Positions 1 through 64,000 of a DNA stretch of 64,000 nucleotides are shown one piece after another. The stretch lies in NCBI RefSeq assembly GCF_000003815.2, contig NC_049985.1, forward strand, positions 13,229,567 through 13,293,566, read 5' to 3'. Both the position numbers and the translations under genes were made by a program. The notes below the pieces were generated by a model. That model ran no database searches. It was not told the origin of the DNA and saw only the letters and a program-made list of their open reading frames with translations. The stretch is from Branchiostoma floridae. Lineage: Eukaryota; Chordata; Leptocardii; Amphioxiformes; Branchiostomatidae. The stretch's first letter is position 1; every line of letters begins with the position of its first letter.

Positions 1-3000
1 CATACAATTGATGGCAACTTTTTAGAAAAGTTTGGGTTAGGTCCTTTGTCTGTTAAAGGTGCATGACTGCAGAACTTGCCCAGCAACCAGAGGTTATGGG
101 AATTTCCTGCTCCTGGGCACTATTTTAAACTTTAACCTCCAATAACACCCTAGCTGGTTGGCTATTGTTCTCTTTTCATGTAACTTAACGTTTACACTAT
201 TACAGATAAACATCTTTTGCTTGTTTTTTTCTGGAAAGTTCTGCAGTTCTGCATCTACATGACTTGTGAATCAAGGCTGATTGGAAGGTAAGGAAATGAG
301 CATTCAAGTAATACTAATAAAAGCAAAGTATTAATGCTTTACTGCAGTGAAGACTATCTTGCTTCTGACTGCAAACATAAAATACATTACATAGATACAA
401 AATGTATCAACAAAAAGGAAGGTTCGTAGATATATAGTCCAATAAGTTCAAGATTTCCCATTTGTGCCAGATTTATGTCTTCAAATATCTTTAATAACAG
501 TAATGTATGGGACCCAGACAAGCAGAAAGAAGTCATGATTCAAGGAGTCAACCAGGCGATCACCTACACTGTAGTCATACCTTTGGAAGGCAAGATAGGC
601 AGCAGTCTGACAGAGATGGATGGTCGGCTCAGATCTACATGCACACAAGGCAGTGACAAGTTTTAAATCACCTTATCAAGGGCAATCATGTGATGCCTTT
701 ACCACAAGATAGGCATACATGTATATGGAGGAAGGTTTCACGTGGACTGCAAATCAACCAAGAAAAAGGTTTGCATGACAAGACACAATGCAAAAGTGAC
801 TTGAGGAACAGATCAATCACATTTAATTTTACAAATCCTATCAACTTGCCGTATTATATATTGTATAATTATAATGGATTACATGTATTTTCATACCAGC
901 ATTTTTACTCCAGTTACAAATCTGATGTCAGGTAACATGCAAAACTAACTGTACCCAAATAGTAATACCTCAGGTATGAGGATGGGACAAGGTAGGTAGG
1001 CAGTTATACCTATATCCAGTGCCCCATGAGGAAGTCCCTAGTGGCCACTAAAGGCCCAGTCTCATCTGCTCACAGGAAATGATTTGGGTCAGATTCCCAA
1101 TGCTTGGCCTGAAGTTGAATTACAGGGGAGGATCCCATTTATATCTCCGCTGCTGACAAGGTTACTTGTGATTATTGCCACCTACAGGCTTTTCTTCAGG
1201 CCTTCAATTCAATACTTTTGTGTAATGCTTTAGGTTGAACTGAAGGGGATTGTTGGTAGATCTATAAGTACAATCAGTAATGGATACAAGTCATATAAGG
1301 TAGCAAAGAGCTTTAGCTAGAACATTAAAGACAGGAGAAACTAGATGGCTAGCTGTGCAGGCAGCATGTGAGATACATGTAAATTAATAGATGCTACAGA
1401 AAGAGTCAGTTTCACTTAACTACATGATTGTATATAATCTTTATGATACAAACTTAAGCATGAATGTATCTTTTGTCCTTTTGTAAAAAAAAAAATATAT
1501 TCACTCTGTACTGGAATAGCAGATGTTGTTAAAGTAAAGCATCAAAGGATAACTACTGGGAATATTACATTTACAGGTATACTTCATCAACAGAATGAGA
1601 CAACTTGAAAACTTTGCAAAGAGATATAAAGCCCAAAGTCCAACTGATCTACATTAAGAAGTTAGCATGCTAGAGAAGATACAAAATTGTCCTTGAAAGT
1701 CAGGGGTATCCCATCAACCTCCAAGGAAATCCCCTCACAATTTAGAAGATAATGACATCTTTGCACAAACCTTCCGTCACAAATTGATCTATACATCCTT
1801 AATCCCACGGTGCCTGCTTGGAACATAGCTGAGCTTACGCGGATATTTCCTTGCAATGTGTTTACCTGTTCAGTTGAGGTAGTATGAAGAGACAAGTAGT
1901 GAATTCCCAATGTAACATTGATCCATTTCTAAAACCCCAGGATCACAAACCTCTTGTACCCAGCACTCTGGACAAAAGAGCTCTGAATCCCCTTTGAATA
2001 GGCAAAACTTGCAATTTGTAAATGCCTTTTCAGGGAACTGTCTTCGTGTATTTACTCTGATAAAGTGGCATTTTCTGATGTCAGGCCTTAGAGCATAACA
2101 ATAAAAAGGAAACATGCCCAGGGCCACTTCTAGCTCTCTTTAACCACATTGCAGATGGATTTGTGAGCATCCACTGAGATTCTATCCATGTGAAATACCG
2201 GTACTGGGGGATTGAGGCCAAGACAAATCCATATGTATTTCAACAGCTTGAAACTGGGTTTCTGCTGTTATCACAGTCACACTTTCATCACACGTATTAT
2301 AGATAAAAACTTGCGGGCTGCATCAATGAATAACACATGGATAAAGCATGAAATATCATTGCACTCTTGGCAGAGGAAAGATTTTATCTATTGTCCTGGC
2401 TGTCCTCTTAGCTTTGAGCAGTGCTAGTGTTCAATCGCTGATCATCAATCAAAGTCTGGTTTTCCTTGTGATATGTTATTCTTACTTTTAAGTCAAGAAT
2501 CAATCAATCATAACATTTGGTACTGATGAGATGACTGTCAGCAATGTAATCTGAGAGAAGTTCTGTGTTGGAGTTTATAACTGTCATTCAACATAAGATT
2601 TTCTGAGAGAAAAGTTCTGATGATAATGATTTATGTACATTGGTTCCAAAAGAACATTCATACAATTGTACATTGCATGTACGTATACATATACAATACA
2701 GGTACATCACTCAGGTATGCAACACGCCATCTGACAATCATTAAGTTTTAAAACTTTGTCCCCCACGGCGGTCAGAGCAGGAAACCATTCTCCAGTTGGC
2801 CATAGCCTTTTACTGCAGACATGCTTCACAAAAAACATTAATGCCTCATCTTGTTGTCTGAACCTTTATCCTTTAATGGAAGACGTCCTTGCCCTATGCA
2901 TGTACTGTGATGTTTATCTAGCGCAGCAAGCGTGTATAGTTGTCGAGAGGATTACTTCTTCCACTAGTGTTTTAAAAAGAAAAGCATTGCGCCATGAGCT

Positions 3001-6000
3001 TGCATATTATGCTTGCTGGGCTGTTTTGCACATGAAACATTTTCCGTATGCCTTACCTTTGTTTTCAAATTTACGTCAATTTCAGTACATCATATCCATA
3101 TTTTGATTTTTTTTTCTTCTATGAACTATTAAACATTAATACAGTTATTGTCTATTATATAACTACATTATATTGACAATCACAAAAGCTTTAGTCTGCC
3201 TCAATATTCTTTCCTCCTCGAGAGATGATTAATCCTTTTTGATGTAAGACTCGTTCCTTTTCATTTATTTCTCAGCTTAGTGATAAAGGTCCTATCAATC
3301 ATGGAATAAAGCTCAATACATATCACTTTCAAATATGGCATGTAACTTGAAATGTAATAGATCAAGCCTGTGCACATTCAAAAGGTGAAAATGATGTGCT
3401 CATATAAGTGTGAGTCCAAATAGTCATGAAAGTCTGCCTGGCATTTGTTGTTCTTCTCTATGAACAAAACACTGCCTAACATACCTTACTGAAAATAATA
3501 CCTATATAAAGTTCAAGGTTTTGAATAATTCCACAAAGATATATATAAAAAGATACAGTTACTCAAACAACCGGATATGATTTTTGAAACATTCAGACAT
3601 TTCAGACAACAGTCCAGTGTCTTTCGTCAGTGTTTTCACGAATCTTTTTACCTGGATGTCAAACCTTCATCGACCCACAGAGATATACTACGTATATGCC
3701 AGAGAGTAGACAACAAAGCAATTACTGTCAGTACCTTGTGGGTTCACCCAAATTCAGGTAACAAAATGAATTATGGATTTACTTATATACAATGTTATGC
3801 TTCCCAAATACGGCCCAATTTGCGTAGTTTGGATGAATTAGTCTCATGCATGAGAAAACAAGATAAGCTCTACGCATTGTGGCAAACCTGTCTGTCTCAT
3901 GTTAAGCTCCATATCTCTCTAACACTGCATTGCCGAAGGGATAAACACTGATTTCCCTTCTTCAGCACAAGTAATCATCATTAATTTGCAGCGAGAAATG
4001 TAAGTGCACTAGGGTAATGAAATGTTGGATGCCTGACTGCGTCGAGGCGTTTAATGGCTTGGGGGATGTTTGAAGAACTCTAAATCTGCCACGGGGTTTA
4101 TTTCAAACTTTAAAAGTGCCACAACTGTCAGCATACCTCATCTTGCATGACTGGTAATATTGCAGGCACGGATTTAGAGTCAATCTCCTTCTCCATAAGT
4201 CTTAAGTTTATACCCTGGTAAATTGGAGCTTCTTTCTGTAGGCTACATGTTGTAAGCTTTAGGCTCACATTGGTACTTCTACCAAGCTCAGGCAGAGAAA
4301 ATACTTCATACATGATGTAACTTGGCTAGGAAAAAGTCCTAAAATCACTGCTGGTAAACTTTACGTCATTGCATAAAAGAAAATTGGGTGGCCACTACAC
4401 AGTGCAGTAATACGAAGATCATCATTAAAACTCAGTATAGCTACAAGTACATCAATGGCCCATAATTATTGGTTGTTCAAAAGTATTACAAACTTTCAGT
4501 ATCATCCTTTGTTCCTTTTCCATTTTGTCCCTCTTTGTCTTGAACACAGGGTCTGAAAAATATCTAGAAATGTTATAAAGAGCAAGGGACTGCTGAAGAT
4601 GGATTTTAGACTTTCAGCTTTATGGAGTTAATTCATTGTAATATCTGGGAAACTTTTGCCTCGGACACTCTCCAGGGTGCTGAAATGTGAGTTGCCAGAA
4701 GCAGTTCCTTGTTTGTTTTTGATACCTGAAAACTAGATGTTTAACATGATAGCCATCTATAATGAGACCTATATATAATGCAAGATAAGTGATGTGAATA
4801 TATTTAACATTTTTACTTTTGGGATATTGATTTTTTTCAAAGGTTAGGATCAAGATCTTCAATCTGCCTTGCATAATGTCTTTGCAAGACGTTTCATTTC
4901 CTAGCAAATGATAGCATCATAGGTGAAGAGTTTTTTCTGTTGCTAGCAAAGCACAGGTTTTACATGTGTAATTCATAATTTGGTTAAAACTGGTAAAAGA
5001 ACTGAATCATCAGAACCTGTTGAATATTAATAAAATGGTGAAGGAAATGGAGAAAAAAATGGCTAACATTTATTTCACAAGTCAGGTACATGAGCATGTA
5101 TAATGTAGCCTTGGCATTCATGGAGAACATAAAAGCTATATAAATACTTAATCAGAAACCACTGTGGTACTGTTCAACCCTATCTTATAACTCAATTTGC
5201 CCTTTAAACCATAAACCCTACATGACTGAATAAAGGGTGTGGACAACACCATATCTCTTCTGCAACACTCATTTTCCTCCAATAGGACTACTCCAATTTC
5301 TATGCAGAACCAGGATGTCAAAGGGGTCACTATGATATAGGTGGGCAATCTCTGTAGTCTATATTACCTGTACATATTTATGATTTATGACATCATCACT
5401 ACCTGGCCGTGCCATGTCACGTTTCACGTCTTACCCACCGAGTCAATATTGTTCGTCCTGCGAACTTGAGTAATTAAAATCCAATAACGCCTGTCCCCTA
5501 AAGGGGGTTACCATCGGGTAGAAATGTAATTCTGTTGCTGATCATTCATCATGTTCTCCACATTGGGGGAATTATCCATGCACAAAAGGGTATGGTAATA
5601 TACATGTGCACGCACAAGTGAAAGATGTCAATATTGAGTCATCACAGGGTAAAATTAGTTTTGAAATTTTGATTAAGGCTTCCATTGTATTGTTTGAGTG
5701 GTAACACATCCCTAATCACTATTTTCTTTATCAATTTTCTATGCATTTGTATGAATGACACTGGAAACAAAAAACAGTAGTAATTGTTGGCTTTTGTTGC
5801 AGACTTATCTACTACATGTAATTCTTTCGCAAAAGGTATTTCTTGATATCTGTAGTCTGTTAGTCAGGAATCAATGTCAAATTTTTCCTAGTAAATTGTC
5901 CTATATGTAATTTTCAAAGAATCAGTGTTTATTTTTAGTGTATTGCAGACTACTTCTGAAGACCTACATCTATTCATTACTCTGACTTTGATAGAACAAT

Positions 6001-9000
6001 TAAATGTTGGCTTCACAAATTCATTACTGGACATTTGAACAGTGCATTTAAAAACCACTTTGTTGTGAGTCTGTGCCAGAATGCTGATGACTTGGAAGGT
6101 CAGGTGTTACATAAACAGAATATATTACAGGGTATCTGGTATCACCTGAGGTGAAAACTGACTGCTGGGTCAGACATCCTGCCAGCCTGCGGTCAGGGTG
6201 ATACCAGAGGTGGCAGAAGATACACTGGGACGTCTCTTCTTCGTATGTCAGTGACAAAGTATGGACCATTTCTTAATCACTGTAGGCACAGAAGCATGTA
6301 TCAAGCAACTAATTGTAAAAGTTGCACTGGGAAGTTTACAGTGCAAATAAAAATTATGCAATTGCATTATCAATAACATGCAACAGTTTAAACATGTTGC
6401 TACGCGAGAGGATATGAACCATGACCAATAAAATGAGAGTTTTGCTGACAAAATCAACAAGCTGCATGTCCTGGCCAGCTTTGGTTGTTTCATACTCCCC
6501 AACCAAGACTCATACAATGTACATTATGTACAATGTCTGATACTGGTCCTGTAACTTTTAATAGAAATAGCTCTGGAAAATGGGCAGAACAGGTTAACAG
6601 ATGCTATCCAGTGGTGTACAACTGACCACATGTGCATAAGCTGCATACATTTGTACAGACCATGTAATTACTAAGCAAATGCTCCATTCATAATGGACAT
6701 TTTATGATAATTTCATTTGCAAGCCCTGCATGTGCTCATAATTAAACTTTGTCCAGAAGCATGACCATAATGACATCCTTTTCATGTTCAATTATTTACG
6801 GCATCTGCTCCAAACGGGACTGCATAGTACATGTTTTGGTCATGTTTTATCAGTACTTACATGCACATGTACTTGACTTAGTGCATGAGTCAGTGGACTG
6901 TAAAGTTGTGCAGGTGGCCTCCTAACTTAAAGTAGATAAGATCTTTACTGACTGAAGCAAACCTTGGCAACAGATTGTCTATAAAACTCCCTACATTACT
7001 GAAACTTGATTTCCCTTGGTTCAATTTATCACCTTGACATTGATAAGAACAAAGCACCCTTTTGTTGCTTGTGAGAATGAAAGTTTTTCAGTCGAATGAA
7101 TCTAAGATATTTATTGCCAAACTTTACTACCAAATAGTACTTGTTACCTATCTATTTTAAGTGCACAGATAATGGCCTGTTCTGAACGATACGATACAAA
7201 CGATTTCTATAGAAATTAATCTCCAAGTTTACTACCTTAAAGTTACAAAACGTAACTGGTCGAAAATCTCGAAAATTGAATCAATGTACAAGTTCAGAAT
7301 AATGCCATCATTTGGAACAGGACTGTATGTGATCATTGGAAATGGGTGCTATTATCTGGACGCTTTAAACTCTAGGAAATTACACTCTTCCAATCTGCAT
7401 GTTAAACACCCTCTATGACTCTCTTAGTGCTCATAACATCAGATTGGCATTGCCTTTTCCCAAATTGAAATAGAAAAGATTTCTTGTAAAACAGTCCATA
7501 TACCTTTCTAACCAATCTATGTCTAACTTCTAATTTCTTTCGTGTGGGCTTGCGTTTGAAAGTGCTTACATATGATCGATTATGCCTGGAAAACTGTACA
7601 TTTTTACATCCCGACCTCCCGTGCTATTTACAAACATTTATGCCAATTTCATGAGATGCTTCTGTGGACGCTGAAGCTAATGCACACACAGGGCATTGCC
7701 TCCTGCTGGGACACCGACAAAACATGACCACACACGCTCGACACAGCCATTACTTCCATTTAGATAAAGACAGCAAATAATAGAATAGATCCGGAGGACA
7801 CAGGAGGTTAGAGCTAGACAGTCCAAGGCCGGGGTTAGGGCTCCGGTACATTTGTCTTCTTCAGATTATCAGGGAAACAAGCTCACTGTAACAAAGAACT
7901 CAGTCAAGGATTTTCTATTGGTTGGTGTAAACATATCCTACCCTGTTTGACAGACTGGCCAACAACCATGGATAGAAATGGATATATTCCTAGTTATATT
8001 TCCCGTCTAAAAAAATGCAACCACTGTTGAAGCATGGATTTGAAAAAATATTTTTAAAATAATTTTTTCTAATCTCTCAGATTCTGTGCTACACTCAAAC
8101 AAAGTTATCTAAGTTTCTTCACAAAGTATAACTTGACATGTAGATAGACAGCCTAGAGCAATCGAACAAAAGTAATGTCAAAAATATAATACTTATGGGA
8201 AGAGGATACATGACAAGAATGAGTACATGACGTTTGTTTGTATGTACCACAATGCCCTGAGCTACACAGATGAAATGCAATATCTCAAATCACACACATA
8301 CTTTTCTTCATGCATTGATAATAATAATAGTTGTATTATTTGTAGATACAGTGTTATCACTAAGCCACACCTTTTGCTGCATATCCTGACAGATGGGTAG
8401 AACCTTGACTTCCTGTAATACACTGTCATGTCGGTGCTTAACTCAATATAGATGGTTTAATAATACAACACCTGGGCTCACACACGTATTTCCCTGGGTA
8501 TGGGATTTATAAACTATGCGGTACAGCACAAGTCTAGGGCTCTGGTTCTGCAAGGACTTTACTACAGTGTACATGTAAGGAGAAGGATGTAACTAATCAG
8601 GCTGAATATCTTTATTTATGTCAGTATAAATATGATACTTTTTAATACCAAAAATAACATGTATACGTGATTTAAGTATATGTAACATCGTTTAATATCT
8701 TGTAAATGAGAAACGAAAGTCAAATGAATAAATCATCAATGTTCAGGGTGTCTCATATATAAGAGGACATTTGTTAAGGGTATCAAAAAGAAAGCATGAC
8801 TTATTGTTTTGCACTCAGAATCTTCCATTCTTCTTCCACAAGTTATGCAAGTACCGTATCACCAGTGCTCCACAATATCAGACACAATTTCTATTCACAG
8901 TAACAGTACAACAGGATTGCCTTGATCCCTTTTTGATGGTCACTTCTATCACAGGATATAGTAGATGTCAATTACAGTGTGAAAAGTTTGGAGGCTTTTT

Positions 9001-9800
9001 CATCAATTGCTGTGGTCATCAGGAAGACATTGGGAGAGATAGCTTATCACCCCATCTGAGCTGGGTATGGCCATAGCTCAATCACTCATACCACCTGCTA
9101 TACTGTGGAATGGGTGAATTAGCATTGATTACAGCAGCAGCAGCGAGAGAGCCACCTCACAGCTTTAGACTTTCCTGCATAAGTCTTCTCAGAAAATCAA
9201 TTTTGTACAGCAGCAGGGCCTGTAAATGGATTTCAGAATGCACCACTGCAGATTTCGCTACTGTTTTTACCTTAAAACACTTTGTTAAGGTGTCCACAAA
9301 TTTTCAACCGACAAGGGCACAGCAAAACAATATCATCAGCTTTCTAAAGAGGGGTGTTACAGTGATCCCCAAATAACCCTTACATCAGAGATAACTACAA
9401 ACCTAACAATCTCATCCATCACAATCTGTTCACAAAATAAACCTTTGTTTATGAAGAAAATCATTCCAGTTACAGTACTTTCCTAACTACATTGTACTAC
9501 TACTACTCTAGCAAAACCATTAGAATTTTAGTTTCAGAATTTTGCATTTAGTTCAACACAACAACCCATACAAAAGTCGGATTGTTATGTAAGATTAAGC
9601 ACCTCCCTGCAGTAAAATATTGCTTCTACCTAGGACACTTGACCCAACAGACATTATGTCAACCTGCAATTACACAGACAACTTTTCCCCAGTATAGGGC
9701 CCTAGGCATCCATACCCAGCTGTGCCAAAAATACTTCTAACATCAGATACATTAACCATTGTGGAGGTGACCTAGGTACAGGCCTACTCGTTAAAACAAC
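1..9800. other. Gene-free AT-rich stretch, possibly an intron
   Basis: I see no convincing splice-bounded coding exon here. Short open frames exist on both strands (for example 1662-2127 and 4128-4313 minus, 3577-3951 plus), but they lack a consistent acceptor/donor arrangement and amphioxus-like codon choice. If the candidate first exon at 9805-9842 is real, this whole stretch would be its first intron, because that exon is read leftward and its donor sits at 9804. No RNA gene or intact repeat was recognised. Confidence 0.5.
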
Positions 9801-9804
9801 TTAC

Positions 9805-9842
9805 CGGCTGTTGGAGCTGAAGAGATACCGTGCCTTGGCCAT
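9805..9842 (-). CDS. Candidate first coding exon of an unidentified minus-strand gene
   Basis: On the minus strand an ATG in good context (purine at -3, G at +4) opens a 12-codon frame, M-A-K-A-R-Y-L-F-S-S-N-S, followed by two bases (CG) and a clean GTAAGT donor at 9804. Codon choice favours C- or G-ending codons (GCC, AAG, CTC, TTC, AGC, AAC), unlike the surrounding AT-rich sequence. The upstream side (9850-10470) is richer in CpG, as expected for a promoter. No downstream exon was found in 1-9800, so the rest of the gene would lie beyond the left edge after a long first intron. The product is not recognised. The exon is short enough to be chance, so this is a moderate-to-low call. Confidence 0.35.
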
Positions 9843-9845
9843 ATT

Positions 9846-10470
9846 TCTCTTGCTATGCAAGCGCAGGAGTCGAGTCGGACTCAAGCTAAAACTGCAGCCA
9901 CTCTCCATCCTGAACGTCCGTCTTGCTTTGCCTACACACAGAATATTGTACGCCTAATCGTGCTTGGGATGCCCCAGCAGAATGAACAACGTGACGGAGT
10001 ACTACCTAGACATCTGTTTGGGCGCTCATACGCATGCTTGACGCAATCCTACAAAGGAGGGCAGGGACAGCCTCCTGACGAGGGTAACAATAGTTCTGTG
10101 ATCTCCTGACCATCGGAAATTCCCTAATCTTGATCTAAATGGGGAGAGAGTGTGACGTCAGGTCCAGTGGGCTGGCCCGCATGCATTATTCATTCGGACG
10201 GGGAAAAATTGCCCCCATGATTGCTACAACAGGCAATTAGGCAAGCGTTTTCCGACCATCACCCTCCGCCCGTCAAAACTCGTCCGTGACACCCCGTGCA
10301 CTCTGGGGGTAAACCTCGCTGCCCTCCGAGCTATAACTCTCTCCCCACTTCCTCCACCAACAGCGTGGGCACTTCTGAGTGGATTTCTCACTTGGTTGAA
10401 CAATGGCCATCGCCATGGTAATCAGGGTCACCCGTGGGTCTGTAAAGAGGCGGACCCTCTAACAGGACAG
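9846..10470. promoter_or_regulatory. CpG-richer island, possible promoter/enhancer
   Basis: This stretch stands out from its AT-rich surroundings by balanced base composition and many CpG dinucleotides (10140-10330 especially). It lies directly upstream of the candidate minus-strand first exon at 9842. Around 10399 it contains AACAATGG, a SOX-type site, next to a GGCCAT-CGCCATGG near-palindrome and a TAAT core. A promoter or conserved regulatory element is an inference from position and composition; no TATA box is evident. Confidence 0.3.
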
Positions 10471-11104
10471 AAACTGACAGGCTCAGACTCAGTAATAGAT
10501 GAGCTGCATTTCCCTGTTAATGAGCTCCTGGCTTGTTGTATCAAGCCAGTTTTCTCCTTACGTCCCAAACCGTGATGTCGTGCCTTTCTCTAGTCTCAGG
10601 TGCGTGCTCCCACTGCACCATCATGATTCTCTATCTAGATCAATCCTGGACTTGTGTTTTAAAAGCTTCCTGGGAAAGTCCAAACCTCAAAGTCCACATT
10701 GCCGCTGATGTAATTAACTCCCAAGGCGCCCTGATACCAGATTAATTATCTCTCTGGCTCCTAACAAAATCTGCTTCCCAATATACAACTGATTCTTTAA
10801 TGAGGCACTTTGTCACAATCTGACACCCATTTTTGGGGTGTTTGCTACTAACCCATGCAAAATCGTTTGATTTTATGGACAAACAGATTGTTTAAGTTAG
10901 TTCTTTTTCAAAGCTACACCATATGGCAATGTGTGCACATTATTCCCATGATGTACGTGCCAGAATTAGTTTTGGGATGTACAATTTATAAAAATGAGGT
11001 GGTCTGATTGGGTTTTGTGTTCTTCCGCCTAATTCTATTATCCTGCTATTTGCCTCCACAATGTTGCAGACAAAGGGGACTGTCCGTTCTAAATATTGGA
11101 CACC

Positions 11105-11160
11105 GGCATGGCTGAGTGGCTGCATATTCAGCCGACGGTCGTGATTCATACTGGGTACTA
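11105..11160 (+). repeat. tRNA-like fragment, possible SINE relic
   Basis: TGGCTGAGTGG at 11109-11119 fits the pol III A-box consensus TGGCNNAGTGG exactly. About 32 bases further, GTGATTCATAC is a poor B-box. The acceptor arms do not pair convincingly, so this is not called a functional tRNA. A decayed tRNA-derived SINE head is the best reading. Confidence 0.25.
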
Positions 11161-14100
11161 AACATGGTCCGTTAATACCGGTTTTCTTAATAGGGAGGAA
11201 TAGAATGGGGTGGACAAGGTTGGAGGTGGGGATTCACCTGGTGGCAGGTTGATCTCTGCTTTAGGTATCGATGTGAAGTTCACAGGATAGATTGTCACTG
11301 TGGGAAGCATATGCTTCACTGACTTTCACAACACTTAAGCATCCATACGATCAATACGGAACAATCTACGGGCCGGAGGAAAGCACCATGTTGTCTCTTG
11401 GCATCCATCCAAGCAGTAATGATTTGGCAAAAAGGTACAAAGAGAAGAACGTAGTCTGCAAGTCGGGCAATATGTTAAATAACTTTCTTGAGCATGATAC
11501 ATTTTGCTTTATCAGTAAGTCAGAATCAAAAGGAAGCAAATGGTGCACAAGGTTGCACAGTCCTTTAGAAAAGCCCAACTGAGACATACATAATACAGTA
11601 CTGTATGTTTAATGCCATTAGTGTTCTTGATTACCATTACCATTAGTCTAGGCATAAATGATGTAATGTATCATGATAGGGTTTGAGTATATTTCAAAGG
11701 AAGACTGAGATTAACCTTTCCCGTCCTAGTTTTATATTGATGCCCTCGTTCTTTCCTTTAGTATGCAAATCATGTCTTTAAAACAAATTCTCCCTTGAAA
11801 GGGTATGGAGTTAACTTGTTAGGCTAGAATAGGTTAAGTACGTCACGGGACCAGGTAAGAATCACATGTGGCAGAGAGGCTCTTCATTATTGGGATGTTC
11901 TATCAGGACCTGTGGATGGGAGATGATGCCAGTAATAGGGAAGCCAATACAGTTTCCACTCACTGATATCCAGTCCAAGCCTATTCTACACCTCATGAAT
12001 TCAGAGTTTCAGGTCTTCAAACTTTTTTGTAGCTGACATGAGTGCATGTCGCCATACAGCCACAGCTTGGGTACAAAATCACTAAATCAGGATATTCATT
12101 TGAGACCACACCAAGTCAAAGTTTCCTTTCGAATACATCAAGCAGGGAGTAAGGAACAGCAGAATTGTTCAAATGTGATCGTACATGTATTCAGTCTCTC
12201 CTGGCATGACACGCAAATATAACAAATCAACAAAGTGCCTAGGATCACACAAAGACGTGCCACAACATGCGGTAAAACCCCATTTCTCTATCAAAACTCA
12301 ATTTACAAGCACGGACAAGGCCGTGCATAATCAATGCACAAACTGCACCCCACCATATATCACTTACAAATTGCTTTAGCGCAGCTTTGATAACAGAAGG
12401 AAAACTAATTGTTAATTTGGTGCCCTTGTCACCTTTAAACTTGGCACTGAGGCCACATTTCTGTCTAGAGATTGACATTAATATCGCTGATATGTCATGA
12501 TTAGGTTACGCTGGATATTGGTGTCACTTCGCGGCACAGATAAAATATTAATGGTTTCACTCCATCACGACATAAAGCAGTCATGACTTCTCCATAAGTT
12601 CTGTTCAAATAGAATGGAACATTCAGTGTAACTCAAGTACCTATGCTTAATTGATGAACTGCTTGTAGCCGGTGCAGTAGTAAAAGTGATATGCATAATA
12701 CAAAACCATTTATTTCATGTTCATGGTACACTGGGCTCAGACTGTATAACAAAAAGGAAACAGGTCTATATTGGATTTGGTCCAAGAGAGAACAGTTGCA
12801 GAGACTTAGGATTAATAAAAGGATTTTATTTGGACTCACAAAACCATGGAACCGTCAAGCAAAGGTGACAGTCGAATAGCTCAGAATCCATGCAATATGA
12901 ATTGAGCGTGGCATCTATACAATGTCATATACAATAAATATTTCCATGACTGAATAAATGTATTAAAAAAATTGTTGTAAACTTTTCTTTTGTTAGATTG
13001 AAAGGAAATTGTGTTCTGACAGACTTCAAAGGATAGCATAAAAAGCATATTGTTGAGAATGAATACAAGACAGTGGATCAGAGAACAACTGTTGAAAGTT
13101 TCATCATTCAAGATGAATAGAAGAACTCTCTTCTAACACTGTGACATTAACTTCTACATATCATCTGTTTCGAAAAAAAAACCAGTCTGTTACAGACTGA
13201 CAAGGAAACCTAACAATATAGCTACATGTACATCTAAATGTCTGCAGCAGATGTACAGTACATTTAGTACACTCAATGTCAGTAGTCTACATATTAGTTG
13301 TGATTCCAAAGAAGAAAAGCTATTCCTCAAGATCAAACAAACTCAGCCACAAAACCTCTCCACAACCTTTGACTTCCTAAGAGCAACTTCAGAGAAACTG
13401 GGGTGCTGACCCCGCCCTGCTATCCTGATCAGGTCCCCAGGGCTGCTAGCTGACCAAGATCATGTCCAATATTCTATCTGTGCAAACAAAGTGATAGGTA
13501 CAATAGACAGGGATGTAATGTAGGATAATTGCAGGTGCTTCACAGGCTGATCCTTCACTGGACGTGTGTAATAATGAACTTGTAAGGGGAGGTTGGGAAG
13601 CAGGCAGAAGATTGACAATTTACACCAAAAAATTCTTGGTAACCAAATAGATAGACCTTGGCTGACTCAGCAACTTGGCTACTGCAACTTACAGGTAGAT
13701 AGGAGCTAGAAATAGACTTGGCTATACCCTGAGAGGCACATACATGTACAACATCACTGTGCTTAATTGCACAAAGCACATTTAGGTGTACACCTTTGAT
13801 TAAACCAGAGAAGAGTCAGATGTGGTATCATCATTATCTTGCGTAAAACTGGCAAGGCTTCAGTTCAAGAGAAAAGCCCATATACTCTTTTACTGGCATC
13901 CACTTCGGGATGACATGTACATTGTAAAAAGTTCATAGTAAAAAGTTCACAGATACATGTAGATGTCTGATGACCAAATCATCCTTTGTTAATAAAACCT
14001 TACAAGGAAGAGGAAAAGAATAAAAACACAGAAAATTCAGAGTCACAAAAACGTGTTAAAACTGAAATGAAGGGCTGTTTCTTCTCTTCGACCAGACAAT

Positions 14101-17100
14101 AATTGTGGGAAAGTCTCCATAAAAGGGATAAGAGACGTGAGAATTCAGAATAACTGGGAGTAAAAAGTATGGACAATTTGAACGGAGGAAACCAAGTCTG
14201 CAAGTTTTATGGACAATTCTGTTGTAAAGTAGTCATAATAGCTACACATTCTCACTTTTGACTGAAATGGAATGGAAGGTAAGAGAATGTGACTGTGTTT
14301 GGGGAAATGACTAAAGTATGCTTTTAAAGCCACAACTCTGTGAAGCATCCAAACCCTTCTCACATAAAAGCAGACGACATTTCCAAGCATGGATCATTCC
14401 GGATCAAGCAACTGTCCATCAGTGGGAGCAATCACACCTTGCAGGGAATCATTATGGCATAATAACGGTGGCGTCAGTCTGCCGAGAGCGCCCGCCCTCC
14501 CCAATCAATACGGAGCTGTGGAGATGCTCCCGACAGTGGGCAACCATGCGGGAAGATTGGGACGATATCCCCCAGGACACTATCTCCTGAAAGGGTATTG
14601 AGTCTGCTGCTTACAGCCAGGGTGAAGTCCGCATAGTGAGAATTGTTGATGACAAGCGCGGGCTTGGAGAACAAAGAGCTACGACTTAACAAGCTTAAGG
14701 CTTAGGTTCTCATAGTCTTCATTAAACAGTGGACACAGCGGTCTAGAAAATCCTGACATCCTTCCCAAGGATGAACTAGCCCAGAGCTGAGCCAACAGTA
14801 AATGCCACGGCCAGTGTTCAAGTGGAGCTCTGCATCTAATGGAAGTCAAAGACATTTAGTGAGCCGTAGATAATTGTTCTTATTCCTGTGATGCTAAGCA
14901 GGGAGCCAATAGAGTGTGTTCTATAAAAGCCCTGTCTCTCTGCAGACCTTTTACTTCCCTCCTTGATGTAGGCCGACCTTTGACTTATCTACAGGAGACG
15001 GCTCAAGTCACACAGGGAATGGAGAAGGAACTTCTGGTTGCCTTCACTGGCTAAGTGGAACAGATAGTACCTCTCTGCAACTGCCTCAGTGGGGTGCAAT
15101 GGGCAGCTTCACAGTATGATAGGGTCATCATGAAGTTAAACAAACATTTGCAACTAAGTTCAGTTGCAAATTGTAGGTGTTTAGACAACAAAATCATTAC
15201 TTTCTTTATTCTTTTGACTTCTTCAAAACACTTTGAACTATTGTGTTCATTCTCGTAGATAGATACATAAATTAGTACCAAACATTAATACCAAACATGC
15301 CTTCTGGTACCATTTTGGTTATGGGGTTGAACAATGGTGAGAAGGTTACAAAGCTACAGTAACTGTTCTTCTTCCATTGCTTCTTACCTTCTGTCATTTC
15401 CCTGTCTTTCTTTCATTTCTATCCTTGTATCGTTGTTTCCTTTCCTCATTCCTCTTTCTGTCCTGAACAGATAAACACATAAATTGCAAAAAAAGAAGAC
15501 ATTGCAATGCTGTATAAACTGTGTATGTTTGATACATCTTGCTGCCAAGTTTTCCTTACAATTACATGTACTAATGGCCCAGGGAAATACTCCTTGCTGA
15601 GGGGAAAAACAGTTTCTGAACAATTGGAAAAACAGCAATTAATTTTTATTAAACGTTCCCATGCACCAGTCTCAGATGTAAAAATCAATAATAGATTTCT
15701 TTTGGCCATGCATTAGTCTAAAATCTAAAAGCACTTCTTTGCCTGTGTGCACAGCATTTGCATAAAAGCTGAGAGAATTAATAATATTAATAGGTTGAAA
15801 TAATACATTTTCCTGAATTTGTGACTGAACTGCGAATCAAAAAACATCAAACAGTTCATTGAAAGAAATAAAAATCCATCGCATTATCAATTATAACTTT
15901 AATTTTTTAAGATTTTGTCAGCAATAAAATGACGGATGTTTGTGGAATTGCTAATTTACATATAGAATATCTTAATTTGATTTTTGAATGGTCAAATCTG
16001 ATAAAAGGACAATACAATGTGTTCTGGCAATAGAATTGAGACCAATAATTAGAAGCTTTGAAAAACAAAACAACGCAAAGCAAAGCAAAGCAACAAGAAG
16101 TAAAGAACTTGAAAGGAATTTTGTGTATCTGGACATCAATCTCCAAAGACAACAATTTATCCCCATCAATATTTCTATTCCATAAAACTTCAAAATGGTC
16201 AGAAACCCCTTTCCAACCATGTTGCAATTCTCCTGCTTCTATCTGACTAACTTACATTGTATAAGTTATGGCAGTTTTGATGAATTCTACAAGCCAGCAT
16301 CAGAAAAATGGCCAATCTCCTGGCTGGATAAAAGTCAAATGATTCAATTTTTGCATCTTACAAAGGTTACCTTTCTTTTACTTAAAGGGTCATAAAAGTC
16401 AAACATTTCTCTCCTATATTTTCCTTGATTACTGATTGGGAAAATTGCACTCGGCCCAGACACATCCCCTAGTCAAATCCATAACTACATAGTACTTTCA
16501 CCACAGAGATTTGGAAAATAATCACATTCTTGTAAATCACTTTGTGGCGCCTTTCAATGACAGAGCAATAAAGCACTAGAATGCCATTTGAAATTGGACC
16601 TGGGAGTATAATGACACAGTATGGTGGACAAATTTTGGCATTTGAATGTCTGAGTGCAGTTTGTTTGCCTTGCCGTAGAGTTAGACGCACTTTGCGGTCT
16701 CACAGGAAGGGAGAACGGTAATGTTACACATTGACATCATGAGAAGATGTTGTGACTTTCAATGAGGGACGACCATTATACAAACTCGTAAAGTTTGAAA
16801 ACTTGATTTTGGTTGATCACATTACAATACCATTGGAAAGATTGTGACCTATGTAAACATGGAGATACTGGTTTTCCATCTGTTTGTTTGTCTCATTGTG
16901 TGTTAAATATATTATTTGAGTGGCAGGTTGAGGTGTCCTGGGTTCAAGGATGGCAAGTGTGTGAGTGAGGCATGCAATGAATATGGCTCCACCCACACAG
17001 TTAATGCAGGTCTCTACTTTATGAAATTCAATGTGATAAACAAGGCATACTAGTATGTTGCGATAAACTTTAGAAGTACAATGCATCATAATGCAGCTTT

Positions 17101-17189
17101 GTGGATTCAGTTTATCCTAATTTCAATTTCAGCTTTAGTCATATAATGATTTAAGAAAATATTTCTGCAGTCTCTATGTACAGGATTGA

Positions 17190-17425
17190 CAACCTGCTGT
17201 AGCTGCTAGGAGGCCCAAATCTAAATTACTTATCAAAAGCTATCTGCCATATAAAAAAACAGAACCATAACTGTACATGTCCATGGCAAAAAATACACAA
17301 ACTTGAAGTTCTGCTGTAGTACCAAGGACACTCGCCGGGAGGCCCAAACTTGACCTTTACTTTTTGTCTTCCCAAAACCTTCCCACATACCAAAATACTG
17401 TAACCCGTCTAGAAGTTTCTAAGTT
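17190..17425 (+). repeat. Diverged copy of dispersed repeat family A (3' part)
   Basis: This shares an ordered series of blocks with 43840-44060 and 53690-53820. These are GTTCTGCTGTAGTACC, then a GGGAGGCCCAAACTTGACC block, then a CCCAAAACCTTCCCACATACC block and AAGTTTCTAAGTT. Orientation is the same in all three copies. Only the 3' part of the family is present. The family is not identified. Confidence 0.6.
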
Positions 17426-18379
17426 CTGGTGACCACATATATCTGGAAGCACACATGCATAGACATGCAGACATCCCCCAAACAGTACATGTATACTGAC
17501 GATGAAAGGTATCAATTAAACATGCATGTAACTCAGTGATCAGTGATCACAACATTCTGAAGAGAACCAGACAGCTTAACTGGACTGAAGCCAACAGAAC
17601 CATAAGGCTTAATGGAAATCACAGACTCATTAGCAGCTTCAAATTACAAATGATTCTATGATCGATAGTTCTTCTGTGACAAGAAACTTTGTAAAAGGAT
17701 TGTGCAAATCTTCTCTAGAAACTACATTTGTATATACTTTGGATTAATATCTGTCTTAATAGATAATATGCAAATCCACTGTCATACAAAACTTTGAAAC
17801 AATGGCAAACAGATGTCTTGCTGAAGTTTCTTTTATCGGAAAATGTACCTGTAGTGGTTAATGGTTACATCTCCTACAATGTATCTTCTATAAATGTCAA
17901 AGTATCAGTTCCTGATGATGTTACCAAATTATTAATAGCAATATCTAGCTGGGACATACATGAACCTTTATGTGTACACATTCAGATGACAAGTAGATTT
18001 TAAATTATACTTTACACTTTCAAATAAAGTTATCAACAATATTATAAACAGACAACTGAGAGGCCACTCAGTCACTTGGTCAGCGTTGGAATTAGTACCT
18101 GTCAATCCATACTAGTAATGTCTACCCTTGTTGCCATCCAGTGATTCTTTGACTACGTGTATTAGCATGAGACGGTAATTTATCATGCATTGCCTACAAC
18201 GTTTAGATACATACACAAAGCAACTCTCTCTCTATGATAAGCTTGACACATCATTTATAACTCTACCCTAAGTCAAGTCTTGTTTTGACGATAGCAACAT
18301 GTTCAAATTACAAGTGAGGAAACGTCTCTTCTCAGGATACGTTACAAGGTGACAGTTGGGAGATGTTAGAAAAATAGGG

Positions 18380-18760
18380 TCGCTTAAGTACGGCTCTGGA
18401 TGCCTGAAGGGGCGGCAATGATGGAAGGCAACCTGATTCTTGGGTCACGTTTCCTTCACTCTCCGACACAGCGCAGGAAATTGGCTCTCTCTACCACACA
18501 CCTTCAGGAGAGCCTTTCTGGCAGATACAAGTCTGTGATAAATGACTCCTCACTGCTGTTTTCCCAGAGTTTCCAAAGCACCAGGCTCGATAATGCTCCA
18601 CTTTGATAAATCATAAAGACTCCAGCAGCTTTATAGGGTATCATCAAAATTGATGGCACGGACCCGTTCTCAAACATTTTGACTGAAGCTTTTCAACTTC
18701 AAAATATCCTCTCAAGGAAATGGTCTTTCCAACACAGAAAGAACATGACGGATAACACAG
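18380..18760. promoter_or_regulatory. GC-balanced non-repetitive island, candidate conserved element
   Basis: Sequence complexity and GC content rise here without any usable reading frame. The stretch contains GATAAATGAC, GATAAATC and GCTTTATAGG, which resemble Hox/Cdx-type sites. That it is an enhancer is inference only; the sequence shows composition and motifs, nothing more. Confidence 0.2.
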
Positions 18761-20187
18761 CACAAACTGCCGGGGGTATGTAATGTATTCTCTGGGTGAA
18801 AACATGCTTTAAAGTTGACCTCCGAGGGTTAAGAATATCCTAGACACTGGCAAGATTGACTTCCCAAAGCACGACTTCGTGCATTTGTAGGCTAGGGTCC
18901 TATGGTGCAGAGGTATTCAAGGAGTAGGCACGGATGGGACTTTCAAATCATACATGTTTGAAAGTAATCCAAATATATTTCATCACAGAACTGTCTTTTG
19001 ATATTCCATGAATAATAATTGGCATATGAAATGGTCCATACAATAACAGAACGTCTAAAGCATGTACACATGAAAAAAGTTTGGTAGAACTAGAAGTTAG
19101 AATGGTGTCAAACAGCAGAATGAAAGATAACCTGCATACTGTGTTATCATTCACTTGTACTTTACATACAAATTGTACGACGTATCAGCATATCATGCAT
19201 CTTTAGGTCACCCTCCCTTAAGGTGTTGTGCCAGCAAAGCTACTTGGTAGGCATAGAAGATGTAATGATACGTCCTATATCTTTATATCATCAAACTCTG
19301 CAGGCTGATTCTTCAACAAGTTTTGGCTTCATCCATTCTGAGATATCTGTAGAATTTCAAAACTGCTACCACAATAAGTTCAGGGTACTTTATATGAATG
19401 GAAGAAACATCCACATGTATGGTAAGACATATACAATACAGCTGTTTCCTATACAAATGACATGTTTATTGCTTTCTTCTATAGAACTTCCTTACTTTCT
19501 ACATACTGTGCTGGTCCAGAATGGTTTGCAATACAGAAGAGATCATTGTCAAACATTTCAAAAGAACAAACACATCACTACTAAAGGCACTAACTGTGAT
19601 TGTATATACACAGGCATTATACAGATAGGCTGTGAAAGATATCAAATTTACACTACATTTTATGTATTACATTTTAAGATTCATGGCATCAAGAATGGCC
19701 TATAGGGAATGTACATTTTGAAAGGCTTTTACTGGAAGTGGTAACAAATTTTCCAGGAGATATAATACCATCTGAATTCCAATCAGCAGCGATGCTGCCA
19801 GTTTGCAGGGCTTCCCTGAGGGAGGTTATGAATGCTGTCAAGCGGATAACATTCGCCAGACACCAGTTAGCACAATACATTAGGTGGAGGAACATCCTGA
19901 ATTTCAATAGTGCATAGATTTGGAACCTCTAGGCCTCCACTGAACAACTTGTGACACTGAGAGGGAAAAGATTTACTAATGAGGAAAGTGATGCAAAAGT
20001 GTCTGACTCGGTATTCAAGTCATACTCTGTATTCAAGTTAGTCCATGTGTGTTAAACTTTATGTGCAGGTCTGATCAGGTAATATTGTGATATAAACTTT
20101 TTCTGTAACGTAACAGATGTGTTCAAACTTGGTAAGGCAAAAACCTGGACGGCATTACCTCTATATCACAAGCCAAAATATAACAGT

Positions 20188-20719
20188 NNNNNNNNNNNNN
20201 NNNNNNNNNNNNNNNNNNNNNNNNNNNNNNNNNNNNNNNNNNNNNNNNNNNNNNNNNNNNNNNNNNNNNNNNNNNNNNNNNNNNNNNNNNNNNNNNNNNN
20301 NNNNNNNNNNNNNNNNNNNNNNNNNNNNNNNNNNNNNNNNNNNNNNNNNNNNNNNNNNNNNNNNNNNNNNNNNNNNNNNNNNNNNNNNNNNNNNNNNNNN
20401 NNNNNNNNNNNNNNNNNNNNNNNNNNNNNNNNNNNNNNNNNNNNNNNNNNNNNNNNNNNNNNNNNNNNNNNNNNNNNNNNNNNNNNNNNNNNNNNNNNNN
20501 NNNNNNNNNNNNNNNNNNNNNNNNNNNNNNNNNNNNNNNNNNNNNNNNNNNNNNNNNNNNNNNNNNNNNNNNNNNNNNNNNNNNNNNNNNNNNNNNNNNN
20601 NNNNNNNNNNNNNNNNNNNNNNNNNNNNNNNNNNNNNNNNNNNNNNNNNNNNNNNNNNNNNNNNNNNNNNNNNNNNNNNNNNNNNNNNNNNNNNNNNNNN
20701 NNNNNNNNNNNNNNNNNNN
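20188..20719. other. Assembly gap of 532 N
   Basis: An unbroken run of N. Because the length is not a round number, it is probably an estimated gap size. Flanking sequence is noncoding and gives no hint of what is missing. Confidence 0.99.
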
Positions 20720-21479
20720 GACATAATTTCCTGCACTTGGCAGGGATGTGTGAATTGCCCTCTTCCCAGCCCACTGACCCAGTTTCATCATATTGTTTCC
20801 ATGTTCGAACATGTGATCACAAATGATGCATCTATGTTGGAACAGTTTAGAAACTAACAGAAATAATGTATTTGATGTTAGAAATGTTTTTAACATGTTT
20901 GAATACTATAGAAATATTTAGAAAGTCACATAGATGTTATGAATAGTTCTAAACAGTTACTTATCACAGTTAGATTGTTACAAAGATTTCCAAAATGTTG
21001 GAACAAAAGGCAAGAAACACCCTCTCGGTAATATGGAATTACATGATAATAGATATGAAATCTGAAATTCAACGTTTTTGCAATGCGAAAAAAAGTACAA
21101 ATGTAGTGGCTAAGGGTACCATGATTGTAGCTTATGCATGATTTATCCCTCTATTGGAGATAGTCAGAGTGTATATACATGTATCTGGCAATTTTTCACT
21201 GCCTACATTCATATCTTATACTGCATTACTGCCTTCAAAGTTGTCCTACTACAGCCTTTCATCCATATACAATTCCGCCGACAGTTTTCATACTCTAGGT
21301 GATCTGATTCCGTACAGGTATTCAGCACATCACCTTTCTCATCATTCCTGCTTTCAGGTGACATTCCGAGAGAATTCAGCACTTAAGGAGTTCTCAAGTC
21401 TTAAGACCCCATCAAACAGGAAAAGTGGCAAACATGTTCAGTTGGGGATGTAAGGGGAGCTTGTTCATTGCTTTGAAAT

Positions 21480-21790
21480 AAGGGCTAACACACCGGCTTA
21501 AACACCGAAGCCACATCAATCATTGCCTCGAATTCCCTTTCTCGGCGACGTGCGATCACTTTGCTATGCAGGATTGAGCTTGCTTTTGTCAGCGAAAATT
21601 GGCTGTCTGTCCAGCGCTGTGACAGAAATAGATGGCCGTCAATTCCTGGGAAATTGGTGCCACAAAGCAGCCTATCATCCCGGGTAATATTACTTCCAAG
21701 GAAATGGAGCGCTTGAAATTGAAACTACTGCACACACCATTTTCTTTCGATTAATATTTCAAAAAGTCATAAAGGATGTAATATCAGTGA
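21480..21790. promoter_or_regulatory. GC-balanced island, candidate conserved noncoding element
   Basis: This is a second island of balanced composition without a coding frame. It contains CTGTGACAG (a TALE/Meis-type TGACAG core), paired AAATTGG words and CGATTAATATTT (a homeodomain core). Together with 18380-18760, 30640-30900 and 31140-31345 it suggests a regulatory landscape, but this is inferred from composition only. Confidence 0.2.
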
Positions 21791-21999
21791 CTCAATTCCA
21801 GCTCCTCAATAACCTATTCCTCAAGCCAGGATACTCAAGTTACTTTGTTAAGTATGCATGAGGGTCAGTCACAGGGCACGCACACTACCACTCACAGGAA
21901 ACAGGCGCCCCACCTCTTGCCATTGGCAATGATAATTTTGATGTGTCCAAATACACCCATGGTAACAGTTAATACTACAAGGTATTATTTCCCATTGGG

Positions 22000-22150
22000 T
22001 GCATAGTCCAGCAGTTAGTGGGCTTGCCTCTGAACCAAGAAGTCATGAGTTAGAATCTTAGCTGTGTCTCTTATACAACATTTACACTAAGGAAAGAGAC
22101 AAAGTCATAAAACCACTGCCCACTGTTCATTGTACTTGTCAAAAAGAGAT
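22000..22150 (+). repeat. Degenerate tRNA-derived SINE head
   Basis: GGGTGCATAGTCCAGCAG followed by TTAGTGG resembles a tRNA A-box. GAGTTAGAATCTTAG, about 40 bases later, resembles a decayed B-box (consensus GGTTCGAATCC). The next bases (CTAAGGAAAGAGAC) recall the region after the tRNA head in the intact SINE at 34051. No intact tail was found. Confidence 0.35.
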
Positions 22151-24267
22151 AGGGGAATCTACCCGCTACAATGAGCTAAATACTGTACATGCATGTAGAG
22201 TCTGTTTTCTTTCTCATAACCAATGGAAGTTTTGCTCATCTGTTCATTTGAGCTTAATTGGCTTGAGATCACTTTCATCTTTGGTTCCATCCCTAGGTCT
22301 CCCTGTATTTCTCTAAATGTAGTATAATTTTCTTATCTCAAACTGCTTTCATAAACTGTAACTATGTGTAAAGTTTAATTTCATTTTCTGTCACTGCTGT
22401 CAGATGTTTACAAATTCCCTGTCAGACATTTACAAATTCCCACCAAAATTAAGCATGCATGTATGCTATAGTACTGATTGACTGCAAAAGAATGTACCAA
22501 CATTCAAATGGGTAGCAAACAATGCTGCAAGTCACTAGCTAACAACTTTATAATAAAGATTGTTTGTTGTAAATTGCTAAATATATACAGAGCTATCTGT
22601 AGTTGAGAACATAACCTTTAACTTTGGCAGAATCAATCTGCGGTTTATCAGTTAATGCCGGTTGGCGTCAGAGACACATGTCACCCGTGGCAGCTTCCAT
22701 AGACGTGGTTGAACCTTTAAAAGCATACATGTACAGTTGTGAGTATATCTTAGGGCAACCTTTGCTCTCTGTTTGATGTCAGATATCTTCAGTGCATTAC
22801 CGATATCTCTCTTTTCCTCTGATCACTTTCAAACTGATAACTTCTAAGTCAGTTCAACTTCACTTTGTCGATGTGGGATCGAAAATTCAAAAAAATTGAC
22901 CGCAACATCAGATTATTTGAATGTTACATTGCTTACAAGTACAACAAACACAAAATGTTCAAGGGCATTACCCAAGGTAACAGTTACTACAGGATTGATG
23001 ATATCTGTCCAGTTGAGTAACAATTACATGTATGTGTTGTGTATCTTATAAACACATGTACATGTACCTGGATGTCAAGCCTTTATTGACGTATAAACAA
23101 ATTGTACATGTATATCATTTACAATGTACAATACAACAAAAGAAAAGAAAGCGGGAAAAGTGACAAAACTTCCATGAACATTATATGCACTCATCTTGGG
23201 CAATAAAAATTGATTCCCCTTCTGACCTGCTTGTTCGGCCATGCCAGAAAATGGGGTCATTAAAGAGTGTTGATTTGAGCCCCCTGACATGGCATTCTCG
23301 GTATAAATCAAGCCTAGATTTGAACAGATTTGCATCGTACACCATAGTTTGATCCCTTTCCAGCATATTGCTTTTTTTTCTCAAGGTATGCAAGTATATG
23401 GAGGTCCAATGCCATTTTTCGATTCAAGCCTTGTAAAGACATTACACATTTTTGGTTCGAGAATCATATACAGTTGAATCAGGAACCTTTTAGTACTTCC
23501 TCCACTGTAAGGCTAAGACAATTAAAGCTAAAAAATACAAACATTTCACATCAGAGCCATGATCAGCATGTGATTTTTTTTCTGTCTTCCACGGCTGTGT
23601 TAGGAAAGGGGATATATGCAGGTTTCTTTGGACAGATGATAACCAAAAATGGCCTGTGGTCAGCCATAACAAAACTGTAATAATGTTGATATATCTTGTT
23701 TAGGGAAAAAGCAAGCATATCTATAACCATTCTTGTTGTAATAAAGATTAATTGACCCCATTTTTATGACCAAAGGTCTGCAGTCTTTGCATAATGTATA
23801 TTTTACTGTATGGATTCTTCATACTGTCAGCAAAAAGACCAGGGGTACAAAAAATGACTACAATCAGGGAAATAGTTATTGCCTTCATTTTGTATTTAGT
23901 AAGCAGTAACTGTTAATGCAACAAAGAATGGCCAAGGGGTGACCTTTCATCTTTAACAAGGATCGTAATCATTTGTCTTTTTTTACATTGGCCATTTTGG
24001 ACATGGTAATATTTATTGAATTCGGTTTTTGCCTTGGCAATGTGTGCAGGTATAAGTAGATGCGTGTGTGTATCATACATTTTTATAACTTGTTATCGAC
24101 AGTTCAATCATCTATCTTGGAGAACAAAAAGTTATTTTGTCTACATAATGCAAACACTATAATCTACAAACAAAAAAAGTGGGGGAGTACAGTACAGTAC
24201 TAGTAGTAGTAATAGGGTATAGGGATGTCTATTTTGAAGATATAGCTTTGTGAGGCCACGTCCTTTG

Positions 24268-24330
24268 ACTTGACATCCATAAATACCCATTTCTAGAAAT
24301 ATAACGGATATAGATTACCTGCAGAGAACT
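24268..24330. repeat. Solo end of MITE family C
   Basis: AAATACCCATTTCT followed by AACGGATATAGATTACC matches the right-hand end of the inverted-repeat elements at 24897-25112, 55107-55334 and 62997-63270. The opposite end is not recognisable, so this is a truncated copy. Confidence 0.5.
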
Positions 24331-24527
24331 TGGTAAATTACATGTAGCATCATGATAAGTAATGCAAAAATCCAGAACTCATTCTGGAAATTCACGGACA
24401 TAGTTCATTCTTGTCACACATACTGGACAATTGTGACTATTGGATACTTGACAAATATATGTCTATGAGTATGACTTTCATATAGCTCCTATAAACTTTT
24501 AAGACTATGAAATACAAACTGTACCTG

Positions 24528-24610
24528 CTATGTTGTCACAAGTTCTTTCTTTGATGTGATGACTATAGATTCTGGACTGCGGTCCTGACACCACCTCTCC
24601 AAAAGCTGAC
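24528..24610 (-). CDS. Terminal coding exon of an unidentified minus-strand gene
   Basis: A strong minus-strand acceptor (TTGTTTTGCAG) is followed by two bases completing a split codon. After them come 26 codons and a TAG: Q-L-L-E-R-W-C-Q-D-R-S-P-E-S, then I-V-I-T-S-K-K-E-L-V-T-T. Codon use is typical of neighbouring real exons. The peptide is hydrophilic with no recognised domain. Upstream exons should lie at higher coordinates on the minus strand and must join in phase 1; none could be joined with confidence, and they may start as far up as the promoter-like region near 41 kb. A second frame of the same exon (starting S-A-F-G-E) is also open up to a GTACAG donor at 24526, so the frame assignment is a judgement. 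Confidence 0.45.
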
Positions 24611-24896
24611 CTGCAAAACAATAATGGAACAGTTCAGACAGGTCAGTCAACTCTTGTCAATTTATATAACACATAATGTATACATATTAAGTCCATACAG
24701 AATGTTAAAAACCATAAATTGGGCAATGTGGTTGGCCTGTTTTAACCAACAAGGGGGAATGAAACTGGTAGATACATATATCGCTTAGTACAAATGTACT
24801 CTGTTTCAAGGTGTTTGTTAAGGGACATTTTCAGTATCAGCGACAATAAATCAACAGACATGAATGATTTCTGTGCATGTTGTCATATACATGATG

Positions 24897-25112
24897 TAAC
24901 GCTAGTTTACCTTTTCCCGTTAGGTAACCTATATTCATTGTTTTCATAAGCTGGGTATTTAGAGATTTCAGATCAACGACGTGGGTTTCAAATGTTAACA
25001 TTTTAAAGATATTGTAATGAGAAACTACCATTTATTGACTAAACGATCCCAAAATACCCTTTTTACATACAACGGATATAGATTACCCTATGGATAAAGG
25101 TGAACTAACGTT
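24897..25112. mobile_element. MITE family C, copy 1 (about 216 bp)
   Basis: The ends are inverted repeats. The left end reads TAACGCTAGTTTACC-TTTTCCCG, and the right end reads GGATAAAGG-TGAACTAACGTTA. Next to these lie subterminal AACCTATATTCATTG and CAACGGATATAGATTACC, also inverted. Two other copies lie at 55107-55334 and 62997-63270. It has no coding capacity. A nonautonomous DNA transposon is inferred from structure and copy number. Confidence 0.7.
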
Positions 25113-26699
25113 ACATGTACATGTTGTTGTTAATATTGACAGATACACTTGTAGTCACTTTGATATCAGATGATAAAACACACTGAGTTGTAACATACTG
25201 ACTGAATCAAACTTAGATGTGCATTTATGCCTTGAAGGGCTAGTTGCAGGTCTTCAATATGACTAGTTCTTGCGATGATAGCTTTGTACTTTACATTGTG
25301 TATTATTTCAAAAACGCTGAATGTGATTTTTCCATCAAGCCATTCAAGTCTGAGTTTTCATCCCAAACCTACATGTAAGTCTTCCCTTGCTCACACCACA
25401 CTACTGCCTAGGGGTCCCCATTATCAAGAATTTATGCCTACATCAGCTTTTTCCTATTCCCACAGTCTGACGAAGAAGCCATCTGACATACTATTGATCG
25501 AGAGAAGGGGTATAAGTCTGTGTAAGTCCATCATAGCTGACAGAATTGGAGCTCATTACAGTCAAGGGCATTAGCACTTTCTGCTTGCTTTCATAGCCTG
25601 TTTCCATGTACATGTTGCTGCCCCATTTCTGAATGATTAACACACCTTTGATTCAGGGTGGTCAAAGCTGCTCCAGTTCCCTGACTGGAATACATGTATA
25701 GGTAATGTTGAATAAATGATGACTAAGGTCTTAAAACCCATCAGGTTTTGGAAAGGGCTAGAATGAAGACTAAGAATATATTATAGAACACAAGCTACAT
25801 GTACTGTACTTCTAGCATTTTGTGGAATCATCAGGTGCATACATGATGTACGTTCACTGAAAAATGAATAAAAACGTTACAACACAACTTTCAGTTCAAG
25901 AAAAAAATAGAAACAGTATAGGGAGAAGATTGTGGCTTTAGACTATACTGTTAAATAAAAATTTAAAAAACGTAGATGTATATCATGTATTTAGTAAATC
26001 ATAATGTATATTTCCGAACTGTATATTCATTTCCCAACTGTATATTCCAGTTTTTACTTAACAACACAACAGAACACAACATTCATTTACATTGTATATG
26101 ATCATAGCATATGCTCTTTCAAGCATACTAGCCTGATTAAATCCAGCTTATAGTGGCCTGCCCAACATCCAATCAGCGGGGTTTAGTGTTAGACTTTAGA
26201 CTCGAGTTGTCACCTACTATACTGTTTACTGTCTGTCATTTTTTGGTCATTAGCCCTAAGGCAAGAACTTGCATATCAACAAGTTTATAATTAATCCTCC
26301 CAGCAACAAGACTTAGTTGACACTGAAAAAGTTTTGATGGTTCTGTTTAAAAGTGGGCGTGAATCTCACAATCACTAGGAAAAGGTCAGAGTGGTCACAG
26401 GTGAAAGGTGAACAAGTGAACCCTTACCCAAACACTCTTTGTATATTGATATGTAAATTAGTACATAAGGAATTCTAACAGAGTTGCAAAACTGGTATTT
26501 CTTCACAGACAGTTCTTCTCAGAAATCAAGGAAAGCAAAAGATTCTTCTGGAAACATTTCCATCTGGTAAACTTTTAATTTATACTTGTCTTGGAGCCTT
26601 AGCTGAAAAGTTGGGATTTTCCTGGTGTTTGCTAACTACATTGTATGTGTAGAGACCAACTACATGTACAAGACTTAGCACAAGTTTGTGCATGTGTGG

Positions 26700-26905
26700 G
26701 AGAGGGTTAATGGTGATTTCTACACTAAATCTACTGACTACAGGTATTACTTAGATAAAACTAAAGTGGGCTGGAGCTGGGAATCTGTGCTTAGTAAGTA
26801 TGCCTGCCTCCAAGTCCACAAAAATCTGGGGTTGGAAGATTCAGGTAAGAGACATTGTCCTGCAGTTTTTACTTAACCAGGTCAACTGTAATGTTTGTTT
26901 TGCAG
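26700..26905 (+). other. Probable 5' UTR exon and short leader intron of the isomerase-like gene
   Basis: The coding exon at 26931 is preceded by a good acceptor (TTTGTTTTGCAG, ending 26905), so transcription starts further upstream. Two donors are in reach: GTAAGTA at 26795 and GTAAGAG at 26845. The latter would give a 61-bp intron. Which one is used cannot be decided by eye. No TATA box was recognised. Confidence 0.4.
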
Positions 26906-26930
26906 ACTTGTTGGCCACATCGTCACCATA

Positions 26931-29044
26931 ATGAGCAGCACAACTCCTCAGTATTGGCTGGAGTACACCTTTACTGCATCTGAGCAGGGCCCGGGTCTTA
27001 ATGACCTGGTCCGAGGCACGGCCGATGCTCTGACCAAGGCCACATCAACAGTGGACAATGGAAAAGTTCTGTTCCTCTTCAAGGTAAGACACTTCCACAG
27101 TCCAATATTGCTGGATGTATTTGTACTGTCTTCCAATCTACATTTGAGTGTTCTGATAATAAACAGCAGTATCTTTATGCCCCCCTCCCCCAGGTATTGG
27201 CAGAACCTAAACTTATCGCAGGTGAGGCTCATGTCTATTGACAGTATTTTTCAGTTTTAACATGTCTTCAATTCGAATATCAACCTTGCAGATACACAAA
27301 GGGCATTGATTTTAACAACTTCACATAATTGATATCTCATTCCGCATCAATAGAAATAAAAAAAGTGTGATACACTGGCTTTAGGACTTAATCTATAATG
27401 CATTTCTCCACACTTGTGAAAATTACCAATATTATTATAAAATTCCATTTTTTGTCTGATTTTTATATATTGTCTTATTAAAGTGCTCTGAAACATATCT
27501 CAATATACATTTCAAGTTGTCCAAGCCAACGATGCTGCTGAGCTTGATGCTGCCCTGACAGCCAACCCAGCCCCTTGTTTCGGCCAGTTGGTGCAGGTTC
27601 AGTGCCTTCCACTCCGCCCTTATGAGGCATTCGCTAAGGAGGTTCTTGGTGTTGAGACTTCATTTCAACAAACTGAGGAGTGGGCCTCACCACCAGGCCA
27701 GTTCTACTGCGTAACGGTTGACGTAGAGTACACTGGTAAGGATTTCTCTTCGCATCAAATTACTTCAATGTGCAACTCAAAATATGGGAACTTATATGTA
27801 ATTCAAACAAACAATGAACAACTCTTGTACGATAAGAATTCTATACGTGACATACATGGAATTTAGAAAGAGAGAGACATTAATGATTAACAGTATAATA
27901 ACACTTACTACTCTACATTGTAAATAACAGATCTTCATTATGTAAAATTGGACCTCATTTTCATTATTAACTAATAATTAAGGAGAAACTGCAATGATAG
28001 CAGCTTTGCAGGAAATTTAAATGATAGGAATGTTACATTTTTGTGTATATGTGTGACATGTACCATCAGATATACAATGTTACTTATGCATATTGGGGTA
28101 TCATTTACATATCTAAATAGAAAAAAGTGTTGGCTGATGCATGGGGTCATGGATGTCTGGCGGAAATGTGCATGTATAACTATAAGCCATAGGATGAATT
28201 TTAGCTTAACCATATTAGATACTGCTACATGTAGTAAGGTTTCTCTGTGACATTCTTTCTAAGGCATGACGCAGGAAGAGCTGTACCAGATATGGAAACA
28301 AGAGGCCATGGCTGCACTCGGTGTGATGGAACAAGGGGGCGCCAAGCTCTGGAAGGTTGTGACAGAGAGGAAGGTACAAAATGGATATACACTGAACTGA
28401 TTGTGACAAAAGATGCAGGGACTGTCATTGGGAGTGTCATTGTCACTTTGGGCTGCATCTCTTCGAATTCCCAGCTACTACTTATTTTACATTGTACACA
28501 ATGTAAGATTCAAAAGTGCTACCTGCATGTAACTGACAACCCTTTTGAAATGAGTAGTATGGCTGAGAAGTTTATTGGATCATGTTAGTTCAAGTCATCA
28601 TTGCTACGCTGACACCAAAATGGCCACATGAAGTTACTTTAAATATTGCATACGCAGAAGACAACATTTCTTCATCTTTAACAATCAAAGAAAAGGCTAT
28701 GTAGTTCAGAGATACATGTTGACATTTTGGTCTCGAAGAATCGGCACATGCACGTTGAGGAGATTAATAATATATCATCAATAGGTTTCAAGAGACAGAG
28801 AGAAAAAGAGTAGGTTACCGAATGAAGAGGTTAATATTGATAATTGAGATCAAATTGAAGTACTTGAGAAGGGACAGGGGAAAAAGTTAATGTTGTGTTG
28901 TTGACTTGTACACAGGTGCTGCTCTTGCTGAAGATGCCCACTCCAGACGTGCTTGACAACACATTCATGATGGGGCTGCCGCTCTTCAAGCAGATGGGAA
29001 ACCAGACCCACACAGCCTGCAAACCCATTGTACCATTCAAGTAG
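26931..29044 (+). CDS. Two-domain muconolactone-isomerase-like protein (complete, 5 coding exons)
   Basis: The coding exons are 26931-27083, 27194-27221 (a 28-bp micro-exon), 27517-27735, 28264-28373 and 28916-29044. They join in frame (phases 0,1,1,0) to 212 residues ending in TAG. The micro-exon is required to keep the frame. The protein holds two related ferredoxin-like halves, residues about 7-98 and 123-209. Each has a predicted strand-helix-strand start, then G-K-V-L-F-L-F-K-V or G-A-K-L-W-K-V-V followed by a strand of aliphatic residues, and an (A/V)-x-E-L-D or D-V-L-D turn. Domain 2 ends G-L-P-L-F-K-Q-M-G as in the muconolactone delta-isomerase (CatC) family, where the usual protein is a single domain of about 95 residues acting in bacterial catechol breakdown. 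Domain 1 ends with P-L-R-P-Y-E-A-F-A. No signal peptide or membrane segment is seen, so it is probably cytosolic. Substrate and activity in an animal are unknown; the family call is by eye. The ATG at 26931 is the first in the exon, 25 bases after the acceptor. Confidence 0.85.
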
Positions 29045-29705
29045 AGAAGATACCGCTTGCCGTCACAATGTCTCAACTAAAACGCTTGATTTTCATGCAA
29101 AGTAAATCACTATTGTTGGACTTGTTGGTTGTGGGAAAGGAAATTATATCATCAGTAATATCAAAATGTGAGTTAGGAGACCTTACTCCTCCAAGGCCTT
29201 GAGATATTCTGACATTTTGGAAATCTTGTTTCATTTATCATGCAAATGACGTTCAATTAGCATATTAAGCTAGTTGAATTGATGGTCTAGTCCTCTCTAC
29301 TAAAACTATTGTATGCGTTAAGGTCAGAATTCTATTCTAATATTTCATCACTAATTAGGCAACTGACTTGAGCATTCAACATTAGTTGACCTTTATTCAT
29401 TGTATACCATGATCCTACTTTTGAAAATGGGGTATTGAGAGGATATGCTAAATTACAACATTGGCAGGTACCCTCAGAATTGCAAACTTAAGAGACTTGA
29501 GTGTTCAGAACAATTTATTAATGTTTGGATATCCGGGTTTCAAACACAACAAGGTGAAAAACTTTTAGTACCTCATTGGAACAATTCAACTGCAGATTTA
29601 TACTATAGTTCTGTTCGCTGGAATATGACATTGACATTGAATCTGCTTCCTATACTAGTTCAACACAATTAAGTGCTTACAGGACAACTAACCATTAATT
29701 TACTG

Positions 29706-29711
29706 AATAAA
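29706..29711 (+). terminator. Candidate poly(A) signal of the isomerase-like gene
   Basis: AATAAA lies 662 bases after the stop codon, followed by a T/GT-rich stretch (AGTTTGTTTTG). It is the first canonical signal downstream that I noticed on the plus strand. It implies a 3' UTR of about 0.68 kb. Confidence 0.5.
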
Positions 29712-29957
29712 GTTTGTTTTGCTACCTTACAACTGGAGTGTGAAGAATTTTGTTGAAATGTATTATGTTCGAAAGTAAAAAAAAATTGCGTGGCATAATT
29801 TGGTGTAATTGAATTGTTGATTAAATCAATAAAAAATTCCATGCAATGGTGCTACAAATGTATGTGCCACCAAAAGCAGGTAAAGGAACCTAAAGCATTT
29901 TCTGCTAGAATGGCTATTGCCCGAAAGGAAGGCCATTTTGTCAGGATTTCCATCCGT

Positions 29958-30229
29958 ATGTCTGTCTGGATGTTTCTGTCCGGATGTCTGTCAGAATGTC
30001 TGTCTGTATGTCTGTCCGTATGTCTGTCTGGATGTTTCTGTCCGGATGTCTGTCAGAATGTCTGTCTGTATGTCTGTCCGTATGTCTGTCTGGATGTTTC
30101 TGTCTGTATGTCTGTCCGTATGTCTGTCAGAATGTCTGTCCGGATTTCTGTCCGGATGTCTGTTTGGATGTCTGTCCGGATGTCTGTCCGGATTTCTGTC
30201 CGGATGTCTGTCCAGATGTCTGTCCGGAT
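29958..30229. repeat. 12-bp minisatellite, TGTCTGTC-NGNA units
   Basis: About 22 tandem units fit TGTCTGTC followed by CGGA, TGGA, TGTA, CGTA or AGAA. Some units are 14 bp (TGTTTCTGTCCGGA) and a few start TTTCTGTC. A higher-order block of roughly 62 bp (12+14+12+12+12) is repeated about twice. Because 12 is a multiple of 3, all plus-strand frames stay open over long stretches and spell Cys/Ser/Val/Met-rich peptides; these are artefacts of the repeat and not genes. Confidence 0.95.
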
Positions 30230-30639
30230 CATAGCTTCAAATTCAGGGCATCAAAGATAAATTCTAACATAATCCTGTGTACATCAATAAAGCTTAGGAC
30301 AAAAAATTAATAATTGAATAAACACCATGGGCAGTAATCAACATGTTACACATAATAATTATGTATTTAATGACAAAGATTTGTACACAAATCATCCCAG
30401 GTCTGTGACACATTGCAAAAAATGTAGATGTAAAGTTTCTAAACATACATATTACTTATTAAGTGAATGAGTCATTTCCTGGCAATTAAAAATGTGTATT
30501 TTGCCTTGTCCCAGTTTATTCCAGCACATGCTGTTATACATGTACATAGCTTGACAAAGAAGTCATTATTCTAACACAATATGCAACAACAATGAAAAAC
30601 TTCCATCTACAATAGCAGCTACAAAATAAACAGGTCTCA

Positions 30640-30900
30640 AGTGTATGTACAATCAAATGTCGTAAAACACTGCCGTGTGCCTAGAATATTACATCTGGGA
30701 GCTATGGGACGTCGTAAACGGGGAAGAATGAAAATCAAGGAATTAAAGCAGCAGCCGAGGTATCAATCCAGGCCGGAGATTTATGCCGTAATCAGCACAG
30801 CGGGGACTTGCCTTTTGCTGCCCTCATGTTTCTTTTATTCCTACAATAAATATCTCGGGGGTGAAACAGCGCAGCAGCGCGTCGTATCACAGTAATCTGC
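30640..30900. promoter_or_regulatory. GC-balanced island, candidate conserved noncoding element
   Basis: This is a non-repetitive stretch with raised CpG (GGGACGTCGTAAACGGGG, GCAGCAGCGCGTCG). It contains GATTTATGCCGTAATCAGC, which carries a Cdx-like TTTAT core and a TAATC homeodomain core, and AATAAATATC. No frame has splice support. A regulatory role is inferred only. Confidence 0.2.
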
Positions 30901-31139
30901 CCATACGTTAACCCACTGGTACCATTTCAAAGAAGGAAATAACTTTTGTTCATTATAATAAGGAAGAAAAGTTGACACTAATGCAGACACAGCACCAAAT
31001 ACAGAAATGACATGATCACAATGGCGAAATGTATCAAACTAAGAAGTCATAAATGCATGTCGTATGTAGAATATATGCTGGCTAAAACATTGAGTAAAGC
31101 TGGGATGTACCCATACGTAATCATTGAAAACCCAGTCTC

Positions 31140-31345
31140 TATTATATTCCATGTGACATGCAATTAAACCCTCCCGCCATGATTAATGGTTAAGAATGTT
31201 CCTATCTGACCAGGTCGTAGTTTGCTTCAGGGCTGCAGTATCTTAGGAAATGATGGGAACAAACATCTTTACACAACTCCTGGCCAGAGGGCTGGATTTG
31301 CCTTGGACCTACTGAGCCGCTGGTGATAATTCATGCCTGGCTGTA
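31140..31345. promoter_or_regulatory. GC-balanced island, candidate conserved noncoding element
   Basis: This non-repetitive stretch contains CATGATTAATGG and GATAATTCATGC (homeodomain/POU-like cores) and a GC-balanced middle part. It lies in an otherwise AT-rich noncoding region. The functional reading is speculative. Confidence 0.2.
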
Positions 31346-31631
31346 TTTCTACTAGTAATATGGTCTATAAAACTTTATTTGGATACAGGATAGAAAGAAA
31401 CTATGCTCAACATTGCTAAGGAACACTTCAGATTTTATATATTTATCTATCAAAAGTCATAACAGATACTATGAGATAGAACAGATAGCACAGGAGACTT
31501 CCCATGATGGCAAAGATTACAATTTCATGCATGGCAATTCCTAAAGCATAAATGCACTTGCAAACCATTTTATGACTAGTACTACATGTATGTGATGCAT
31601 AAATACATATCAGTATGACAATGACAAAGTT

Positions 31632-31795
31632 TTTTTTCTGTGTGTGTATGGGGAGGGGGGAGATATTGTGTGCATGTGTGTGTGTTTGTCTGTGTCTGTG
31701 TTTGCACATGTGGCTGCATGTGTTTATGTCTGCACATGTGTCTGCGTGCGTTTGTGTCTGCATGTGTATATGTGTGTGTGTGTGTGTGTGTGCAT
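31632..31795. repeat. Impure TG microsatellite
   Basis: TG repeats interrupted by TC, CA and GC steps, ending in a purer (TG)n run at about 31769-31791. All reading frames through it are artefacts of the repeat. Confidence 0.9.
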
Positions 31796-31799
31796 GAAG

Positions 31800-34050
31800 A
31801 GTTTATTCACCTAAACCTTTTCCTTTTTAAGTTGTTGGCTGGTGAACTTTATACTAATTACAGGCTTCCTTCCATCTTCTGACACATGGATGATGGATTT
31901 CTCCCCCACTCTTTACCACAGTGACTGGACTTTCCAATCTTCCTTTGCAGAAATAGACCAAGCTTCCTCTGAACTCTAGGAGTGCACTTTGCAGACATTA
32001 TGAAGAACCACTGTCAGAGTTATCTGGACTCCAAACTTCGTGGCCTTTTCCCCGTCTACCTACGAGCCATGATAGGATGCACCCATTCATATGTCTCAGG
32101 CCAAGAGGTCTGCTCCTGTAGACAGCATGTCTCACCGACAACTCAGTTGAAACAAAAATCTGACCTTCGGGGCAACATGTGCACTCCTGTGATATGACCT
32201 GTACATGCTGGAGGAAGTGTACCATAAGTCCTCCTTACTAAACTGATATGGGTTACTGAAGGGTCCATGTAACATATTCTCCACCTCAGGGAAGGTGATA
32301 AAGAGCTTATGTTATCATTTTAATGAACACATTTATGTCTTATAAAAAGCATGTTCATGTCTAATGGAAAATTCAAAACTAAAAAGGAAAGAAGATATAT
32401 AGAAATGTACATTATCTGACACATCTTCGGGGATGTTGGGCCTTTTTTTCTAATGAATCAGGTAAAATCTAAAACTGCCATTATATACAGGTACATTGTA
32501 CATATTGACTACATGACTTGTATAATGTTTTGCTGATAATTCATATTTCTACAACATAATAAATCAACAGCCTGTATCAAAGTACATTTTTATAGCACTG
32601 AAATACAAGTTTGAGAAGAAGGTCCAGTGGTGATCATGCAGGACTCTATCAGATTCATTACATCTATAGAGTTAGGTAGAAATGGTGCATGTTTGTAACA
32701 CCTTATAGAAACACACAGTACAGAAGAGCCCCCTGTTGATCATAAAGAATACTGCAGCACTTGTGGATTGTATCAGCAATGAAAGAGAGGTTTAGTACTG
32801 TTTAGAAAAATGTAAAACTAGCAGCTGAACAGCGACGTTAAAAGCTCTATGAATGTACATGCAGCAGTGATCATAAACAGTTTAAGTTTGAGACAACTTG
32901 TACAACATTTAGAATTACTAGTAGACACTGAAGATAAAAAAACAAACACTTTCAACTTTACAACTGTTACATGTACATATAATACTACAGACTAAACATG
33001 TAAAGCACATTTATACATATGACTTATTCTATTAAACAACATTACAGTACAGGAAATGCAGATCTCATAAATTTATTTAGTTGTTCATCCTGAACTTAAT
33101 TTGCATTCATACTTTCAGTCATGTCCTCTCCAAATTCGTTTCAGTTTCAATGTTTCTTTATGATAACATAACAACATCAACTTCCACACAAGTTCCAAAG
33201 TATCAGGATTTTATCAGAACAAAATTTTATTGTAGGTTCATGGTTACGAGCTACAGGTGCCTGGTGGCAGTCCGCTTCCATGGTGATAAGAGGTAACTGT
33301 CCATAAAATCATATTCATGTGGCCAAAACAGAAGTGTACTTCTTATTTGACCTGCTAGGAGGCATTAGTTACATGTTCTTCAGTGTACCATTATGGTTTC
33401 ATACAATGTATGTAAAGATTTCATTGCACAAAGGGTTTAACGATTACAAAGCTTACTCATTATGCAGTTTTGACCTATCAGAGACCAGCTGAGATTGAAA
33501 AACGGTATACTTGACACCCTGCAATACTGCACATCCCCATCTGGCTATCAGTCATTGGAGTATTCTGACCATTTCTTTTCCATCACCAAAGATAAAACTC
33601 AACTCATAAGCATGGCATGAATGTTGACTCAACACTTAAACTATGTCCCAGGTTTCACAACCAATATTTCTCAACATTCATCCATGAGTTTCACAGACCA
33701 AAATTAAAACATTCTGTGACAACTTGGCAAAATATATGTATATGTTCCTGAAAACATGTTGGAATTACTGTTTAGAACTGTCTAAATAAGGCTCTGAAGA
33801 GAATGTGTAACACATATGAAATAATGCCTACAGTGATAATGAATAGTAACGTAGCAAAAAATGTAACATATTCCATTAAACACTTCATACATAAATCTTA
33901 TATTACGTACACAATACAAAATTACGACCATCTTTTTACAAAATCGAGCACGATAAAGGCTTAGATTTCTCAACAAATTGCTGGACTGTGTTTCTACTAC
34001 TTCTGTGTTTTGCTACTTTCTGTACATAATTTGAAGCAAGAAGTAATATC
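31800..34050. other. Noncoding stretch without recognised genes
   Basis: AT-rich with ACATGTA words. An open frame on both strands around 31982-32225 lacks splice signals and was not accepted. Nothing else is recognised. Confidence 0.5.
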
Positions 34051-34534
34051 GTGGGGCCACGTAGCACAGTGGTAGTGTATTCGGCCCGTGACCGAGAGGT
34101 CGCCGGTTCGAATCCGCCTGCCGTGTTGCCGGTCTTGTGCCCTTGGGAAAGGCACTTTACACGACTTTCCTCACTTTACTCAAGTGAAAAATGAGTCGTC
34201 CCTCGGATAGGACGTTAAATGGAGGTCCCGTGTATGGGGGGAGCCATACCCCATGTACGTTAAAGAACCCCCACACGTGCGATGGTGCGGTGGTGCGAAT
34301 TCTTCTGTCGGAAGTTGGTGATTCACTTTAAAAATCACCTGGATGGAGGCCTGGCGACCTCTGTGATCTACAATGTACATCATTCACCCGGACGGGTGTG
34401 TCACCCCGTAAGGGGCAGTATAACCCGTCGTTGTGTGAACATGTGCGAACATGTATATATAGGGCTCCCTTGGAAATCAGTTACTACGTTAACTGAAGGG
34501 ACTACCCTAAGGATCAATAAATAAATAAATAAAG
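34051..34534 (+). mobile_element. Intact tRNA-derived SINE (about 484 bp)
   Basis: The head is tRNA-like: A-box GTAGCACAGTGGTAG at about 34061-34075 and a perfect B-box GGTTCGAATCC at 34105-34115. A central region follows with GGGAAAGGCACTTTACACG and CGGATAGGACGTTAAATGG, resembling central domains shared by many animal SINEs. The 3' end is a short (AAAT)n tail at 34515-34534. Flanks AAGAAGTAATAT and AAGAAGATATGTAA may be a decayed target-site duplication. It is mobilised in trans by a LINE if active. It has no protein-coding capacity. Confidence 0.85.
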
Positions 34535-37500
34535 AAGATATGTAAATTGTACAATGTATAGTTTTCTTTTGCTCCATTGGCCGTTGTTTGGTAGGCAACT
34601 GTACAATCACAGCAGGTGTAGACTACCCAGGATGGCAACAGGGCTACATAAGATGAGCTCAGTACTAAAATTATCAGCATCACTCATCCTGGCAGGTTCC
34701 ACATATTTGCTATCCATGTATACACAAAATGCCTTCCTATTTCCACAGAAATTAGACCTCGGACATACAAACACGTACAGCAGGGCTCAGCAAATACACT
34801 GTTAGAAGCCCCAATAACACTGTACTGTAGTGTACTGCAAATAGAGACCCAGATAAATGATACAGGAAAGGAAAAGTAGTCTGCTTGAGAAGATAAGAGG
34901 CTGTGCCTACATTAAGGCTGGAACTTAAGTCAGCACCTATTAAGATAGGGAAATTTGACAAGTTGATCTACATGTAGATCTAAATTTGACTTGGGGTGAA
35001 AATGTGGCTTAAACTTGGTGGTAGACTGTAGGGCTTTAGAGTAGACAGCTTATGACACATCAATCTATTAAAAAGTGTAGATTAACACCATCTATTTTGC
35101 TAACATGCTGACTGCATGGACTGCCAGTCTCCTGCAGCTATAACTTTTTAAGGAGCTTGAGTGTTCATGTACATATTGCTGCCACTGTAACAGAGTGACG
35201 TATATCATGAAATTTGTAAAACATTGTTATTTCTTCAATTCTTGGAAACAACTTTCTGGAGACGAGTAATTTACATGATATTCCACATGTACTATCTTGT
35301 TTTGTAAGACAAGATCGTTAATAGAATGTAAACTCAAGGCACAACAGTTAATATCAGTTTCATGCCTACGAAGCTGGTTTGTCTCTTGCGATCTCTATCA
35401 GGCTTTTTAGTACTAATATGTCAAAAGGTGGTTATACCACATTACCAGTTATACGCTACAGTTTCGGCCTCATCAGAAAGTTCGTGTTATTGTCTGCAAC
35501 CTGTAATCCCCAAACATGTGGATTTCTGCCCATATATTATAAGTTATTTTCTACTTATAGGTCTAACATTCGGTCCACAGAATTTTTCCAGGTCCGGACC
35601 GTTCCAATAGCAAAAACCGGTTTTGTACCATTACCCTAGAAGGCTAGAACTATTCAAAGCAATACAAGAAAATCAGGAGCTTCACAGATCCTTCAGTCAA
35701 CTGACAGAAGCCAAAGTAAATCATTTGTAAACATCCCATTGCTGTAGGCAAACCTTCTCACTCCCACACTGTATTTGTACTGTAGACATCCAACACAATA
35801 TAAACACACTGTGTCAGCAAGCCAGATTCAAATATATCACAGGCAACAACAACTTGCTTGGGTCAACAAGGGAATCATGTACATATAAGGATCCTATCAG
35901 TCCCAGTCTCTAAGGTAAAAATGTATGCTTTTCTTGACCTATTATCTCTAACTTTAAAAAAAATCAAATTCAAAGGAGCCTGTATATTGTTATCATTACA
36001 CATGGTATGCAGCTCATATATATAAAGCAATCGTACTAATACTACAATGTAAAGACTGAAGAAAAAAGCGTACGTCAAGTCACAGTCAAAGCCTCAGAAG
36101 TTACACACATTATTGTGATCCACAAAGCATTACCATCAAGTCAAATCTATACAAATATCTATACATGCGTGTACATATAATAGCAATAAAAAAACATCTT
36201 AGAAACAAGTACTAATCAATTTAATTGTATTATGGTATTGATAACTGAAAATATGAACATTGCATGAATATTGCATATTCATCATGCATTGTGTGGGACG
36301 TGTGCTTGCTTTATTGTACCAATAAAACCTTAACATTATTGCCTTTGCAAAACAAGACTAGACTAATGGTGTTTATGTTTGACTTCAGTTTTACTGGTAA
36401 GAAATATAAGTTTGCCGTGACGTTACAAACATTATGTGTACATGTAATATAATTTCATGACACACAGCCATGTTCTCTGACATTTCCTACCAAATAGCTC
36501 CATAGTTAATGTCATTAACTCCACATCTCCAGCTCTGGTGGGAGACCTTTCAGCAGTCTTACTGTACATCATGGAAGGGCTGGTCTCAAAGTTCAAACAT
36601 TCACAAGCATGTTGTCTCTGACTAAAGTCTAAGTGAACTGACAATTTGTCAGTTGAAGTCAATATGATGAGCTGGAAGACTAAACCTTGGAACTCACACT
36701 TGCAATGTGGATATAGATTCATGTATTCCTCCCAACACTCCTTTACTTCCTCTTGTCCTCTTGATAAATTTTAGATGTTCATGAATCACGAAAATAAGAT
36801 GGAGTGGCCTAAGTAATCACTCTTTGGCAACAAAATAGCAGCTATCTTTTCTAGACTACAAAATAACATTAAGAGCGTGCAATCTTTTTTTGAGCCCACC
36901 CCTAGATCAGTTATCATGATTGCCCATCATGTGCTGCTGTACCTGTAGGAACTCTTGTGGGATGATGACTAATGTAATCATGTGTCCGGGCACTCCACTG
37001 GATGGCTTCTTAATTCAATTACATACAGCGTTATTGAGTTTTACCTTGGCCCAGTGTTTGTTTTATCACTCCAGCCAGGACTGTAAACTGTTACATGTAG
37101 TTCCTTCAGACAAATGTGCGAGTTCTACTTTTGTTATTGATTTTTCCCATCATGTTGACTTTACTGAAAAGAATATGGCAGGTTGTTTGGATGTATTTTT
37201 TGTATGAATAATATCCCAGAATGGCAAGTGCATTCATGTAAAACTCAGTGCTTCAGATAAGACAACAAACTCCAATAACGTCGAAACCAGTCGAATACCG
37301 TCTCTGAGCAGTCATTTTCCCAAGCTACGAATGAAGACAACAAATACCAGTTAGAGTTAAATTCCTAATATCATTATAGCAGTAAAAAAGTTTTCTGAAT
37401 CAAAGATTATTGTAGATTGTAGTATATACCAATTCAACTTATGTGCCCCTTTTCTCCTGACTAGAATTCTGCAAGAACCTCATATCATACGTATAGATCC

Positions 37501-40500
37501 TCTCCAAAGTCTTATTTCCCCAGACACCCTTTCCCTCACACTGTACATCTATAATGTTCACCAGGAGCTCGGGAAACCAGCCAACCAGCAAGTAGGGATT
37601 GAGAACCCATCAGCAGCCAAGATTAAACTGCAATAAGACAGATGTCACCATTAAATTCTCAGCTCTTGTATGTAGTGTCCGTCTTTCCTATCCACTTTCA
37701 CCAGGATGTCTCCTCTCTACAATGCAAATGCATACAGAACATTGCAGTCTTGGTTTTTATGGCACCCTTTTCAAATGACTGCTTGAAAATGAGATTTTTG
37801 ATGCATTATACTGTAGATCACTGCATGATGAGGCTGGATGTGTAAAGTAATAGATAGATCTTGGTGATAAACCATTTACTTGACAAAACTACCAGGAAAA
37901 CGGTGACCTGTTTCTCTTCAAACAGCAACTGTCTGGGCTGTAGCATCATGACTTTGTTAAACTCACCAACAATTTCTTTCTTCTTGTTTTCAGCTTCAGG
38001 CAACTTCATTGTGGTAAGTCCGACAAGTTCCCAGCAACACCAAGTCTTGGAGAGAAATGTTCTACATACCTGTGGTCTCTTCTAAACACAAAGTCAGGCC
38101 CAGAGGGAGGGGAATACCAGGAGTACTGCTGTCAAGACAAGTTAGCCCAAAATGTGACAGTGTTTTCAGTAGCTTTCACTTTGCCAGTATTAATTGATAT
38201 GCGATGAAAATAGGGTACTACTACTACTACACAATCTTAAGTACTGTGCAAGTTTATAAAATCAAAATCAAAAGAATTTTTTGGTTTAATAAAATAGCAA
38301 GTTTGAGTTTGAAGAGAAAGATGGGAATGGACCAGACTTGACCAACATGTAAACAAGTTTTGCTCTTCAAATATGCATGTAACTTAGCTGGAACAATCTT
38401 TCAAATTGTTTTTCAAATTATCAAATTTTTCAAATGAATCAAATTTTAATCCAGAGAGTTAAGTTTTGGGGGAAAATATAACATATGGAATGCAATTTGT
38501 CGAGCTTCAATCTCAAAATGACCCGTGTTAACAACTCCATAATCTGCAGGCACACATGTACAGCGTGATATGAAATCAATTCTGCACTATCGACAAGGCT
38601 GGAGCCAAGGAAGAAGTCAATAAGATTTTCCAATGGATGGTGACAAATCAAAGTTCAACCTTGTTCGCTGATTAAACTATTCCTACTGGTGTCTGGGTCC
38701 TGAGGAATCAATGAAAGGGCAGACGGGTCTCAATAACCTGAAGACATCTCAATCCGCTACAGACTTTTTACAAGCTCACTCTTTTGTTGAATTTATTTTA
38801 GACGGGTGGAAACAAAACACTCCGTAATTCTAAAGTATGGAAAAACCATAGATTTACACACCAAAATGAAAAAAGTTTCAACAAAACATTAGCGTTAATC
38901 AGAACTTGACTTTGATTATAAATGGTTTACCAGTAGTTTAACACTAAAAGGCTCCTATAAATTACTAGTAGTAATTCAAGAAAGTTTATTTTAACCTATT
39001 GACAATGCAACTACTAGCAGGGAAGTGTATTAAGATTTTTTTTAAAAAGCATGTCACCCTAAGCTAGAGGAAACCATGTGTAAACCTTCTTTCTGCTGAG
39101 GTATTTTTTGAAGCCAAACTTATCTTTAGGCAAATGAGAAGGAATGTAATACCATTAGGCAAGGAGGTTATATAGCTAGTCCACAGGTGGAAGGTTAGTT
39201 GCTTAGTATCACAATTTTTCATAAAATACCTATACCCCATTGCATATTATTAATGTACCTTCCAGGCAATTATTTATATAAACATAAAATAAACGTTAAC
39301 ATATTTGATGCATGTCTTACTCTTTTCACGTATTCTGAGTTTCAATCAATCAAGGATTCACCCATGACCAAGCAATAAGGTCAAACCTTTGATTTTTTAG
39401 GTGACATTTGGAGAATCATCAGTCAGTTGACTGGGTTTGGTTCCTGCACTATTGACACAGAACAATTAGAGGTTAAACCACAGCACTGATGCCCACTGGG
39501 TAGAAAACAATTTGCCATGATCGGTGTGTGTCTTGCATGTAACATATTCTACAGGGACAGAAGGGGCTAAAACATAAGAAGATCTTAGCTTGTTTGGATT
39601 TTTATTTAAAAAAATCAGGTTGTGTCTGTACTAGTAAGTATGAGCAGAATTCATAGAAATGCTAGTACAACACATTATACCCATGTAGTTCTTGTTTTAC
39701 ATACTTATCAGTTATCACTATACATTCCAGACTGTGCAATTCACTTTTGTTTATAAAAATGACGCTGATGATGATGACATGACCCAAAGATGCCAGATAT
39801 CTCTTTTGTGACCAGGTAGTCTCTAACTCAAGAGTCAAACAATTCTGATAGACTTCCTTGAGTGTTGGAAGTGCTGAACTTTAATTCAATCTTAAAGACA
39901 TTTGGGCGGCCCCTTTAGAGAGTGTTCATAAGGTAATACTAATAGCCACCTAATGACTGAGTGTTCCTGTCAATAAGACTTAGTTAATACTGCACTACTG
40001 ACTGGATGTTCTGTCAACAGCCACCGTGTAATCTTATAAACTGAATAGAATACAAACGTGTTGTCTTACGTTCGTTACAAATAATTCTGGTCTCCGCTAC
40101 AATCTGGGAGTAACATAAAATTACAATGCAACTAGCATAAACAAGGATATAGGAGCAGGAAATGCTAGATTCCAGCCAATAGTATCACATTACATGGTAC
40201 ATCACCACCAACATTCCCATTCAAACATCAGACTGGTCAACAATGTGACCACAATGAAAGTAAAATAGACAACAGTATACACAACAGTAATATTCCATTT
40301 GGTTACTTGCAAAAAATTAAAGTGTGCAACAGAAACATAGAAAATGTTTTTGAAAATTGATTGAATGTGGAACCAAATCTTTCACTGAAAAGTTATAGCT
40401 CGGTGAATGGAAACTAGAACTATCAAAGCCAATCTCAGAGAACAAACCAACCACTCCAGATGTATCGTCCGTGTGTTAAACACCTCAAACACCACGACAT

Positions 40501-40860
40501 AAACAAACGACAAAGTACAAGAGGCCGTGCCCTCTTCATTGTCTGTAACGGTGCACATAAAACAACATACACATATATTGACTCACGCTGTACACAGACA
40601 TACCATAATACAACAAAACCAGAAATGCTGGATTTTCTTGGCAAGTTGTTTAAAATGTTGAGCATGATCTTGACCACAACTCATGTCTGTACATCATACT
40701 TGATGATTTATAAACTAACTTGCAGCCTGACCATTTTCTTCACCCCCTCCCCCCTCCAAGCGGACCATGTATAATTTTTTGGTTCCTCTTACTCATAAGT
40801 GCATCTAAATACTCTTGTAGGTACTCTAAGGTATCTCAGGCATGACGGACATTAAGTGAA
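34535..40860. other. Noncoding stretch with a few ambiguous open frames
   Basis: No exon could be joined to another. Around 37440-37640 open frames overlap on opposite strands, and 36432-36722 minus is open. These are discussed as an observation and not called genes. A short T/A-rich internal repeat of TTTCAAAT lies at 38395-38445. The stretch may be intron of the minus-strand gene that ends at 24528. Confidence 0.4.
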
Positions 40861-41727
40861 GGATAAGTGTAAGTAACTTACCAATTACGAGCTGAGGTCA
40901 GAAGAAAGCTGGAAGGAAACAGAGCTCACGGTTGTGGGAATCGATCGCTCCGGGAACCACTTTCCCTGATGAGATGTTTTGATGTATTGCGCAAGTCCTT
41001 TGCGCAGGAAAAGCGCCACCTTGCAGCTTACTTCCAAAGTCCAACTTACTAGTACAGTACTCACGACTCACCTTCAAGCAGATGTTGAGACGACCTGGAG
41101 GTCAAGGGACTAGGTAGGTAGGTAGGTAGAGACGGAAAACCGTGACGTAATATGACTGCTCCGTTCTCCATGCTGTAAGGTTCAAACGGCGTTTGTTTTT
41201 TGTTTGCTAAATATTTTGTTTTGTTTGTTTGTTTGTTTCTTTTTAAGCCAGGTATTGATATGCACAACTGTGCCATTTATGATGTAGCATTTTCCCGTGC
41301 TATATTTACCCCTTTTACAGTAAAATCTTCGGCCAGATATAGGGACTTACGTTAGTATTCCATTTCGTACGTTTTACGAGCCGCAATGTGAGTATTGATG
41401 ACACCCGATAATAAATGTTCACTATGGCATTAGCATGGTTTCAATAGGACACTGACAGCACATTTCTCCATTGTATCGCTCTCCAGCTTGTATCTTACCG
41501 TGTTCGTTTCATGCATGAACACACTCAAACCTGTTTGAGTGCCTTCTTGGTAATCTTAAAAATCCTTGATAGAACGTAACTTAGACCCGCCCCTTTCCCC
41601 TGTCTACAATAAGTGCTATTGTTCGTCACTTAGTCAAGCCTCGACTAGGAAACAAGTCGTCTCCGAGAAACCAAAAAAGGAAAGTGCTTCAGTCTGTGGC
41701 CCACTGAAAGTTTGTTCAAGTTCAACA
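40861..41727. promoter_or_regulatory. Candidate bidirectional promoter with leader exons
   Basis: CpG frequency rises (ATCGATCGCTCCGGG, TTGCGCAAG, GCGCAGG, CCGTGACGTAA). On the minus strand a GTAAGTTAC donor lies at 40881 with an acceptor-like CTGTTTCCTTCCAG just upstream, and a GTGAGTCG donor lies near 41076. On the plus strand a GTGAGT donor lies at 41733 after an ATG. A GC-box-like CCCGCCCCTTT is at about 41587. The pattern fits leader exons diverging in both directions. The minus-strand product could be the gene ending at 24528; this link is inference. Confidence 0.35.
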
Positions 41728-41732
41728 ATGGG
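41728..41732 (+). CDS. Candidate upstream mini coding exon of the sushi-peptide gene
   Basis: ATG-GG followed by a GTGAGT donor. Joining it to the acceptor at 44480 gives ATG-GGA-ATG-CGC, in frame with the signal-peptide exon at 44482, so translation could begin here with M-G before the next methionine. The 2.7-kb intron would contain the octamer-hairpin repeat at 42823-44149. It is equally possible that this is an unrelated leader exon. Confidence 0.3.
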
Positions 41733-42822
41733 GTGAGTGCCTTGTACTTCGGGCTTGTGGTTTATGACTAGTTTACGACAGCCTTAACAAAATTCTTGTG
41801 GACCACAGTAAACATGGTGGGTGGGCTTTGCCAGTTTACTCATTTGAAAGTGTGAGCCATAGTTATAAAAACATCCACCAGATTATTAGGGTAGGTGGAC
41901 ATCTACAAAATTTACAATTTTGGGGTGGGAAAGTTTTTGAACTTCAAGTTTGAAGATTGATTTTACAGGTGTTACGCAGTAAATACGCTAAACGAACATG
42001 CTGAGACGCCCAAAAATCATTTCTCTGTCTTGTTGTATCTTACTCAAAAGTTATAAACTGCATTTCCATCATCCTACTAGATGTTCATGCACGAAAGAAA
42101 GCGAAACGCTTTCCTTGCACAAAAATGGCAAAGAGGAAGGTATACATTTAAATGCTTTCGGCATAGAAAATTACCTGCGCCACCACCAAAGACCTCAGGC
42201 TGAATTCCTACCGCATGATTGCGTGAGATGACAGATGCAATTTGCACTCGTCTCGTACAGAAAAACCTGTCAACATTTTCGCTCAAGGCTAGATAAAATT
42301 ACAAAAGCTGTATCGAACAATTTAGCGCCAAATATCAGGGCTTTTGTTCATGATGGTTAGACAGGCAGGTAAACAATGTTTAATGGCAATTCCGTCATAA
42401 TAACTGGATAAAAATCGAAGATTTACTTCCAGATGTTTCGAGTGACATCCATCGCTTTACTTCAGCGTCACTAGATCTACTAAAGTATACATAGAAGGAA
42501 CTTCTGCAGGCTAGTACCACCCGTCCGAAACGGAATCAGGGCGTTTGCTACCAATGATTTTCGTACACAAACGTACATTTAGATAGGAACTGAACAAATG
42601 GATGATGATCTTTATAAAGTTAAGCTTTTTTAAAGATGGCAACAATAGCGTAATATCCAAACCCAAAATTTTACTGTAGATTATCCTTTGTATGATAGCA
42701 ATAGAAGCATTCTATTCGGCTGTGTTAAGTAAATGTCCCCGCTTTAGATGCTTGAGTAGTAAAGAGAAATTTGCTCCTTACGGCCTTCGATAAACCATAA
42801 CTAACTAGAGTTCCACGAACAC

Positions 42823-44149
42823 ATACCTTTGCCAAATAAACCAGGTTTGTTATGTAGAATGATGTCTGTAGACAAATGTGTTACTCATTTCATTTTCTTT
42901 ATAATTAAATGCTTGGAGTTGGTTTATAAAATTTCGGCATTTATTATGCAAATTAGATCCCAATTTACAATCAATTGATATCAAATTGTATCAAGCATTA
43001 CTTAAGCTATCAGCATACCAAAAATCATGATGATCCTTTGATCCATTCTTGACTTATTCTCTTTCAAAGTCTTTAAATACACCTCTTACTCTCTTCCCTC
43101 TTTCTCAGTTACATATGTGACAACTTTGATGAAAGTACTATAATGGAATGCAGTGGATTTATGAACTTTTCCTAATCAATTATGCAAATTAGCTGTTAAC
43201 TTGCATAATAAGTATCACATTATATAAGTCTTCATTTAGGCTATCTACATGCCGAAAATCATGACGATCCGTCAACACGTTAATATTTCTCATTAATTAT
43301 GCAAATGAGATCATCATTTGCATGATAAATATGTATTGACATTTCTCTCTTTCTCAGCTACATATGTGACAAGTTTTAAGGCCCTATCATGGGATGTAGT
43401 GAATTTATAAGATATCCTCATTAATCATGCAAATTAGCTGTTGATTTGCATAATTGTTATCTCATTATGTAGGTCTTCACTTACGCTACCTACATACAAA
43501 AAAAACATGACGATCCGTCAACATGTTCATATTTTCTCATTAATTATGCAAATGAGGCCATCATTTGCATAATTGATATCTGTCGACATTTCTCTCCTTC
43601 CCAGCTACATATGTGACAAGTTTGAAAGTCCTATCATGGAATGTAGTGGATTTATAATTTTTCCTCATTAATTATGCAAATTAGCTGCTGACTTGCATAA
43701 TTAGTATACCATTATGTAAGTCATCACTCATTCTATCTACATACCAAAGATCATGACGATCCGTCAACACGTTGTAGAGTTATTCTCATCCAAAGTTTGA
43801 AAGGAAACCGGCGCCTGCAGTTCCAAAAAAGCCGCTAGGGGGCCCAAACTCACAGCACTTACTCTCTGCCTCGAGGGCTATCTACCACTCAAAAATCATG
43901 ATCACAGCATGTCCAGAACACGAGATATCAAAAATTGAGGTTCTGCTGCAGTACCTTAGCAAGCCGCTAGGAGGCCCATTATCGAACTTGACCTTCGTTT
44001 TCCCGACCCCTACCCACCTACCAAATATTATCGGGATCCATCCAAGACTTCTTGAGTTATGCTGTTAACAGACAGACACACAGACACACAGACACACACA
44101 CAGACTCACAAGCCCAAACATAACCTTAGCCATTCTGGCAAAGGTAATC
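42823..44149 (+). repeat. Dispersed repeat family A, copy 1, with octamer hairpins
   Basis: This is homologous in order and orientation to 52805-53895. Blocks run from CAGGTTTGTTATGTAGA, through several internal repeats built on ATTATGCAAAT, to GAGGCCCATTATC and ending CCTTAGCCATTCTGGCA. The internal repeats alternate conserved phrases such as ATCATGACGATCCGTCAAC, CAGCTACATATGTGACAAG and TAATTATGCAAATTAG. A short CA-rich tract lies at 44070-44105. I found no coding frame. A nonautonomous element is likely, but the family is not identified and its exact ends are uncertain. Confidence 0.75.
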
Positions 44150-44481
44150 ATACAGCTTCCTACGAAGAGCGAGAGGAAGTCGAATATAAATATATAAATG
44201 AGCGAAGACTAAACGTTTTTACGTACAAATATATGTATATGGTTGTTAATATGCCTATGTGACCCGTGCTTAGCAAAGTAGGGCAAAAATGTACAGTAGC
44301 TTAGGGACGGTAAATGTACATCATCAATTCATAGCTCCCGAGTCCCAAGTATCTTCTGTTCCTCTATTTGCGGAGACTGAAGAGAGAGCCTAGTGGGTTG
44401 GTCTAACTTGCTAAGACAACAAAGGATAATGCTTGCTACAATATTGTGTGATATATTGTGCCAACATGTTGTTGTTACAGA

Positions 44482-45897
44482 ATGCGCCGCTGCCTGGTGC
44501 TGTGCCTGGTCCTCCTGCTGGTAGCGAACACGTCAGGGTGGTGGCGCCGTCGTCGCCGCCGAACTAACTGTAAGAAACTTCATCAAGTCGTACTTCAGAA
44601 AATTACGGTGTTGTCTGACATATCTTTATCGATACAACAAAAACTAAAGCGACTCTCATGCGGTCAGCTGCACATTATTATTAGATATATGAATTAATGT
44701 ACTTATCGCCGATACAACAAATGGGCTTGGATCTAAAATACTTTCAGATTTTCTTTATTTGGGTTAGTTTCCGTGTTAGCCATCACGAAATCGCAGGCAA
44801 ATACAATCGGGCACATGACGCAAAAAAGGTACCGCCCGACTGTGAGTTTTATTTTGTTCATTTGTTTGTTTATGGTTTCGCACAGCAAAAATATTACATT
44901 AAACAAAATACAATAACAACGGATAACAACGGGTGCAGGAGAAGGGGAAAACACAAGTGGCTTATAGTAAGCCCTCCTCCATTCAGCTATTAAACAAAAT
45001 TGTTTATGAATAATGGGTAATAAAGTAAATCAATGCATAGAATAAGGCAACAGTACAATAACGACAATCAAATGATTTCGATGTTATATCTGGTTTGATT
45101 ATTGCCTGTCCGATGATTAAGATTCCTGGTTGGATACGTTTTGCTTCTCCTCAGACTGCAATAGTGACGAAGACAAGACACAACACTATTTTTGCCCTTT
45201 GTTTGTTTCGTAGGTGGCACCTGTAGCTCCCCTCCTCCGAGTATTTCAGGCACCACCATGTACAACTGCTCCCCTCCCTACGTGCCGGGGACTATCTGCA
45301 AGTACAAGTGTAACGAGGGGACGTGGAGCGTGTTCCGCTCTAGATACAGGTGCACCAGCCAGTGCACATGGTTGGGAACCACTACTAACTGTAAGTGTCG
45401 CAATCTCGTGTTTAGAGAAATACAAATAGATAGTCTCTGCCAGACTGACTACGCATATCATACTTATCATAGGATGAATAATTTGCCAGAGGAGTTGGCC
45501 GGCCGCGCAGGGGAAAGATGATCCTTAGCGTGGACTGACTCCCCTGGCCGATTTCTACGATCCCCGTGCCCTCGTAGGAAGGCCTGGTGGAGGCTAACAA
45601 ATAGCCATCACTGCGATATTTGTACAATGCATGGGTCCAATATAGCGACCAGTCTGCTGGGCCCACCTGCCTGCCTCGTGTGTCGGACGACACGGGAGCT
45701 TCTAAGTCATTTAGTTCGAAATGATTTTAATAAAGGAGGGACTTGCCCTTTGCCTGATTCTCCATAGATATTTGTTTTACGGCCCTTTTGTATGTTTTTT
45801 AACCAGTTAACATTAGTTGGGAATGTTTGGAAATATGATATAGATAACACGTCCTTTCTGTTCCATTACAGGCAAAGCCTCTATCTGGGGCCGTTAA
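44482..45897 (+). CDS. Small secreted protein with one sushi (CCP)-like domain
   Basis: Exons are 44482-44569, 45214-45390 and 45872-45897, joined in phase 1 both times, for 96 residues. Residues 1-19 are a clear signal peptide (M-R-R-C then a Leu/Val-rich core, ending A-N-T-S-G). Then come W-W and six arginines (22-27), a possible proprotein-convertase site. Residues 30-89 form a sushi-like module with eight cysteines (30, 33, 48, 58, 62, 76, 80, 89), including C-S-S-P-P-P, V-P-G-T-I-C-K-Y-K-C-N-E-G and a C-T-W-L-G-T-T-T-N-C end. The usual sushi fold has four cysteines, so two extra disulfides are likely. The tail is K-A-S-I-W-G-R. A single domain bounded by phase-1 introns fits an exon-shuffled module. 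The acceptor directly before the ATG (ending 44480) shows there is an upstream leader exon, perhaps 41728-41732. Role unknown; secreted defence or adhesion is speculative. Confidence 0.75.
45400..45860. other. Intron 2 of the sushi-peptide gene, with a GC-rich patch
   Basis: The part from 45480 to 45710 is notably GC-richer than its surroundings and has open frames on both strands. It contains GGCCGGCCGCGCAGG and phrases like GGAAGGCCTGGTGGAGGC that look repeat-derived. No exon joins in the gene's phase. A mobile-element fragment is likely but unidentified. Confidence 0.3.
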
Positions 45898-46186
45898 CCG
45901 GCGGTGTGGCTGCACCATAGTTTTGCGGTTTGTCACAGCGTCTATGCGCCATGCTGGACGCTTGTGACCCTCTGATTAATTTCTTTAAAAACGCACCTAC
46001 ATGTTGCTCTGAAAGTGGCACGTACGTTCTGCTGGTATTAAGGTCTTTAAATTGACACTGTGTCACTTTGTAATGCACCAGAAATGTACAGGCTGCAAGC
46101 GACATTGCCTGTCTTCCCGTTCAAGTCATAAGAAAAAGTATACGCCAACATAAGTCCTTGGTCAAGGTTTTCTCGCCTTTCACTGG

Positions 46187-46192
46187 AATAAA
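46187..46192 (+). terminator. Candidate poly(A) signal of the sushi-peptide gene
   Basis: AATAAA lies 290 bases after the stop codon at 45895-45897 and is followed within about 40 bases by GT/T-rich sequence. An AATAAA-like word at 45729 lies inside the last intron and is therefore not the preferred choice. Confidence 0.5.
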
Positions 46193-47008
46193 TATGCTAT
46201 TAGAAGACCGTCGGAATGTGACTCTTTATTTCTTATTTTCTACAGACTTTCAGAGTGTTGATGTTTTGATATCTTAATTTAGCTTTTAACTTACATGGGA
46301 TTTCCTCAGGACTGACATAGTAGTACATTGCCATTTATTGTTTTCCGCGACGTTAAAACTAATCTAAGTCTAATTCAGATACGTTCTGTTACGATTTGTG
46401 TTACGTTGTATTAAAAGTAACTAGCCGAGGCAAATAGCACGCTAAAGGAGGTGTCAATGACAATAAGACCATAGAAGTAATCGAAAATTCATCAAGCGGC
46501 GCCTAGACTTAAGGCCACAGCAAGTAAATTTTATGGATGATATCCCATGCAGAGTGCAAAAATAAAGAGATAGCGGGAAAAAAAACAAGATGGGTAAAAA
46601 AAACAAGATTGCTAAATTTTCAAATTAGACACCATAAATGTCGTGTCAAGATTTGAAGCGACAAACTGTGGCATCACAACTAACAAGGCATTTATTCCTG
46701 TATATTAAAGAAGAGAACTAGTGTGGTAAAAGTGATAAAGTTACTTGTGTGGTACACTGGTATCACTTGCCTAGCTGGCAACTACAGTCATGGCTTCCAT
46801 ATTGGAGGCACTTTTAAAACTATCCAACAAGTTTCACTTTTGCAACTATAGTCATACCTGCCTGATGCCACTTCTACAAATATGATTATTAGACTATTTT
46901 GGTCTATCTGACAATCCCCGAAATCAGGCGAAAATTTAGGAGCGCGCTGATGATAATGTTTGTTACGACTTGAGTTGCCAATAGCCAGTTGCCAATTGCC
47001 AACATCAA

Positions 47009-47040
47009 TGACGTCAAAATGTCGTCGCAAAATGACGTCA
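47009..47040. promoter_or_regulatory. Pair of full CRE sites
   Basis: Two perfect TGACGTCA palindromes start at 47009 and 47033, 24 bp apart. An A/T-rich CATAAAAGATA follows a few bases later, and GCCAAT-like words (GTTGCCAATAGCC, TTGCCAATTGCC) lie just upstream. This is the arrangement expected of a CREB/ATF-responsive promoter, but no exon was identified next to it and the satellite begins about 65 bp downstream. Confidence 0.35.
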
Positions 47041-47104
47041 TGCACATAAAAGATACCAGTTGGGCTCCGCCATATTAAATCAACCACCTTGAATTTTCAA
47101 AAAT

Positions 47105-49329
47105 ACTTACTATCGTTGAAAAGGTCTCTTGGTATCTAGCTATAATCTAAAAATCGTTTCCAAACCAGGTGCGTAAAGCCAACATGGCTAAAACGGGCTC
47201 TAGTCGGTCAAACTTGGTATAGATGGAAAGGTCTCTTGGTAGCTAGAGGTAATCTAAAACAGTTTTTAAGTCGGGTGCTTTCTTCTCGAGAAATGAGTTA
47301 AGCACTACACTAACCCAGGCAGTTAGGGTTAGGGTTGGGGTTAGGGTTAGGATAGTGCTCAGAGCCAACATAACCTAAAAACGGGATCTAGTCGCCAAAC
47401 TTGGTATTGTTAAAGAGGTATCTTGGTAAAGAGTTGAAATCTGCAAACCGTTTGGGAATCGGGTGCTTAGTTTCCGAGATATGACTTAAGCACTTAACAC
47501 TAGAATTAGGGTTAGGTTTACGGTTAGGGTTAGGGTGGTGCTTAGAGGCAACATGGCTAAGAGTGTATTCTAGTCGCTCAAACATGGTATCATTAAGAAG
47601 GTATCTTGGGGCAGAGTCGTAATCTGCAAACACGTTTGAAATAGGGTGCTTGCTTCCCGAGATATAACTTAAGCACTTACCGGTAGGGTTAGGGTTAGGG
47701 TTACGGTTAGGGTAGGGCTTAGAGTCAACATGGCTAAGAGTGTATTTTCGTCGGTCAAACTTGGTATCATTGAAAATGTATCTTGGTACAGAGTCGTAAT
47801 CTGCAAACCGTTTTGAAATCGGGTGCTTACTTCCCGAGGTATAACTTAAGCACTAATCGCTAGGGTTACGGTAACGGTTAGGCCGTTAGGGTATTGCTTA
47901 GAGGCAACATGGCTAAGGGTGTACTCTAGTCGCTTAAACATAGTATCACTGAAAAGGTATCTTGGTACAGAGTCGTAATCTGCAAACCGTTTTGAAATCG
48001 GGTGCTTTCTGTCTGAGATATGACTTAAACACTAACCGCTAGGGTTAGGCTTAGGGTTAGGGTTAGGATAGTGCTTAGAGGCAACATGGCTAATACTGTA
48101 TTTTAATCGGTCAAACTTGGTATCATTACAAAGGTATCTTTGTACAGAGTCGTAATCTGCAAACCGTTTTGAAATAGGGTGCTTACTTCCCGAGATATGA
48201 CTTAAGCACTAACCGCTAGGGTTAGGGTTAGGGTTAGGGTTAGGGTAGTGCTTAGAGGCAACATGGCTAAGAGTGTATTTAAGTCGGTCAAACTTGGTAT
48301 CATTAAGAAGGTATCTTGGTACAGAGTCGTAATCTGCATACGTATTGATATCGGGTGCTTACTTCCCGAGATATGACTTAAACAATAACCACTAATGTAT
48401 GGGTTAGGGTTAAGGTTAGGGTTAGGGTTAGGGTAGTGCTTAGAGGCAACATGGCTAAGAGTGTATTCTAGTCGGTCAAACTTGGTATCATTAAGAAGGT
48501 ATCTTGGTTCAGAGTCGTAATATGCGAACCGTTTTGAAATCGGGTGCTTACTTCCCGAGATATAATTTAAGCACTAATCGCTAGGATTAGGGTTACGGTA
48601 ACGGTTAGGTTAGTGCTTAGAGGCAACATGGCTAAGAGTGTATTCTAGTCGGTCAAACTTGGTATCATTAAGAAGGTATCTTGGTTCAGAGTCGTAATCG
48701 GCAAACCGTTTTGAAATCGGGTGCTTACTTCCCGAGATATAACTTAAGCACTAATCGCTAGGGTTAGGGTCACGGTGACGGTTAGGGTAGTGCTTAGAGG
48801 CAACATGGCTAAGGGTGTACTCTAGTCGCTTAAACATGGTATCATTGAGAAGGTATCTTGGTACAGAGTCGTAATCTGTAAACCGTTTTGAAATCGGGTG
48901 CTTACTTTTCGAGATATGACTTAAACACTAACCGCTAGGGTTAGGGTTAGGGTTAGGGTTAGGGTTAGGGTTAGGGTTAGGGTTAGGGTTAGGGTTAGGG
49001 TTAGGGTTAGGGTTAGGGTTAGGGTTAGGGTTAGGGTTAGGGTTAGGGTAGTGCTTAGAGGCAACATGGCTAAGAGTGTATTTAAGTCGGTCAAACTTGG
49101 TATCATTAAGAAGGTAGCTTGGTACAGAGTCGTAATCTGCATACGTATTGATATCGGGTGCTTACTTCCCGAGATATGACTTAAACACTAACCGCTAATG
49201 TGTAGGTTAGGGTTAAGGTTAGGGTTAGGGTAGTGCTTAAAGAAAACATGGCTAAGAGTGTATTCTAGTCGGTCAAACTTGGTATCATTAAGAAGGTATC
49301 TTGGTTCAGAGTCGTAATATGCGAACCGT
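47105..49329 (+). repeat. Satellite of about 177-bp units spaced by TTAGGG runs
   Basis: At least 12 tandem units can be anchored by the word AACATGGCTAA or its variants at 47181, 47367, 47549, 47727, 47906, 48083, 48260, 48448, 48625, 48802, 49063 and 49245. Each unit holds GTCAAACTTGGTATCATT, AAGGTATCTTGGTACAGAG, GCAAACCGTTTTGAAATCGG, GGTGCTTACTTCCCGAGATA and TTAAGCACTAACCGCTAG, then a run of (TTAGGG)n. The commonest period is 177; the longest (261) differs from it by 84, or 14 TTAGGG units. The leftmost two units are the most diverged. Open frames here are artefacts. Confidence 0.95.
48941..49048 (+). repeat. Perfect (TTAGGG)18 interstitial telomeric tract
   Basis: Eighteen uninterrupted copies of the metazoan telomere hexamer lie between two satellite units. 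Other units carry only a few copies, sometimes mutated (TTACGG, TAACGG). It sits inside the satellite with sequence continuing on both sides, so in this assembly it is interstitial and not a chromosome end. Confidence 0.97.
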
Positions 49330-49429
49330 NNNNNNNNNNNNNNNNNNNNNNNNNNNNNNNNNNNNNNNNNNNNNNNNNNNNNNNNNNNNNNNNNNNNNNN
49401 NNNNNNNNNNNNNNNNNNNNNNNNNNNNN
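49330..49429. other. Assembly gap of exactly 100 N
   Basis: A 100-N run is the conventional placeholder for a gap of unknown size. It falls where satellite orientation changes, so the true array length and the join are uncertain. Confidence 0.98.
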
Positions 49430-50310
49430 GTAGTGTTCAACTCCCACAAAGGAGACCTTTCCAATGATACCATAGTTGCCCAATTTCTGACACTTTTTAT
49501 TAAGTTGAGGTTAGATATGGTTACTTTTAAACGCGAATAACTCGCCAACAACAAGAGCTATCAAAAAACGGATTGCAGTGTTCAACTCCTCACCAAGAGA
49601 CCTTTCTAATGATCTGATAGTTTGCCTATTCCTGACACTTTTCAAAAGTCCACCTTTTAGGTCACTGTTGTAGGTACTTAACTTTAAGGTATCGCTTTAC
49701 CCCGGCTTACGTCTAAGGCTAGCGGTTAGGCCACGACTAGAGTGCATACGATTAGAGATATCTCGAGAAGGAAGTATCCTATTGGACTGCGGTTTTCGTC
49801 AATCAATAGCACACAAAGTGGCCTTATTAATGATTTAATGTTTGGCCGGCAGGAACTTGAACCCTAAGTTTGAATCGCAATATTAAAGTATCATCACACC
49901 GCTGGCTAACCGTGAAGGCTAGCGGTTAGGCCACGACTAGAGTACTATCAAATGCCTCACCCGTAACTCGCCCGCAATCCGGAAACGGATTTCAGCGATC
50001 GACTCCCTATGAATAGACATTTCCAATGATAACCTTTATGATATTAGGGTTTCCCTATTTCGGACACTTTTCAAAATCCTCAGTTTTGATGGTGCTTAGT
50101 TGTGGTTAACTTTAAACACTCATAACTCGCCACCAATGCAAGCAATCGGAAAACGAATTTTAGTTTACAACTTTCTACCAAGAGACGTTTCCAATTATAC
50201 TTTGGTCTGGCTATTTCAGACACTTTGTAAAGTTGCGGTTATAGGGGATTAACTTAAAACACTCATTACTCGCCAACAGCGACAGTGATCTGAACACGGA
50301 TTTTAGTCTA
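49430..50310 (-). repeat. Inverted, diverged arm of the same satellite without TTAGGG
   Basis: Read on the minus strand, the units contain TATGGTATCATTGGAAAGG, GGTCTCCTTTGTGGGAGTTG and GCAATCCGTTTTTTGATAGC, which align to the plus-strand satellite phrases. At least four units are anchored by GAGACCTTTCCAATGAT-like words near 49453, 49597, 50028 and 50183. The linker differs from the left array and telomere hexamers are absent. CTAGCGGTTAGGCCACGAC appears twice (near 49717 and 49918), matching the reverse of the TAACCGCTAG junction of the left array. Confidence 0.7.
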
Positions 50311-50907
50311 CAGATGAAGTGTACACGTAGTTGTTCTTTGTAAGGGGAGGGGTCGGGGGGATCGAGACCGAGCTTGCATTCTGTAGATTTAATGAATGAA
50401 GACCTTTATTGTACCTTTAATATAATACTATGGAAAAGGTCCTCATTATGTTTTTACGCGCTTGTCGTTATTTCTATCATCAGGCGGGTTATTGAGCATG
50501 TTGAAAGATTCATATTCACTGAATTATTAACAGGCCTGCTTACGATCTTGCGTCAGTCACATTCAAAACTTCCCGCCAAACCATTTCTTGTCTGTTGATA
50601 CTGTGTGAGGCTACACTAGGCATGTTTCTCAGGGGGGAAACATAAAATACTTTTTCACGAGGCGAAAAATTTTTGTTCGTTACAGACCTCCTGGTCAAAT
50701 TACCCAAAACGCACGGCATTTATATAACACCTACTTCATGAACCCTTTGATATTTCAACAGACTGTATATAATCAATTTCTCGCTGCCTCTTTAAATACC
50801 AACCACCAGGAGTGCAATTAAAACACTCAGACTGTAAAATATGATGCATCTAACACAATGTATGAAATCCTGTCAGCCATCTGTCAAATATAAGTGCATA
50901 ATCTTAC

Positions 50908-51083
50908 CTTGTTCCCCTCAGAAGGTATGTCTGTAGCCTGTGGCACTGTTCCATTAGGCACTGACTTGTTTCTGAAGGTTTCTCCTCCTGTGCTTCTTCC
51001 TGTGGTTCTTTGGCTTTGTGTGCAGGTTTGCCGGTCCCTTCTACACACAGAGGGCTTCCATCTCCTTTAACAAGTCATCCTCC
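50908..51083 (-). pseudogene. Splice-bounded exon with broken frame
   Basis: A good acceptor (CTGCACTCCCACAG) and a GTAAGAT donor bound 176 bp on the minus strand. No single frame is open. The first frame reads E-D-D-L-L-K-E-M-E-A-L-C-V then stops. The middle reads G-T-G-K-P-A-H-K-A-K-E-P-Q-E-E-A-Q-E-E-K-P-S-E-T-S in another frame, and the end reads V-P-N-G-T-V-P-Q-A-T-D-I-P-S-E-G-N-K in a third. The three pieces look like parts of one acidic, protein-like stretch, so two frameshifts (decay, or sequencing error) are likely. The family is not recognised. Confidence 0.4.
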
Positions 51084-51175
51084 CTGTGGGAGTGCAGAAT
51101 AATCACTTAACAGTGCTGTTCCCACCAACTGCTAATAGGGGAGTATGTCAGGCCCTTCTTGAGTATGTTAAAAAG

Positions 51176-51368
51176 TACTGTAAATGCATTTAAGTTTGCG
51201 GGGATTTCGCGGTAGTGGGAAAAAGGACTTTTCGCGGTGGATCGATTTAATTTGCGGTAACATCATAGACTGCAGTCTAATACTATAATAGAAAAATGTT
51301 CGCGGTGGTTTTAAGTTCGCGGTGAAGTGGTCAAAGCGAAAACCGCAAACATGTCTGCATTTACAGTA
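51176..51368 (+). mobile_element. MITE family B, copy 1 (193 bp)
   Basis: Ends are inverted repeats TACTGTAAATGCA and TGCATTTACAGTA, implying a TA target duplication. The inside is rich in TTCGCGGT and GTTCGCGGTGGTTTTAAG phrases and carries CATAGACTGCAGTCTA. A second copy lies at 55335-55546 in the opposite orientation. There is no coding frame. A nonautonomous DNA transposon is inferred from structure. Confidence 0.85.
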
Positions 51369-51385
51369 AGCTCTATTTACATTTA

Positions 51386-51490
51386 TGAAGATTAGACATC
51401 CAGGTAAAAACTATTTAAGGGCAAGTCAATCGCTACAATTGGATAATGATTTGAGATCTAAGTGTTACTTACCACAGAAGAATCTCCTAT
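51386..51490. repeat. Short segment duplicated at 52504-52610
   Basis: Both segments begin ATG(A/C)AGATTAGACATCCAGG and end with CTTACC-A-AAGAAT, with a more diverged middle. On the minus strand each ends in a GTAAG donor, so the pair may be duplicated exons of the decayed minus-strand gene seen at 50908-51083. Confidence 0.45.
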
Positions 51491-51896
51491 TGTGAACTAG
51501 CTGTAGAGACTGAATTGCCTTTAAACAAAGGTAAGCTTCAATTGTATACAAATGTGGTAATTTACCAATAAATGAATTTAGGAGCATCAATTCACAGACG
51601 TAACGTTGATCATCAATCAGTAACCAGTGGCTCAGTAGATTAACTGCGGCAGTTGTTGTTGGGGATCTAAACAGAGTACTTCATCTCACAATACTTCATT
51701 GAAAGGTTCGTGGCCGACAATAACTTTGTACCATTATTATGTGAGCCTACTCGTATTACGGAGCGGACATCATCGTTGGGTGATCTAAATTGATTATCAC
51801 TGATTCACTTTGTCTACCATGGCGGGAAGTGAGCGGGTGAGGAAATGCACTGGTTTATGGTATATTAGGCTTGTTACAAGATGGCTGTCATTCAAG

Positions 51897-51981
51897 ATGG
51901 CGGCCCATGGCGGAAACCCAAAGAGGGTGCAAGAAAACAGATCACTGCTCGTCGGGATGGCCATGAATGACTACATGCAAG
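51897..51981 (+). CDS. Candidate first coding exon of an unidentified plus-strand gene
   Basis: The ATG lies inside AAGATGGCGGC, a perfect YY1-type site that is common where short 5' UTRs meet the start codon. A weaker copy (AAGATGGCTGTC) lies just upstream. The frame encodes M-A-A-H-G-G-N-P-K-R-V-Q-E-N-R, then S-L-L-V-G-M-A-M-N-D-Y-M-Q, followed by G and a GTAACT donor (phase 1). Codon use is mixed but plausible. No downstream exon could be joined with confidence; an acceptor TTTATTTTCCAG at 56048-56059 opens a compatible frame for about 40 codons. The product is not recognised. Confidence 0.4.
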
Positions 51982-52254
51982 GTAACTATAGATGGGGGAT
52001 ACACGTGTCCTTTATCTTTCATGGCACTGGTACTTACATGCGGAGCCAATCGCCCAATTTATGTACCCTCAGAGACAAGCGTTTGGCCATGGGGCCTCTC
52101 CACTTGAGAAAGTATTAAAGTTAAAAAAAAAAAAAGACCCCTTCATCACTAGAAATTTGAGAGTTATCAATCAAGTTTATCTCAAGAAATTCAATGCTCA
52201 AAGCATTTAGTAAATTACCCCCTCCCGCCCACAGTAGTCAAATGGTCAAAGTGA

Positions 52255-52350
52255 GTTAACTTCAAGGACTGGGATCATTTGAAAAATGAATTATTTTTTT
52301 AAAGTAATTATATCATGACTAAATAAGATCACTCTGACATATTCCAGGAT
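52255..52350 (+). repeat. Fragment of the 210-bp repeat family D
   Basis: GTTAACTTCAAGGACTGGGAT, and further on ATCATGACTAAATAAGATCACTCTGACATATTCC, match in order the tandem units at 54020-54830. The copy is single and diverged. Confidence 0.5.
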
Positions 52351-52410
52351 ATTGTAGAGTAAATTCAGACCAAACTTGCACTGGTGCAAGTTACTTCTAT
52401 CCAATGTGAC

Positions 52411-52458
52411 CATTAGAAAATTTAGCTCAAGCACACCAAGGATCTTATCTGCATGGCC
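52411..52458 (-). CDS. Weak candidate minus-strand exon
   Basis: A pyrimidine-rich acceptor (TTTTCTTTTGGCTTTCAG) on the minus strand is followed by 16 codons G-H-A-D-K-I-L-G-V-L-E-L-N-F-L-M and a weak GTCACA donor at 52410. The frame also stays open further to 52291. It could belong to the same decayed minus-strand gene as 50908-51083. Not recognised, and possibly chance. Confidence 0.2.
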
Positions 52459-52804
52459 CTGAAAGCCAAAAGAAAATAACCCTGAATCAAAGAAAAAAAG
52501 ATTAAATTTGTTTATGCAGATTAGACATCCAGGCAAACAAATTGAATACTTATAGACAATTCCGTCTCTACAATGCTGTCCCTATGTTGTTGTCTTACCA
52601 AAAGAATTATCCATGATTCACATGAGTGACATTTGCATACAAGTTAGTGGCTTTGACAAATTGTGCAACTGTTTTTTTTTAGTTTAGATGTATCATTACT
52701 ATTGATTTGCTCTACTAGTACATTCTTGTGACACTTAAGAGTGATGGATATATGAAACTGTTTATTATACAATGTAAATCCAAGAAAATGTGCTACAAAA
52801 AACA

Positions 52805-53895
52805 AAACATAGCTTTGCCAAATACAACAAGTTTGTTATGTAGACTGATGTCTGTAGGCATCAAAATGAATGTGTTCGTCGTTGCATTTAATCTTATATG
52901 TTATTTGATAAAGTCACACAAACTCTTATCAACTAGAGTTTGGCAACATCATGCCTCCATGACATATTAAGAGTTTGTGCAAATCTTATGCAAAAGATGG
53001 AAGTATACAATTTGCTCATTAATTATGCAAATTAGCAGTTCCTGTGAATACTTAGTATCTCATTGTGTCTTCACTTAGGCTACCTACATACCAAAAAATC
53101 ATTACAATCCATCAACATGTTCCTATTTTCCCATTAATTATGCAAATGAAAGTCATTTGCATGATTAATATTGTATTGACATTTTTTTCTGTCTCAGCTA
53201 TAAATGTGACAAGTCTAAAAATCATATCAGGGTATGCAGTGGATTTATAACGGTTACCTTTCCTCATTGATTATGCAAATCAGTAGCTCATTATGTAAGT
53301 CTTTACTTTCATATATTTTCTAATCAATCATGCAAATGAGGTTATCATTTGCATAATTGATATATATCGACATTTCTCTCCTTCCCAGCTACATGTACAT
53401 GTATGACAAAGTTTGAAAGTCTTATCATGGAATGCAGTGGATCTATATACTTTCATCATTAACTATGCAAATTAGCTATTGACTTGCCTAATTAGTATCC
53501 CATTATGTAAATCATCACTCATTCTATCTAAACACCAAAAAATCATAACAATCCATCAACACGTTCTCAAGTTATGTCCGTCCAAAGTTTGAAAGGAAAT
53601 AGTCGCCTGTAGTTCCAAAAAAGCCGCTTCCGGTAGGTCTATCTACCACGCAAAAATAGCGACCACAGCATGTCCAGAACACGAGATATCAATAATTGAG
53701 GTTCTGCTGCAGTATCTTAGCAAGCTGATAGGGGGCCCATTATCAAACGTGACCTTTGTTTTCCCGACCCCTACCCACCTAGCAAATGTCATCAGCTAAT
53801 TCTATTGAAGGTTTCTCAAGTTATACTGTTCACAGACAGAAGGAAAAACTGACGCACAAGCCTAAAAGAACCTTAGCCATTCTGGCAATGGTAAA
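52805..53895 (+). repeat. Dispersed repeat family A, copy 2, with octamer hairpins
   Basis: Same block order as 42823-44149, from AACAAGTTTGTTATGTAGA to CCTTAGCCATTCTGGCA, in the same orientation about 10 kb away. It is shorter because it has fewer or eroded internal units. Octamers occur near 53025, 53140, 53155, 53272, 53327, 53347 and 53465. Confidence 0.75.
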
Positions 53896-54019
53896 TATCA
53901 AAGCGTAGTCCTTATGTATAACCTTTTACACATTCACATTTGTGAATTTTCAGAAGAGGAGATATAAGGTTATCAAATAGTCCACTACTTTAGGTTGTGC
54001 GAGTAATTTTCTTAATAAT

Positions 54020-54830
54020 GTATTGCGAGCCCCGCAGGAAAGTGATGATCAGATCTAGTGATTTGATCCTGAAATACAGGCTGCCAAAGTTGCTTGAATT
54101 TTGTTTAGAAATATTGTTTATACTTTGTGAACTTGAGGGTCAGGGATCAACTTTTGAAAAATTAATTGAATTTTTGGAAAGTACAATAAAACATGACTAC
54201 ATACACCACTCTAATATATCCCTGTAACATTATATTGGAGAGGGATCCACTTATTTGATCTTTAGATATTGACTGTCAAAGTTGCTAGACTTCTGGTCAG
54301 CTGTATTGTTTACAGTAGGTACGGTTTAAGAACAAAGATAAATTCAAAGAAATCAATTAATATTCTTCAAAGTAACTTTAAATGTGAATTAATATTAATA
54401 TTGCATATATTTATATATCACTCTAATATATCCCTGTATATTGGACAGATTGTATAAACCATAATACTCATTTGATGTACTGGAAGTATCACGGACATTC
54501 AAAGTTTCCTACATTTTGGTCAGCCATATTTTGTTTACACTGTATGCAGGTTAACTTTAAGGACTGGGATAGAGTCAAAGAAATTAATTGATTTATTTCA
54601 AAGTTATTTGTCATATGACTTCATATATCACTCTAACATATGCCTTTACATTGGAGAGATCCACTTATTTGATTTAGTATTATGGACAGTCAAACCTTCC
54701 TGAATTTTGGCCAGCCATGTTGTTTACACTTTGTGAAGTTTTAGGATTAGGATGAATTCCAAAAAAGTAAGTTGAGTGTTTTAAGTGAATTTAAACACTG
54801 CATATATATTACTTCAACATATCCTGAAAT
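54020..54830 (+). repeat. Tandem array of repeat family D, about 210-bp period
   Basis: About four diverged units are anchored by CACTCTAA(T/C)ATAT near 54210, 54419 and 54632 (spacing 209-213). Each unit carries GGAGAGATCCACTTATTTGA, GTCAAAGTTGCTAGA-like, GTCAGCCATATTGTTTACAC and AAAGAAATTAATTGATTT phrases. Reading frames through it are not genes. Confidence 0.75.
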
Positions 54831-55106
54831 GTATCACAGAAACGCTGAATTCTGATCCAGAAATATTGACTCGCTTGAATTTTCTAATCATCTTAAAAGA
54901 TTCATGATTTCAAGCACTAGAATAATTAGTAAAGAGAATCAAATTACGTCAGATAAAACATTAGTTCTTATTCCAGAATATTGCAAAAAATCCCTTCATG
55001 TGATCTAGAATTATAAAGATTCCAAAATGTTAAAAGCTTTAGTCAGCATGGCTACTGTTTATAGTGTGTCAGGTTTAAGCCTTGAGAGAAATTACAAAAA
55101 AAAGTA

Positions 55107-55334
55107 TAACACTAGTTCACCTATATCCATTGGGCGACCTATATCCGTTGCTCAAAAAAGGGGGTATTTAGGGGTTATTAAGCTGACGGATGGCGGTTTT
55201 AAATTGTAACATTACAACAAAATATTTCAGTTTGAAACCACTGACAGTTTGAACCACCAAGGGACTCAATATCCCTTAATACTGTTGAAAAAAAAACGAA
55301 TATAGGTTACCCCGCAGATAAAGGTGAACCAGAT
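55107..55334. mobile_element. MITE family C, copy 2 (about 228 bp)
   Basis: The left end is TAACACTAGTTCACC with subterminal GACCTATATCCGTTG. The right end is GATAAAGGTGAACCAG with CGAATATAGGTTACC. It abuts the family B MITE that begins at 55335 with no spacer. No coding frame is supported, and a 60-codon frame at 55027-55209 is not convincing. Confidence 0.7.
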
Positions 55335-55546
55335 TACTGTAAATGCAGAAATGTTCGCGGTGGATTAATGTTCGCGGTTTTCGCAGTGACCGCTTCACCG
55401 CGAACTTAAAACCACCGCAAATATTTTTCTATAATGGTATTAGACTGCAGTCTATGGTGTTACCGCTAAATTAAATCCACCGCAAAAAGTCCCTTTTCCC
55501 GCTACCGCGAAATTAAATCCCCGCGAACTTAAATGCATTTACAGTA
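55335..55546 (-). mobile_element. MITE family B, copy 2 (212 bp)
   Basis: Ends TACTGTAAATGCA and TGCATTTACAGTA. The interior matches copy 1 (51176-51368) in reverse complement, including GACTGCAGTCTA and CACCGCGAACTTAAAACC. The two copies lie 4 kb apart in opposite orientation. Confidence 0.85.
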
Positions 55547-56324
55547 TGCTCTTTTCCAAAGTTCTAGATCTGCCATATTGCTATGCTACAAGCTCCTCCA
55601 CATAATCATCATTAATTGCAAAAATACAAATAATCTGTTTTGAGGTGTAACAATATATATGAACTCATAATGTTACCTGTATCTGTGTAAAGCTTTGATT
55701 ATTGCATGATACTGAGATCACTGTTCTTATAGCAGTATGTATACAATGATACACAATAAGTTTAGTTTTTTTTTCTTTTCTTTTACATACATAAGACCAC
55801 TTGTCGTCAATTGAGCATTTAGCCTACGGGCATGAACATGCAACAAAAATTATCATTATCACCATAGTTATTATTATGTATTATTATAATGTATTACTCC
55901 CCTCCCCCATGGCCCAAGAATAGTTAAGAAATGTTTCTTATCCATGACTTGGTCTTGTAAACATGTTTAGCCTCATTAACGTTTTGAAAGAGACTAAAGA
56001 GAAATCAGAAAGAAAATCAAATGTTACATTAATAATAATTTCTCACTTTATTTTCCAGTTGAACTCAGGACAGAAAGTTGTTGGTTTGCTCTGAACCAGG
56101 ACTGTGGAGTTCAACCCTTACATCAGATTCTCTCACCTTTTTATAGGGGTGAACCCTGGGTCCTTTCAGTTTGTGTTTAAAAAGACCTGGAATACTCACA
56201 GAATGAAAATATTACTGCTTGTTTTATTGCTACTGTGTGTATAGGTAAATGTCTTTGTTTACTATTTGCATTAATAAGTTTATCCTATTGTATTTAATTG
56301 GAAGTAGACTGGATAAAGGCAGAG

Positions 56325-56515
56325 TATTTCTGTCCATAATACTATATCAAATAAGTGGATCTCTCCAATATACAAGCATATGTTAGAGTGATACATGAAG
56401 TCATATTACAAATAACTTTGAAATAAATCAATTAATTTCTTCCAATCTATCCCAGTCCTTAAAGTTAACCTGCATACAGTGTAAACAACATGGCTGACCA
56501 AAATGATGTGTTTCA
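56325..56515 (-). repeat. Inverted copy of repeat family D
   Basis: On the minus strand this reads as one unit of the 54020-54830 array. Plus-strand landmarks are ATCAAATAAGTGGATCTC, GTTAGAGTGATACATGAAG, AATCAATTAATTTCTT and CCTTAAAGTTAACCTGC. It forms an inverted pair with the array about 1.5 kb away. Confidence 0.7.
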
Positions 56516-56990
56516 TTGACAATGATGTGTTTTATTTAGTGAGATTCTCAGAATGAAATCTGTCAGGTGTGGGCAACAGGATTAGCATATCCTTTCGAAG
56601 TTAAGGAATATACAATAACATATCTGGAGTAGCTTGAAATAGTAGAACTGACATGAGACTGTACTTAATCAATTGTGTCCATTGTTTTTTTGTTTTTTTT
56701 TTCCTTTTTCCTAGTTAAATTACCAAGGCTCTTATAACAGCACCCCACCCCCATAGACTCACGGGGAGTGTAGGGGCCTTGGTAATGCAGCATTTTATGC
56801 TATCTGTATATCTTAAACACATATGAATACCATAACGTTACAAGCTAACATCAAATTGTACGATACCTTGTCATGTGTCCGGGAAGACTGTGAATCCCTT
56901 TTTGCTCATGTTCCACACCTTCCTTCGCCAGACCTGATGGCCAACCTTTCCATGTCTTCTACTTCTTCTACATGGTACTGGGCAATGCCC

Positions 56991-57113
56991 CTATTTTATT
57001 TTCCACCGCTTGTTCTTTCACTACCGGTCACGCTAGGGCAACCTCACTCCCCTGTCAGGGGGTTGCCCTAGTGTGACCGGTAGTGCAAGAACAAGCGGTG
57101 GAAAACAAAATAT
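56991..57113. repeat. Near-perfect hairpin, about 53-bp arms and 17-base loop
   Basis: Arm 56991-57043 and arm 57061-57113 are reverse complements with about five mismatches. The core is CCACCGCTTGTTCTT, then CACTACCGGTCAC, then CTAGGGCAACC. The loop is 57044-57060. Such strong symmetry points to a young foldback element or a structured RNA. There is no coding frame. Confidence 0.9.
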
Positions 57114-57177
57114 TTCAAACAAACAAGACTCAACTCCGTCAAATTGGACAGCTTGCAGACGATACTCGGGGCTCCAA

Positions 57178-57637
57178 ACAGGTGAGCACAGGGGCTGGTC
57201 GGCGATTGGTCCAGTCTAGATGATCCCCACCGTGTCATTGGTCAAACTTTCAAAGACATGCACTTGGACGATTGGCTATCTGAAATAATGAAATTAATTG
57301 CAGCGCGCGGCCAATGTGAAGCAGTTAAAGGTCTTCATTCATTCATTGAGAATAAACGACACTGCAGCTGGAAATTAGCTGGAAATGATATGCCCGGAAG
57401 GCAAGTTTTACCGTTTCGACTGGATTCTGTTTCGGCAGGTTTTCTCCCAAGAAAGTTGAGTCTTTGGACTCACTCTGAAAATTTTGTTTTGTTTTACCAC
57501 ACCAAAAAAAAGGAAAACGAGCGTAGGATGTGTAGTTGCCGCCGACTCAGTTTTATCCGTAGCCAAGCGCAGCCAATGACGCCTGCGGATTGCTGATTGC
57601 TTGACCAATGAGACCAGTAATCATTTTCACCTGTGTT
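57178..57637. repeat. Older imperfect palindrome with mirrored CCAAT boxes
   Basis: The left arm (ACAGGTGAGCAC, CTGGTC, ATTGGTC, GTCATTGG) mirrors the right arm (CCAATGAC, GACCAAT, GACCAG, TCACCTGT). Two of three ATTGG words (57205, 57237) and two of three CCAAT words (57605, 57573) are symmetric about position 57407. The middle contains a CpG-rich GCAGCGCGCGGCC. It is either a decayed foldback transposon or a promoter with NF-Y sites; symmetry favours the former. Confidence 0.55.
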
Positions 57638-58494
57638 GGCCACACCTTCGCTCCTCTTCCTCAGACCATTTCCATTCATATCAATACATCACAAACCCGA
57701 GGAAAACACAGCAATCATACATTCTTCTCCATTTAATCGCACATGTACTCTAAATGAGACACATTGCACAAGTAGCACCATTGTCTTTATTGCCTTCAAG
57801 ATAGTAGGCAAAGTCTTTGATATACATAATTTCTGCGTCGTAATTTCTGTAAACATACTTTTCTCATCATAGCCTTTTTCTCCTTTTCTACTCGTCCTAA
57901 CGTTTTACAAATGAATAGCTATCGTAGATTAAGTGTGTTTTTTGGGGGAGTAAATTGTTAGGATTTGTGACAAACTAGTATGTCGATGTTGTAGTTCTCT
58001 ACACTCTCGCTAGATAGCGCATTTCTTACTGCACCTTGTGCCATCACGAAAATGTGTCCAAGATAAAGTGTGTATTGTAGCATTTACAGATTAAATACAT
58101 GACTACGGTCATATTTTTTCTTCCTTTATTTCTTTTTTTCGGGCACAACGATCCATTGGCGATGACATGGACAAGTCGTTTTATTGCACAGTTCGTATTG
58201 TGAACTAGTATTTCTAACGTTAGTAAATCTAATCTTAAGCTACTTTAGTGTTATTGTATGATTATATGGAATGGGTCTATTCTCTTAGCTCTTTCTGACG
58301 CAGCGCTCAAATTGGTAACAAAGATACCCTAAATTTTTCCTCAGTTTTTGAAAACAGTATATTGTAAGACTACAGGTCCATGAAAGCAGGAACCTTGGCA
58401 AGTTTAGTATACGTAATCACTTACGCAGTACTTCTAATAGAAAATGGATTGCTATTTAATTTTGCTATTTGGATTGCTGTTTATTGCACAACAA

Positions 58495-58715
58495 TGTGTT
58501 TTGACGTGTAGTGTAGTGTTGTGCTGTGGTGTTGCGTTGTGTTTGTATTGTGATGTGTTCCGCTGTGCTGTGTTGTTTTGTGCTGTGCTGTGCTGTGCTA
58601 TGCTGCATTTATTGTGCGATGTTGTGTTGTGCTGTGTTGTGCTATGCTGTGTTATACTAGTATTGTGCTGTGTTGCGCTGTGCTGTGTGGCGCTGTGCTG
58701 TATTGTGTAACTTGT
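58495..58715. repeat. Degenerate TGTGCTGTGT simple repeat
   Basis: Purely pyrimidine/G words of the type TGTGCTG and TGTTGTGCTG repeat with many substitutions. The plus-strand open frame here encodes only Cys/Val/Leu and is an artefact. Confidence 0.9.
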
Positions 58716-58741
58716 GTTACGCTATGATAACAACAACAATC

Positions 58742-58747
58742 TTTATT
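58742..58747 (-). terminator. Candidate poly(A) signal for the PAQR gene
   Basis: TTTATT on the plus strand (AATAAA on the minus) is the nearest canonical signal noticed downstream of the PAQR stop codon, implying a 3' UTR of about 1.4 kb. The adjoining sequence may instead be the 3' end of a retroposed element, and a nearer noncanonical signal is possible. Confidence 0.3.
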
Positions 58748-59609
58748 GACACGACAAAAGTACAGCGACTTTCGTAAGGTCTACATGTATAACAACTACT
58801 TACAGTACAACTAAACACACATATATGGATATCTATAGGTATGACTAAATCAACATATAGGGTCTAGCATGTCATTAACACTATTAGTTCTACGGTATAA
58901 ACATTCGTGGGATAGAAGTGACCGGGATTTCTTACGACTGCCCCCCTATCGGCGCCCGGGTAGAACCTCTAAACGGCACAGATTTCGCACCAAGACCTAT
59001 TTACAAGGCGACTTGAAGCGTTCCGATTTGTGAGAGGTGATGAAGGAAGATATGATATGGTGTTTCGCGTTACGTAATGTAATATCTTATATGTTATGTT
59101 ATATCTTGTTATGTTATTTTATAGTATTAAAAAATCGTTAGTATTAAAGTTAGAGATCAAACTGACTTTGTTACGTCTTATTGCACTTTGAATTTTAGTC
59201 ATAACGCTGTCAAATAGTTATTTTACAATGATAGTACAATGTTATACCAGTTGGTAGAACACAATGAACCGGATACAAAGTGAGGTAATAGAAGTAGGTC
59301 CGTATTTGAGTTCCGATGATTATACTGTACGTGCGGATGCGTTTCTACTCAATTCTTCTAAAATAGGACAATAAGTTACTACCGTTGGTTTTGTTCAGAG
59401 GTAGTTTATCTCATTGAAGCCCTAAAGTGATAAGTGGCCTGAAATTATTTACAGCACTTGCTGCAACGTTAGTTATACTTATCCTTTGTTTGCGACGTAT
59501 ACTATAGCTATATTCCACACAGTGCATGCGGTCCGACTCTGTCGAAAGGTGTGTGGTGTGTATCTCGTATTACCAAGAGGGGACATCAATGAATTAGGTT
59601 ACATTGGTC

Positions 59610-59844
59610 AAGGTGCACTCTCACCGCACTTGCGTCAAGATTGCGTCACTGCGGGGTTCGTTCACTGCGTCACTGTTTTGTTATTTTTTTCCGATTTTTT
59701 GCGTGATACGTAAAAGTATGACTAAGAAGACGGCGGAATACACAAAACGTAAGAAAATTCGTTCTTCATCTCTGAAATTAGTTGAGTATCTTTCAAACCC
59801 CGCAGTGACGCAAGCGTGACGCAAGTGCAGTGAGAGTGCACCTT
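59610..59844. mobile_element. MITE with about 48-bp terminal inverted repeats (235 bp)
   Basis: The left end is AAGGTGCACTCTCACCGC and the right end is GCAGTGAGAGTGCACCTT. The inverted match continues inward through ACTTGCGTCA and TTGCGTCACTGCGGGGTT. The interior is AT-rich with no supported frame. It lies between the PAQR stop and the candidate poly(A) signal. Target duplication is unclear. Confidence 0.8.
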
Positions 59845-60151
59845 TACCTCCACCCATCTGAAGTCGTCTAATAGACCACACTGAATTGTTACAAACTATT
59901 CAAGAACTGCCTTTACGTTGCAAATAATTTTGCTTCCAGGGAAAGATGCGCTTTTAGTTGAACATGATTATGACTCTTATTTCCTGATATAATACATATC
60001 ACCAGAGCTAGGTAAATCTGTGTAAGCACGCATTTCATGGAAGTTTGAGTTTTAGTTCTCTCCTTCTATCTTCTTTCAAATGAAACTAAGCACTACTCCA
60101 TGTCATTGGACTGATGTGATCATGTGAAATTCCGCTATGCCTGAGGAGACG

Positions 60152-63100
60152 TTAAGAACATGGGACCTTCTGTCGGAGCTGTATGAAGTCCAGAGCGGAG
60201 TTGTTGAAGTTGATGATCCCGCACAGCACCATCATGTGCCACCAGTGGTGACTCTGTCCAACATAGTCAAACCATCCTGTACAGGGGGAGACAACAGGGA
60301 TTCAGCAGTCTTTCCTCAAAAGTGAATCTTGAGAACTACTGCAGTCATTCTCCTATGCAGAGCCGGAATACATCTTAGGAGGCTCTGCTAAACCGGGCTG
60401 AGGTTTCCAATTTTGTGGGCGTATCCTCTAACCAGCTGTCTGCCAATCAGAGAATCGGCTTTGCCTTAAGAAAACATTTAGGCAACTCTCCAATTGGCTG
60501 ACAGCTCGGAAGCTCTAAGTCATGCTAAGCTGTCCACTTTTGTGACCTTGGCCCGTAGCAGCTGTCAGCCAATCAGACAGTTACCTTAATGTATCCTCTA
60601 GGCAAAGGCAAAGCCGATTCTCTGATTGGCTGGCAACTGGTAAGAGGTCACGCCCACAAGCAGAGGAGCTCGAGACTCTTCAAGATATTCTATAGGCCGC
60701 TGGCAAGACCCTGTGTAGGGTAATGACTACAGTAGGGCAATCGAAAATTCGATGCGCTAACTCATTGTGTTATCTCTGTTTTATCTCTGTAATATTAGTA
60801 ACACGATTTATAGTTGTTAATGCGCCAGGTAAAAGAGACATCAACTTTACCTGGGGCTAGTCTCTCCGGTAGCTGGGATGTGTAGGAGACGAGACAGGCC
60901 AGGGAGTAGAACACCACTCCCAGGAAACGCTGACAGAAGTACTGTTGAAACGAGGACATGGATTAAACATACAAAGAACAAGGAGTAGCGGGTTGCATGT
61001 TACAGCTTCTTCGTCTCTTTATTTTTCTTTCATGCCAAGCGTTAACCATACAATTACACACAGTACTTCCTACACACAGTAAGTACTTCCAGCCGTGTCT
61101 CTGTCCAGTAAATCCTTAGCTAGTCATGCACAAGTGTTAGCTTTACCTGCCTTTATTTATTCTATTACTTGTATATACACATTTCCATTTTGTATTGTAT
61201 ATTTATATGTCTATGGCCACGATACCAGCCACGCTGCCTAGTGCCTACAGTGTATTGTTTTGTTACAACCTGAATAAAGAAAAAAACACACAGTACACTA
61301 AACTCCAAGATCTCATCACTCATTTACACTGATACTTTCATCAGCAACGCACACGATTGAATCAAGGGTTCATGACCCGCCCGAGGTGTATATGGTGTCA
61401 TAACGCCTGGTCCAATGAAACCACCGATGTGAGCGAAGCGAAGGGTCCACGGAGAAAAAGGGCAGGAAGTGCCTTTACCTGTCCGGTAGGATGCGACAAG
61501 CCGCCGTTGCTACAGATGGCATGTACTATTGGCACAGCGCCATATCCCCACTGCAAAGCCGTCAGCGTGATGCGCCTGCAGTGTGGAAAAAGGCGTGAGA
61601 TCTGTCAATTAATGAACTGTTCATTTTGAATCAGAATCTGATTCAGCCCCTGGCGTACATTCGACGAGCTTCGGCCGTATTTGTTAGTCCGAACCTAAAA
61701 AAATCGTCAGCGGCTCGAGCGTATGTTTTACCTGAAAACCTTTCCCACCACATTGGATGGTACTTGAGGACCTGATCGGCCAATCCCTCCAGAATGGCGA
61801 TATTATCGATAGAACATCGAGCGTTTTGCTGCCGATGATATCATTTAGAGCTCGTAGACTATGAATGTACCAATTTTGTTCATTTTGGCTCTGAGTCTGA
61901 AGTCCCGGGCACACAGTCGTTGAGCCGTTGATTGTCAGAATGTCGCCGAATTTAAGACTCGCCGAAGGCTCGAGCGTATTTTTCACCTGAAAATGTACCC
62001 CGTCCTGCTTGCGCACATGCAAATATCGGCCGATCTTCCCGAAATCGCGCAATTATCGAGGGAACACCGGTCTGGCTACCGTGCCGAAAATACCATTTAC
62101 AGCTCGCAGACTCGTCGGGCCATCGATTTTCTTGCTGTGTGTCGCGGGCATTAGGGATGTGCACATCACCAAAACACACAAGCCTGCAGTACAAACCTTT
62201 TCAGCACGGCGGCGTCTTGAGTCTGGCCGACCTCATCGTCCTTGAACTCGACGGCAACGTTCAGGAAGAACAGCGACCAAGCCACAACATGATGCGTGTA
62301 AAAGTACCACTGCATATGCGTGACGACAAAACAGATTGTGCGACGTCACGACTTATGGACAACAAACACTGACACGTCATTATCACATGCAGCAAACAAC
62401 ACCAAGTCAAGATCTAGGAGTAAAGCCTTGGACTGTTCCTTGGCTACCTTCTGTAGATATGGACCATCCCAACATCACCCCACTACAACATGGTATGTTC
62501 TTAATTCTTTCCACTAACTAGTTTTATTATACAAGTGTCATATCTTCACATTTACATATGCACAATAGGGAAGTAATCACCCGGGACAAGGATAGCAAAG
62601 TTTTTGATTATGAATGTTTTATGATGGACACATATCAATGAAACTTGACGTAAGGCGTGTTCTGACCCACCTCATCACAAATGCCGTAGTAGAGTATGAT
62701 GAACTGAAAGCCGTGAACTCCGATGAAGATCCCGAACAGGTCCAGCCTCAGACTGAGGCCTCGCACTTCTGGAGACCGGTGGCCGCCGAAAATGTGACAG
62801 CATGCAGATGACAGTAGAGTCACCTACATCAAAAACAATGTTCTTTACTATGAAACTAAAGTTTACCTAACCAACACAAGTTGGGACTTACAGAAATGTC
62901 CTTTATGATATTAATCATCTGATAGAATCCAAATTGATTAGGAAAGCTACATGATGTTTAGGTATACGTATTTGAAACAAGTTTTGATTTTCAAAATTAA
63001 CGCTGGCATTGTTCACCTTTATCCGAGGGATAACCTATATCTGTTGTTTTTAAAAACAGGGTATTTATGTGTATAAAGTCGGCGGATGTTGCAATATTAT

Positions 63101-63961
63101 AGACTTGCCATACTCGTGAGAGTGGCCGTCATCACATTATAAGGATAACTGAACATTTTGCAAATATTGCAATTTGCTACCACCATTTGTTGACTTTATG
63201 TCCCTAATACTCTATCTTTTTTAAACAACGGATATAGGTTCTCCGGCGGATAAAAGTGAACCAGCGTTAGCTCACATTGCCTTGCAGGGGTGTACGGGGA
63301 TATCTTTAGGCAACACGAATGTCTTATTCATCCTTTATAACTACATGTATTACCTCACTACATAACAGGTGGGCGCTGACAATCACGTGATCCCAGAAGT
63401 TGCCATGGTAACGAGGTATCGTCACGAAGTTTTCCCAGACGAGCATGGACATGACGTACACAAACCCGATGGCATGGGTCCATATACTGATGGTCTCGTT
63501 GTGCCATTGAAATATGCTGCAAGAAACCTATGGTTATTGAATATTTACCCAATTCTGCCTAGTTCTATTGTTCTGTGATAAACCTATGTGAACGAAAAAA
63601 ATCGTAAATGAAAAATGTTTTTGAAGATGACAAATGCACATTTTCAAGTATGACCTACTCTCACAGCCAACACATTAAGTGAATTCGACAATATTTAATT
63701 TCAATGTGCACTACATTTTCAGTACTGGTGTACACGTTTTTGTCCAGCCCGAAAAGGATGTATAATTTATACTTTCACTTATTACAAATCTGCAAACAAC
63801 TTGCATTGTAAATTTATTTCCTGATCACTATGTCGGAGAGACTTCCTACCTTCTCAGGCATTCTTTGGTTGTCAGTCCGGTCCGGTACCCTGTCAGGATG
63901 TGGTCATGTCCGAAATATTTTGTTCCTGACACTTCCTCTAACGTGTACAATCTCTTCGGAC
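60152..63961 (-). CDS. PAQR-family seven-helix membrane receptor (5' partial, 7 exons)
   Basis: Minus-strand exons in coding order are 63961-63850, 63516-63354, 62823-62671, 62309-62197, 61575-61479, 60941-60851 and 60276-60152. All join in frame and end in TAA, giving 283 visible residues; the N-terminal exon lies beyond the right edge. Family hallmarks: I-L-T-G-Y-R (near 23-28), H-N-E-T-I-S-I-W-T-H (42-51), S-S-A-C-C-H (96-101), L-R-L-D-L-F-G-I, G-Y-G-A-V-P-I-V-H, L-P-E-R-L-A-P-G-W-F-D-Y and G-Q-S-H-H-W-W-H. The four zinc-site residues known from adiponectin receptors are present as H101, D119, H252 and H256. Seven hydrophobic segments follow the family topology. PAQR proteins (progestin and adipoQ receptors) sit in plasma or Golgi membranes, and some act as ceramidase-like zinc hydrolases. 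The subfamily is uncertain; the short C-terminal tail (K-V-P-C-S) and motifs recall PAQR3-like members. The last intron holds a foldback element. Confidence 0.95.
60411..60660. mobile_element. Foldback element in the last PAQR intron
   Basis: Arms 60411-60468 and 60605-60660 are inverted (GTGGGCGTATCCTCTAACC; CCAATCAGAGAATCGGC; TTTGCCTT). An inner pair is also inverted (CCAATTGGCTGACAGCT against AGCTGTCAGCCAATCAG). GCCAATCAG, an NF-Y-type CCAAT box, therefore occurs repeatedly in both orientations. It has no coding frame. It sits between coding exons at 60276 and 60851. Confidence 0.8.
61711..62155. repeat. Two diverged tandem units, about 252-bp period, in a PAQR intron
   Basis: Unit 1 starts GGCTCGAGCGTATGTTTTAC near 61713 and unit 2 starts GGCTCGAGCGTATTTTTCAC near 61965. 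Both continue with CCTGAAAA, a CGGCCAAT or CGGCCGAT word, TTATCGA, TACCATTTACAGCTC or TATCATTTAGAGCTC, and a TCCCGGGCA or TCGCGGGCA end. A 122-codon minus-strand frame spans both units but has internal repeats and no link to the PAQR frame, so it is not called a gene. Confidence 0.6.
62997..63270. mobile_element. MITE family C, copy 3 (about 274 bp), in a PAQR intron
   Basis: The left end is TAACGCTGG, then CATT, then GTTCACCTTTATCCG with GATAACCTATATCTGTTG. The right end is CAACGGATATAGGTTCTCC and GATAAAAGTGAACCAGCGTTA. The extra CATT is absent from the right end. It lies between coding exons 62671-62823 and 63354-63516. Confidence 0.75.
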
Positions 63962-64000
63962 CTACATAATGTGTTAAATATAATGACATCAAGAATACTA

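Follow-up and report, generated by a model that had tools for sequence, protein, structure and literature searches.

Muconolactone isomerase CatC (PDB entry 1mli) and chloromuconolactone dehalogenase ClcF (3znj, 3zo7 and 4fpi) belong to the MIase family (PF02426) and are made of single-domain subunits. Their fold is ferredoxin-like, with the order beta-alpha-beta-beta-alpha-beta. Entry 3zo7 is the E27A variant of ClcF with its substrate, and so marks the position of Glu27; this residue reportedly takes the proton as general base, and the active site is said to be shared between two subunits. One paper describes muconolactone isomerase as a homodecamer and notes that families of the superfamily build barrels either via dimerisation or via duplication and fusion (PMC4835899). 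It also presents HmoB and OxdA, heme-binding proteins of other families, in which two fused ferredoxin-like domains form one barrel (PMC4835899), an arrangement that may recur in the lancelet protein described here.

A spliced two-domain gene in the lancelet

The window analysed, a stretch of 64,000 nucleotides of Branchiostoma floridae within a 26-Mb scaffold, contains a real, intron-bearing gene for a protein with two MIase-like domains. On the plus strand, five exons join into one open frame of 212 residues, with GT-AG at all four introns and intron phases 0, 1, 1 and 0. The initial annotation had proposed two MIase halves in one spliced animal gene with four introns, and both the five-exon model and the Pfam match given below bear this out. 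The features are as follows.

26894..26905, +, candidate 3′ splice acceptor TTTGTTTTGCAG, just 5′ of the ATG (read from the sequence)
26931..29044, +, coding part of the gene, five exons
26931..27083, +, exon 1 (153 nt), residues 1-51, first strand and helix of half 1 (splice model and alignment)
27027-27029, +, codon of Ala33 in exon 1, at the catalytic-Glu position of half 1 (counted from the sequence)
27194..27221, +, exon 2, a 28-nt microexon, residues 52-60 and the first base of codon 61
27517..27735, +, exon 3 (219 nt), codons 61-134, remainder of half 1 with the PLRPYEAF extension, linker and start of half 2
28264..28373, +, exon 4 (110 nt), first helix and second strand of half 2
28302-28304, +, codon of Glu147 in exon 4, at the catalytic-Glu position of half 2 (counted from the sequence)
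28916..29044, +, exon 5 (129 nt including the stop), residues 171-212, half 2 from the third strand to the C terminus
29706..29711, +, AATAAA, putative polyadenylation signal, with a second AATAAA at 29828

The acceptor upstream of the ATG suggests an intron in the 5′ UTR. No signal peptide is visible on inspection of the 212-residue protein by eye.

The surroundings of the gene contain other features. About 900 bases 3′ of it, at 29953-30229, lies a minisatellite of 12 bases (TCCGGATGTCTG; 22.6 copies) with a higher-order unit of 62 bases. At 47324-49049, a satellite of 177 bases, in about nine copies and with TAGGGT runs in its unit, is followed by 19 perfect copies of TAGGGT, the vertebrate-type telomere hexamer; the region is internal to the scaffold and near an assembly gap (49330-49429). 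The minus strand has, at 60798-63527, three open frames with matches to PF03006 (HlyIII, the PAQR receptor family); two of the frames exceed the cut-off, and together they represent an ordinary animal gene.

Both halves belong to the MIase family

A Pfam-A search with the 212-residue protein, the check that had been advised, finds one family only, MIase (PF02426), which matches two stretches of the protein (E 4.4e-12; 46.4 bits against a curated cut-off of 26.7 bits). Taken alone, half 2 scores 30.9 bits, above the cut-off, and half 1 scores 18.9 bits, below it. By profile comparison, half 1 is nevertheless related. Its two-row profile matches half 2 with 95.9% probability, a cyanobacterial group with 97.0% and an ankyrin-linked bacterial group with 96.8%; the maxima over 20 column shuffles per target are 0.4, 2.1 and 1.2%, respectively. 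Against the canonical group, the value is only 0.6%. The matches of half 1 to bacterial groups start at about residue 31 of the half, past the first strand and most of the first helix. The profile of half 2 reaches 99.5% against the cyanobacterial group and 79.1% against the canonical group. A failure of both halves to match MIase, which the initial annotation had named as fatal to its proposal, is thus not what is found. A phmmer search of the PDB with the 212 residues gave no relative.

The two motifs quoted in the initial annotation are both present, G-L-P-L-F at the end of half 2 and PLRPYEAFA in half 1, and the second turns out to be no peculiarity of half 1: it corresponds to a C-terminal extension, PLRxYxxF, common in bacterial MIase-like proteins.

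A constrained paralogue with the same introns

A protein search of the same genome gives at least eight matches, four in the window gene and four at one other place. There, on a 35-Mb scaffold, lies a second, intact gene of 228 residues, with the following exons.

L084:3887-4033, 4555-4582, 5373-5597, 5832-5941 and 6849-7025, the exons of the paralogue

All four introns match those of the window gene in position and phase, and the 28-nt exon 2 recurs with equal length, place and phase. This agreement confirms the gene model of the window, microexon included. The paralogue scores 29.2 bits against PF02426 (cut-off 26.7). Its half 2 has a longer C terminus with a version of the bacterial extension (VVPYTYEDF...), before which the truncated half 2 of the window gene ends. 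The two proteins share 106 of 209 aligned residues. By the NG86 method, dN is 0.37 with no dS value (taken as saturated), and the nucleotide differences number 74, 50 and 129 at codon positions 1, 2 and 3. Therefore, both lancelet genes look constrained at the protein level. Judged from the two sequences, the two-domain form predates the split of the paralogues.

Bacterial relatives

Relatives were sought in bacterial genomes, plasmids and viral contigs. Among those compared, the nearest by alignment are uncharacterised single-domain proteins, mainly cyanobacterial. A tblastn search of plasmids gives ten records, nine named ‘muconolactone Delta-isomerase family protein’ and a tenth (E 8) that is another protein. 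Half 2 matches a Cylindrospermopsis protein with 39% identity (E 1e-9); the matches of Streptomyces and Nostoc proteins show 31 to 42% identity (E 0.02 to 0.2), and four of those from Streptomyces, plus one more, fall in pieces on both halves. The protein WP_096545470.1, from a plasmid of Cylindrospermopsis curvispora, resembles the lancelet protein in its family, in the Glu of the half-2 column and in a layout of G-x-x-V-x-V plus a PLRxYxxF-like C terminus, which is kept in half 1 and partly in half 2 of the paralogue. It differs in that it has only one domain, 101 residues long, and is intronless. Across the full alignment, half 2 has up to 40% identity with the cyanobacterial group and at most 25% with canonical rows, and half 1 has at most 28% with any bacterial group.

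Genomes were searched with a profile built from the animal halves and three bacterial proteins (matches at E 0.001 or better); one of the three is cyanobacterial, and the scores therefore favour that type. Matches occur in 17 of 292 genomes of the cyanobacterial phylum, 13 of them with the Cylindrospermopsis type (14 places at 116 bits or more, in the author's reading of the table). In Pseudomonadota, 32 of 398 genomes match, with one strong case of the Cylindrospermopsis type, one of the ankyrin-linked type and others weak; the weak ones carried into the alignment of 138 bacterial rows have canonical residues. Further matches come from Actinomycetota (28/346 genomes), the phylum of Desulfarculus (3/247) and the phylum of a Clostridiales genome (2/249). 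A scan of viral contigs gave three pattern matches and a first scan of genome contigs 74, none of them confirmed as relatives.

In four cyanobacterial loci scanned, UPF0182 lies beside three and a release factor beside one, and a further locus (L116) has genes for a glyoxalase and a ribbon-helix-helix protein beside it; these loci have no neighbour in common. Among 68 bacterial loci (L008-L075), 58 have a gene for an ankyrin-repeat protein in the flanks of the single-domain MIase-like gene (tblastn with two ankyrin-repeat proteins, E 1e-5), upstream in 45 and downstream in 13 (Rhodoplanes, Sphingobium, Desulfarculus, a Nitrospirae and Clostridia). The MIase-like gene and the ankyrin-repeat gene form a conserved pair.

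A putative catalytic glutamate in one of the two halves

Active-site positions were read in a residue alignment that combines 138 distinct bacterial rows and the four animal halves. The bacterial groups were assigned by the author from the origin and look of the loci, prior to tree building. In the Glu27 column, Glu occurs in 127 of 128 rows belonging to the five named groups; over all bacterial rows, the count is 130 of 138. The eight rows without it comprise one from the cyanobacterial group, six from a divergent actinobacterial type and one that represents the second half of a fused protein. In the lancelet, the position corresponds to Glu147 in half 2 (Glu in 2/2 paralogues) and to Ala33 in half 1 (Glu in 0/2). 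The idea in the initial annotation that one half may have changed role gains support from this loss of Glu in half 1 of both paralogues.

The fold was seen in the model of a bacterial relative of 102 residues (L008), predicted to be ferredoxin-like from 14 sequences (mean pLDDT 82.2, pTM 0.69). In a structure search with this model, the 13 PDB chains that reach E 0.001 are without exception ClcF or muconolactone isomerase, with ClcF (3znu) and 1mli as best matches, and a further structure search again finds ClcF. The likeness to the CatC and ClcF fold thus holds for that relative.

The Glu kept in one half and lost in the other, the fold of the relative and the barrels of the superfamily together lead us to infer a single-chain pseudo-dimer. 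Each half would be ferredoxin-like, and the two would pack together as the subunits do in bacterial homodimers; a single alpha+beta barrel would result, its two pockets unequal. The pocket of half 2, with its general base kept, could perform proton-shuffling chemistry, isomerising a small carbonyl or lactone compound or carrying out an elimination on it. The pocket of half 1, with the base lost, would have a structural or binding role. Muconolactone is probably not the substrate. The best explanation, to which we give a probability of about 0.55, is a fused pseudo-dimer, a product of tandem duplication, in which one site works and the other is retired.

It is also conceivable, if rather unlikely, that both halves are binding modules devoid of catalysis, forming a protein that stores or carries a small hydrophobic ligand. 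Glu147, present in both paralogues, would then be kept for structure. The canonical residues at positions 50, 52 and 54 (see below) are not retained, which counts against catalysis of any kind in the proposed pseudo-dimer.

One origin or two for the halves

The fusion in the proposed pseudo-dimer would result from tandem duplication of one MIase-like domain, of a kind now found mainly in cyanobacteria, and would predate both the present introns and the divergence of the lancelet paralogues. An alternative, improbable on present evidence, is that two MIase-like subfamilies were joined with no single duplication, half 1 coming from the ankyrin-linked and half 2 from the cyanobacterial side. The two origins were compared in trees of different composition.

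A tree of 62 rows (58 of the 138 distinct bacterial rows and the four animal halves) speaks for two sources. Half 2 goes with the cyanobacterial group, along with a set of three rows around a Rhodococcus plasmid protein (97/89), and half 1 joins the ankyrin-linked group (99/86). However, the branch of half 1 has a length of 2.56. In AU tests, one clade of all four animal halves costs 0.78 log units (p-AU 0.478) and is not rejected, nor is a placement of half 1 on the cyanobacterial side (p-AU 0.41); a placement of all animal halves with the ankyrin-linked group costs 20.3 log units and comes near rejection (p-AU 0.0575).

Smaller trees, which still carry a long-branch warning, also argue against two sources. 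One, built without the canonical group and the long rows, has 44 rows: 15 ankyrin-linked, 15 cyanobacterial-type and 10 actinobacterial rows with the four halves. Relative to the 62-row set, it lacks not only the canonical rows but also L181, L070, L029, the set of three rows around the Rhodococcus plasmid protein and the two halves of a fused bacterial protein (L178); two cyanobacterial rows were added. Here all four animal halves group in a single clade (93/75, not starred), nested in a larger one that includes the cyanobacterial group (98/97, starred). In single-half trees, which additionally contained 10 canonical rows, half 1 joins the cyanobacterial group when half 2 is left out (93/88, not starred). 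Affiliation of half 1 with the ankyrin-linked group had been the leading reading and was dropped after the AU tests and the smaller trees.

A residue shared by the halves also goes against two sources. Cys90 and Cys205 occupy the same column in both halves of both paralogues; in bacteria, this column has Cys in 0 of 138 rows and V, I, W or M in all 138. The introns of the two halves do not coincide. Projected onto half 2, those of half 1 fall at residues 164 and 174, where the intron of half 2 itself follows residue 170, and half 1 is without an intron at the place equivalent to the phase-1 intron in codon 134. Therefore, either gain of the present introns followed the duplication, or these introns have shifted.

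The duplication and fusion put forward in the initial annotation are thus supported by the 44-row clade, the shared Cys and the profile match of half 1 to half 2, with the 62-row tree as contrary evidence. The tree with bacterial homologues, proposed there as a check, answers in two ways, with one animal clade in the 44-row set and the halves apart in the 62-row set. Duplication of one domain is the better reading of these sequences than two sources, and is not taken as shown. The domain itself may have reached the lancelet by horizontal transfer or by ancient inheritance.

Differences from canonical muconolactone isomerase

By its sequence, the protein is not a canonical muconolactone isomerase. 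Its likeness to CatC and ClcF extends to the Pfam family and to the Glu27 column in half 2. It differs in having two domains per chain, in the NCBI equivalog model for muconolactone isomerase (TIGR03221), which gives 20.7 bits against a cut-off of 130.6, and in residues Y50, N52 and S54 of the canonical enzyme. These three are present in 32 of 32 canonical rows, in no row of the other four bacterial groups (96 rows) and in no animal half; the four halves have P or R, L, I or V, and A, V, L or M at the respective positions. A true muconolactone isomerase acting in an animal aromatic-catabolism (beta-ketoadipate) pathway would agree with the shared family and the Glu of half 2, but is highly improbable in view of the equivalog score and the three residues. 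Thus, the assignment to the MIase family made in the initial annotation stands for both halves, but the nearest relatives tested are not the aromatic-catabolism enzyme.

Bacterial contamination, a pseudogene or a chance frame can be dismissed: the closest sequences among those compared, which came from bacterial sets, are bacterial, but the gene has four GT-AG introns, lies inside a 26-Mb scaffold, is constrained in its protein sequence and has an intact paralogue with the same introns on another large scaffold.

Parallels in other systems

A parallel to the proposed fusion occurs in bacteria. In a genome (G1189) from the phylum of Desulfarculus, a single frame of 210 codons (L178:1483-2112) has two MIase-like domains (65.6 and 31.8 bits); it is the sole two-domain frame found by profile among the bacterial loci examined. 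As in the lancelet protein, only one half has Glu at the catalytic position, but here it is the first half that keeps it, and the degenerate second half shows a gap and Asn at this position. The 62-row tree places the two halves within the ankyrin-linked group (93/46, not starred); the row of the second half is long. From this placement and from the Glu in the first half, the bacterial fusion looks independent of the animal one. The frame upstream of it looks by eye like an ankyrin-repeat protein.

Another parallel concerns ovorubin of the apple snail, presumably a carotenoprotein of eggs. In its chain PcOvo5 (9uaj; 204 residues), residues 109-199 match the MIase-like fold, and residues 20-75 give a profile match, so the chain may also be two-domain; both matches are weak. 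The comparison gave no significant sequence match. It is tempting, though doubtful, to imagine a separate animal family of two-domain MIase-like proteins, half enzyme and half binding protein, derived from one capture of a gene of the cyanobacterial kind followed by tandem fusion, with ovorubin as a distant, binding-only member.

Significance

A search of open papers yielded nothing on the MIase-like family in lancelets. Open papers matched for the family in animals concern bacterial EVE domains (PMC7641849), a sponge microbiome and a Mycolicibacterium, and among the open papers searched PF02426 is mentioned in one, on a lignin consortium. In the lancelet, a bacterial-type domain from a family of aromatic catabolism appears duplicated and fused, as a constrained gene pair in a chordate. 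Naming such animal genes ‘muconolactone isomerase’ from the Pfam name is unsafe. With Glu in one half and Ala in the other, the pair gives a testable claim, that a symmetric homodimer may have become an asymmetric single-chain enzyme or carrier, and the bacterial fusion, with the same kind of asymmetry, would be its natural replicate.
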